In this document: piece by piece, positions 1 to 64,000 of the stretch
How positions within the stretch are numbered: position 1 is the stretch's first letter
How the letters are laid out: every line of letters begins with the position of its first letter
NCBI GenBank assembly: GCA_964035545.1
Contig: OZ037772.1
Coordinates: forward strand, 4,871,733-4,935,732
Source of the DNA: Bugula neritina
Lineage: Eukaryota > Bryozoa > Gymnolaemata > Cheilostomatida > Bugulidae
Reading direction: 5' to 3'
Length of the DNA stretch: 64,000 nt
Position numbers and translations under genes: made by a program
Notes under the pieces: model-generated
Databases searched by the model: none
Told to the model about the DNA's origin: nothing
What the model saw: the letters and a program-made list of their open reading frames with translations, nothing else

Positions 1-88
1 TAGTTCGCATGCACTATTGCACAATCATACATTAGAAACTTTTTGAGAGCAATTAATTTCATTGGTTGGCACTCAAATTTAGTAGCCT

Positions 89-1738
89 ATGAGTCATTAT
101 CATAGCACACGGCTGCGTGTTCAACAACACTTAAAGCATATAAAAATATCATTAGAAATTATTAGTGAATTCCATTTGCTAATAACTCGAGAATTGGTGG
201 ACAACATTACATTAATTCGTGCAAAAGAGCTGCAAAAACAGCTTCTAAACAATCAAACTGTACAAGAAGCCGAACAACATTTAACAGAAGCTCGCGGTTT
301 AGGTATAAGTGAGGAGAAGCTGCAAAATATACTGCGTGAATTTGATCAGATTGCAGGCGATAGAAAAACTATTTTAACAAAACTTGAGCATTGGCTTCAT
401 ACAACGGACGCCAATAGTTCTGACGGCAAAAATAGCACTTTCAAAATAGCAAAAGTTGTTGTGAGATCTCGCGTGTTACCATCCATCTCTCCCTCAGATA
501 TTTCAAAAATTGTCAAAACGCACGCAAAAGCTAGTCATTCCTCTAGTAAGTCAAAAAATTCAGTCAAGTCGGAACACGCTGGACCTGCAAAATCCGTCAG
601 CTTACATAGTTTTTATTATCAATCTAATCACTCCAAGTCTAAGAAATCGCATTATTTTAGTCACCATATTGGCAATTCCAGACATTCTGAAGCTAGTGAC
701 ATATCCTCATCTCATGCACCTGATTCTGCTAGTAGCACTTGGAAAACAAGAGCTACTGGTACGTCTAGATCCTCCAAATCTGATGCATCATACTATAAAG
801 CTCAATTAGCTAAATATGTGGCTAAAGTTGCTGCTGCTGAAGCAAAGTTTCAAGCAGAGTGTGAAGCTCGGCAGGTTGAAGAGGAAATACAGAGTTTTGA
901 GCTCAAGCACAAAGAGCAAATCCTCACTCGCAAAGGCCACATTGCCGAGCTGAAACTCAAAGCTGAAATCGATGCAGAGAAAGCTCAGCTCAATGCATTT
1001 CAGCAAGCCCTAGACGATGAGCTTGAAACTGAGCTTAGAGATACTCTCATGAGACCCCCTTCTAGAGCATCTCATAACTCATTGAAGCCTTCACCATTTC
1101 TGCAATCTCCACATCATATTGACCTCTCAAATCAATTCCCATCAACTGGAGGTCAACCAGTTCTCGGTATAAAGCAGTCTTTAATGACTAAGGAGGAGTT
1201 GCCTCACCAAAGCCCAGTTATCCACGAAGATCCTTATGAAAAATATCCACAAGTCAACTCAGCTGCTCATCTTCCCACACACCAAAATACTCATCCCACA
1301 CTTACACACTTGCAATCACCTAACCCACTTACTAATCTGACCACTACAGATTTATCTGCTGCTATAGGGAAGAGTATAGGTGACTCAATGGCCGCCGCTA
1401 TGACAATGCAAGCCAATCATCTTCCCACTCTTGACAAGTTTACTGGTGATCCGGTTGGGTACGCAGATTGGAAGCTGGCCTTTGATGGTTTGATTGGTTC
1501 TTGTCCATATACCGATTTACAGAAGCTCCATTTGTTGAGAGAGTATGTGGATGGCGATGCCAAGCAGGCTATAAGGGGCTATTTCTCATTGCAAAGTCCA
1601 AATGCGTATCAAAATGCATTACATGCTCTCGAAACTGAGTTTAATTCGGAAGAGCTAATTGAAGAGCAGTTTCTAGATCGACTAGAAGCATGGCCTAGAG
1701 TAACTGATGCCAAATCTCTCAAGAGTTACAGTTACTTC
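89..1738 (+). pseudogene. BEL/Pao gag, 5' part (DUF1759-like)
   Basis: The structural gag gene of the BEL/Pao element, first segment. The start at 89 is the first ATG of a long open frame. The N-terminal half is a charged, serine-rich linker with a helical coiled-coil-like stretch around residues 250-310. The conserved part begins near residue 450 (LDKFTGDPVGYADWKLAF) and continues as a capsid-like DUF1759 helix bundle (HLLREYVDGDAKQAI, FLDRLEAWPRV). The frame is cut at base 1738 by the MITE whose TTAA begins at 1739; the residues after that up to a stop at 1823-1825 come from the MITE. The gag resumes at 2438 in another absolute frame, which is exactly the shift that a 695-bp insertion produces. 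Confidence 0.85.
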
Positions 1739-2437
1739 TTAACCCTTTCGCGATCAACTTTGAAGTTACGTAATTTTATGCCTCGTTTGAGTTTATCGCG
1801 AATTTTGCTAGCAAATTTTGCATAACTTTCAATTTCATTATTAAAAGTTACACTTGCTTTTGGCCTTAAATAAACTGGTTATTATATTTCTAAGAGTATT
1901 TTATATTATAAAAAAAAATTCTTAAAGTGACGGGAGACCTTAATTCTAGCTAAAATCAGTCATTTTAATTTGACCTCTCAGAACCGCCATTTTGAAATTG
2001 AAAAATTAAAAAGATAAAATTAATTTATAATATGATTCAAAGTATAGTGACTTTAACATTTCTGTATATTTAAATGTTCTTCTAAATGTTATCTGAATAA
2101 AATAAACTTGCTCTCTATAATTTGACAGCAGTTTCTTGCATTTGAAAGTAGCGTTAAAATTTAGTGATAATTTTAAAATTTAAGGATTAAATTGAAAAGC
2201 AACTAGCTGGCTTGCTAGCTAATAATTTAATCAATTTTAATGGCTATAATTATCCAAAAATTACCAAGCTGTACTATCAGCAACAATTACAAAAACTTTT
2301 AGGCTGTCCGGTTGAAAACTTGAAGTTTAAAGTAAGCGCTATTGTTTGTTTACCTAAAAGACCATATATGATCCATTGATCTGTGGATAGTGTCGCTTTG
2401 AGGGACATATATGGTCCATTGATCGCGTAAGGGTTAA
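1739..2437. mobile_element. piggyBac-type MITE inserted in gag
   Basis: A non-autonomous DNA transposon. It is flanked by TTAA at 1739-1742 and 2434-2437. The inner ends are inverted: CCCTTTCGCGATCAA at 1743-1757 and TTGATCGCGTAAGGG at 2419-2433, 14 of 15 positions matching. A TTAA target duplication with ends starting CCC is the hallmark of piggyBac-family elements. Near the right end there is a subterminal repeat of the type CATATATGRTCCATTGATC (2363-2381 and 2404-2422). The ~691-bp body is AT-rich and has no transposase reading frame, so it depended on an autonomous relative. It interrupts the BEL gag and is therefore younger than that element. Confidence 0.88.
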
Positions 2438-3110
2438 ACCAATGTCTATCTGCCTCAAGGCAGATATCTGGTTTGGAAGTCCTGGACAGAAAACGGGAGA
2501 ACAAAAAGCTAGCGAGTGTTCTGCCCAACAACCTTTAAGAACGATGATTAAAACACGCCATTGCAGAGGAGGAAAAGAGGAAAGTGTTCCCATCCTTTCA
2601 TAAATTTGCAGACTTTGTAGCACATGAGGCTAAAATTTCTTGTAGTAATTTGAGAGAAAAATGTAAAAGTGGGCCCAGTAAAACTGCATTCAAGCCAATT
2701 ACCAAACAAAACAACAGTAAACACTCAATTACATTAAAATCTGAAACAACATTACCAGCACCAAATATTTCAAAGACTTCAGAATCAGTCATAAATCAAC
2801 AAAAACATGCTAATAAGTCACAACACACTGACAACCAGTCAGCAAAACAACAAAACAGCCTGTCATTTGACCAAAAGCAGAGAAAAGAACCAGAATGTGC
2901 ATATTGCCTCTCAAACAAAAAACCCAGATGGAAACATCACACTGCTCACTGCTAGAATTTAGCAAAACTTTCTGCTCAACAAGTAAATGACTTCCTTGCT
3001 AGCAACAGCTTATGTTTCAAATGTGCCGTAAGCGGTCACAGCTACAAAAACTGCAACATGAAACCAGTATGCGAGATTTGTAAGCAAGCTCATTCCACAA
3101 TATTTCACCA
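2438..3110 (+). pseudogene. BEL/Pao gag, 3' part with zinc knuckles
   Basis: Continuation of gag after the MITE. The frame is broken by stops at 2536-2538 and 2545-2547, then runs open from 2548 to a TAG at 2953-2955 and on into pol. It carries the nucleocapsid region: a Cys/His cluster just before the TAG (CAYCL..HHTAHC), then CFKCAVSGHSYKNC (CX2CX4HX4C) around 3016-3057 and a shorter CEICKQAHSTIFH. These knuckles bind RNA in BEL/Pao gag proteins. At least three nonsense changes show long inactivity. Confidence 0.75.
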
Positions 3111-5061
3111 GAAATACACTTCACAACCCACAAAGCAAGCAGATGAAAGTAAAATGCAATGTTCAAACCAAAATAAAAATAGCACTGTATGCAATAATTT
3201 TTCCATAAACACATCACAAACACTCATGTCTATGACTCTTCCTGTCTGGGTTTCTTCTGTCAAAGATCCACACACAAAAGTATTAACATATGCCAATCTT
3301 GACTCAGGCAGCGACTCATGTTATATAACCAATTCTATTGTTGAACAACTCACATGCATCAAAAAACCAACTAAACTGCCAATGGCAGCAATGACACACC
3401 AAAACTTTGAGCTAGATACAATGGTAACCGATGACCTAATCATCAAAGGATATAGCTGCAATAAGGAGGTGAAACTTCCTAATGTGTATTCTGCAGAAGA
3501 AATACCTGCCAAGTATGAGTCTATTCCACAGGCGGGTGCTCTTACCACCTGGCCACATTTACGAGACTTATCAGAAAACATGGTCAAAGGACAAAAAATC
3601 TCAGTAGGTCTACTCATTGGAGGCAATTGCCCATTAGCCTTCAAACCTAGAGAGGTACTAGTGGGAAACGACGCAGACGATGAACCATTTGGCGTACGTA
3701 CTGACCTAGGGTGGGTTATCATGGGTAGTCTAGCTACAAATAACACACATGATGACAATTCAGGCAAGAAAACAACAATAGTCAATAAAACCGTAACTCA
3801 ATCACTCAAGAAAGCTAAAACCACAGTATCTTTCAAATGTCAAACTGAAACATCAAAACAAATAACCAAAATAATAAATATATTAGCTCAAGATTTCAAG
3901 GAATGTGTAACAGACAAAAAAGCGGCTTCTGTAGAAGACCGAGCATTTTTGTCTCTCATGAAACAAGAAACAAAGATTATTGATGGTCATGTCACCATGC
4001 CTTTACCTTTCAAACACAAACCACCGCAAAATAACAGTTTTAAAACAGCAAAAAATCGATGCAATTCACTACTAAAAAAGTTTTCTAAGAACCAAAACTT
4101 GAAAAACCAGTACACAGAGTTCATGAAAGACCCCATTAGCAAGGGTGAGGCTGAAATTGTTCCACAAGACGTAGCTAGCCATGAGGACAACACATGGTGC
4201 ATACCACATTTCGAAGTATGGCATCCAAAGAAGCCAGACAAGATTAGAGTAGTTTTCGATGGTGCTGCAAAGACAGATGGAAAGTGCATAAACGACTATC
4301 TCATGACAGGTCCAGATCATCTTAACAGTCTCACTGGTATTCTCCTTCGCTTCCACCAGGAACAGATTGCTGTTACATGTGATATTGAGCGAATGTTTCA
4401 CCAATTTCGTGTTGCAACGGAAGATACAGATTATCTCCGATTTTTCTGGCTAGATGAACGTGGTGAAATAGCAGTGTTCTGCATGAAAGTGCATGTGTTT
4501 GGAGCGACCTCATCTCCTGCATGTGCAACATATGGCCTACGTTATCTGGCTGACCAATACAGCACAGATGATCCATCAAGTCAACAAGCTCGAAACTTCG
4601 TTAGAAATCAGTTCTATGTGGATGATGGCTTACTTAGTATGCCTGACGCAACATCTGCAACAAAAGTACTTACTGAGGCAATGGGAATTTGCCAACAAGG
4701 TAAAGTACACTTGCACAAGAGTCTTTCTAACGAGAAAGAAGTATTAAATTAATTCCCCAAATCTGAACAATTGGCAACTCTGCATGATCTTGACCTAAAC
4801 TCTGACTGTCTTCCAACTGAAAGAACTTTGGGATTGATGTGGAATTCTGAGCAAGATTCCTTTCGGTTTCAAGTTAATCTCGCTGATAAGCCCAACACTA
4901 GACGAGGTTTGCTCTCAAATGTAGCCTCGGTCTTTGATCCACTTGGTCTCATATCACCGGTTGTACTGCAAGGTAAAATGGTTCTCCATGATCTTTGCAG
5001 AAAACATTTGGACTGGGATGATCCTTTAGATGAAGGCATGCTGGCAAAATGGTTGCCATAG
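3058..5061 (+). pseudogene. BEL/Pao pol: aspartic protease and RT
   Basis: The pol segment with a retropepsin-like aspartic protease and reverse transcriptase. The protease active site is LDSGSDSCYI (codons from about 3298). A linker follows, then RT: FDGAAKTDGKCINDYL in the fingers, CDIERMFHQFRV around the first catalytic Asp, and the active site YVDD at 4615-4626. The frame is the same as the zinc-knuckle segment. A TAA at 4750-4752 interrupts RT just before the FPKSEQLATL region, and a TAG at 5059-5061 follows the connection domain (GLLSNVASVFDPLGLISPVV). The key RT residues are intact, so the lesions are nonsense changes only. Confidence 0.85.
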
Positions 5062-7138
5062 AAACAAGGCCTCAAAGTTCTTGAACACCTATCAATTCCT
5101 AGAAACTACATACCATCATCATTTGGAACACCTGCTAAGGTGGAGGTCCATACCTTTAGCTAAGCGAGTACAATGGGCTACGGCCAATGCTCCTACTTGC
5201 AATTTGTAAGCCCAGGCAAACATGTGCATGTTGCTTTAATCTGTAGCAAAGGTCGTGTCACTCCGCTCAAAGCTATTACTGTTCCTAGATTGGAACTTCA
5301 AGCAGCACGTGGGGCTGTAGATTTAAGCCTCAAGGCTGCAGAAGAGCTAGGTATGGACCATGTAGCTCAGTACTTTTATTCTGACTCAGAAGTAGTTCTT
5401 GGTTATATAAAGCACACACAGGCTAGATATCACACATTTGTTGCAAATCGAGTTCAGCAAATCCGTGACAGCTCCAATGCCGACAACTGGTTTCATGTCT
5501 CGACTAAACTCAACCCTGCATATCATGCATCACAAGGGTTATCACCAAAGCAAATTTTCTCTCCTGAGTGCAATTGGTTCACAGGACCAGACTTCTTGTG
5601 GAATGAACTTCTTATACTCCCTCATCAGAAAAAGTTCACCAACTCACATGACGAACAAGAAGTGAAAGTTTCATTAGCCACTCAACACATCTTTGCTCCT
5701 CTTAGTCAGCGTATAACCATTTTCTCTGACCTAGATTACACTCTTAAGGTTATCGCTAGAATCCAAACAGCACTATGCAAAACCCCTCTCACTCAGCAGG
5801 AGAAACGCCAAAAAGCGTTACACTCTTTGGTCAAGTCAGTTCAATCAGAATTTTTCACTCCAGAAATCAAGCAACTCCAACAAACTCAGACTACATCCAA
5901 GCATAGCTCCATTGCAAAACTATACCCATTTCTAAATAAGACGGGTCTGCTCAGGGTGGGAGGAAGGCTACAAAACAGTAAATTGCTATCATTCGAAGAT
6001 AAACATCCTTTACTCTTACCTAAGCATAGTCATTTCACTACGCTTATCATAAATGACACACATGCTAAACTAGGACACCTTGGCTTAGAGTATACCCTGT
6101 CTAAAATAAGATCACAGGGATTTTGGATCATCGGTGGTAAATCCACAATTTCATCAAAGTTACGTCTCTGTGTAACATGGAAAAGAATCAAAGCTAAACC
6201 CTTGACACCACAACTGGCAACATTACCATCAGTGAGAGTTAACGAAGCCCCTCCTTTCACCCACTGTGGATTATATTGTTTCGGCCCTTTTATTGTCAAG
6301 GACGGTAGAAAAGAATCGAAACGATATGGCTTGATAGTCACATGTATGGCTTCACGAGCTGTTCACATTGAACTTTTAGAGGACATGACTACTGACAGCT
6401 TTATAAACGCTATCAGGACTGTGGTAGCCATCAGGGGTCCAATTCAGACAATTCAATCAGACCAAGGTACCAACTTCATTGGTGATGCGAGTCTTCTACA
6501 AAGTGATGGGACCGACAGCAAACTTAAATCTATGAACATCACAATGAATTTCAACCCTCCTCACTCTAGCAATTTTGGAGGAGTGTGGGAAAGGCAGATA
6601 AGGATTATCCGTTCTGTGCTACAGGGCCTTGGAACAAGACATGGTGGGAGGCTCTCTACCTCTTTGCTACAAACTTTGTTTTATGGAGTGATGGCCATCA
6701 TAAACTGTCGACCATTAACCTCAACAACTGATGACATGCCTCTAATCACCCCAAACATGTTGTTGACTATGAAGTCTGACGTTGTTCTACCACCTCCAAG
6801 CACATTTGAGGAGGCAGACATATATGCGAGGAAGCGTTGGAGAGTGGTCCAGCAGTTGGCAAATGAATTTTGGACAAGCAATACTTGCTTTATTTACAGT
6901 CGCGGCAAAATGGGTAAATAAAGTACCAGAGATCAGGGTGGGGGATATCGTTATATTGTGTGACAACAATGCAGTAAGAAATCAGTGGCCTTTAGCACAT
7001 GTTGTAGAATGCAACCTGTCTTATGACAGCGTTGTTAGATTAGTTAAGGTGCTTGTTGTTAGTAAAACATACCCCAAAGACTCCAATAAAAGAGTCTATT
7101 TAACTCGACCAATATCAAAATTAGTTGTACTAGTCTGA
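5062..7138 (+). pseudogene. BEL/Pao pol: RNase H and integrase
   Basis: RNase H, integrase and the C-terminal DUF5641-like domain. A TAA at 5161-5163 replaces the Asp codon expected in the first RNase H motif (F-S-x-A-S context). The zinc-binding region shows HAKLGHLGLEYTLSKIRSQGFWI but ends CVTW (codon 6178-6180), where the family has CxxC. In the integrase core the first catalytic Asp (GxDxFGP in the family) reads GLYCFGP with Tyr at 6274-6276; the second Asp (IQSDQGTNF) and the Glu (GGVWERQIR) remain. A one-base frameshift around 6900-6920 moves the tail (VGDIVILCDNNAVRNQWPLA) into another frame, ending at 7138. The copy could not integrate by itself. Confidence 0.85.
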
Positions 7139-7182
7139 TCGAACTAGACATACATTCAAAATTGCAAGTCACTTCTAGAAAT

Positions 7183-7640
7183 TTCAGGTGGGAGTGTAAT
7201 TAATTGGAATGCCAGTGAAATTTCTTGCTCTCATCAAAACAAACAAAGTTAACCAATGTGCCTGTAATTAGGAAACCATTGCATTAGTCATGTATATGTA
7301 GCTGTTTTGCTTTTATGGCTATGACAATTTTGCACACGACAGTCAACATGATTTCCTCATGTGTACGATTTCACTATGACTAAGTTATATAAATAGTTTT
7401 TTACACCATCAGCTTCAGGAAATGATTCATTCATTGAAGTATAGTTTACTCTCAGCTCTCCTTTTATGCTACACTTTCAGTCAGCTAACATGTAGCATAA
7501 ACTGCTGAGTAACCTTTCACTTAGGTTATGTTAAAATTTTTGTTGCATTTAAATCAATATTATCAAAGTAGGAAATAAATATCTACTACATTAACATCAA
7601 AGTTATAAGCTCCATTCCTGGATGGTCAAACAAGGTAATT
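7183..7640 (+). repeat. Probable polypurine tract and 3' LTR
   Basis: After the end of pol there is a purine-rich tract (TTCAGGTGGGAG, 7183-7194) followed by TGTAATTAA at 7195, a plausible LTR start. Inside lie a TATA box (TATATAAAT, 7386-7394) and a polyadenylation signal (AATAAA, 7574-7579), in the order expected of U3-R-U5. The end cannot be fixed because the matching 5' LTR is not in the window; bases 1-88 show no clear similarity to it. Confidence 0.4.
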
Positions 7641-8284
7641 ATTGTTATTGTAGTATTTTTGGCAATCATTTATGGCATTTGTATTATCTTTTTTAATATC
7701 AATTTTAATAATTTAGATGGTTTATACTGATTTTTATAGCAAGACTTGTTCTTTACTTGAAGCTTATTAGTTATAGTGTCAAATTATCACTGATAAAAGT
7801 TTTATCACATATTATCATTCATTATGGCATATTCACAATTTCATTAATTGTAGTTTTCACCGACAGTTTTACCAATAAAACATCAGTAGAGACTGAAGAC
7901 CACATTGTGCCTGTTTACAAACCAGGGATGATAGTTTACAGTTAATTTGACAATCTTTAAATTTTCAAGTATAACAAAAACAATTTATTTTAGCAAATCA
8001 CCTGTAATTATCGAAAAGAAATTATTTCATATGTGAATAAAATTTTAGTTGTACATCTGATGCTTTACTCAGTTTTGAAAAAAAGGCTAATGCTGCATGC
8101 AGTACATGTTTCACATGCATATGTAACATCTACTGTTTATCTACTAATGTATTTTATTCCGACTTCATTTTCCATCGAATAAAATCTGTATGTCAATCGG
8201 CAATTTTATGCTAGAATTAAATTGCTTTAACTTAAGATGGTTGTATTACTATGTGATGCTTCAACTGGTATATGTTTACTATAG

Positions 8285-8425
8285 CATGTCTAATCTGAAG
8301 AATCTAGAGGCTCTTCATACGCGAGAGAATAACTTCAGTGAAGGATTACCTGATGTAGTCACTTCAATGACATCTCTAAGGATGTTGGATATGCATATCT
8401 GTGAACTACCAACTCTACCTGAGAG
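8285..8425 (+). CDS. LRR exon of the Roco gene
   Basis: An exon of 141 bp coding two leucine-rich repeats of about 23 residues (MSNLKNLEALHTRENNFSEG and LRMLDMHICELPTLPES). The acceptor is ...TTTACTATAG at 8284, and the donor GTTAGT starts at 8426. It starts and ends in phase 2, so the last codon is completed by the first base of the exon at 12463, producing a normal LRR junction (LPES followed by LQYLEELQYLN). Symmetric phase-2 LRR exons allow whole-repeat exon duplication. No further LRR exon was found between the BEL element and this point. Confidence 0.72.
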
Positions 8426-11400
8426 GTTAGTGAGAATGCATTAAATAAAGTGTGCATTAGTGTGAAGGATATAGTTCTGCAATAGAAGTACTTATTTGTT
8501 TATTAAAATTATATACAGTTTTTAAAGTTCTACAGTTTTACATTTGTTCTGCATTTCTTAAGTGCAGTATATTAGGTTCACAGTAGAATCACAAGTACCA
8601 ACTTTGTTACATACTTCCCATTGAAAATCAACCAACAGCTTGCCAGCTGACGCACTAACTATTACACTACAAGGGTAATCCTAACACTCCATGCAACCAG
8701 TTATTCTAAACTCTGCTTGTCCCCTTACTACTCATTCAGTTTAGGCTTCCTGGGCCTCTCAACTCTCTTGGCGTACTACCAAAATGCTATACTAAATGTG
8801 AAAGAGCTTGCTAACAATTACACATGGGTCACTGGGTAATCTCAATACCCCACTAAGCTGTTCACATGTGCATTCAGCTCCCTGCTACCATAAAGCTATT
8901 CATGTGCACTAACCGTCATGATGTATAAGTTTCAATCACAGGTTGTAATTCTACACGCTCTTACTTTCAAATGGAAGGACATCACAATTACTAGACATCA
9001 AATTATTATAAGCACATTACAGGGAGCCTCAATGAAATAAAATATTAGAATATAATTATATCATCGTTATTTATGCAGTTATGTGTTGCAAGAAAACCTA
9101 ATCTTTATGATGGTTAGAGAGTAAACAGTTATACAGGATTTATCAAATTGCATTTCATTGGTTTGTAACACATGAACATTTATATAGTATAATGGCTGTA
9201 CACAGTTGTAACTTTTGACTGAGAAATTTAAAGAAAGTTGCTTTTTTGAGGCCGCAGATATTTCTGCAAATTAATAGACATCAAATAAATATGAACTAAG
9301 TATATGCAGCCTTTCGTGAAATAAATTACAAAAAAATATAATCATTTTTATTATTATCATTATTATCATAGTAGGTCAGGTCACATAGAATGCCTGCTAC
9401 CGGATAACCATGAAAACCGGTACAACCTGTTTCATGGGTCGAGTGGTCAGCGACTAAACTGACAAGTGGGTTAGACTGGACATCCTTAGGTCTGTAGTGT
9501 GGGGGGGGAGGGTGGCTACGCCTGTCATTGTGAGGTGACACATACTCCCAGAAGAGCAGGGGTTAACATACCTATCTCTTGGTCAGTCCCTGCCGATTGT
9601 GGGTTTTTGATCATGCAAAAGCCAGTAGTACCTTAATTCCTTTGCAAGCAGTTTTCATGAAGTGGTCTGTCAATAGCACATTCATGCCGGCTCGGACATC
9701 GCTTGGAAGAACAAGGTCGGCACCAATCTGTTCTCACTCCGGCAGTAAGCAAAAAGTGTGCTAGGAGTAGGAAGAAAAAAAGGAAGAGATGTTCCTTTAT
9801 ATGTAAAAGAATGGAATGTACAAGCACTAATAGATTGATCACAATCCCAGAGTTCAGAGAGACAGACTGCTTTTATAGCCATAGAGATAGAGAGTTATGG
9901 CATCGATGTGGCTACACTTAGTGAAATAATTTTGTCAGGCTATAATAGCTTAGTAGATGATGGGTATACTTTCTACTGGAGTGGATAGTCAGCTGATAAA
10001 AGAAGAGAAGCAGAGATAGAATTTGTCATCAAAAACGAGGTTGCTCTTCACCTTGGGTGAAGGACCAACTCCTATAAAATATCGAATCTTGACAATGAGG
10101 CTTCCTCTTCAAAGGAGATTTCACGCGACTTTTATTAGTGTATATACTTCTACTACGACAAATACTGAAGGACTAAATAAACAGTTTAACAATGATCTGA
10201 GAGACAAGATCAATTTTGTTCTAGTTAATAATGAATTGATACTGATTGATGATTTTATTGCAAAGATAGGCTCAGTTTCTGAGAAATGGAAAGGAGTACT
10301 TTGTAGTCATTTTGTAAGTAAGTGCAATGGAAATAGAGAATTTCTTCTAGCTTTCTGTTTAGAGTACAGTCTTGTGATAACTAATACCATCTTTAAACAC
10401 AAGGAATCACACAAGATTACATAAATAGAAGAGATGCAGATCTGTTTGATGTTACTCATTTTAAGTCTATAACTAAAACTACTACGGAGTTGGTGAAAAA
10501 CTTGCTAATTGCCGGTGATAGTGCTTTAATTGTTTATCATTCTGATGATATACAGACTCCAGTTAACAGTTTTTCTCATTCTGCAAAAGATTGTAGCTTT
10601 AAAATTTACATGAAAAAGAGAGAACGCCTTTATCAGCCTCCAAAATTTCAAAGTGCAACATGTCAGCCAAACCGTATAGCCATCAAATGAAAACCTTTGA
10701 AAAGGTGTCAGACATTTAAGTACCTTAGAAGAACAGAAGCTGTAGACGCTAAACTAAATAATGAAAGTTTCTTGAGAATAGGAAGTGCTAGTGCAGTGCA
10801 TGTAAAGTTGAGCACAAGACTTTGAACTTATTGTAATGTTTAAATCAAAATCAAGTGTCAGGTGTATAGTGCTACGGTATGCGTTGCCTTACTCCATGGT
10901 GCTGAAACCTGGAACATATACAGTGTGCAAGCAGACGGACTGCAAACATATTTAATTCGACATCTCCACTCAATTATGGGTATCTTTTGAAGGGACAAGA
11001 ATACTAACAAATAATTACTGAACAGAGCTAGTTTATCATCGCTAAAATCTATCCTCATGTATATAAATTTGAGACAGCCAGGAGATCTTGAGAGGGTAGA
11101 TCATAGTCACTTACTTGGACAACTTTTTTATTTGCAGCTGAAAAAAAGTAAGCAAAACCAAGGAAGGCTCCGATTGAAATTTAAAACTACTCTAAAGTGA
11201 AATATTAAAAAGATAGACATGGTCAGAGATAACTGGCAAAAGATGGCTGAATGTAGAAAAGGATGGAAATGTTTGATTAAACCAAATTGAAAACAGCCAT
11301 TGTCGCACCGAAAAACTGCTATGATGATGATTCTCCTTGTTATTGTTCACAGGATAGTTAAGGGCATCCTCACTAAGAATATCATAAATTTCTCTCAAAA

Positions 11401-14400
11401 TGTAGTTTAGGTTCTTGAATAATATTGCTCTGCGTGTGGCATGAGTGTTGCCTACTTGCAATTGTTTAGTCTAAGATCAAACTACATTAGCAAACTACAA
11501 GCAACCTTCATTAGGGCTGCGTTATCTATTAACATTCCATTATAGGCGCTACATAAACAAGGTACAAAACAAGCTATTCATTGTAGCCTGTCGGCTAGCA
11601 AGCCTGTAATTAGCATGTACGCGCCAATATCTTCTCATCCCTACGTGCTCATTGAAGCGTGAAGCACTGCGCGCTGCTAATTTACTATGAAAAAATATGG
11701 TATTTTCAGTGTATAAATCACCAATTTATAGACAATCTAGAAGAGTTATTTGAAAAAGAAAAAAACTTACCCTGGAGAAATATCTCAGGATTCCAGCAGT
11801 GCAATTTTTTATTCAGATATCATGTTTTGCTGCAGAAATATTTTACTGGTACTGAAAAGTCAGCTTTTCAGGCAAAATTTGCCAAAATTGGGCAGTTTTT
11901 TGTCTATAACTTTGCAAAAAAAATGAAAATTGAAATTTCCAAAAAAAGTTGCACTGGGGAAAAACAAGATCTACAACATAGTTTTTAAATTTTGACTCTA
12001 GCACAATTAGGTGAGATTTCATTTTACTGGTACTGAATTCTTATATGATTACAATGCAAACCTCAGCAAGGCAGTTGCAGCTAAAAGGTTGCCCTTAACT
12101 ATCCTGTGTTGTTATTTTACCATAATAAAAAAATTGACATTTGATTTTTTTATTAGAAAACAGTTGGGTTTCATTTATCAAATCATATTTCGTAATATTT
12201 TGTTGCATTTAGTTTACTTATAAGTGATGCAGAAACATTTCTACAGTAAAGAAGTTGTGTAGAGTTGAATTTTTTTAAACTACGTCTTTGAGAAAAGGTG
12301 CCTGTCATAAATTTACAGACATTTTTTAAATGTATTACAGTTTGAAATAAGTCTGGGGTTGAGATTGTGGGATACTTCTGAACATCTTTGAAAGCTATCT
12401 ACAAAAGCAATATATTAGCTAGATTCAGACTTATTATATATCCTATTTTGTCTGGATTACAGTTTGCAGTATTTGGAGGAACTACAATATCTGAATATTA
12501 TACGAAACAAAATCACTACAATTCCAGAGGCTGTCTGCAACTTGGAGAAATTAGACACACTACAAGTTTATGGATGCAAAGCTCTAACCACTCCGCCTTA
12601 TGAAGTCTGTATACAAGGATTATCAGCTATCAGACAGTACTACAGAGATCTTGCTAAAGGTAAAGGTGAAAGTCTTCCCCTAGTCACCATTGCTGTGATC
12701 GGTCACACAATGGCAAAGAAAACGAGTCTCATTAGAACATTGCAGAGTGAAGAGAGAAAGCGAGTGCTGACAAATCGTGGACCTGAGGTTGCCGTTGACG
12801 AAACAACTAAAGTCTTTAAAGTCGAAGAGTTGGAAGTAAATAATACAGTTTTGAGACTAATTGACATGGGAGGACAACCAGTGTATCACATGACATACCA
12901 GCTAACACTTAAACAAAACTGCATGCCGATAGTAGTGGTGAACATGGCGCACTATGATCAGCTGGCACAAGAAAAGGGAGAAAGAGAGGCTGTGAGAAGA
13001 CTGGCTTTTGATTGGCTGGCTCATTTATACGTGGCAAATCCTGGAATTGGGCAACCAAAACTGGTGTTCACTCACAAAGACAAATTTGATCAGGAAAAAT
13101 TCATAAAACTGACTGTTAATTTCACCAACACAGCCAATCTACTGAAAGATGAAATTATCAGAGAAGAGAAACAACTTGACCAAAGTATAGCAGAGATAGA
13201 ACATTTCCATCAACACAAAGAGCTGTTCCTGCGTGAGGATATCTACTCAGTAGGGAAAGAAGATAATTATGAAGTTTTTGAGAATATGAAATTTGCCATC
13301 TTCGATTCAGCTCAAAACTTTGTAAAAGTGTTGCCAAAGCTGTGGGAAGATGTGAATGGGAAGGTTTTAGGATTGCAAACAGCATTCAGTACATTTGATG
13401 AGATACTTTATGCAGTGCAGCAAGTAGATAGAAGTATCACACCTGATCACCTCACCACAATCCTCACCTACATGCATGATTGTGGTAAAGTCTTGTGGTA
13501 CAAGAATATTGAGGAGTTGAACCAGATTATTTTTCACAAAATTGAGGAAGTCACCAAACTACTCACAGTGTTGTTTCATCACGATGAAGATGTGTGGCAG
13601 ACTCGGCGAACAAGTTTCAAACCACAGCTTTTGACTAACGGAGCTTTTCTTGAGGAAGAACAGTTTGAGAAACTTGTAGGAGATTTCTTGTCAGCGGGAA
13701 TCATGGGAAGCCAACTTTTAGAATATTTACTCAAAGCTGAGACAGCATTCTTTGATGCAAAAGCATATCAACTTGCTGCCATTTTGTTACAGAAATTCAG
13801 CATACTTTACGGACCAATTGATCTGGAATCGAGGAGCTGTTTTATTGTACCCTTCCACTCTCCTGATTACCTAGAGAACACTCTCAGCACTGATCAAGAC
13901 GTCATTCTCCATGCTGAGATCATGTTCAAAGGTCTCTCAATCCCACAATATGTCTACCAACAAATGAGTGTTGTTGTTTTGAAGCTGTTCTCAGATGAGA
14001 CAAGTGCTCCCCTTGTTAAAAAAAATGGTGTAAAGGTTTTTCACGATGATGTCTCTGTGCGTCTTGTCTATGATGGCCTCTCAAGGAAGGCAGATGTTAC
14101 AGTGTCTGGAGCAGCAGAAAGAGTCACAGACTGTTGGGAGCACATGGTCAGCATAACCAGGAACATCTCCAATGAAATTCGCAGTTCATGGCCTGCCAGC
14201 AGAATGGTCCATAAGTCTAGTTGTACACACTGCATACTGAAAGGTGAATCAAGTCCTAAAGTTCAGGTAACTCCCAGCTGGTGTCATGACTTTCAAACTG
14301 AGAAAGCTTATGAGCAGTTCCAGAAGAAGATGGTGACAGTTATCTGCGGAGAAGATAAGATCCCAAGCCCATTCATGCACCCGTGTAAGTTGGTAATAAA

Positions 14401-17308
14401 ATAGTGCTGTGACTTGAAAACTGAAAATATCTAAATTTAGATATTATTATGTTGAATTTTCTTAGTTAGCTAAATGCATTTTAGTTTTCTAAATAAGTCA
14501 AGGTAACTAAAAGTATGCATATGTTTTATGAGCTTTGTCTATTTATAATAATAATAATTATAAAATTAGATGCAGCCACTATTTTTGTTAACAAGATAAG
14601 CATTATCCATCATTCACTAATAAAACTTGAGATTTAATTGTAGGTAAACCTTTGACTGAGTCTAACCTAAAGGAACTGAAGGCAATACTGAAAAAGTTAA
14701 AGATGCAGCAGAAGTATTGGAAGAAAGAGAAAGATGAATCAGGTATATTATACACTCAAGACTTGAGTGTTCTGCAGTTGTGTCTCCTTGAAGATCAAGA
14801 AAGGAAGTGTTGTGTTAAACAGACAGATAAAGTGTAATATGTTACAGAGACAAGCGAGCCCACACTCACTACATCTATAACTCCTCTCCTACGACCAGCA
14901 GTACAGCAGACTGTGACAGACGGAGAGAGTGACCTCTCTGATGATGATGACTACATGGAACCTGCTGATGACCTCGAGAGACAACTGGTATCTCTCAGAC
15001 AGGCAGTTCTACCAACTACTAGGAAGGACATTCGGAGATTATTCTACAACACAGATAAAGTGGGACATCACAATATCTTCTCAATAGTACTCTGGTTATC
15101 TTATATGGCTACGATTTTACACTAGCAACACACTATACATTAACTTTGACAAACAATATTCAGATATTCCAAGTTAAAGTTTTTATATAATTATGTTTTA
15201 ATAAAGGGAGTGGGATATATGTTTACGGAATCACATTAAGCACCATTTCTTTGTATAATAATGCCAAAACTATGCTACAGTAAATTCGTACCCAGGCCAT
15301 GTTCATTCAAAATCACGTAATATATTAGCTATTCCATAGTTTGAAACACAGTTTCTAATATATTATAAGCCAGTTTAACTAACTTAATACTTTCTATGTG
15401 TTTGTTTCATTTGAGTTTCACTTCAAGTTCTACAGAAACATTGCAATTATCAAAATATTTTACACAAACAACTAAATAGATCAAGTGTTTACGTAACTTA
15501 GATTTCATTTTTAATAACTGCAGGTGTTTTCAATGACAAAGAAACGAGGAAGAGCTCTGATAATCAACAACAGAGAGTTTCCCAATTGCCAGAAAAGACT
15601 TGGCTCTGATGTTGATGTCGGAAATCTAAAAGAAATGTTAGAAACATTTAAATTTACAACAGAAGTGCTTGAGAACATCAGTTCTGAGGTATTAAAGCTT
15701 ATGTATATAACAAAACAGTTTTTATGGGCAAAACTGTAGTGTTCCTGTCAACAGCTAGTACAAAAAGAATATTGGATAGATGCTTTTCATTCTAGCAGCC
15801 CTATATTTTTGCATACTTCTTTGATAATTAGCTTCATGTGACCCAATTCTACGATGCAGCAAGTTACATAAATTCACTGCATACTTGAAATGAGGGTAAA
15901 CTAAAAGTTCACTTTAGTTCCAACTTTCAGAGAGAATTAAATCTGTTGTAGGACGTGTTGCATGTGATAAAGAATGAGGTTGGAAACAGACATCATGCTG
16001 AGTCTGGAGTATTCTGGTTGGCTATTCTAAGTCATGGAACTAAGGCTAATCACATCTATGGCTCTGATGGTGTTCTGGTTAACCTAAAGGATGTGTATGA
16101 TCTTCTTTCACCAATTAACTTTCCTCTAATGGCTGAGAAGCCAAAAGTAGTCGTGATTCAAGCTTGTAGTGGAAGTGAGTATCACACAATATCAATAACT
16201 GCTTGCCTCTATAGCACCTTATTACTATAATAAGCTCATCTGAAGGCTTTTGACCAAATCATAAACGTGTAACTATATTCAGTACTGTTCATCTTCAATA
16301 CATTTGCTAGATAGAGTAGATGGAGGCGAGAAAGGAATCTTTCCAGCCAATCAGATTGATAATACAGTTACTGACCAACATTTGGTAGTCAAGGCTGTCA
16401 GATCAGCAGCAGGAGAACCTTTGGGAGGAGACAAATTAGAGAAACTCAACTGTGACAATCTGTTAATATTAAAGTCCAGCTTTGAATGTAAGTAAATAGC
16501 ATAATATTCCTTCTCTGAACATTACAAAACTATTTCTGCATATAACAATAAAAAACATAATTTATTTGTACTGTTTTCTAAAATAAGAATGAATCAGGTC
16601 TCTACCAGATTCAGGAAAATTAGAAAATGAAGATAAGATTTGAAAGTAGAAAAACAAAATAATATTATGGCTCTATGATATATTGACAGTCTCAAAAATA
16701 CTTTGTTTTTTAGTCACAAATTTAACTTACAGTCAAATATTAGCAACATAATAGTTTATGCTGAAAAGGCATTTGCCCTTCATTTCCGAATAAAATATTA
16801 TATTTTTAAGACTTCTATTGCAGCATTTGTGTCTAAACGTCACCCTGTTTACGGATCTCTAGCAATCAGATGTCTGGTTCAAACTATGTACAGACACGCA
16901 TGTCACAGAGATGTCTATGAAATATTTAGGATTGTAAGTATATATCCAAAAAAACAGCATGTGTGGATATTTAGTGCATATGTGAACATACATCTGATAA
17001 ATTTGATTACTTGCTTGGCTATTACCAATTCTTATAATTATCTGCAGGTACAGCACAGAGTGAGAAAATTTTGCATTCAGAGAAATCTTGAAAATGGTCA
17101 GACAGTGATTGCTATAGATACTCTGACACATCTGAGAAAGCTCTACCTGTTTCCTGGATACAATGGCTCTACAAGGAGTTCTGAGCAATCAAGTAACACG
17201 AGACAACAAGTAGAGAGAGAAGCAAAGTCAAGTAACACGAGACAACAAGTAGAGAGAAAATCAGACTCAAGTAACACAAGACAACAAGTAGAGAGAGAAA
17301 CAGAGTGA
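8285..17308 (+). CDS. LRR-Roc-COR-caspase protein (predicted spliced gene)
   Basis: A predicted multi-exon gene joining a Roco signalling GTPase to a caspase. Exons: 8285-8425, 12463-14384, 14644-14742, 14848-15059, 15524-15688, 15952-16174, 16311-16487, 16824-16933 and 17048-17308. All junctions use GT and AG and the phases agree (2, 1, 1, 0, 0, 1, 1, 0), giving 1102 codons and a stop with no internal nonsense. Earlier LRR exons must lie upstream of the window. The order is LRRs, Roc, COR, an acidic linker, caspase p20 with catalytic His and Cys, p10, then 13-residue repeats. Roco proteins are scaffold GTPases and caspases are Cys proteases of cell death or immunity; a role in regulated death or innate immunity is inference. 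The weakest link is the donor at 15060 (GTGGGA). If it is not used, these are two adjacent genes. The P-loop Gly is replaced by Lys. Confidence 0.6.
8629..8700 (-). repeat. Possible tRNA-derived SINE head
   Basis: On the minus strand a stretch resembles a tRNA gene half: an A-box-like TAGTGTAATAG followed by a weak B-box-like GGTTGATTTTC. No cloverleaf can be closed with confidence, and the tail and target duplication were not identified. Confidence 0.3.
9377..11290 (+). pseudogene. Degenerate non-LTR retrotransposon (LINE)
   Basis: A decayed plus-strand LINE of the endonuclease-RT type common in invertebrate genomes. Translation in shifting frames shows an endonuclease remnant (GDFNAR-like DDFIAKIGSVSEKWKGVL, then FLLAFCLEYSLVITNTIFKH), an RT palm remnant (NLLIAGDSALIVYHSDDIQ, where the FADD motif has become AGDS) and a C-terminal part (TFKYLRR, LHGAETWNIYS, IRHLHSIMGI, ending near MVRDNWQKMAECRKGWK). 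Many stops and frameshifts. The first ~180 bases (9377-9560) are probably its 5' untranslated region. Confidence 0.75.
11363..11622 (-). repeat. Partial copy of foldback element
   Basis: This stretch (GGCATCCTCACTAAGAATATC... to ...AAGCCTGTAATTAGCATGTA) matches, with many differences, the reverse complement of the right three-quarters of the foldback element at 52290-52771. It shares the outer arm from GGCATCCTCA, the CATTCCATTAT core and the AAGCTATTCATT...CAAGCCTGTAATTA part. The outermost arm and the opposite arm are missing, so it is a truncated member of the same family. Confidence 0.7.
12463..14384 (+). CDS. Roc-COR exon of the Roco gene
   Basis: A single large exon (1922 bp) with the last LRRs, the Roc GTPase and the COR domain. 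After ITTIPEAVCNLEKLDTLQV the Roc domain begins at VTIAVIGHTMAKKTSLI. The Walker A motif GxxxxGK[ST] is altered: Lys (AAG, 12716-12718) stands where the last Gly should be. Switch II reads DMGGQPVYH and the G4 motif is THKDK, the form usual in Roco proteins. COR follows, through about AETAFFDAKAYQLAAILLQ and a C-terminal beta-rich part. The acceptor is GGATTACAG at 12462 and the donor GTAAGT at 14385. The altered P-loop suggests weak or absent nucleotide binding, but the rest of the fold looks well kept, so this is probably a functional gene and not a decayed one. Confidence 0.85.
14644..15059 (+). CDS. Linker exons between COR and caspase
   Basis: Two small exons, 14644-14742 and 14848-15059, split by a 105-bp intron (GTATAT...TTACAG). 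The first encodes a Lys-rich helix (LKELKAILKKLKMQQKYWKK). The second encodes a Thr/Pro stretch, an acidic patch (GESDLSDDDDYMEPADD) and a basic end (TRKDIRRLFYNTDK). Read as one exon the region would contain a TAA at 14835-14837; both splice sites are phase 1 and remove it. The final donor is GTGGGA at 15060, in phase 0, matching the phase-0 caspase exon at 15524. No known domain was recognised; it may be a flexible linker containing processing sites. Confidence 0.55.
15524..17308 (+). CDS. Caspase module 1 (p20 and p10)
   Basis: A C14 caspase-type protease domain across five exons (15524-15688, 15952-16174, 16311-16487, 16824-16933, 17048-17308). The p20 part starts VFSMTKKRGRALIINNREF. The catalytic His is in ILSHG (codon 16033-16035) and the catalytic Cys in IQACSG (codon 16165-16167), both intact. 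The p10 part reads YGSLAIRCLVQTMYRHACHRD and ends KLYLFPGY. The region between QACSG and p10 (about 60 residues) has no obvious Asp cleavage site that can be assigned with confidence. The C-terminus is a repeated SNTRQQVEREAES motif cut by a TGA at 17306. All exon phases match module 2 at 30 kb. Confidence 0.85.
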
Positions 17309-17773
17309 AGTCACATGAGACAACAAGTAGAGAGAGAAGCAGAATCAAGTAACATGAGACAACAAGTAGAGAGAGAAGCAGAGTCAAGTAACACCAGACA
17401 AGTAGAGAGAGAAGCAGAATCAAGTAACACGAGACAACAAGTGGAGAGAGAAGCAGAATCAAGTAACACGAGACAACAAGTAGAGAGAGAAGCAGAGTCA
17501 AGTAACATGGGACAACAAGTAGAGAGAGAAGTAGAGTCAAGTAACATGAGACAACAAGTAAAGAGAGAATCAGAGTCAAGTAACATGACACAACAAGTGG
17601 AGAGAGAAGCAAAGTCAATTAACACAAGACAACAAGTAGAGAGAAAAGCAGAGTCAAGTAACACGAGACAACAAGTAGAGAGAATAGCAGAGTCAAGTAA
17701 CCCGAGACAACAAGTAGGGAGAGAAGCAGAATCAAGTAACATGAGACAACAAGTAGAGAGAGAAGCAGAGTCA
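17192..17773 (+). repeat. 39-bp coding minisatellite, 15 units
   Basis: Fifteen tandem units of 39 bp encoding 13 residues of the type SNTRQQVEREAES, continuous with the caspase reading frame. One unit lacks 3 bp (Gln codon, near 17399). Unit 3 ends in TGA at 17306-17308 where the others have TCA, so translation would stop after three units, yet the following twelve units stay in frame to TAA at 17786-17788. The unit is charged and likely helical or disordered. Copy number is likely polymorphic between individuals. Antisense open frames over this stretch are artefacts of the repeat. Confidence 0.92.
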
Positions 17774-18593
17774 AAAGTTAAACAGTAATCCAGAATAGAG
17801 TAGGGATAGCAAGCAAGCAAAATACCAAAAGTTTGAGCGATGTTAAATTTTACAGATTGAATTACATGCCTCAGTTAACTTCTTTACTCATCCAAGAACT
17901 TTGAGTGGTTACACGTCGTATTATTGTTATTGTTCCTTCTACTCTCTAAAGGTTGATTGAACTATTAGTCAACCTGAGTTTATTTCTAAAATTACGTGTA
18001 ATGTATTATATGTTACGTATTATTTAAATATTGTAATATTTTAATTTGGGCAACTCGATTTGGCGTTAATTTAAGATTTTACTTGACATAATCAGATGAC
18101 CTGGTTTGATGTTGCCCTCACTATTAACTGAAGAATAGAAGATGTTTGTTACACATCCTTATATAATGCTAAGCTTATATATATACATTAGTAGCAAATG
18201 TAATAATTTAACCATTATAGTTTACTGACATTTCATGCTATGCAATGACAATATTTACCATATTTTAAGCTAATAATATAATATTATTATGTGTGTAGTT
18301 CATCAACCTTAGTTTTACACTAATTCCAATGTACTTGTGATTACAATAAAGGCAATAATTATCATTAGTATGAAGACATTTTTAACTTTCAATTGGTTGA
18401 TCCCTATCATAAGCATGCAGCATAAATAAAATAGAAATTATGCCCTGACAAGATAACGGCCTAAATATTAAAAAAAAGTGAAACGGTATTTATGAAGTTG
18501 TGACAATATATAAAATGATCAATTTCTTCATTCTTGTGATGTGATTGGCCCATGGCATTCAATTATTGAAAACAGCTCCATGCACTTAAATAA
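17774..18593. other. 3' flank of caspase gene, no gene seen
   Basis: AT-rich sequence after the minisatellite. AATAAA-type signals occur at about 18346 (CAATAAAGG) and 18424, and could serve as the polyadenylation site of the caspase gene. Nothing else was recognised. Confidence 0.4.
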
Positions 18594-18780
18594 AAGTGTG
18601 TGTGTGTGTGTGTGGTGAGTCTATGTGTGTGTGTGTGCCAGTTTGTGTGTGGTGTGTGTGGTTATGTGTGCATGTGTGCGAGTTTGTGTGCGTATGCGTT
18701 GGTGTGTGTGCGTACGTGCGTGTGTGTGTGTGTGTTCGTTCGTGCATGCTTTCGTGTGTGTGCGTGTGTGTGTGTGTGTA
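18594..18780. repeat. Imperfect (GT)n microsatellite
   Basis: About 185 bp of GTGT with interspersions such as GTGCGT and GTTCGTTCG. Open frames in all directions through it are pure dipeptide repeats and not genes. Confidence 0.95.
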
Positions 18781-18789
18781 CATGAATTT

Positions 18790-19450
18790 GAATATGATGA
18801 CAATTTCATGAGATTGAGAGTGTTATGTATAGTACTAGTATAGCTGCAGTTCCTCTAAGTAGAATAGCATGTTTGTTGAGCTAGTGTTGGAAATGGATAC
18901 CAGATAAAGTGAAACTACCAGGATAAAAGCACATTAAGGCTCCAGCATTTTTTCACCTTTTATTTACTTTGAGAGTGAGACTTCAATATAGAATCTTTTT
19001 TATTAGAAAAGATTTTTATGCTCATAATGGCTTTCAACATCTGCTCACTCTTGCAGTTTGTATTAAATGGAATTATTAATATAATCATGTTAAACACTGG
19101 CAGTTATCTGCTCTGGCCAGAATGAAATGCAAGATAAGGTAACTTCTCTTTTACTGTTGAATTTCTAAAAAAATTTTAACAAGTATACAGCTGTAGTAGA
19201 CGTTGATTAGAGTTTTGATTATGTTTATTTTTTGACTTAAAGAAATCTTTGATGTTATATTGAGGTTACTCCTGTTGCTGGATATTGCTAGTTTAATATA
19301 AAGAACTAATACTACAAGCTGATGCTGTAGCTATTTGCAGACAAGCTGCTACCTATAATAACAGTAACTGCTTGTTTCAGTATGGACACAATAGAGGTGA
19401 CATGATGAACTAATTCTAACTATGGTCGAAACACATATGTATATTGAGAT
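18790..19450. other. No gene recognised
   Basis: AT-rich sequence with no supported exon, RNA gene or repeat between the GT microsatellite and the Tc1-like element. Confidence 0.4.
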
Positions 19451-19839
19451 ACAGTGCTGTAAAAAGGTTTAAGGACGCCTCACTGTTTTTCATAATAGCA
19501 AAGTTCCAAGCTAATTTTTTAAGACATATCAAAAGCTTTTTCATAGGCATGATGCCTATCAAAACGTTCCTCAAAATCTCCTTATCGTATCTCATTTATA
19601 TAAATTATTAGTGTTTTTTTTATTTCCTTCCAAAAGTTGGGTAAAACAATGAGACATATATGGGAATTATTCAATGTTTTCACAATTTGTGTGTACTGTA
19701 AGACATCGGAATATTTTACTGGAAACATAGAAAAATATTATATGTGATGTGTTATACACATTATAGCAGCAATGCAACACACAGTGCTTTTAATTTTAGT
19801 ATCAATGTTTTGTTGGCCAGTCTTTACTTTCAATCACAA

Positions 19840-20865
19840 GTCGGCAGCGACGAGGCATTGACTCGTACAGATTCTCTAACTCGTTTTCACTCACCACATG
19901 ATGCCATGCATGAATTACAGGCTCTATGAGTGTCACCTTAGTTGTTGGCTTCTGTGAAGAAACTGTTTTAGCCATTCTTGACCATAAATTTTTGTAGGAC
20001 TTAAGTCCCGGCTGTGTGCTGGCCAGTTAAGTGTTGAGACCCTCTGCTTTTTCATCCACTCTTTAATAGTTTTTGCTTAATGGCATGGTGCATTGTCATT
20101 TTCAAATATGGTAATTTCGTTTAAAAAGAAGTTTTTTATGATTGGAAGAAATTTAGCATTGAGATTATCTATATATTTTTGAGCATTAACATCATTCCAG
20201 AGCAATTACTGAGTCGACTTACACCTTTTGATATTATACAACCCCAAAATATAACACCCATAGGGTGCCCAATTGTTCAAAAAATACATTAGGGGTTATA
20301 TTTCTTATACTGGTATCTTCTAACCAAACAGGTTCCAGAATGATTGTTTACATTAAATATGGATTCATCTGAAATAATCAATTTTTCTAAGCATTCACTG
20401 TCTAACTACCATGCTCCTTGGCCCACCGTAACCGGTTTTTTGCTACTTCTCTGTTAGTATAGGCTTCCTTCTTGCTTTGCAGCTACGTAGACCAAGGGTC
20501 AATAATCTTGGGATCTATCAGCAATCTTGGCTCAGCTATCTATAAGGATGTCTAAGCCGCTGTTCCTGTTGATTCTGAGAATTCTTTGCCAACTCAGAAC
20601 TTGTTTTATGACGATTATTTTTGCTGATCCTAATGAGAACCTTGTCATCTCTGGGTGTGCTTATTCTTGGTTGCCCACTTCCAGGTTGATCTGCTACACT
20701 GCCAACCTCCATAAACTTTTCGATAATTTGATGTACAGTTGTCTTTGCTTTGCCAACCTTTTCAGATATTTTCCCAATTGCATAACCTTCGTTATACAAG
20801 AAAGTTATTGCAAACCTTGCTTTTGAAGTAAGCTTAACAGCTCTCATTTTGTCTATGCGCAGCAC
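19840..20865 (-). pseudogene. Tc1-like transposase, inactivated
   Basis: A minus-strand Tc1/mariner transposase. From the ATG at 20865 the N-terminus is a paired-type helix-turn-helix (LTSKARFAITFLYNEGYAIG, ISEKVGKAKTTVHQIIEKF, then GSVADQPGSGQPRIST). The frame ends at 20536. Downstream in other frames come DNAPCH (second catalytic Asp, near 20085-20100) and WPAHSRDLSPTKIYG (about 19990-20035), where the family has PDLNPIENLW, so the third catalytic acidic residue appears lost. A candidate terminal repeat CAGTGCTGTAAAAAGG lies at 19453; a poor inverted match ends near 21165. The element is a fossil. Confidence 0.8.
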
Positions 20866-21176
20866 CTAAGTGGACACCATGTAAACGCTTACAGCTAAAT
20901 AAGAAATTTTAAATTATGGACATGCACATATAAAATTTCACTGTTTGGCTAACTTTACTTAATTTAGTACACACTGAACACCTCAGGTTTTCAGCTATTT
21001 CTTGGAGTTTAGCTACCCATACAAATAATTTTTTGCAATAAATCAATAAAATATTAACAAATGCAACTAATTATTCAAGTTTTTTTCAATATTGCTTCAT
21101 TTCTTGTGTTTTTTCTTTACTTTTTCAATAAAAAACCGGGATTTTAGTTACGTTTTTTATAACAATGTTTCAATAG

Positions 21177-21503
21177 TGTAGTAGCCAGTGAAGCATAAGT
21201 GCCACGTGCTCACAAACCAATCCTCATTAAGCACGTGATTTCCCCCCCCCCCACCCCGGCAAAGCAGAAAGGGTTCCGGCCAGTTTATATAATACAATTT
21301 AGTTAGAGCGTGAAGCTGATTGTACTAGGATAGGTGTTTTATATATGTGTACTACTCAAATTGTACTACTTTTACTTGTGTACTTGGTGTGTTAAATAAA
21401 TCTTCTTCTCTCTTAATTACTCGTTTAGTGCATAGCAATGCAACGTTGATAATTACAGTATACACGAATCCCCATACTTATTATAATTGTGAAAATTATA
21501 ACA
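21177..21503 (+). repeat. Candidate gypsy-type LTR
   Basis: A 327-bp stretch starting TGTAGTAGCC and ending TTATAACA (TG..CA), with a TATA box (TTTATATAATAC, about 21284-21295) and an AATAAA (about 21393-21398). It is followed at once by TGGTGGCAGCGGTGGAAAC, placed where a primer-binding site belongs, then by a gag frame. Only one LTR is visible, so the boundaries are inferred. The C-run near 21242 is a homopolymer. Confidence 0.45.
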
Positions 21504-21569
21504 GTGGTGGCAGCGGTGGAAACTCTATATACAAGCACGAATGCAACCTAACTGACGGCCACGACGAAG

Positions 21570-22380
21570 ATGGCAAGAGAATCAGCTCGACAGAGAGAAG
21601 GTGAACCTGATATTAAAATAACCCCATAAGGTCCGATGTTACAAGGAGAGGAGGCTTATCGGTACCGATTGAAAGCTCCTACCTTTACCAAATTGGAAGA
21701 TGTGGAGCAGTTCATACAGGAAATCAGAGAGGTGATAGACCTTGCTCAATGGCCACCCAGAGTGGCCCTTATTCAGCTACGAAGAGCATTGAAGGAGCAG
21801 GCCAGGCCGTACGGACTAGGAACTAACATAGGCGGGATATTTGCTGCGCTGCGGGCTCGTTTTGATATCTTTGCAGTAGACGCCAGGGCCCGCCTGCAGA
21901 AGTTGTGCCGCACTCCGCGGACTTCGCTACAACAGCATGCAGCCACGGTGAAGAGACTGGCGCAGATTGCGTACGGCGACTTACCAGTACAACACCAAGA
22001 GCGCTATACCTATGATGCGTTTGTCCAGTCGGTAAAGACTTGGGTCTACACCATCAATTGCAAGCCAAAGTAGTGACCACGGTGGAGAACACCCTATGAC
22101 CCGGAGAGGCTTACCTACTAGCTACTCAACTACATAAGGGACAAGGAAACCCACCACCAGTTGGAATAAACGTCGCGGAAGGATACGCGGCATCGCTACC
22201 ACTCTCTCACATGACAGCGGCCCCGAAAGCCTCTTCCCTGGATGTGGAAGTGAATCGCATGGCGGGGATGTTAAAACAGTTGGTAGCGATTCTCGCTCAT
22301 ACCAATCCGATCCAACCACCGCAGAGGTCCCCGCAGTTGCCTCTGGCATATGCGACTGTCTCCTCATTCCTACTAGGTAA
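21570..22380 (+). pseudogene. Ty3/gypsy-like gag fragment
   Basis: Reading from ATG at 21570 there is a TAA at 21627, then an open frame to 22073 with retrotransposon-gag features (FTKLEDVEQFIQEIREV, ARFDIFAVDARARLQKLC, LPVQHQERYTYDAFVQSV). A frameshift near 22045 moves the rest (LDVEVNRMAGMLKQLVAIL, NPIQPPQRSP) into another frame to about 22375. Base composition is clearly more GC-rich than the surroundings. The homology stops at 22376 at GTAACT; no protease or RT follows. It is a 5' fragment of a gypsy element, possibly cut by a deletion or used as a splice donor. Confidence 0.7.
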
Positions 22381-22599
22381 CTATTTTTATTTTATAATTT
22401 AAAATATTTCTAATATAAACTTAGTTTGATGTGCATTGTTACCAGTTTCTAATTTAAGATTTTGATTTAAGATAATCTTATTAAAATATATTATAATAAA
22501 CTATTACTTTTGTTTGCTTTAGCAGTTGGTTCATAATGCATTTAATCATTTATTTAAACCGCTTCTATTTATTTTACAGGAATGTCTCTAAATTACATG

Positions 22600-23700
22600 G
22601 GCAGGGCTGATGGAGTTTGTATATATATGTGTACTTATTGTATATAATAAATTGTATATGGTATGTATATAACTGCAAACAAGTTGCTTGTATTTTATTA
22701 GTTCAAAAATAAATGAGTGTTAGAAACCATTCTGATTTATTTTTTTGCAGTCGATTTATGAACTTATACAATTGAGCACTTTAATTTTAATACGGTATAA
22801 GCAGCGCTAAGTTCAGGCAAGCTGCTCTATCAGATGATGCATCAATTACTGAGCATCAGTTATAACAGAAAACTGTTTCCACATATATTTTTTTAAAAAA
22901 GTCACACCCACCAAGAGTAGAAGTAGTTTCCAAAAATAAAAAGTTTAACTTTAGGATAAAATATGTGCAATATAATAACGGCAGCTAAATTATTTTAAGA
23001 GGTAATGATGTCGCTACGACTGTTGACCCCTTTTAGCTAATCAACAAACATGACTTAAGTTTTAATGCTGAAATAACTATTAAAATGTTGTTTCAACAAA
23101 ATTTATTGTTAGGCCTGCTGATTTGAGATAAACTGCAATTTCGCTCATATGACGACGACGTTGCGCTTTACTGCTGCATAACCCCCTTTTAGCCTTTTTT
23201 GCTTTGCATATTCAGAATCAGCACATTTTCAGAAATTTTGAACATTCTTGAATTTTTGGTCATAAATTGCTGATGTGTACTTAAGTAAGTAAATTGAGCC
23301 ATGTAAGGATTTTAAAATTGCATGAATTTTGCTAACAAATATTACAGTAATTTTGTACTCAGCTGACACTATTTATATTTCAACTCTTTCAATTCCAGTT
23401 TTTACCTTTATAACTTGCATTGTCTTGAGAACAGCAATTGAGATTCCAAATTGAAACATTTTTCAGGCCAATAAGATGTGCGACTTAAAATACAATGATT
23501 CTCCATCTTATTATTTAATTATATACATCATGATGTAGTGCGAACCATTATAATAATCCTATAGTAGAAGAGAATCAATAAAAAATTGAAGATGTTTATG
23601 CGTTTCTAATAAAACAGGGCTGGGTAAGTTTTTGGCATGTTGCCCGATTTAACTTTGAGAAATAAATATTATTTGAAAAGAGCAGGCAAAATTTAATATA
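22600..23700. other. No gene recognised
   Basis: AT-rich sequence without supported exons. An AATAAA near 22646 could end a transcript from the gypsy fragment, but there is no independent support. Confidence 0.35.
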
Positions 23701-23714
23701 GGTATTTTAAAAAC

Positions 23715-23797
23715 ACAAACATGCACACACACATGCACGCACACGAGCACACACGCACACACCCGGCGAGCACATGCATGCATGCATGCAGGCACGC
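23715..23797. repeat. (CA)n and (ATGC)n microsatellite
   Basis: A CA-rich tract (ACACACATGCACGCACACGA) followed by CATGCATGCATGCATGCA around 23772-23789. Simple sequence only. Confidence 0.9.
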
Positions 23798-23906
23798 AAT
23801 AGTTATTATTATGACCTACTATATTATTTAATTTGATTAGTATCACTCACTATTTTAGTATAAATATGCAACTCAGTGGCTGACTTTAACCTTGTCTTTG
23901 TATCTT

Positions 23907-24139
23907 TAAAGAGTAACATGCTGATTGCACTGGAATGTGACAGCAAGAAGTCAAAAAGTGACCTCCTTAAAGAAGAAATAGCGAAAGAAGAAGATGCCAA
24001 AATAACTGCTGCTATAGACGCTGATCTTGCAGCAGCTACAGATGGTGAGCTAGCTGCTGTCACAGATGGTGAACTAGCTGCTGCTACAGATAATGTTGCT
24101 GCTGCCAACGAAACAGTCTTAAACGCTGAATCTGATTAG
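23907..24139 (+). CDS. Candidate terminal exon with acidic repeats
   Basis: An open frame after a pyrimidine-rich acceptor-like site (CTTTGTATCTTTAAAG). It encodes a mostly acidic protein end: a Lys/Glu helix (DSKKSKSDLLKEEIAKEED), then three near repeats of the type DGELAAATDGELAAVT, ending NETVLNAESD and a stop at 24137-24139. Composition is much less AT-rich than the flanks. No partner exon was identified upstream, and no family was recognised. It could be the last exon of a small gene whose earlier exons were missed, or a pseudo-exon. Confidence 0.35.
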
Positions 24140-24144
24140 AAAAT

Positions 24145-27100
24145 CGATTATTATTTGTATGAAGTATGACATTCTTTTTAAAAACATTTCAGAGGGAAAG
24201 CAAGTCATTACTCTTTCAGTATGCAATGCCAAACTATGTCTATTCACATTCTAAACAGAAATCATGGAAAACTGTTGAGAATCAAAACAAATTGGCGTTT
24301 TTCAATTTTCTTTCTAGTTTCCGACCTCAAACGTTCAACTCAACAGTCTCAAAATAAACTTATTGTCATTTCAATATTCACAAATTGACACTGCAGATCA
24401 AACTAAACATGTAAATGTCTCAGTCAAAACTTTATTTTATAGAATAAAATTATGAAGCAAAGTAAAATTTTTTACTCATTTTAGATTCAAAAGGAAACTC
24501 ATGACACCTTCTAGATACAATGAATTTGTGAACATAAAAAGACAAAATAAGAAAAAGTATACGCAAATAACTATTTAATTAAATGTAAGGTTTAACAACA
24601 AAACATAAGCAAATGCAATCAACTGCAGTGACTTCTGTATGTATGATTTGTACAAGCATAAAACCAAATTAAATAGTTGTTGAAGTGTCGAAAAGTAATT
24701 TCTTATTTTAAAATTATATTAATACTCATTTATATAATTTTGTTTCAAACCTGGTATTTATGTAACTAAAACAACATAGATAACAAACATAAACTTGAAA
24801 CATAATCAGGCGAGTGAAAGAAACTCACCAAATATGTCACTTTTTGACAATGCATACAATAGATGCCGTAAGGATCTGTTTAAGATTTGTGTTGAATAAA
24901 GTCTGGCTAAAACAATTGTGCATGATAAAAAAAATTTCTTGTAGGCAATTTTTTATTAAAGAAACTTCGATAATACCTTTTTGACTCATATTAGTGTAGA
25001 AACTGGTTCAATTGCACAGAACACAACTCCTATGCCCACACTTTATTCCATAATTGATATTTAATAATCAGTTAAAAAAGCAGCTAATATTTGAATAAAC
25101 TTAGTAAACTATCCAAATGAATCTTCAGTCACTGGAATAGTTATAATTCTCAATACAATACTTATAGGCAAATTTTTTTAGATTTCACAGTTTATACACA
25201 TGCTAAATTGTAAGATGATGCTCAAATAATATGAAATATATATATGAAAATGTATGTATAATAAATGTAAATCGACTGATTAAACATTTAAATTACAGCT
25301 TCTATTTGATATTGAATAGTTTTATACTTTTGTCATGTCATCAGCCTTTGTTATATATATAAATGACAAAGCTTTTATAGATATTGCAGATGTTGTAAAC
25401 TTACTCAAGTTTATTTGTCATTGAAGAAATAGCACCCACTGTATTTTATATAAAATGTTTTCGAAATTATACCAAGTCATCAAAGAGCATCATAGCAAAG
25501 GAAATCGGTCAGAATCACACTTAATTTATGTTAAGATGTAAATAAAAGACTACATCACATTTATTGATTGTAAAGAATGATAATGTTAGTGTTCTTCAAA
25601 TAAGTTGCCAGCATTTTTTTGTGATTAGAAAGTAGAATAAGAAAGAAAGACTGGGACTCTAATAATGGTGATTACTTTACAAATACAACAGGTTTGTCCG
25701 CTACTTCAGTGCATTTATCTTGTTTACAGGCAACGCTATGCGTAAAGGATATTATGTAAGTTTGAACTGTGGTGCATACTTGTCTGTAATCAGAGTCAGT
25801 GATTTGATGGCTGTGCTGCCACTTGTAAAACTGTAAACATTTTAGCTTTATTCAAGTTACTTAGAATTATTCCATTGCCTAAATCTACTTTTTTCACCAA
25901 GTAGAAATATTGTAATTCTATTGTTTTCTTTACATTAATCAGATGTTAGTGCATCCCTAATAGACATTATTCAACAATTGTGGAGCGCTTCTGGAGATGC
26001 TTACACTAGAACTAAGAATAGTTCAAGTAGAAAATATTTTGTTATTTATTGAACTTGAAAACTATTTTGGTTTAGAATACTTAAGTGGAGAAAATTTTTG
26101 AGGATACTTGTAAGTTGTCAGCTCTTGTAATAAATGTGTTTCATAGAACATTGCAACTAGGCAGTTAAATGCAAATAATGATACTCAAACTCGCATGCCA
26201 AGTTTTCCAATAATAACCAGTATTAGCAACTTAAATAATTATAAAATTAGCCAGGCTTCAACGCAGGGTTATTGAACCAATTTATTCTTCATAGCTTTAC
26301 TAAAACTCGTTGAAAACAAGATGATTTAGAAGTCTACTTTTTATCAGGGAAATGGGATTTATCTAATTACTATTTATGGCCTTCTTGTGAAAACGCAACG
26401 CATTATTAATTGTGACAGCATAAAAGCAATAAGTGAAAGCTGATATATTGGCCTTTGTAGCTAGGGCATTATAATGTAGTTGCCATAAATACAAATATCT
26501 ACCAGGAGTTATCATCCTTTGTAATAATCGTTATACGATCAACCAAATAAGCAATGACAGTGCAAGCATTTTGGCGAGTGGCTTTTAACGATACAATGCA
26601 ACTCCAAGAAATTTCAACTCTGTCAAATTGAACAATTAGGACTAAAATTTGTGTAGGTATAAATGCAACTCTGCATCATTCTGTTTGACATTTAACATCA
26701 TAATTATAATTGTCCACATCAGTTTTAGTAATAGTAAGAATTTATTTTACCCACTGATTTAAGCTAATGTCTTTCTTCTTTTGACATGTAATTTCAAACT
26801 ACACATTTTGTAAGTTTTGCTATCATCATCATTATGCTATCACCATCATTTTTCAAAAATAAATTAGTGCACTGCTTGGAAATTCTTTGATAAAGTTCAA
26901 ACAACTATTCAAACTTATTCTTCAAACAATTTTTCAAAAAATTCAGACATTTCTCCAACAAATCAGTGTAAATAACAACAGTTATAGAATATATTGATAG
27001 ACTCATTCAGGCTTGATTAAACCGGCACACTCTGATCATTTCATACATTATGATCATCATGCACTTGCACTATTACAGTTTATATGTTGAGCAACAGCAC

Positions 27101-27190
27101 AATGTAGTTGAACTATAATCAACACAGAGCTAGTTTCATTTTCTTTTGGTTCAGATGTGTAAAAGTTGTTTACACAACATAATAAAACAT
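24145..27190. other. Three kb of AT-rich DNA without a gene
   Basis: No open frame with a recognisable domain, no clear exon and no simple repeat of note. The ORFs here are short and AT-driven. Confidence 0.45.
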
Positions 27191-27209
27191 AAAATATGCG
27201 CGTGCAATT

Positions 27210-27942
27210 TTATAGTCATCATCCCTGTGAGAAACCCCTGAAGAAAAGAGTTTTTTTCGATGCAAACTAAGGACTTATTCAGATGAGACACAAATGAACC
27301 CTCGAATCCATAGCCTCATGTTTAAGCAAACAATCCAACCCTTAAACAATGGCTGCTCCTATAGTAATAAAACATAGATTTCACAAACAATTAAAAGGGA
27401 AGTAAAACATTTGTTATACCAATTTGTGCTACTTGCTTCATTATTTTGAAAAAATTTTTTAATCACATCGAAGTTATAAGAGTAAAATAGGTAAAAACTA
27501 CAATATTCACCCACATGCTTCATTGATGTAGCTTATTTAGATGTGATTAGTAAAAAAAGGATATTAATCTAGCATCAGTTATACCCAAAGACTGTTGCAG
27601 AAGTATCTGAAAAATAAAACCTTTGTATTTGTATAACATATTTCTAAGCATATAAATTTTGGCAAAGTTTCCAAATATAAATACTAATTGAAGCGTCATG
27701 TGTTTCAATATTTTGATCAGATTTCCAAACACTCATTAAAGTTCTTATAGATCAAATGAGTTTATATTATTCAATCAACTTGCATGGATGTCCATTTAAT
27801 TTTCATCCCTACTATGAGCTGCCTTTCTTATGTTACTTTGATATAAATACAAAAACACTGACATATTATGCATGTATAAAAGCTTGTTTGCAAACACAGT
27901 CGGGCACACACCTAGATACACCTGTAAACAGAGACACATACA

Positions 27943-27983
<41 letters not shown>

Positions 27984-28046
27984 ACGCACACACACAAGCA
28001 CACACACACGCACATGCACACACACACACACACACACACATACACT

Positions 28047-28083
<37 letters not shown>

Positions 28084-29780
28084 ACACACACAAGCACACA
28101 CACACGCACATGCACACACACACACACACTTACACACACACACACACACCCACGCATACACACACACGCGCGCACACACCCACGCATACACACCCACACT
28201 TACATGCACACACGCATACACACACAGACACACACAGACACACACACAGACACACACACACACACACACACACATACACACACCAACGCACACACCCACA
28301 CCAAAATCAAGACTCAATTCACACTCACTTTGCACCTGGCACCCAGTATATGTACACCTACTTAAACATTTTTAGTAGTGTACAGAAATTGTGTAAAGAA
28401 TGTCATGATCCGAGCAAAGTCATGCTTAAAACTCTTACATGTAATCTTTTCATGATTGTCATTCATATAGAGATGGGCGTTTGCGGCATTCCCTCATAGT
28501 TCTAAGCTACATTAAAGATGTTTTTGGCAGTTATACAGAGCGGCCATATTGAATATGGCCAACACTCTTTGTCAAGGTGTGATAAGTTTTATTGATTGTC
28601 TCTCCCAAAATAAAACAGTATCTTATATTAAATGACTGCTCCTCTAACCTAACTACTTGTTCTTACACTTTATTCACTAAAAAATTTTGTTTTCACACCG
28701 TATACCTATCGAGCTTAGCTTCTATCATAATGAGGTTTCCTGATTGCAACTTCTGCTTTTGCTATACTCCCTTCATTGGACTATGCTGATTTCATCACAC
28801 TCAATTTTTTCAGCTCAATAAACAGTGCATTTATTTTTCTGCAATACTAATTATGTTGGCCAAAAGAAATATTCCCTTGTCATTTTAATTTATACATAAT
28901 TTTAATAATATAAAAATCTGAAAAGCAAAATTCATGCTTGAAAACGAATGTTTATGTATTCATCACGAACTAAGATTTATTAATCTACACCAGCTCAAAA
29001 ATGGTATGACTTCACTGCATTTTGATTCTTTCAAACATATCCATCCTCTGGTTTATTTTAAGACCACTTCTAAAATTGAAATGTATATTGCAATTTATTG
29101 GCAAACTCCTTCAAATTGTTTTTGAGAGCCCGAAGAAGTGAAACATTCAATTTGGCACAGATTATTGTCATAATGAGTGATGTACAAGTATGCACTGTTT
29201 TAATAGTTTGTATATTGCATGATGATTGCATACAAATGAAATTAATTTCATACACTAAACTAACTCTCTAGTGAGAGTTATGAGAGTTTATTGATGTTGA
29301 GCTCTATTTCTTATCCACTTGTTAATTGGCATTTATTCCTAGCAATATATTTCCACTAGCAAATTATCTGTAGATAAGTTAACATGAGTGAATTATCTGC
29401 AGTCCAAAATGCTCTGTAACAACATTTGGGTCTTGTTTGTTATACAAATAAATACATATTATCTTTTAAAAAAAATTATAAAAAATTCTTTTACAAGTCT
29501 TCAGGCTTATCATCATATTATTATTACAACTTACATTGTAAAACTTAAATTTGATTGATCTGGATACAGATTGGTGGTTATATTGAAAAAAACATGATCA
29601 TATAATTTAAATAAATGAGTTATGTCAAACAATTCAATAACAATGTTTATCAATTTTTAGACGTTTTAAATTTTTGATAAAACAGTGTATGTTATATCTG
29701 AGGTTCTTTATTTGCTAATTTTTCATTTTCTTAGCTGATAAGTACATTATCACTTGCTGCTTAGAGAAAGTTAACTGTTT
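27210..29780. repeat. Dispersed direct repeat unit, copy 1
   Basis: A ~2.6-kb unit that is repeated, in the same orientation and at high similarity, at 34056-36260. Shared landmarks include CATCCCTGTGAGAA, AGACTGTTGCAGAAGTAT, a CA microsatellite, GGCCATATTGAATATGGCC and ATATCTGAGGTTCTTTA near its end. Its right half is also related to blocks at 37290-37970 and 42143-43030. No coding capacity. It lies just upstream of caspase module 2. Confidence 0.8.
27937..28300. repeat. Long imperfect (CA)n microsatellite
   Basis: About 360 bp of CACA interrupted by GCACACG, TACACTCA and CACCCACG variants, with an internal near-duplication (27950-28010 and 28060-28110). The sister unit at 34836-34872 has only about 37 bp, so the tract expanded after the duplication. 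Open frames through it are dipeptide artefacts. Confidence 0.95.
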
Positions 29781-29990
29781 CTTACAGAGTTATACAAAGC
29801 CTTCAAAATTACTAAAAAATACATTCGAAATCTTAATTTAAAAATATTTGTACTAGTTTTGTCTTATTATAATTATGAAAACATTTGTTATTAGTTTAGC
29901 TTCCTAATGTGCCTTTGTTATTCTTTATGGCTATATGTTCTGATTTTAGCATTATTAGGTAAAGTGCTGAACTTTTTTTATTCCCATCAG

Positions 29991-31812
29991 GTGTTTAGTA
30001 TGACAATGCCAAGAGGAACCGCTTTGATAATCAACAATAAGAAGATAACCAACTTCCCAGACAGAGAAGGTTCTGAAGTTGATGTTCAAAATCTGAGTGA
30101 CATGCTACAATCCTTTCATTTCAATATTGAGACGAAAACAAATCTCACAGCTGAGGTAACAGTTATGAAAAGTTTTGTTCTTTTCATTGCCTTATTTTCA
30201 GCTATATAATCACAAGTGTTGTTTTAAGCAAATCCCCTCAAATAATATAATCTAAGCTGAATGTAAATGTTCTTACTTTTACTGATTTACAAGTTTAAAG
30301 TTACACTTGCGATTTTCAGTTGCTTTGACGTACTTAAGTATTTGAATCATTTTACAAAAGCTCACAGCATTTACACAAATATGCTTATTATTTCCAATTT
30401 TTATTAAACATACAGGAAATATACCAGACGGTTAAAGCAGAAATTAACAACAGCAGAAATTCTGACCATGGAATGTTCTTCCTGTTTATTGGCTCTCACG
30501 GAGTTGAGAATCATGTCTATGGATCAAATGGAGAGTTGGTGAAACTGACAGACCTTTATGACTTGCTATCCGTGCCTCAGAATCCAGTGGTTGCTGATAA
30601 ACCTAAACTGGTTGTCATCCAAGCTTGCAACACGGGTGAGTTTTTTTCTAAATCGCATCTTACTGTAAGCCCAGGTAGTTCAGCATCAACAAAATTTTTT
30701 CCTAATCAAATGCAATGTATGAATAATTTAGATCTACCTAAATCTGAGAAAGCAGAGCACACTTATGCTGAGACTGCTACACGTTCAGTTTCTGCTGCTA
30801 GTACCAGAGACAGAAGTCTGCTAGAGAGACGCCATGGTGAAAATTTGTATGTTATGAAAGCTAGCTTTCTGTGTGAGTAAAAAAATCTCATTTTTGGTAT
30901 ACTATGCTCTCTGTATATTATATGTATGCTTTACAACTAAACATAAAGCTGTTCCGTCTGTGCTAACTTTTCCACAAATAACCAAAATATTGTGTTCCAG
31001 TTTATGTCAGTTTGTAGAGTAATATTCACATTATTGACTATATATAGCTATTCAAGTACTAAAAGTTCAGCTTTGTTGCATGTTATGTAGCTTATAGTGC
31101 CTGGAGATTTTCTGACTGTGGATCTCTTTTCATCAGATGCTTCGTCAGAACCATGTACCGACATGCCTGTCACAGAGACATGCATGAGATCTACAAAATT
31201 GTGAGTGTGCTACTTTTCATCTGATATAATATAATAACATATAGCTTCTTTCAAAACTTGTTAATGTATTCTGTGTCTCATCTCTTTTGTTTTCATAACG
31301 TGAAAGACCATAGTAATTAAGTGAAAATAACTCAGAAAGGAATAGAAACACTGATTATGTTGACTTCCTCATGCTGAATTTATTTCTAAATTATGTTTCA
31401 ACTTACATTTAAGTCTAAGTAATTTTTTTGGGGTGACATGTTGCATTATTTTATGTAGGTACAAAATTGGGTTAGAAAATTTTGTACAGAGAAAAGACTT
31501 CCTCTTGGACAACTACCAGTTGCTATAGACACTCTGACACACCATAGAAAACTCTACCTGTTTCCAGGATATGATGGAAGTTCTGGTCGAGAGAAGGAGC
31601 TGAGTTTACTTCAACTCAGAAAGATATGTCAACATCCTTCATCCAAGCCGCTTCTGTCCCGTCTAGCTGCACAGTCCACACTGTCAGAGTCAGCTAGCAC
31701 TTCACAGCAGGCAGAGAGTGGGCAAGGCAGCAAATCAAATATCCAGAAGAGAAAATTGGACTTCAGCAAGGATAGCATCCAAATTATAAAACACAAAAAA
31801 TTGAGTGAATAA
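29991..31812 (+). CDS. Caspase module 2
   Basis: A second caspase domain, paralogous to module 1, over exons 29991-30155, 30416-30872, 31091-31200 and 31459-31812 (361 codons, one frame). It starts VFSMTMPRGTALIINNKKI right at the splice acceptor, so it also needs an upstream exon. The catalytic His is in GSHGVENHVYGSNG (30497-30499) and the Cys in IQACNTG (30626-30628), one residue longer than the usual QACxG. The p10 part reads SYSAWRFSDCGSLFIRCF and ends KLYLFPGY. The linker is open for about 80 codons where module 1 has an intron. The tail is Ser/Gln-rich with a basic end (NIQKRKLDFSKDS). No start exon was found between 24 and 29.99 kb; it may be spliced from the Roco gene upstream, be an independent gene with a missed first exon, or be orphaned. 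Confidence 0.8.
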
Positions 31813-31813
31813 A
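31808..31813 (+). promoter_or_regulatory. Poly(A) signal overlapping stop codon
   Basis: AATAAA contains the TAA stop (31810-31812) of caspase module 2. A GT-rich stretch about 50 bases further (TGTCTTGGGTTTTTGT) would fit the downstream element. If used, the 3' untranslated region would be extremely short. Confidence 0.4.
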
Positions 31814-31829
31814 TTTGGATGCAGGCTTT

Positions 31830-34050
31830 ATAAAAATATTTGAGTATCTATATTGGCATGTCTTGGGTTTTTGTACAGCTCAAAACAAACACTAGATGTT
31901 GCTAAAACCATTGAGCATGGCTGACAAAAAGTGCTTGGAAAAAGTATTCAATATGATTCACACACATCACTATGTTTGCTAATATTTGTGTGAATTCACT
32001 GCAATTATAAGTAATGCCAGCAAGTTTCTTTTTTAAACTATATTATATTATTAACCAGTTTCATATTCTACTAACTTAAATAATTATATAGTGTCAGCTT
32101 TTAAAAAGGACTATCAGCTTAGTTAATGTTCCAAATTCATGAGATAATTTACCTTCCAAATATGTTATAAGGCTGCATATTCAGGACCAATATTTTTTTG
32201 TCTATATAATCTGTTAGAGTCATATTAAACTTTTTACCACTATGATAAGATGTTACGTGTTATTATTATCATTAGCTCCTAGCATACAATTGTTCTACTT
32301 GCTGTTATTTTGTATCCCTACCCTTTTACTTGATGTATGTTACTATTTGGACTCTATTATTAATTCTGTCTGTTTGAACTCTGATACTATTGTTTAGTGT
32401 GCTTTGCTATATAATTAAAAAATTCAAATTTTTTTTAAAACTTATATGCCTATTTCTTGTGAACAAAATATAATATTATGTGAAAAGTCACAGTTCAAGA
32501 AGTTTCTAGTTCTTCACAGTTGACTTTTTATAAAGTTGAAACAGCAATTTGAATGACTATCAATTTGAAATCTAACACTTTACTAAAATGGCAACAATTA
32601 TGACAACATATTATGACTGTATATAACATAGTAGTTCCTATATCCCTGGATTTTTAGTAGACCATTGGAATCTTAGGAAAGTTTTCTGTATGCATGGAGT
32701 TGTTTGTTATTACTGCATGAATCAGACGATGATTGACAACGGTATAATGTCATGTTCTGTATACATATACATATAAGATATGGATATTTACAAATAGAGA
32801 GACAGTTTTAGCCCTCTTAACCAAATCTAGTTTCTCCAGCATAAAGATAATAGCTGCTGCAACTAACACAAAATAAAAACCTTCCTAATGTCTCTACCAA
32901 TGATGATGTCCTGAGCTGAACTTGTCCACCTTAAAGAATACTCAGGAAATTGCAGATTCTGAGCTAAGGTAGAGATATTCACCAATGAGGTCAAAGGTTG
33001 TAAAACTAAAGTTCTGTTTATTTAGATAAAATATGGTTCTGGTGTACCATGTTACTCAAATTCTGACAGTTACGGCTGCAGTGTTATATAATACCTTGCT
33101 ACTTTAATTCCGATATAGAGCATTTGGCAGCTATACTCCTACATTGCTATATAATTAGGCTGCAATGCTTTTCAGTAAAATTATTGTTATATCTATTGAA
33201 TAGGTAGCTACTGCATCACTGGACACAGTTCATTGTGTCTTCCTGTATAACATAAGCTGCGGCATGTCTGATCATTACTTCTAAGACAATGGTTACTGTA
33301 GTCTTTCATGATTATTATCAACTGGGTGTATAATAATTCCAGTAATATGTGCTAACTTTATACATCCACATTTTTTTTGATTTACTTTTAATGAGGGTGT
33401 AAAATCTGACTAAATATTTTATTGATTCGTAGTTGACTAGACTTTGAATAAGATGTTTTTGAGTGTAGAAACATTGTGATGGGCAGGTTTATTATGATTG
33501 ATAAAGTCAGATGCATACTTTCTCATTATATAATCAAAGTTTGAAATGAAACAGAAAACTATAATCTATAAGTCATATAAAATCAATATATATGATAGCT
33601 AACTCTTGTGTAACACAGTGTAAACATACGCGGTAGATAACTCCTATGTAAAAGAGAGTGAGTATACATGATGAATAAATCATGTGTAATACAGAGTAAA
33701 TACACTATTGTAATATATAGTCATTATGTATTCACATATAGATAACTATATACTAACTAATACTATAACTATATACTAATTTGTAACATATGGTAGATGA
33801 TACATGTATATAAATGTGCATTATACTATAATATTATTACTAACATGACATGCAAATCGTGCTGGCACAGACTCAAATATTTTGTACTGATGAATCATGT
33901 TGATAGAGTTTCCTTGTAAGCTGAAGGTCAGTGTATCACACTATGTATGTATTCTGTAGCCGACACTATGAGCAGTGTATATAGCTATGAATAATTTCTA
34001 ATATATAAGAATATTAGTAATTATGTATATTTATTATAAATATATTTTAG
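31830..34050. other. Intergenic, mostly unremarkable
   Basis: AT-rich sequence. Around 33590-33715 there are three degenerate tandem units of about 40 bp of the type AACTCxTGTGTAAxACAGxGT. Otherwise nothing is supported. Confidence 0.4.
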
Positions 34051-34055
34051 TTTAT

Positions 34056-34255
34056 AGTCATCATCCCTGTGAGAAGCCTTTGATGAAAAGGTTTTTTTTC
34101 ATTAAAGCGAACTAAAGACTTATTCAAATGAGGCACAAGAGCAATTATGATTGGATGCTCTTTCTAACATCACCAATGGTCTTTGTCGACGCTTGAACCC
34201 ATGACCTCTTGTTTATTAAATAAACGATCTAACCCTTAGACCATTCCTGCTCTCT
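34056..34255 (-). repeat. tRNA-derived SINE
   Basis: On the minus strand the sequence begins with a tRNA-like head: A box TGGTCTAAGGG (about 34236-34246) and B box GGTTCAAGC (about 34191-34199), about 40 bases apart. The body ends in a conserved core read on plus as CATCCCTGTGAGAA...GATGAAAAGG. The same core occurs at 27217 and 59096, which supports a dispersed Pol III-derived family. Head sequence at 27300-27360 is degenerate, and the copy at 59085-59215 lacks a head. Confidence 0.6.
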
Positions 34256-36260
34256 ATAGTAATAAGACATAGATTTCACAAAAATTTAAAAAGAGAGAAA
34301 AAAACGTTTTTGCACCAATTTGTGTTACTTGCTTCTTGACTTTGTGAAAAAAATTTATTATCAAATCGAAGTTTTAGCAGTCAAATGGGTAAAAACAATA
34401 AAATTCACCCACATACTTCATTGATAAATCTTACTTAGATATGATTAGTAAAAAACAATATTGATCTAACATCAGTTACCCAAAGACTGTTGCAGAAGTA
34501 TTTGATAAATCAAACCCTTGTATTTGTATAAAATATTCCAAAGTTTATAAATGTTGGCAAATTTTCCAAATAGAAATACCAATTAAAGCAATATGTGTTT
34601 TTATATTGTGCACAGATTTCCAATAACTCATTAAAGTTCTTTTAAATCAAGTAAGTTTATATTATTCAATCAACTTGCATGGATGTCAATTTAATTTTCC
34701 TACCTACTCTGAGTTGCCGTTCATATGTTACTTCGATACAAATACATAAGCACTGACATAAGTATGTATAAAAGCATGTTCACAAGCACAAAAAGGCACG
34801 CACCTAGATACACTTGTAAACAAAGACACATGCACACTCACACACACACACATACACACACAAACGCACACACCTATACCATTAATTTCACACCCAAATC
34901 AGACTTAATCAAGACTCAATTCGCACTCACTTTGCACCTGGCACCCAGTATATGCACAGCTACATAAAAATGTATAGTAGTGTACAGAAATTGTGTAAAG
35001 AATGTCATGATCAGAGCAAAGTCATGTTTAAAACTCTAAGTCTAAAATGTAATCTCTTCATGATTGTCATTCATTTAGAGATGGGTGTTTGTGGCATTCC
35101 CTCATAGTTCTAAGCTGCATGAAAGATTTCTTTGGCAGTTATACAGAGGGGCCATATTGAATATGGCCAACACTCTTGTCAAGGTGTGATAAGTTTTATT
35201 GATCGCCTCTCCCAAAATAAAACAATATATTATATTAAATGACTCATGCTTTTCTAACCTAACTACTTGTTCTTACACTTTAATTCACTACACTGTTCTT
35301 CTCACACTATATACCTATGAAGCTTAGCTTCTATCATAATGAAGTTTCTGATTGCAACTCCTGCTTTTGATATTATACTCTTTTCACTAGACTATGCTGA
35401 TTTTATCACGTTCAATATTCTTCAGCTCATTCGATAGCGCATTGAATTTTCTGCAACATTAATTAAGTTGACCGAAGTAAGTATTCCCTTTATATGTAAA
35501 TTTATACATTTAATTTGCAATATAAAAACCTGAAAAGCAATTAATATCTCGCTTTAAAACAGATTTTTACTTATTCATCACAAACTAAGATTTTTTAATC
35601 TACATCAGCTACAAATAGTCACAAAGGGTATGACTTTACTGCATTTTGATTTTGTCAAACAGGTTCATGCTAATATCTCGTTTATCTGAATACCACTTCA
35701 GAAATCAAAATTTAGATTGCAAACTATCGGTAAACTCCTTCAAGAGTCCAAAGAAGTCAAACCTTCAACTTGGCACAGGTTATTGACATAACGAGTGATG
35801 TTCAAGTATGCACTGTTTTATTAGTTTGTATATTGCATGATGATTGCATACAAATGAAATTAATTTCATTCACTAAACTAACTCTCTAGTTAGAGTTATG
35901 AGAGTTTATTGATTTTGAACTCTATTTCTTATCCACTTGTTAATTGGCATTTAATCCTAACAATATATTTCTACTAGCAAGTTATCTATACACAAGTTAA
36001 CATGAGTGAATTATCTGCAGTGCAAGATGCTCTGTAACAACATTTAGGTCTTCTTTGTTCAATTATTACGAATTTTTTGCAATAATTTATAAAAATATAT
36101 TTTACAAGTTTTCAGATTTATTATCATATCAAAATTTACATAGTGAAACTAAAATTTAAACTTTTGATAAAACAGTATATCTGAGGTTCTTTAGTTGCTA
36201 ATTTTTTATTTTCTCAGCTGATTTTTATTACTGACTGCTTATATTTTGGAGACAGTTGGC
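34056..36260. repeat. Dispersed direct repeat unit, copy 2
   Basis: The second copy of the unit at 27210-29780, same orientation, roughly 85-90 percent similar by eye, with a shorter CA tract (34836-34872). It starts with a SINE-like head. Together with copy 1 it brackets caspase module 2. Confidence 0.8.
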
Positions 36261-36264
36261 TATA

Positions 36265-37190
36265 AAATATAACAATTGGAAAAACACTGCTATTTGAAAA
36301 CACAGGCAATTCACCAATAGACAACTGGAAAATAGACATTTGGGAAATGAAGAATGTTCAACATAGACTATACTCAAAAAAAGGCGTTCAAGATAGCTTT
36401 TAACAAGAAAATATAGAGTCAGAATCTGTTATAAGCCTATGATGGAAGAATAATTAGTTACCAAATACTTTCAATTTTAAATTGCACTATTTTGAAACCG
36501 ACCAGACTCTGAATGTTTTTTATTGCCAAGTCTATGTTTAACATTCTTCATTTTCTAAATAAGTGTCTTTTAATTTTTATTATCTTCCCAATAGTCATGG
36601 ATTCTTGAAGAAAACTCATTCTATAAGTTTGAGAGAGCTATCGTTACTGCCTCCCACTATTCTGCTTGTTTGTGATTTATGAGATTATAATATAAATACA
36701 TTGTATGTATGATGTTGAGATCTTCACCATCTTCAAAAAATGTGCATTTTTACAAGCACTACATAACCTAAAATTGTTAATAGCTAAAATATTGTGAATT
36801 TGTCATAGTAATTTGATTTGGAACAGTATACATCTGAACCGTTAAGATGTTAACAGCTGAAATATTATAGGCTGAAGATATATAATAACTTGACTTGGTA
36901 GTTAAGATATAAACACATATAAACAGCTATCTGATTTTTCAACAAATGATGAATGCAAGGCTAAAATACTTAAGTATCTATAATATTATGCTTAGAGATT
37001 GATGAGTGTCCATTATTTTTACTCTTTTTACTTTTTAGTCAACATTTATAGCTGAAAATATAAAAGCAACTTTTCAGTGCACCGGAATTGTCGATTCCAT
37101 CAAAATTATAACAGCTGGAATCATTTTTGTAGCAAGATTATTTACTTGTACTTTTTTTCTTATAATATTATACAGTATGAGAAGCATAAA
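36265..37190. other. No gene recognised
   Basis: AT-rich spacer between the direct repeat unit and the first long TA tract. Nothing is supported. Confidence 0.4.
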
Positions 37191-37191
37191 A

Positions 37192-37196
<5 letters not shown>

Positions 37197-37286
<90 letters not shown>
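37197..37286. repeat. (TA)n microsatellite
   Basis: About 90 bp of pure TA. Open frames through it (Tyr-Ile repeats) are artefacts. Confidence 0.97.
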
Positions 37287-37289
<3 letters not shown>

Positions 37290-37970
37290 TGAGAAGCATA
37301 ACACTATATATCATAGTATGAGGTTAAAATTGTCGAGCAGTGGTAATCTTGAAAAAGCCTCCTTGAGTTTGAATATTCAATCAATTCAAGAAATTTTGTG
37401 TAATTTTATGTTCTTGAAACTAATAGATTTTCTTCAATGTTATATACACTGTTTCATAAATTTAGTGTTTTGCAACTTTTTTAAACAGACCCTTAAGCAC
37501 ATGTCAAACTTGTCTGAAAACACTTTCAGTTATAGAATTGCAGATTGCAATTTATTGAATGACTTCTTCAACTTTCATTTGACAGCCATAAAAAGTATAA
37601 CATTTAAATTGGCACTGAAATTATTGACATAATAAGTCATTTACTAAAATGGGCTGCTTTAATAATATATAATATATATCTAATAGAAACGCAATGTTGC
37701 TTGCATACAAGTAAAACTTATTTTATGCATACAACCAACCCTTTAATTAGCAGATTTGTATAATTTTGTATTTTGAGTGTAATTTCTCTTCAAAACCTTT
37801 GCATTTAATCAAAGCAATTCTTTTCCACCTACAGTCAATCAGCTATAGATTACCTAATTTTACACCAATGACTCATCCACAGTTCCAGATGCTCTAAAAG
37901 AACATTTGGGTCTCAGCTGGTTAAGAATTATGCATCACTCTGTAATTTATAAACTAAAACTTTATACTTT
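37290..37970. repeat. Repeat block, nearly identical to 42143-42835
   Basis: A ~680-bp block that recurs at 42143-42835 with very few differences (shared GTCGAGCAGTGGTAATCTTG, CATTTGGGTCTCAGCTGG). Both are distant relatives of the right half of the 27.2/34.0-kb unit. At 37970 this copy stops at a CA/TA tract, while the other continues to about 43030. Confidence 0.8.

Positions 37971-38043
<73 letters not shown>
37971..38043. repeat. (CA)n(TA)n microsatellite
   Basis: A short CA run followed by about 60 bp of TA. It marks the junction between the repeat block and inverted Penelope-like sequence. Confidence 0.95.
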
Positions 38044-38046
<3 letters not shown>

Positions 38047-38430
38047 GTATACGAGAAACATTGTTATTTATTACTTTATTAGGTAAAGTAATTACACTGA
38101 TATTTCGGGTACCACTGTACCCATCTTCAGAGTAGCAATGAATGAAATTCAAAAATTATTATGTTACGTTAGACGTTATGCATGACACAAAGAATAGAGA
38201 GTGGCAGTTATTGTAAATTATTGAAACTTAGGGAGATAATCTTATTTTATATATTACGCAGGTCAAAAATTATACTGATTTTTTTGTATAAAAAATAAAT
38301 TAGAGTTGACAAAAAAAAAATATCAAAATATAAAAACAGCAAGAATTAATGAAACTATGTGACAGTTGAGTAGTGTGGAGCTATTGATATAGTTTTAGTG
38401 GTATGGAGTAATTTTGTTTATTGAGTTGCG
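38043..38430 (-). mobile_element. Penelope-like element end, inverted copy
   Basis: The reverse complement of 40024-40405. It includes the C-terminal codons of a Penelope-like GIY-YIG protein read on the minus strand (38430 to about 38380) and the downstream region with a hammerhead-like core (minus-strand CTGAAGA...GAAA around 38099-38130). It is an inverted pLTR-type fragment. Confidence 0.7.

Positions 38431-38433
<3 letters not shown>

Positions 38434-38468
<35 letters not shown>
38434..38468. repeat. (TA)n microsatellite
   Basis: A short TA tract separating two Penelope-like fragments. Confidence 0.9.
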
Positions 38469-38470
<2 letters not shown>

Positions 38471-38495
38471 GTAGTGTGTTCAGATTGTTAATGAT

Positions 38496-38530
38496 ACATA
38501 CAGTAAACTGCACTCGTCAGGTGTTAGACT
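38496..38530 (-). ncRNA. Truncated hammerhead ribozyme
   Basis: The minus strand shows the CTGACGAG core with the 5' half of stem II (TGCAGTTTACTG), as in the intact copies at 39543, 40722 and 41222. The GAAAC segment and stem III are deleted, so this copy cannot cleave. Confidence 0.6.
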
Positions 38531-38639
38531 AAAAATAAATAAAATCTATGAAGCGTACCGATTATTCAAATTTTTACATAAAATAAATTATCATGCTAAA
38601 CACAACGTAAAACGAAATGCAAACATAGTAGTGGATTTG

Positions 38640-39312
38640 GTGTTATCTATTAATTAATAAAATTGCATGGTATGACCCCCCATTCTCCAAAAGTGTAACA
38701 AGCAACCTGGGAAAACAATTTTTTTAAATCCTGGAGGAAGAAATACCCAAAGATCACAAAGTCTACAAAATTTTCAACAAAAACAACATAAAACTCAGTT
38801 ACAGCTGCTGCAGAAATTTAAACAACATAATCAACAGCCACAATAAAAGATTACTCAACCCAGCAAACCAACTTTCTCGAGAATGTAACTGCAGAAACAG
38901 CACAGTGTGCCCACTAGATGGAAAATGCCTCACAAAGTGCATCATATACCAAACTACAGTTACAACCAAAAATGGCAGCCAACCCCAGACTTACGTGGGA
39001 ACATCAGAAACAGAATTCAAAACCAGATTGTATAACCACAAATCAACTTTTAACAACAAAACAAAAAAGAACCATACTGAATTGAGCAAATATATCTGGA
39101 AACTAAAAGACAAGAACACCCATTTTGACATAACATGGAAAATTATGAAAAAGACCAACTCATACAACAAAGTCACTAAAAGGTGCAACCTCTGCCTATG
39201 GGAAAAATATTTCATAATATACCAGCCCAGCAAATCTTCCCTTAATAACAGAAATGAGATTCTATCCACATGCAGACATGCCCGTAAGCACTACCTGGGC
39301 AACATCACATAA
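38640..39312 (+). pseudogene. Penelope-like element C-terminal GIY-YIG region
   Basis: The 3' part of a Penelope-like element polyprotein: the end of the RT-associated region (PPFSKSVTSNLGKQF, IFNKNNIKLSYSC, INSHNKRLLNP), a Cys-rich linker (CNCRNSTVCPLDGKCLTKC) and a GIY-YIG endonuclease (CIIYQTTV...TYVGTSE...KTRLYNH), then SKYIWKLKD and RCNLCLWEKYFI. The frame has one stop at 38725-38727 and is open from there to 39312. The GIY-YIG nuclease cuts target DNA for reverse transcription in this group. The RT palm is absent, so this is a fragment. It is flanked by inverted pLTR-type sequence with hammerheads. Confidence 0.8.
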
Positions 39313-39542
39313 CAATACTAACAATTCTCAACCATAGTACTACCTATTATAAATTACCCTTTCCATCAAACATCTAGCTTTTATAGTCTAATCCTTTAGA
39401 AAAAGAGCAATTTTATTAATTAATAGATAACACCAAATCCACTACTATGTTTGCATTTCGTTTTACGTTGTGTTTAGCATGATAATTTTCTTTATGTAAA
39501 AATTTGAATAATCGGTATGCTTCATAGATTTTATTTATTTTT

Positions 39543-39599
39543 AGTCCAACACCTGACGAGTGCAGTTTACTGTACGAAACTATATAGTCGTGTGAGATT
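39543..39599 (+). ncRNA. Hammerhead ribozyme, type I (PLE)
   Basis: A complete hammerhead fold. Core CTGACGA at 39553-39559 (CUGANGA) and GAAA at 39576-39579. Stem II is GTGCAGT pairing with ACTGTAC (7 bp with one G-U) closed by TT. Stem III is ACTA pairing with TAGT with a two-base loop, ending GTC, the cleavage triplet, with cleavage expected after 39589. Stem I pairs ACAC before the core with GTGT after the site. Such ribozymes with very short stem III are known from the repeats of Penelope-like elements, where they process the RNA. Confidence 0.8.
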
Positions 39600-39724
39600 T
39601 TTTAAATAAAAAAATATATATGTATCATTAACAATCTGAACACACTACATTATATTAGCTCTGTCCCCGTGATATCGAGCACTTTACTTTGCTGGAACTC
39701 CAACTAGATTGACAATCAGCATAC

Positions 39725-39725
<1 letters not shown>

Positions 39726-39790
<65 letters not shown>
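39726..39790. repeat. (TA)n microsatellite
   Basis: About 65 bp of TA between two Penelope-like fragments. Confidence 0.95.
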
Positions 39791-39794
<4 letters not shown>

Positions 39795-39834
39795 ATAGGC
39801 ATACGAGAAACATTGTTGATTAATTACTTTATTA

Positions 39835-40057
39835 ATCACACAGGATACATGAACACTGCCATGACATCAATTCTAAAATTTATCAACACATCTCCACCAC
39901 TAATCATGGAAACATATCAATAGACAATGTAACAGTTTTAAATCATTCATTTAAAGGAATCCACCATCGAAAAGTAACCGAAGCACTCTACATTAAACAA
40001 ATAAAACCGCAACTCAATAAACAAAATTACTCCATACCACTAAAACTATATCAATAG
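39835..40057 (+). pseudogene. Second Penelope-like protein C-terminus
   Basis: An open stretch ending in TAG at 40055-40057, reading EHCHDINSKIYQHISTT, IDNVTVLNHSFKGIHH, RKVTEALYIKQIKPQLNKQN, as in the C-terminal endonuclease domain of other Penelope-like elements (R-x2-EALYIK, P-x-LN). Its 5' part is cut off by TA repeats and pLTR sequence. It differs from the GIY-YIG end at 38.6-39.3 kb and so represents another subfamily. Confidence 0.65.
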
Positions 40058-40405
40058 CTCCACACTACTCAACTCTCACATAGTTTCACTAATTCTTGCT
40101 GTTTTTATATTTGGATATCTATTTTTTTTGTCAACTCTAATTTATTTTTTATGCAAAAAAATCAGTATAATTTTTGACCAGCGTAATATATAAAATAAGA
40201 TTATCTCCCTAAGTTTCAATAATTTACAATAACTGCCACTCTCTATTCTTTGTGTCATGCATAACGTCTAACGTAACATAATAATTTTTGAATTTCATTC
40301 ATTGCTACTCTGAAGATGGGTACAGTGGTACCCGAAATATCAGTATAATTACTTTACCTAATAAAGTAGTTAATCAACAATGTTTCTCGTATACCTATTT
40401 ATAAT
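40058..40405 (+). mobile_element. PLE downstream region with hammerhead-like core
   Basis: The 3' region following the second Penelope-like C-terminus, inverted copy at 38043-38430. It carries CTGAAGA at about 40312-40318, a 6-bp stem II (GGGTAC with GTACCC) and GAAA, which satisfies the CUGANGA...GAAA core. A possible 3-bp stem III (ATA with TAT) follows, but no convincing stem I could be drawn, so activity is doubtful. Confidence 0.55.
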
Positions 40406-40435
40406 CAAATTGCTAGCTCGTAAAGATATATTTAA

Positions 40436-40465
40436 ATATATAGATATATAGATATATAGATATAT

Positions 40466-40530
<65 letters not shown>

Positions 40531-40535
40531 TATAT

Positions 40536-40591
<56 letters not shown>
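40436..40591. repeat. (TA)n with GATA interruptions
   Basis: About 155 bp of TA with TAGATATATAGATATA runs at both sides. Simple sequence. Confidence 0.95.
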
Positions 40592-40594
<3 letters not shown>

Positions 40595-40721
40595 GTATGC
40601 TGATTGTCAATCTAGTTGGAGTTCCAGCGAAGTAAAGTGCTCGATATCACGGGTGACAGAGCTAATATAATGTAGTGTGTTCAGATTGTTAATGATACAT
40701 ATATATTTTTTTATTTAAAAA

Positions 40722-40777
40722 ATCTCACACGACTATATAGTTTCGTACAGTAAACTGCACTCGTCAGGTGTTAGACT
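40722..40777 (-). ncRNA. Hammerhead ribozyme, type I (PLE), minus
   Basis: The same hammerhead as at 39543 and 41222 in reverse orientation: core CTGACGA, stem II with TT loop, GAAAC, stem III ACTA/TAGT, GTC cleavage triplet, stem I ACAC/GTGT extended by further pairs past one mismatch. All core bases are intact. It lies in the left arm of the palindrome. Confidence 0.8.
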
Positions 40778-41221
40778 AAAAATAAATAAAATCTATGAAG
40801 CATACCGATTATTCAAATTTTTACATAAAGAAAACTATCATGCTAAACACAACGTAAAACGAAATGCAAACATAGTAGTGGATTTGGTGTTATCTATTAA
40901 TTAATTAAATTGCTCTTTTTCTAAAGGATTAGACTATAAATGCTAGATGTTTGATGGAAAGGGTAATTTATAATAGGTAGTACTATGGTTGAGAATTGTT
41001 AGTATTGTTACCATAGTACTACCTATTATAAATTACCCTTTCCATCAAACATCTAGCTTTTATAGTCTAATCCTTTAGAAAAAGAGCAATTTAATTAATT
41101 AATAGATAACACCAAATCCACTACTATGTTTGCATTTCGTTTTATGTTGTGTTTAGCATGATAGTTTTCTTTATGTAAAAATTTGAATAATCGGTATGCT
41201 TCATAGATTTTATTTATTTTT

Positions 41222-41278
41222 AGTCTAACACCTGACGAGTGCAGTTTACTGTACGAAACTATATAGTCGTGTGAGATT
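41222..41278 (+). ncRNA. Hammerhead ribozyme, type I (PLE)
   Basis: Core CTGACGA at 41232-41238 and GAAA at 41255-41258; cleavage is expected after C 41268 in the GTC triplet. Stem I consists of ACAC/GTGT, one A-G mismatch and then TAGTCT-like pairing with AGATT, stem II of 7 bp, stem III of 4 bp with a 2-base loop. It lies in the right arm of the palindrome. All core positions are intact. Confidence 0.82.
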
Positions 41279-41327
41279 TTTTAAATAAAAAAATATATAT
41301 GTATCATTAACAATCTGAACACACTAC

Positions 41328-41329
<2 letters not shown>

Positions 41330-41402
<73 letters not shown>
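41330..41402. repeat. (TA)n microsatellite
   Basis: About 70 bp of TA between the palindrome and the retrozyme array. Confidence 0.95.
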
Positions 41403-41405
<3 letters not shown>

Positions 41406-41413
41406 TATATCTG

Positions 41414-41464
41414 AATCTGTGGACAGCAGCTGTTTCGGGATTTGTCCCCTCATCAGCAAAGAAC
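41414..41464 (-). ncRNA. Hammerhead ribozyme 1 of retrozyme
   Basis: Minus strand: CTGATGA core (41450-41456), stem II GGGG/TCCC (one G-U), GAAAC, stem III ACAG/CTGT with a 3-base loop, GTC cleavage triplet, stem I TCTTTG against CACAGA with one mismatch. That mismatch makes it weaker than the other two copies. Confidence 0.75.
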
Positions 41465-41664
41465 AGAGTACCATGGCCCACACCTTCGCAATAGTAAAAC
41501 TTATAGTTTTACTAAAGCATATTTAAAAAGTGTGTAAACTTAAGCCAGAGTCACCTAGGAGTCACGAGCATTGCAAAATGCTAGCAGCTTGAGTTTGTGA
41601 CCATGGTGAGAGTGCTCAATCATTTAATGTCATTGCTGAGCATTAAATGAGAGCGTAATATCTC

Positions 41665-41714
41665 AATCTGTGGACAGCAGCTGTTTCGGGATTTGTTCCC
41701 TCATCAGCACAGAA
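41665..41714 (-). ncRNA. Hammerhead ribozyme 2 of retrozyme
   Basis: Minus strand: stem I TCTGTG/CACAGA (6 bp perfect), CTGATGA at 41701-41707, stem II GGGA/TCCC (perfect), GAAAC, stem III ACAG/CTGT with loop CTG, and GTC before the cleavage site. All conserved core bases are present. Confidence 0.85.
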
Positions 41715-41935
41715 CAGAGTACCATGGCCCACACCTTCGCAATAGTAAAACTTATAGTTTTACTAAAGCATATTTAAAAGGTGTGTAAACTCAAGCCAGA
41801 GTGCTCAAGTAACTCTAGGAGTCACCTAGGAGTCACGAGCATTGCAAAATGCTAGCAGGTTGAGTTTGTGACCATGGTGAGAGTGCTTAATCATTTAATG
41901 TCATTGCTGAGCATTAAATGAGAGCCTAATATCTC

Positions 41936-41986
41936 AATCTGTGGACAGCAGCTGTTTCGGGATTTGTCCCCTCATCAGCACAGAAC
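41936..41986 (-). ncRNA. Hammerhead ribozyme 3 of retrozyme
   Basis: Minus strand: stem I TCTGTG/CACAGA, CTGATGA at 41972-41978, stem II GGGG/TCCC with one wobble, GAAAC, stem III ACAG/CTGT, GTC triplet. The core is complete. Confidence 0.85.
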
Positions 41987-41990
41987 AGAG

Positions 41991-43030
<1,040 letters not shown>

Positions 43031-43143
43031 AAACAGCGTTCTACTGTCATTGCTGTCTTGTCTTGTCTTGTCTTGTCTTGATTTAGTTCCAAGACCCCAG
43101 ATAGGGGAAAGGTGGAACTATCGGATGTTCAGGTCTTTTTTTA

Positions 43144-43491
43144 TTAGTCTGCTAGTGTTTCTCCCGTGCGTAGTTCACGGGCTGTTCTAATGAGGAAGCT
43201 ATGCAGGAACTTATTAGTATTACAGGATATTGAATTAAAAAAGTTACTGTCCCCAATATTGGTATTACGGAGAGATTTCATGGAGTTAAGAGTGTTAATT
43301 AGGTTAGGGAAGAAGGCTTCATGCTGCAACACTTTGAAGAATAGCGTGAATCTGTGTTCTTGTCTGGATTTATTTAAAGCCTTTAAGTTTAACTCTGCCT
43401 TGGATTCGGTCACTGAGACATCCCAGCCTTTTAAGTTTTTTACAAAATGTACTGCCTTGTTTTGAACTTTCTCTAGATTGTTGCTTAGCAT
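43144..43491 (-). pseudogene. LINE C-terminal segment (frameshifted)
   Basis: Continuation of the LINE protein in another frame: NNLEKVQNKAVHFVKNLKGW, then the Leu/Arg-rich tail (LKALNKSRQEHRFTLFFKVL) to a stop near 43144. It belongs to the RT frame and is separated by a one-base shift around 43500-43515. Confidence 0.8.
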
Positions 43492-43520
43492 GAGATGTGC
43501 AGGATCCCAAATTTGCAGGC

Positions 43521-45318
<1,798 letters not shown>

Positions 45319-45662
45319 GAAAATTTTGAGTATTATAGAAATAATAATATCACTTGAATATTTATATAGTCATGTTGTATAATATATATTATACTATTAT
45401 ATATATAGTCATGTTGGATAGTATATTACAGTATTAAATTATAGTCATATTGTATATATTATATACTCTATTTAGTATAGTATATAACAGTACTATATAG
45501 TTAATGTAAGTGAATCATGCAAGTGTATAATATATTATATGGCATTGTTATATATATAGTCATGCTAGTATATCATGCAAGTGTATTTAAGGTTGGAGTT
45601 TGAACTGTACTCAGCTATAATAAACCACCTGTTATCAGCTAATGTAAACATTACTTAGAATA

Positions 45663-46124
45663 TGAAGACCTCAAAGGAAAAATGGCATATGTCCAATTTT
45701 GCGAATTTTCACAAATTGAAAATTAAAGTTTGGAAATTTGCAACTGCTATCGATATGAATCAATTCTAACCAAATTTGATATTATGGTTTTTGAACATGT
45801 TTCAAACAACTAGACAAAAAAAAATTTGACCAAGTTTACATAAAATACACAATTTGCTAGTCTAAAAATATTTCACATGCGCACCGTCATTGGTCAATTG
45901 TTATCACATGACTGGACATAAGTTATTTTTCTTTTGTGATGACTGGACATAGGTCTTTGTTGCTTTGGGGTGGGTTTCAAATCCAGCCTTGAAACCATGG
46001 ACAAAATTTGTTTTTCTCTTTGATAATTTTATGACTAAAACTTTAATACTTGAGCTATCCAAGGGAAGAAAAATCTCATTTTTTTTGAAAATGGACAAAT
46101 GTCGTTTTTCTTTTGAGGTCTTCA
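45663..46124. mobile_element. MITE with TA duplication
   Basis: A 462-bp element flanked by TA (45661-45662 and 46125-46126). The ends are inverted repeats of about 37 bp: TGAAGACCTCAAAGGAAAAA on the left, and on the right a tract whose reverse complement begins TGAAGACCTCAAAAGAAAAA. A TA duplication suggests Tc1/mariner-superfamily mobilisation. The small open frames inside are not recognisable proteins. Confidence 0.85.
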
Positions 46125-46511
46125 TATACTTTGATAAGATGACCTTTACTATACTCTGTTACTGTGTAGTTACAGTATACACAGTGACACACACAGGCAC
46201 ACTGCAGTAGCAGGTAGGTGGGGCTATGGTTGAATTCCTAAACATTATATTATATAATAGTATATATTATATCATGTTATATGTTATATATAGCATTTAG
46301 AATTGTTGTATTTCTAAGTTGTTATAATATGAAGAAGACTGATTAAAATATGTACAAAACAGTTTTCTAAACATTGAATGGTATAGTATTAAGAAAATCA
46401 CTATATACACATGTATATGTTTTGTGAATTCACCAGAATATTTAAAATAATGACATGAATGGGTTTACATCACCATTAACTCTTATATACCAGCTTATAA
46501 CCAAGTCTATA

Positions 46512-46640
46512 GACACACAGACAAACTATTTACTGTAGGCACACAGACAGACTATTTACTGTATAGACACACAGACAGACTATTTACTGTAGACACACAG
46601 ACAGACAGCTTACTGTAGACACACAGACAGACTACTTACT
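46512..46640. repeat. Tandem repeat, ~28-bp unit
   Basis: About five units of the type ACACACAGACAGACTATTTACTGTAG. Confidence 0.85.
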
Positions 46641-46649
46641 GTATCATTG

Positions 46650-49060
46650 ATACCTGAAATATTTCATTTACCTTCTCTAATTGTAGATCATCTAATAATG
46701 GAAACACAAAAATAGAACATCTTCAACTGCTACAGATAAAAGTCAACATTAAAAGAAATGGGAAAAAACTAGAAATGAGTCAAGACTCATCTACAGGTAT
46801 TCCACCATGATTATAGGTTTCTCTTTCCTTTATATATATTGCGGTGTTCACTGAACATGTAAAAAACAGTATATCTATTATCCTATACCACTATAAAAGT
46901 CGTAGAGAACTTCGGGTCAATCAGTGGTAATGGGATTTGTATTACATTATATAGATTTCGTCAACGATCCTAGCCTAATGAGGCGCAATTGAAATAAGTA
47001 ATTGATTGGCTGGAGGTACAACCAGTTCAACTTCATTGGTTAGGCAACGATCGTAGCAACTAAAACAAGTGGTGGATACAGTTAGGGTTGACATTAAAAC
47101 ACGGCAATTTCTAGCAGTAATTTGCATTCTAAATCAATTTTTTCATGCAAAAGGTTTTAGAAGCTAGGAGTTATGAGAAAGAATAATATAATGTAATAAT
47201 TTTGATTGAAAAGTTTTAACAAATGCAGGTCTGAATTTTTATTTAAATCCGCTCCTTTTAGACTTTGTTCTGAACAAAGGATATTAAATACTGTAGCTAT
47301 TAGATAAGAATTTAGTCTTGTAAGTATTTTGAAAGCATAATTGTCTTCTCACTCAATTTCAGCTCATATTATAAATTTATCAATCTTCATTATAAAGACA
47401 TAATTGTCTTCTCATTAAATAATAGTCTATTACAACTTTATTGCTACCATAATATAATATCATTTTGTAAAATGTTTTTATTTTCATAGCATTTTTTGCT
47501 TAGTATTATAAAATTTTATGCTGCATTGTATATAGCCTACATATGCATATAATGAGCTGCATGTAGTAGACGAAAAGAAATATCGCAATTATATAAAAGA
47601 TGTAGAAATTATTTGTAGAATATAAACAAATGCAAAATAATTTAACAAACATATAACTTTACGAACCTCAGCATTTAAATTTAGTTTGCGGCAAGAATAA
47701 TTTTTTGCTTGTAAAAAATTAAGTAAAAGATACCAACAATTTTGTTTCTTGTTTTTAATGTTATATTTGTTAACATTGTAGATGTGCCTGTATTACACTA
47801 TATTGAGTTCTGATTATTTTGGTTTAACATTGTAAATAACATATTGTGCAGTATATACAAAATGAGCACATATATAAAACATATACTCATAGTGAAAGTA
47901 TAAGTTCTAATTTTTTTTGCAAATTCATGCATATACTATTTGAAATATATGCATACAACTTGGTGTTTCTGATTTGTACATGAACAATTTTATTGCTAAA
48001 TGCTAAGTAATTATTTAAATTTTTCTACAACAAATTCGTCGACATGTTTTATATACCATCTTTTAGCAAACACTTGCAACACTCCTATGCAATTACATAT
48101 AACTGTAGCTATAGTAAGCTGTTCATAAAATAGCAACTATTATGAGTGCTGCATTTTTACACACACACTCACACACGCACACACACATGAAGAAAAGCAA
48201 GCATATAGTTTACTGTCATGAGTTACTTGCAAAAATAAGTTGAAATATATGTTGAAGACTTCATACATTAATACAAATGGTATACTCTCAGACAGAGGAG
48301 CGATTTAGTGCACATGCTCTTAGGAGTTGCATTATCACCTTCTTTCTTGGTGTCATCAAAAATATGGCATTGAAAGAAGACAATCACTGCTTTGTGGTTT
48401 ACATATTTGTATTCCTTTTAAAACGTAGTTGAAAAATATATATACATATTTTCTAACTTGAAAAAATGCTCTATGTAGCTGCTTATATTTTAAAAGAAAT
48501 TTTAGGTAGCAAAAGTAAGGAATTTTTGACATATTTACTGCAGGGGTGTGATAAACAAATGGACATAACATGCTTGTTTTAAAGCTAAAATATGATGTAA
48601 CAGAATTAAAATATATATATATATGCCTATATACATAATGAATGTCATTTCACTATATAACAAGAAGAAATAGGCTGCTATTTTTACACTTCTGTGCAGT
48701 AATTTAAAAGTTTTGATAGCTTAACCTTCTTCATCTGGATAACAAATTTTAGCGTGGGGTGCGGTTAATAAAAATGTAATCACAAGAACATGTACATAAC
48801 TTAATTTCTCCATTATTGCACCAACTATCAATATTTACTTAATAACTAAACCCTATATTTAGCCCAGTGTTCAGTATCTAACTAATATGTATGTACTATA
48901 TACACTGTCCACCTGTTGAGTGTTATTTAAAAAGTGAAAGAAATTCTACAACTATAGTCATATTTGACCCATCACTATTATTACACATATCAATGTGTAA
49001 AATTAGTAAAAATAATTTAGTGGAAGTATTTGACAAGAATGCAAGATTGCAAAAAATTTA
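46650..49060. other. AT-rich DNA without recognised gene
   Basis: No supported exon. A short CA run occurs near 48162-48187. The remainder is AT-rich with short ORFs only. Confidence 0.4.
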
Positions 49061-49064
49061 GCTG

Positions 49065-49140
49065 ACTGCGAGGATTGAACCCATACCCAACGAGTGCAAA
49101 GGAAACGCGGTTTACCACGAAGCCAATGCATCATCTTAGG
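49065..49140 (-). repeat. tRNA-like SINE head or tRNA pseudogene
   Basis: On the minus strand an A box TGGCTTCGTGG and a perfect B box GGTTCAATCC (plus 49071-49080) lie about 45 bases apart. No acceptor stem could be closed, so it is more likely a SINE head or pseudogene than a working tRNA. Confidence 0.5.
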
Positions 49141-49144
49141 AAGA

Positions 49145-51130
49145 ATGCCAATACATAAGGGATTATACTATAATGATATAAACAACAGCTAGAAAAATGA
49201 GTGGGTTATATTCCATCAGGGTGTTTACTAGCAGTGGATTGCCATCTTGTTTTAAAATTGGCCTATGACTCTGTTGCTACTTGCAAAGGTATCTTGATTA
49301 AATAAACCAACGGTTAAAAATAAACTGTAGTTTGTATATTATTACTAAGGCACAGCCAGCGGTCAGAGCTATGGTATATAAATATACACTGATGTACTAG
49401 GACCTAGGTAATAGATTGACAAGTCAAATTATCTTTTATAGGTAAACACACTTTGGTTTGAGAAAACATGCATGCAGCCTTAATTTTAGGTTTACGTCCG
49501 CAAATCATGAAAAGATCTAAACTAATATTAGAGGTAAATTTTAAAAATTAAATTAGTTTTACTTATTTTTACAATAACAAATTTTTTGGAGAAAATAAGT
49601 TGCTTCCTTTTTGTTGCAATGATATTCAACTTGCTTGAGCTATGGCCATCAGTGATGAAATTTGAAACCCTGATTGTTTTGAGATAACTTTGTGACTTGT
49701 TATACATTTTTGCATATCTTTACCAACATATTACTTGATTCATGATAGTTTTCACATTGCAATTTATGGCATCAGTTGAGACTTGCACTCTGACAAAATA
49801 TTACCAAAGCCAAACATATGGCCACACTACAGTGAAAGCTGGTTGGTTATATTAATTGTGGCTGCACTAGTCATGGTCCTAGCAGTTGGCCTACCATGGT
49901 ATTGCCAGGTGCGAGCAAGCTTACAAGCATTTATATAGCTATAGCTAAACTGATAAGCTTACAAAACATGTTGGCTAACATTATGCAGTTCACAATAGGC
50001 ATATGGAAAACAAAGATGGTCAAAGGGTAATGATATTGTGGTTGACATAATATGTTAACTATAAATAGTTCACGAATGCAGTTCCATTAGGCCTACTGGA
50101 TTACCACTTATTTGCACTAACAGAATGTGTTACAAACGGGCCAGCAGGCAACTAAACCGTGTAATGCACAACTATTGACGTTATGCTATGTCATTATGCT
50201 CTGAAGTACGTTCTGTCATGGCTGAAAGTCACACTACTCTACACTTGCAGTAGCAATTCGTTTACTACTTCCATCACCAACACTTGCATTTTTATAGGGG
50301 CCAAATTCCTGTACCAAATGGTGTGCTATTCTTTCAAAACAGAGTACTATAAATATTATTTTGCTCATAGATTTTAGCAGACAAAGAATTTATACTAAAG
50401 ACTACCCTATAGAAATTCTATTTAAGAAAAAACTTCAATCCTAAAATACTACCTATTGACTTATACAGCTGAACAGAAAAAGAAGTAACCGCAGTTCGAG
50501 TATTTAGCATATCTGAGCCACAATTCAAAAATAAATAGAAGCATAGCACATGTGCATAGTTAATATCATATTATAATAGTTCATATAGTTTGTTTGCCTT
50601 TGACAGCATATTGAATATAATTTCTCTACTTGGCTGTAGGTAAGCCCTGCAGTTTTTGTTTTTATCTTAATTTACAATGAAAGAATAACTTGAAAAATGC
50701 AACCAAAAACTTATTATTGAAAAAAGGCTTTTAACTACTCTGCTAACTATGGCTTTTAATTGTCAATAAATGACCCTTTTAATCTAACTATTGCATGGTG
50801 CTGAGACGACTGATAATTATGTGTAAAAATGTGTGCAGGTGGGATTAATTAGCTGAGAAACTTTATTAACCTAAGCTCTTAAACTACAAGAGCGTTGATT
50901 AGGGGTGCATGGTAAAACGAAAGTTATTTCACTGCTTTTCCTCTATAAAACTGAAGCCTTTCCAAATATATTTTTATTGCACCAGCTGGTACAATCTAAA
51001 AATAAAATCAAGCTGAACAATCAAATTAAAAGAATAGGCGTTTTATATCTTAACTTGTTGAAATGGTGCAGTAAAATTTGTTTGTTGCCTTTTAGGTAAA
51101 TATTCACCAGGGCTGACATTGACTTCTTTA
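49145..51130. other. No gene recognised
   Basis: AT-rich sequence with scattered short ORFs. No domain, exon pair or repeat was supported. Confidence 0.4.
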
Positions 51131-51131
51131 T

Positions 51132-51292
51132 CACTGCGTTTCCATGACTTCGCATAATGCGAATGAATTCTGTACGGATTATTTGCGGTTTGTGGTTTGC
51201 ATTAACTTATAGTTGCGTTTCATCGGATGTAACTGTTCCCATTAGCCGAATGAAAAAATCCATTCGCATAATGCGATAATGGAAACGCAGTG
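51132..51292. mobile_element. Small MITE, CACTGCGTTTCCAT ends
   Basis: A 161-bp element with inverted ends of about 32 bp: CACTGCGTTTCCATGACTTC on the left; the right end, reverse-complemented, begins CACTGCGTTTCCATTATCGC. Both continue into GCATAATGCGAATG, itself a short palindrome. No target duplication could be fixed. Confidence 0.75.
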
Positions 51293-51902
51293 TACTTCGC
51301 TTCTATGACTGAGCATTTTGTGAATTTGTAGTTGCAGTAACTCATCAGTTGTGGTTTCCTTCGTTATGTAATTAGTTCCATGAGGTGATGAGAAATCCAT
51401 TTCGGAATGAGAATGATGAATTGCAGTGCATGTAGGCTGCAGCTTCCAATTTTCTTAAATCAACCATTAGGCTATGTGTACAAAAAAAGGCAAAATACTT
51501 TGCTGTGGCCAACAGTCTGAAAAATACCAGCTAGCACTGAATAAAGCACAATAAGTATAGCTTATTTGCAATGCAATGTTGAGTTTTAGAAAGGTCTCAA
51601 GTTAGTGTTATTTTCTCACCACTCATGTGGAAAATTTACCAATACTCCCTATTGCTAAGACTTTGTGCTATGCATCTAATTACTAAGGTGTGAGTTTTTA
51701 GAACCAATACTAGAATGTAACTCCTTGCGATTATGTGGGAGAGAGATGACATATTTGTTGTCAGTCAATATATATTGTAGGCTTGCCTATTACAGAGCTC
51801 AAGCCTAGCTCTTTACAATAAAAAGTACAAAGGTATGAAAGAACAATAGTATGACAACAGAACCATGCGGTATCGTAACAATCAGGATGCAAATCATCTT
51901 GA

Positions 51903-54229
51903 TTATATAGCTAGATGCTTTTCTTCTCTAACGTAGATGTTCTTGTCAATAGTGAAGCTGCACTTAAACTCAAATGGCCACTTTCTTTTAGACCTGTAAA
52001 AGCAAAATATATTTCAACAGTCAAACTAAATAAGTTGAGGCGATGGTTTCATTGAAGTGACACATAGCAACAGAGTATGCAAAACAGGGGTAGAAAAAGA
52101 AATAGGGTAAGGCTCCATCAAGAAGACGCCAACAAAATTGAAAATGCTGATATAAAATGTGCATTTGACTGACAATGTCTTTTGGCAATAAATTATGACT
52201 GCAGACAGCCCCTAGTTCTTAGTACCTAGAGGATCAATTAGGTTTCATGGAGATGAGTTGTGCTACATAAGCAATGAGGGTAACTAGTCAATATTCTGAA
52301 TGCCCACTGCTCCGAAGGTCCATTAGTCCGAAAATTAGTACACACAGGCATCCTCAATGAGAATATCATTAATTTCACTCACAATTCAGTTTAAGTTCTA
52401 GCTATGTTATTGCTCTGTGGGTGGCATGTGTGTTGCCTACTTGCTACATCATCTATCAACATGATTATGCGTACGGTACATTATTAATTACAGGCTTGCG
52501 AGGTGACAGGCTAATGAATAGCTTGGTGTGTACTTTGTTTATGGAGCAGCCATAATGGAATGTTGATAAACGATACAGCCCTTATTGATCATAGTGTAAT
52601 CTCAGGCTAAACAATCACAAATAGGCAACACGCATGCCACCCACAGATCAATAATATAGCAAGAACTTAAACTGAATTGTGAGTGATATTAATGATATTC
52701 TCAGTGAGGATGCCTGTGTGTACTAATTTTCGGACTAATGGACCTTCGGAGCAATGGGCCTTCGGAATATTGCTTCGTTCCCAGAAATGAAGGGATCTGA
52801 GACAGGGCGGCAGTAAATGCAGTAACTATATTTGTGGGAAAGAGAAGGCTGGAATAATATGGGCACCTATGCAGCAGAGAACAATAAAACAAGAAGGGAA
52901 TCAGCTACATCAGTGTGAAACTCCAGAAAAAGGGAGCAAGACCAAAACATTTAAACATGGGGGTTAAAAATCAAAAGAGATCATAGATTAGTGCAGAACA
53001 CTGCGACCTAAAAGAATACAGTGAAGAATAGGAGGATGGCAAAATTAAGTAAAACAATGAGTATGAGAGTGACACCACTTGTGAAGCCGAAGTTCTATTT
53101 CTTTTAATTAATTGGTGAAAAAATATAATAGCAACTTTTATGACAGTCTTGTAGATTGGCTGTGTGATGAGGTGACTTGAATACAGCAGCCATGAGTAAA
53201 ACCTGGCTGCAAATTAAAGCAGAAGGTGAACATTTTATGTATAATATAAGAGATATATTCAAAAATTGAAATTACCATAAAAACTGTAGTCCTTGTCTGA
53301 TAGTCAAAATAAATTGGCTGCCATCCATAATTTCATCATTCATAATTTCATCTTGATTACACTGCAAAACAAAATGAAGTATTTTGTTGATCACATGTAT
53401 GAGTTTGAAATGAACTATGGTAACAAATATTAACATAATATTTCCTTGCATTTAGTGCATTTTTTAGTTAAGTAACTAGTCTGAATACTTCACATTGCAG
53501 TTTAATTTTCTAAACCAAACATACATTGATGAGCCTGAACTGAACAAGTGTTAGGTCAGCTTGACTAAAATATAACCATAAATACCATCAATATAAATTA
53601 GGGGTTTGTTGATTAAAATATAGTAAAGTAACAGAGTAAAATTAAAACAACCCTGAACAATAGCGTAGTAAAAGTGTACATTCAGGACTCCACACTTGAG
53701 GAGTATAGGAGAATGACAAAAATCAAGTTCAACCATATGAAAAACTAGGAAACATACTGACATCATGTCCAAATATTCTTCCAACTGTCAAACATTTTAA
53801 ACACTTAAGAAGAAAAATACCTCAAAATTGTGTGCATTATTTTTAGGTCTTCAAAGTTAATGCTTGTTCATGAAGATAAAGAAAAAAACTGAGAAACTGA
53901 TTATTCATGTAAAAGTAAATGTAATAATTTGACTATGTTCTGTAGTAAAAAAATTATGATGACTTCTTTTTCTAATATGTGTAAAGAGATAATATACTAG
54001 GTAAGCAATGCAGGGCTTTTTAATCATTTAAATTTGTGCTCAAAGTATATTATATTACCACTAAGCCTTAAGATATGCAATTTATTTTTAGATCATCTGT
54101 TATCATAATAGACTTTTAATTTTGTACAAATGATTTACCTGGACAAGCAAAACAAAGTCTTTCCATTACATCTTCTATGTCAGCATTTTTCAGCTTCACC
54201 ACAACAGCCATCGAGTAGTTCATTTTAAA
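51903..54229 (-). CDS. Candidate small spliced gene, function unknown
   Basis: Minus-strand exons that fit together: 54139-54229 (MNYSMAVVVKLKNADIEDVM...), 53758-53784 (LEEYLDMMS), 53276-53361 (CNQDEIMNDEIMDGSQFILT...) and 51903-51993 (SKRKWPFEFKCSFTIDKNIY... to TAA). The last three join in phases 0 and 2 with GT/AG sites. The first exon ends in phase 1 at its best donor (GTAAAT), which does not fit, unless a weaker donor 10 bases further (GTACAA) is used. No family was recognised. The middle intron contains the foldback element. Confidence 0.4.
52290..52771. mobile_element. Foldback element with ~155-bp inverted arms
   Basis: The left arm starts AATATTCTGAATGCCCACTG and the right arm is its near reverse complement ending GGGCCTTCGGAATATT. 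The arms share CCGAAGGTCCATTAGTCCG, GGCATCCTCA and GTTGCCTA, over about 155 bp, with a ~170-bp unique centre. A degenerate copy lies at 11363-11622. No transposase. Confidence 0.85.
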
Positions 54230-54239
54230 CTAAAAAGAA

Positions 54240-57150
54240 ATAATTAATTTAGGAAATACAATGATTGCCTATGTAAAAAGTGACAATGTATGCACGTATG
54301 GCATCTGAAGCCACATTTAACTAACTATTCAACTTGCTAATATCATTTTTAAATACGTTTTTGAAAATGGAATTAAGACAGTTATGAAAAAAAATTGATA
54401 ACAATAAGAATATATGTTGAATTAGGTAATCATAGGTAGCAACTATAATAATCATAGTGAAAGAAATAATTTCGAAGGGTGATGAAGTAATTCAACAGAA
54501 TAAAAACTATGATGCGACTTTTAATTGTCACAATAAGAACTTTGGACAAAAAAAAACTTTCAGGCTTTGAGTTATATATAAATAAAACCCTTTGGAATTT
54601 TTTGAAAAATAGTCTTACGAGACATAATAATACATAGTTAAGTTTTAGATTTTTACAACACACTATGACTCATAATTAGTTAATAAAATATTCTTTTGTA
54701 ACTGCATAGTGCATATAACATCTATTTGAATCAATTTGATGGAGTTTGTGAAATTTCTTGTTTGAAAATTACAAAAACTGGCGGCATGTTCGAGTTGTTG
54801 AAAATAGCAAAAAACAAGTAGTAAACAAAGTTAAATAACATTTGCAAAACCTTATACAATGTGCTGTTAAATGCTTGGACAGATACTATCTTGAATAAGA
54901 TTAATGCAAGCTTAAAAAAACTTTAAAGTTGAAAGGCATATATTTTGTTACCATCATAATTCATATGCTGTGTAATCAAGCCACATCTTGAGATATAAAT
55001 ATTTTTCTGCTCCGTGGTCTCTTCAGTACTTAGACCTATGCCTTGCCACACTCTACCACTGCACTTAGCCTTCAATCATAAATCACGATGACATGCAGTG
55101 TAAATGTTGCAGCTGTGGCCTGGTGAATAAGGATATTTTCCAACCACAATTTTTAACAAAACAAAACAAGTTCTCACCTAAAAAACTAGAAATCAAATAT
55201 AAAGAAAAATAATTGATTTTTAGTTTGATTATATGGTTTAAACCTGCATTTGCATAGGGGTAGTTGAAGTCTAAACATTCACCAGATTCGCATACATTAT
55301 TTTCAATATTTCATGTTACCTAAAACTAAAATATATCTAATACTAAAACATCTATTAAAGTGTAGTAACTGACATGTTCAAATGTGTGCCTTAGCGAACA
55401 TCACACTCAAAAAGTAATCGTGAGAGGAAACAAGCTTTGCTTGCATTTTAGAAGTCAAGAGAAGTACCGTCACCTTACATTGGTAGCAACAGATTGTGTA
55501 CCAAGAAATTGTTTCTAAAACTCCAAAAAAATATAATTAAAACGTTGAAGATTCTACAGGCAAAAAGTTCTGAATAGATTTTTATAAGCAGAGGACAAAT
55601 TAAATTTTGCAAATAATTTCAAGCACAAATAGTCACTAAACAAACTTTATATGCATATAAATAAAAGCCAGCAATACATTAATTAACTTACTTGCATTAT
55701 ATAAGGATAAGCACAGATCTCCCTCTCTCCATATCCAATGCCTTACATATAAGTGCCTGAAACCGTCTTTGCAGCTTTCCATTCAATTCCTCCACAGTGG
55801 TCACCAACTGAAATATTCTGAAAAATTAAATAATAATTTAACGTACCCATACAATTCTTATTTGTTTGCTCATATTGAAAACAAAAAAGATGAAAAAATA
55901 AAACAAGACATGTGACCATCGAACAATAGTTGGTAAATAGTATTGTATTGTAAATCATACGCAATCATTATCAAGAGTCTATAAAAATCATTCCAAACAG
56001 ATAACTTTTAAGTTGTAGTCAGCAGCTCATATGAACAGAGTTGTCATTGTGAACATTTCAATAATGAAAAGGATATTTATATTCCCATTGAACTTAAATA
56101 CCCATATTATAAGTACATCTAATAACGCAGCAAACTCCCTTTTAAAATCACATTAATATAGCATCAGCAAAAGAACACTAAATGGCAAAAGCAGTTTGAA
56201 AACCAATTTCAGATTGAAAATTTAATTGATCAAATATTGCTTTTTTATTTAGATTAAGACTCATTGCGGTAAACAAGCAAGAAAACTTTGTGATATGGAT
56301 AAGAAAGGTTTTAAAACAAAAGCCATGATTTTCAAAAAGTCTGCACCACACTTAATATCAACACCATCCTAGATGCTACACCAGAGCAACGAATAATTAA
56401 AACAGTATACCTTGGAGAGTTAATAACTGATATTGCATGGTTAAAATGAACAAGAAATAAAGAGAAGAAATGAACTGGCAAAAAATGCTTTCCAGGATAT
56501 TTCTTAAGTATATTGACATTAGAAAAATCAAAATACAAACACGAGAAAAATTACTATGCAAAAAATTCTTCCCCATATAACAAGCAGATATTATTAGTTA
56601 TTTATCAGTAATGCATCTACTAGGCATAGACTCACAAGGTTTCATAGTTGATTGTAAGAACAAGGTCGGCAAAGGTTTTTGGATGTTGCAATAAAGATAA
56701 AACTCAAACCTTAGTGTGTTAGGATAAATGAGCAAAGACTCTACCTATGCTACCAGAAGCAGCAACTGGTCCCAAAAAGTGGAGTAAAACTTTACACTTT
56801 TAATGATGATGTTTTATGATCATTATTATTAAAAAAATGTATATCATACTGATAAAACTATAGCGGTAAATGTGAAACATATAATTCATATCAATATTCA
56901 CACCGTATAAGAGTATTTACTTAAAATGGCTTATTCATTTGGAATTGTAACAATACTGACAAGTAACAGAACACGTACCAATAAAATAACAATCACTGTA
57001 AAAAATGAGTATTTAACACCATAAAAACCTAAAGCATTGATACTTGTGGTACATCTAGTACTAAAGCACTTACAGACTTACAGTGGTAGTCTGTTATCAC
57101 TAAATCTAATGATTTTCACAGTTCTCAATCAAGGTATTAGACACCATAAC
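54240..57150. other. Gene-poor, one possible minus exon
   Basis: A possible minus-strand exon lies at 55747-55817 (acceptor TTTTTCAG, donor GTAAGG; IFQLVTTVEELNGKLQRRFQ), coiled-coil-like, but its phase does not connect to the exon at 54229. Otherwise AT-rich DNA. Confidence 0.3.
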
Positions 57151-57245
57151 TACTAGTGGGCCTACTAGTACTACTACTACTAGTACTAGTAACTAGAGTA
57201 CTACTACTACTAGTACTACTACTGTACTAGTAGTAATAATAATTT
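57150..57245. repeat. TACTAG-rich simple repeat
   Basis: Runs of TACTACTAC and TACTAGTAC, self-complementary in places. Simple sequence. Confidence 0.85.
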
Positions 57246-57689
57246 ATATCAAAAATGAGCACATTGTGATTGTTTTACTAATAATATTCTCAACCTAATA
57301 GCAATAGTACCAACCTGATCCGTAATGGGTTTTCCTGAAGAATGGAACTAGATTGTAATTACCGACATGTGTATACATACTAAATTAGTCTCTAATAATA
57401 TATTATTATGAAATTTATGATTATCGCCCCATTTGCGGAGTAGTCAGGCCGAGTTTATTATGAACACAAGAGTCGAGTAAATTTGCGCAGATAAATTACT
57501 GGCCACCATGATAGACCAGACCTGTTTTGACCGAATATCGGTTCTACTTGAACACTAGAATCGCCCCCAAGGTCCAATGCCTAATTGAGTCCGCGGCTCC
57601 TTTGGTCAAATGACCCAAAGATTCAATTTCAATTTTGAATACCATAGGCGTGCTCAAACTTATAGTTATAGGCTAGGGCATATGCATGG

Positions 57690-58650
57690 TTATTATTGGA
57701 AAATAGATTAATAATTAGTAATACTAATACTAATAGTAATACGAATGCACTAATGGTAATAGTTATAATGTCACGATTAGACTTTACATTTGCTCTTACT
57801 CTTAGTCTTAGTTATAATCATATTTATAAACATGAATATCGCTCTCACTCTGACTCACACTCTAAGTCTAAGTCTATCAGCATCACTATCAGTATCACTA
57901 CCAATATGAATATAGCTATAACTATAAGTATTACTCAATCAGTTTCACTATGACTATGATAAAATCATAAAATGATAAATAATCCACTAATACTTAGTGA
58001 TAACAGTTACTGATTAGAGTGATCTTAAATTAGTAATCAGTATAGCTGTGAGTATAACTCACTGTAGTACTCTTAATCATAATCATAATGGTAGTGGTAT
58101 GAGTATCACTATCAGTATGGGATCAACTAATACTAATAGTAATACTGTAAAGTGTAATACTAATACTAATACAGTATTACTAATAGTAATAGTAATAGTA
58201 TCAAATCGAAATTAATCAATAGTAAATATAGTTATACTTAAACTTAAAGACTTATACTTATAGTAGTAATAGTTATACTTATAGTATTAGAACCTTATAC
58301 TATGTCTATAGTCTATGACGGCATGACATACCCATAAATGGTGATGTCTAAGTCCTACTTCAAAGTAGCAGTTAAACTTAAAGTTTGATATTCTACTCTG
58401 TATAACCGAGACTGACTATCATACACCTTACATGTCATGCTGAGTATCATTATGATTATCACTTGAGGTTTATGAGTATCACTTTCAGTAAGATAATCAT
58501 ACTATGACTATGAGTTATACTTATAGTCACACCCCGATACCCATACTTCTACTTCTAGTGATCTACTCTTACTCCTAGTTCTACGGGCAAGGCTACTCAC
58601 TCATACTCATAGTCATAGTAACTGATAGTGGTGTAACCTAAACTAATACT
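57690..58650. repeat. Cryptically simple region, ~6-bp periodicity
   Basis: Nearly a kilobase built from variants of a 6-bp motif (AATACT, ACTATC, AGTCTA, TATAGT), drifting from AGTAATACTAATA through CACTATCAGTATCAC to ACTTATAGTAG. No unit is exactly repeated for long. The short ORF at 57696 is a by-product. Confidence 0.7.
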
Positions 58651-60215
58651 ATAACCAATGCCAAAAGACAAGGTAAAGCTAAAATTAAAAATAGAAACCA
58701 AAGGGTCATAAATCATATATGTAATGGTGTTTTAGTTTATGATTGTTTATGTTCATTTTATGTTTATTCTACCAAGTACCAACTCATCAGTCACTTAGTT
58801 TTATAGTGATAATTATACTTACACTTATAGCCTACACCCTATAGCTTATTTAATTTTGACTTTACCTTGCCCTTTGGCAGTGATTTAGTTTTAATTAAAT
58901 TGTTATATTTAATGTTTTTCATGAACTTTATGAAATTTTATTGATAAGATATCATATAGTAATAGTGATAATTGTATCATAATGATGATATTGATATATA
59001 AAACATTATGACCATCAATGTATCACTGTGAATGTAATAATTTTTATATAAGTAAATTAATTTACTATTAAATAAAACTTGTGCAAGTTTATAGTTGGCA
59101 TCCCTGTGAGAAACCCCTGATGGGAAAGGTTTTTTGTTAAATGGGGCTAAGCAATTATTTGGTTGGAGCATAGGAGTAATTATGACTGGATGCTTTTCCT
59201 AACAAATGACAGTAATGAAAAATTGAATATGATTGTTATCTAATCATTATGTAAGGTTAACCTTTATGTTAGGAATCTCAATAGCACGAGCATACAATTC
59301 AATCATCGCCATGTTGGCTGTGATTTCCTTAATCATACTTATTAAGCTTGCAGTTTTTGATATTTGATAGATATAGTATTCATAATAATAGTCACTTAAA
59401 TTTGATGGTAATATTGATCAATAAATTTTAAGTACACTGACTAAATCTAATGATTAGTGGTAATGAAACTAACGACACTCAAACTGATTTGCCTCAAGAC
59501 TGAACTATGTTTTCTAAGTGATGACAGACTAAGATTAAGTTTAATAATAGGGCAGTAGTACATGTAACTAAAAGTATAAGCTAAAGTATACAACCATAAG
59601 TGAGTAACCATGATGTTATCTCGACCAACGCAATCTCAATACCAATACCTGATTTATTGAAAATGTTACTATATATTTGAGTATGAGTATGTAACTGTAT
59701 TAATATGATAAAACTTATACAGTTATGCACATAGTGCTAGTGAAAGTATCTCAAACCGTTGCAAAATCCAACTTTATTCAAAACTTTGCTACAAATACTT
59801 GAGTTTTTATTTTAAGGTTGATCATAAAAAGTTAAAATTATTGTGAATAAATTAATTTTAACTGTTCATTTTACTTCAACATTATCTTTTAATTTAATAA
59901 AGTTTTAATGAATATTAATTTATTTATTTTTCAACAAGTCACTGTTTTAATTAATATAGGTATAAGTTTAGGTATCTAATAACTTTAACCATCATTATAT
60001 TCATCATTTTTAATTTGTATGCCAATTGCTAAATTATAATACCTATACTGATATCACCACTGTTGAATTATTTTTCTTATTCACCTATGTTTGTAATACG
60101 GTTATTGCTTGTTAGTTAGTAGCATATATAACAACTATAGTAATAGCTATAACTACAAGCATATTTAATATGCTAAGGTATATTGAGAGATTGTCATAAA
60201 TATCTCAGTGATCAT
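58650..60215. other. AT-rich DNA with headless SINE core
   Basis: A headless copy of the SINE core (CATCCCTGTGAGAAACCCCT) lies at about 59085-59215. The rest is AT-rich sequence with no supported gene. Confidence 0.5.
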
Positions 60216-60219
60216 ATAC

Positions 60220-60960
60220 ATGACACCCTTAGCATTCATGTCTTGAACATCTAGCCATAGCTCCCTTTATATTGTTTCCAGTGTTGAATGCCCATCCTGC
60301 AAGAATGCTTTGCCTCCATTTGAGAGGTGGTAAATTGATTGGATTTTATGTAAAATTCCTTAAGCTCTTGTTTCAGGACATCCTCAAACCTTAGATATAA
60401 GTTCTTCTAGCTGGATGAGTTCCTTTTGATATTAATGCATGCAATCGAGTGCGGCGGATGAGATACTTTGGCATGTTGACCAGCCCAGTGAAGACAGAAG
60501 AAATTCAGTTTTGAAGAAAGAGAATCCGGGTCTGTGATTTCAAATACATCTTCATTTATCATTTTATCTTCCCAGATTTTACTCAACATGCATCTTAAAC
60601 TCCAGGTATGAAAAGTGCTGAGCTTTGATTCTTGCAGTCCACATGTTGCCCATGTTTTTGATTCACAAGGAAGAATGCTGAGAACACCAACTGCGTAGAC
60701 TTTTCTTTTGGCGTGAATATTAGGGTGTTTGTTTGTCCATATTTGCTAGTTCACAAAGCCGAATTATTTTGGTATTTGTCATATCCTGCAGAGCCCATTT
60801 AAATGTTTGAGCAGAAAAAGTAAAAATAAATATTTTGCAGTGTGCTTACTGTTTTGATGATGGTTTTAGGAAAACATCTAAATTTACCATTCATGTACTT
60901 GTGACAGGCCTGTGTTTCAGCGATTATAGGAGAGTATAATTTTTCTTTAATAGAAATTGA
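60220..60960 (-). pseudogene. LINE 3'-end remnant
   Basis: Minus-strand translation in changing frames resembles the C-terminus of endonuclease-RT LINEs: VLSILPCESKTW, LSTFHTWSLRCMLSKIW, LNFFCLHWAGQHAKV, LRFEDVLKQELKEFYI. It is the same type of protein end as in the LINE at 9.4-11.3 kb but diverged, with stops and shifts. No RT palm is visible. Confidence 0.65.
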
Positions 60961-62330
60961 GTCATGCAAGGGAAGCTGGTTTCCTTACTTTATTAAGCAA
61001 AATTTGCTATCACAACAACAGAAGTGTTGCTAGCCTTGATTTGGAAACATTTTATATTTATAACTCTGAAGCCTATTTTGAGACATTTGGCTGCATGTTG
61101 GATAGATTGCATAGCATCTTTACTTGCGCTAATACTTAGAAGCATTTACTTGGTTTTCCTATAGTTTTATTTTGAATGTTTTTATGATATATTGCAGAAC
61201 TGTGGGTTCATTCTACTTGTAAGTATATTCCATAGGTCTAACTCAAACCCTGTGAATTTTCAAGTTAATATGGCAAGCTATGATGAAAGAAATGCTAAAC
61301 TAGACAGGTAATAGAAAAGAAAGTCCGATAATTTTTTTAATTGTAATTTAAATTACTTAGCTTGCATTACTCAACAGTATGGTAGCAGTGGTAGAACCAG
61401 CAGCAGCAGCAGCAGGAGTAGATTATAGTATAGTAGTATTGATAAAATGATTGATAGATTAGAACTGTAATTTTGAATATTAAAAATATGACAATGCCAC
61501 TGTGCGCCATAAATTTCTTGTTGGCCATTAAAATCAGCCATTAAATCAGTTTTCTTTTGGCTAGAACAAGCACTGCTGCCTGGACATAGTAATATATTAT
61601 ATGTATGGACTGTATGTTAATTATATGTAGAGGAATTATTTTTGCTAGCTTTAATAAAAAACCCTGCTCGTTTCTCATATTATTGTATTGTCAGTTTCAG
61701 CAATTTCAGGCCAGATAAATTTAAATTATACCTTGCAAATTTTAGGCCTGTTCCAGTCTACCTGTCAACACATTTGTTTGATCTAATCTAATTATGATGG
61801 CCTTCCAAGCAATGTAGTTAGCAAAAGTGAGAGAACTAATATTGCTTTTTCAGCCTATATTATGTTTGAAACCAGTAAAATAATAGAAATCATGAAACTA
61901 GTAATAGGCAATCCTATAATGCTGTTTAATAAACTTATTTGCGCTGTTACTTTAGTGATTTCGACGCTGTTCTATAAATTATTAGCAATCTTTTAAAAAT
62001 GAATAAATATACATTTTCTTTTAGTATGTCACCAATTGGAATATTTTGACCTGTATACCTATCTAGTGGAGGTGTTAATTTGTAAACATATTGGTTTTAC
62101 CAAGATCAGTGATTAAAGCAGTTGCTGAAAGCCAAAATAAAATGCTAACTAAAGTTCATATCTAGTGGGCTACAATTTGCCAACTTCTATAAAGCATATA
62201 ATAGCTAGTAATTGTTTCTATGCTGTACCACTTGACGGTCTGTTCTCTTTTACCTTACTCTATATTATGCTGTATAAATTCTAGCACACCTATCTGGTTT
62301 TTAATCATTTCTTGCACCATATGCCAATAA
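60960..62330. other. No gene recognised
   Basis: AT-rich sequence; a short CAG run lies at about 61400-61418. Nothing else is supported. Confidence 0.4.
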
Positions 62331-62340
62331 TTTTTACGTA

Positions 62341-63260
62341 GATGCATACAATCGGACAGCTGGATAGCCTGGCTATTGTGGAGAAGCATCATAACCACCT
62401 GCTTGGTGTTAGAGCTGAGTGCATATCAAGGTGGGTAGCACAACTTCTTAGTTCATAAGTAGCAGCGTAGCTTTTTAAAAGGTTTGACTATATTAAAATA
62501 TAAACATTTTGTTATTGCACTAATACAATGATAAAAATATGAGCAAACAGTTTCCAATATAACTTGCTGCTGGTAAGATTTACAGTATTTGTAGTAGAAA
62601 CAATATTAGTAGTGGTAAAAGTAGTAGTAGCAGTAGTAGTAGTAGCAGTAGTAGTAGTAGCAGCAGTAGTAGCAGTAGTAGAAGTAGTAGCAGCAGCAGC
62701 AGTAGTAGAAGTAGTAGTAGCAGTAGCAGTAGCACTAGTAGTAGTAGTAGTAGCAGTAGCAGTAGTATAGTAGTAGAAGTAATAATAATAAAATAATAGA
62801 ATTATTAGTAGTAGTGGTGAAGTTGTTTTTGGTTCTGACGTTAGTACTGTTAGCGGTAGAGATGGTGTTGGTAGAAATAGGATTAGTGGTTGTGCACTCA
62901 TAGTTGAAGGCATAAAGCATAAACCAGAATTGAATACATATATAACATAGATATGATATGACTTCTTATTTATATTGATTTACTATCTTGCATGAACATG
63001 GCATTTTCGCTATCAACATTAGTGTTTGTATTATACACTTTCACTAAACAAGCTTGTTAAATTTATAAAAAATTATGTAGGTGATGACTGTTGCATATCT
63101 GTGTTTAATTTTGAAAATATCATGTTGCATAATTATTTTTTAGGTGTCTGGTGAGCGGACGACTTCATTTTCGGCTGCTTCATGGCACCTTTATTTTCGG
63201 AAAAGATGTAACCACTTGTAAAATCAGTTTTTTTATGGTGAACTTAACAATATAATGTTT
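62341..63260 (+). CDS. Weak two-exon candidate
   Basis: A possible exon at 62341-62430 (acceptor TTTACGTAG, donor GTGGGT; HTIGQLDSLAIVEKHHNHLL) could join in phase 2 to one starting about 63144 (acceptor TTTTTTAG; CLVSGRLHFRLLHGTFIFGK) and end with a stop near 63255. No family was recognised and no further exons are visible. Confidence 0.2.
62610..62830. repeat. (AGT/AGC)n trinucleotide repeat
   Basis: About 200 bp of GTAGTAGCAGTAG-type repeats, giving poly-Thr/Ala or poly-Val/Ala open frames in several phases, which are artefacts. Confidence 0.95.
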
Positions 63261-64000
63261 AACAAAATTCTTTCTTGGTTAAAAATAAAGGTATACCGTC
63301 TTTGGCTTTCTGTTATTTCTATATTGTGTTCTTCTGTTGCTATGTGTAATTGATGAGATGACTCCAAACTCTTGCACATCCGCCACAATAAAGTATATAA
63401 TTTTGCTATGGGCATCAAGATTTTGTTATAAGTAGATATAGTTTTGCAATGATAGTGTTGATGCTGCAGCAGGTAACATTCTAGTAGGATAAACCAAACA
63501 GAATTTAAGCTAAAACATTCTAAAAAAATACAGCATCGCTTGAGCCACCTTGCCTTCTCTCTTTTCTAGGCAAAAGTTGTTAGCTAAATAAGGAAAAGAC
63601 AAATTAATGATTTCTGTGAGAGTTGTCTACTACAAAAATTACGTAGCAGATCATCATTAGTAACCATAACAACACGTACATGTTTACAGCACTCATGTGC
63701 TCTCTTTGTTCTGATTCGTCAACAGTAGCGCCCTAGACAGTCGATGTTATCGCACGAAAATATATTGTTTATTGCGGCTAATATCGCGAAATGGCAAAAT
63801 GAGGATCGACCCTGACAGTCGTAAAAGCCGTGTGATGCACTGTTAAAAATATTAAAAAGACAGCACATATAAGAACATAATCTTAAAAATAGGCATATGT
63901 GACACCTATATTTTGATTAACAAAGAAATCTTCTTCACTTTATTAATCTAGCTCATATAATGGTATTCTGTCTTAGTATGTTCTTTTAATACTTGAAATC
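63260..64000. other. No gene recognised
   Basis: Nothing is supported. A slightly more GC-rich patch at 63720-63830 could be a promoter-proximal region, but there is no direct evidence. Confidence 0.3.

Follow-up and report, generated by a model that had tools for sequence, protein, structure and literature searches.

Does this locus of the bryozoan Bugula neritina encode a single protein in which a Roco GTPase scaffold is joined to a caspase, or two neighboring genes that only look joined? Roco proteins, such as the Parkinson's protein LRRK2, are studied for the way in which their GTPase switch acts over an attached effector, and caspases for the platforms that assemble them. A natural Roco-caspase chain makes the link from Roco state to protease output directly assayable. 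The window analyzed here is a stretch of 64,000 nucleotides of the B. neritina genome (contig OZ037772.1). Loci of this genome are referred to below by L-numbers, and Watersipora subatra database proteins by P-numbers.

The first-pass annotation of the window had proposed nine exons joined in one frame, with the domain order LRR, Roc, COR, linker and caspase. A splice and frame check agreed with it: the nine exons are all open, the introns are of the GT...AG type and the joined frame comprises exactly 1102 codons. Pfam, fold comparison and alignments returned the same domain order, the linker being acidic and the caspase complete with its His and Cys (Table 1). One correction concerns the ATG at 8286. 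Exon 1 shares its acceptor phase with paralog LRR exons, and a homologous LRR exon is found about 12.8 kb upstream (window positions -4485 to -4348, in L029); hence exon 1 is probably internal and that ATG is probably not the true start. Among 11 LRR exons compared by eye, nine have the same start phase and in the other two the locus begins inside the exon. Nine of the 11 end so as to give a length of 141 or 144 nt, the exceptions being the LRR exon that precedes the window, where GT is missing from the usual donor position, and one exon of L012, whose end was not found.

Table 1. Features of the Roco-caspase gene and of related elements, in window coordinates.
Feature	Position	Strand	Remarks
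Exon 1, one LRR exon	8285..8425	+	141 nt, multiple of three, AG before; probably internal
Exon 2, last LRRs, Roc, COR	12463..14384	+	Pfam, AlphaFold; Roc-COR fold
Exon 3, first exon of the linker, of lower conservation	14644..14742	+	Aligns with Watersipora sequence after conserved PC
Exon 4, acidic linker ESDLSDDDDYMEP and IRRLFYNTDK	14848..15059	+	CED-3 alignment opens with the ten residues IRRLFYNTDK
Exon 5, caspase p20 start, VFSMTKKRGRALIINN	15524..15688	+	Peptidase_C14 39.5 bits
Exon 6, caspase p20, catalytic His (LSHG) and Cys (QACSG)	15952..16174	+	Peptidase_C14 42.8 bits
Exon 7, p20-p10 intersubunit linker	16311..16487	+	Splice sites; 93% identity to L012
Exon 8, caspase p10 (SKRHPVYGS with S1-pocket Arg, HACHRD)	16824..16933	+	Alignments
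Exon 9, p10 end (LYLFPGY) and 13-residue-repeat tail	17048..17308	+	TGA at 17306-17308
13-residue repeat continued in the same frame past the TGA	17309..17788	+	Ends KVKQ like the L012 tail
Second caspase cassette (exon 5-9 homologues)	29991..31581	+	92.6% identical to L009, 3718 columns

Exon 2 contains the Roc motifs P-loop (GHTMAKKT), switch II (DMGGQ) and G4 (THKD), and the Roc domain is directly followed by COR. The Pfam scores of both domains are under the cut-offs in the window copy (17.1 and 18.5 bits for the weak COR matches), and AlphaFold fold matches to Roc-COR cover residues 1-640 of the exon. Exon 3 is 81% identical to its L012 homologue and has no match in most paralog loci. The caspase of the whole model scores 117.6 bits as Peptidase_C14 and includes both p20 and p10; its SHG and QACSG motifs align to those of CED-3 and caspase-1. 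The Asp-specific S1 residues of caspases are Arg, Gln and Arg, and all three are present in the window caspase, the first Arg lying within KRLGSDVD of exon 5. The tail belongs to a 39-bp repeat of 15.1 copies, and the TGA that ends the model lies inside it.

As far as the available part of a Roco review goes, Roc-COR is followed in the known groups by nothing, by a kinase often accompanied by further domains, or by a death domain (PMC6337361). The window model has the order LRR, Roc, COR and the fold of group 1 proteins such as MFHAS1 and CtRoco of Chlorobium tepidum; group 1, as described there, ends after COR (PMC6337361), whereas the Bugula chain adds a linker and a caspase. With LRRK1 and LRRK2 (group 2) and DAPK1 (group 3) it shares the placing of Roc-COR beside a catalytic effector, which is a kinase in those proteins and a caspase here. 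DAPK1, which acts in cell death, is described in the same part of the review as having a kinase before Roc-COR and a death domain after it, and no LRR (PMC6337361). A Pfam scan of the model, which probably lacks the true 5' end, detected neither a kinase, as LRRK-type proteins would have, nor the kinase before Roc-COR and the death domain of the DAPK1 type. Among the 21 loci compared, an intact P-loop, GxxxxGK[ST], is missing in the window copy only, and placement in the Roco family rests on Roc-COR.

Chains with Roc, COR and Peptidase_C14, which the first-pass annotation had suggested looking for in related genomes, are predicted in Watersipora subatra. Among the 72 matches listed, the named proteins with Peptidase_C14 are five proteins of this species (P0019, P0021, P0022, P0023 and P0026), which are computational predictions in the database and are named uncharacterized or MFHAS1 homolog. 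They can be aligned along the model at 32-35% identity (P0019 covers 94% of it at 33%) and have the same chain of LRR, Roc, COR, acidic linker and caspase, except that P0026 lacks LRRs. Four of them were rescanned; the caspase scored 107.9-127.9 bits, and Roc 16.7-26.2 bits, in all cases below the cut-off of 27. Both B. neritina and W. subatra are cheilostome bryozoans. That linker and junction are common to the two suggests a fusion older than the split between Bugula and Watersipora. A profile built from the five proteins gave 79 listed matches with no further Roco-caspase among them; P0019 was the only one of the five recovered, so the reach of this profile is limited. No prokaryotic precedent was found, as Peptidase_C14 is absent from the non-Watersipora rows of the 72 and 79 matches listed, in a search that scored only proteins of similar length sharing most words and whose metagenome rows are single open frames, blind to a spliced caspase. 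Foldseek and VIA searches with the Watersipora model returned no caspase among the best 50 rows each, which were filled by other domains.

We then considered the junction between exons 4 and 5. The donor at 15060 (GTGGGA) is weak, as the earlier annotation had stressed, yet the site is conserved: from the 69 Roc-COR matches of the same genome, 20 paralogous loci were picked and fetched, and exon 4 is matched in 18 of these 20, all 18 having a phase-0 GT at the same codon. For exon 5, 17 of the 20 loci have the acceptor AG at the corresponding codon. In L018 and L019, as read by eye, it lies one codon earlier, and in L028 the exon-5 match is absent from the fetched stretch. Alignment with CED-3 (E 2.8e-21) begins at residue 61 of the query and alignment with caspase-6 at 62-63, while the junction corresponds to 70/71; both alignments thus begin inside exon 4, and therefore known caspases cross the junction. 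The predicted Watersipora proteins run through the homologous position without a break, and the Met of exon 5 aligns with a mid-chain Met in all five of them. At the level of sequence comparison, the join of exon 4 to exon 5 is well supported.

COX1 of the genome is identical to that of B. neritina (100% over 511 residues), and an origin from a sponge was dismissed on this evidence. The assembly of B. neritina is reported, in the part of the publication available, as 216.00 Mb in nine chromosomes (PMC11480708); 215.8 Mb were searched here. With the Roc-COR exon of the window as query, at least 69 matches were obtained; in 68 of the 69, a caspase p20 match follows within 12 kb on the same strand. 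A second query added seven loci, and 39 Roc matches in open frames of at least 460 residues added five more, with exon ends estimated. The family hence includes at least 81 Roc-COR exons, many of them clustered on C1 and C6, a number that is a lower bound because the search scores the best candidates only. A same-strand caspase exon lies downstream within 5 kb in 76 of the 81, within 12 kb in 80 and within 20 kb in all of them, and upstream within 5 kb in none. As a control, 64 other Roc matches on C1-C9, some of which are exons of one gene, were followed over 14 kb downstream, and none has a caspase exon there; with the 47 dropped matches on smaller contigs and the 39 above, they make up the total of 150. 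Stops interrupt two of the 69 Roc-COR matches, and exon 8 of L018 also contains one. Of the 134 caspase exons, 54 are not the nearest partner of any listed Roc-COR exon.

Conserved splice sites among paralogs, the Watersipora chains, the alignments that cross the junction and the genome-wide pairing (80/81) all support the single Roco-caspase chain that had been proposed, in which LRR, Roc, COR, linker and caspase would be encoded together. That a plain Roco gene and an adjacent caspase gene without prodomain were duplicated together and merely look joined would suit the weak donor, the ATG shortly after the start of exon 5 and the lack of a caspase exon within 12 kb in L028, but it is very improbable in view of the donor and acceptor kept at the same codon and phase, the continuity of the Watersipora proteins, the mid-chain position of their corresponding Met, the caspase alignments that start in exon 4, and the caspase exon that L028 does have at 12-20 kb.

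In the literature searched, which covers a minority of subscription journals, no paper turned up that describes a Roco-caspase protein, in keeping with the earlier statement that none was known; the word "caspase" does not occur in the available text of the Roco review (PMC6337361). The architecture is already present in database records under other names, and we found no paper describing it.

The catalytic residues were compared over the whole family. His and Cys are both kept in 115 of 134 p20 exons; at the position two before Cys, 55 exons have Gln, 57 Glu, 13 His, five Val and three Leu, and one is unaligned. When only the 69 p20 exons linked to Roc-COR are taken into account, 58 have both His and Cys and 11 lack Cys, and proteolysis is therefore not a property of every family member; in the same exons the residue two before Cys is Glu (44), Gln (13) or His (12). 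Inspection by eye indicates that the window copy and all 19 paralog loci that have exon 5 retain the first S1 Arg, and that the p10 Arg is changed in four of 17 matched loci (L015, L017, L025 and L026). In metacaspases and paracaspases, whose cleavage follows Arg or Lys, the position two before Cys is acidic, and for this reason a changed specificity is worth considering. The loss of Cys and the frequent replacement of Gln by Glu would also be expected if the domain served mainly as a binding or regulatory module, like the catalytically dead relatives of caspases. We regard this as quite unlikely, since most Roc-linked exons keep both catalytic residues, as does the window copy, in which the two S1 Arg residues and the Gln are likewise present.

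The explanation that best accounts for these data, with a probability of roughly 0.6, is that the gene is one member of a family expanded in bryozoans, with LRR, Roc, COR, linker and caspase in one chain and a caspase activated by proximity. By analogy with known systems, the LRR array, built from exons in multiples of three, would bind a ligand; Roc-COR would change state, with nucleotide-dependent assembly as in known Roco proteins; and caspase domains held on a disordered acidic tether would meet and become active. In the Watersipora model of P0019 the tether between COR and caspase (residues 838-901) has a pLDDT below 50. Cuts at a conserved D-x-S-D in the tether that follows COR and in the linker of p20 and p10 would then free the active caspase, which might kill the cell or process immune substrates. 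Of 24 linkers compared, from 18 paralogs, from the window copy and from five hand-picked Watersipora pieces, 21 contain the motif D[LIS]SD, a plausible candidate release site, although acidic stretches easily yield such motifs.

Such a protein would be comparable to an inflammasome or an initiator-caspase platform built into one chain, with no need for a CARD or DED adaptor. It has in common with CED-3, caspase-1 and caspase-6 a p20 with His and Cys, a p10 and the S1 residues, and differs from them in that the Pfam scan of the model found no CARD or DED and that Roc-COR stands before the caspase. NLR inflammasomes are alike in having an LRR sensor, a nucleotide switch and a caspase output; in the Bugula model, in contrast, the scan found no NACHT, the nucleotide domain being Roc, and sensor and protease are on one chain. 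Such a chain suggests an independent origin of inflammasome-like logic, with Roc-COR standing in for NACHT, and a single molecule could both perceive a signal and set off cell death.

The number of loci, their clustering and their phase-compatible LRR exons are suggestive of a recognition repertoire, and a family of this size points to an immune or self-recognition system of colonial animals that has gone unrecognized. For a brown alga, Ectocarpus, such a role of its LRR-Roco expansion has been discussed. The available part of one source describes this family, with 37 members, and the Roco proteins of Trichoplax with CARD, death or TIR domains as expanded repertoires (PMC4104024); these are other lineages, and the Trichoplax domains are adaptors and not the protease itself. 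A bolder reading, which we offer tentatively and at less than even odds, is that cheilostomes have evolved a large one-chain inflammasome repertoire (at least 81 loci) in which both the LRR exons and the caspase cassette are exchangeable and Roc-COR is the switch; as many S1 pockets are changed (Glu or His for Gln), cutting would vary as sensing does, and a role in immunity or allorecognition would be possible. Colonial bryozoans regularly degrade the bodies of their zooids, a process known as polypide degeneration. A death protease would suit such regular breakdown, and the same chain might hence serve programmed tissue regression or development and not immunity or allorecognition. We consider this use unlikely, as so many, often clustered, loci with phase-compatible LRR exons would resemble a recognition repertoire and not a developmental executor.

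The coupling of a GTPase to a death protease, as originally proposed, fits the family; it fits the window copy less well. In its P-loop a Gly is changed to Lys, whereas GKT is found in the 20 other loci. Together with the upstream LRR exon without its usual donor, a BEL/Pao retrotransposon between that exon and exon 1 and the TGA inside the repeat tail, this change may point to a weakened copy within a sound family: the member in the window could be insensitive to nucleotide or in decay. The second caspase cassette, for which no Roc-COR or linker exon of its own was found, would also agree with a real family whose copy in the window is non-functional or decaying. We judge this somewhat unlikely. 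All nine exons are open with regular introns, and the counts of nonsynonymous (N) and synonymous (S) changes on the branches also argue against it. Without constraint, an N:S ratio of roughly 3:1 is expected. In Roc-COR the window branch has 56 N to 48 S, a ratio that resembles that of its relatives (78 to 62 for L012), and in the caspase 15 N to 11 S (9 to 13 for L012). These counts show that constraint has acted on the window copy, though perhaps less on its caspase part. Between the window copy and L012, dN/dS is 0.27 in Roc-COR and 0.22 in the caspase; the eight pairs computed span 0.16 to 0.32 and 0.13 to 0.42, respectively, values well below 1 that agree with a retained function of both modules. 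Positive selection on exon 4 is not claimed, as dN/dS values above 1 in two pairs rest on few changes.

An origin of the window gene by a swap of caspase cassettes, with Roc-COR like that of L009 and a caspase like that of L012, is possible, not proven: the Roc-COR exon is 81-84% identical to all five close copies alike, and the second cassette, with a dN/dS of 0.21, could be what is left of a tandem gene.

A second caspase cassette is present in the window, spanning positions 29991–31581. It consists of homologues of exons 5–9 of the Roco-caspase gene, keeps both the catalytic His and the catalytic Cys, and shows 92.6% identity to the paralogous Roco-caspase locus L009. We looked for a Roc-COR exon or a linker exon belonging to this cassette and found none. 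It may be what is left of a tandemly duplicated gene, or else an alternative 3′ cassette.

The 13-residue repeat of the protein tail, encoded by a tandem repeat (see table), is broken by the TGA at 17306–17308. A tail of the same kind, shorter in length, is found in the paralogous locus L012.

Variation at the active site was assessed in a genome census of the caspase p20 exons, the exon-6 type that carries the catalytic residues. Position Cys-2 is Glu in 57 of the 134 exons and His in 13 of 134, and the catalytic Cys is missing in 11 of the 69 p20 exons paired with a listed Roc-COR exon. Both features would point either to a changed specificity or to dead members. Exon 8 of the paralogous locus L018 contains an internal stop and the Roc-COR matches at C6:4987132 and C6:3755216 one stop each; these three relatives look broken. 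The Roc-COR exon at contig C1, 33884509–33886503, sits inside a 2363-residue open frame, far above the length of its relatives.

Mobile-element sequence, in one case putative, was also noted. BEL/Pao fragments sit between the LRR exons, and on visual inspection a 603-residue open frame resembles the reverse transcriptase of LINE-type elements.

Coordinates of repeats, mobile or putatively mobile elements and an additional exon (window positions)
Feature	Position	Strand	Remarks
BEL/Pao retrotransposon fragments	4753–6921		Peptidase_A17; integrase score under cut-off
Additional LRR exon	−4485 to −4348		upstream of the window (stretch L029); usual donor place without GT
603-residue open frame	43521–45332	minus	judged by eye
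Tandem repeat, 39-bp unit	17189–17774		encodes the 13-residue tail repeat

Among the matches listed, the top-scoring Roc matches of the genome search are on small contigs (e.g., C58, C90 and C99), and several of these have stops within the matched stretch. They may represent either a separate Roc group or foreign DNA. Beyond the COX1 match on contig C295, the assembly contains two others, C17:12213–13505 and C6:11174072–11175412. One of them lacks TGA codons and is perhaps bacterial; the other, located on a chromosome, perhaps derives from mitochondrial DNA copied into the nucleus.
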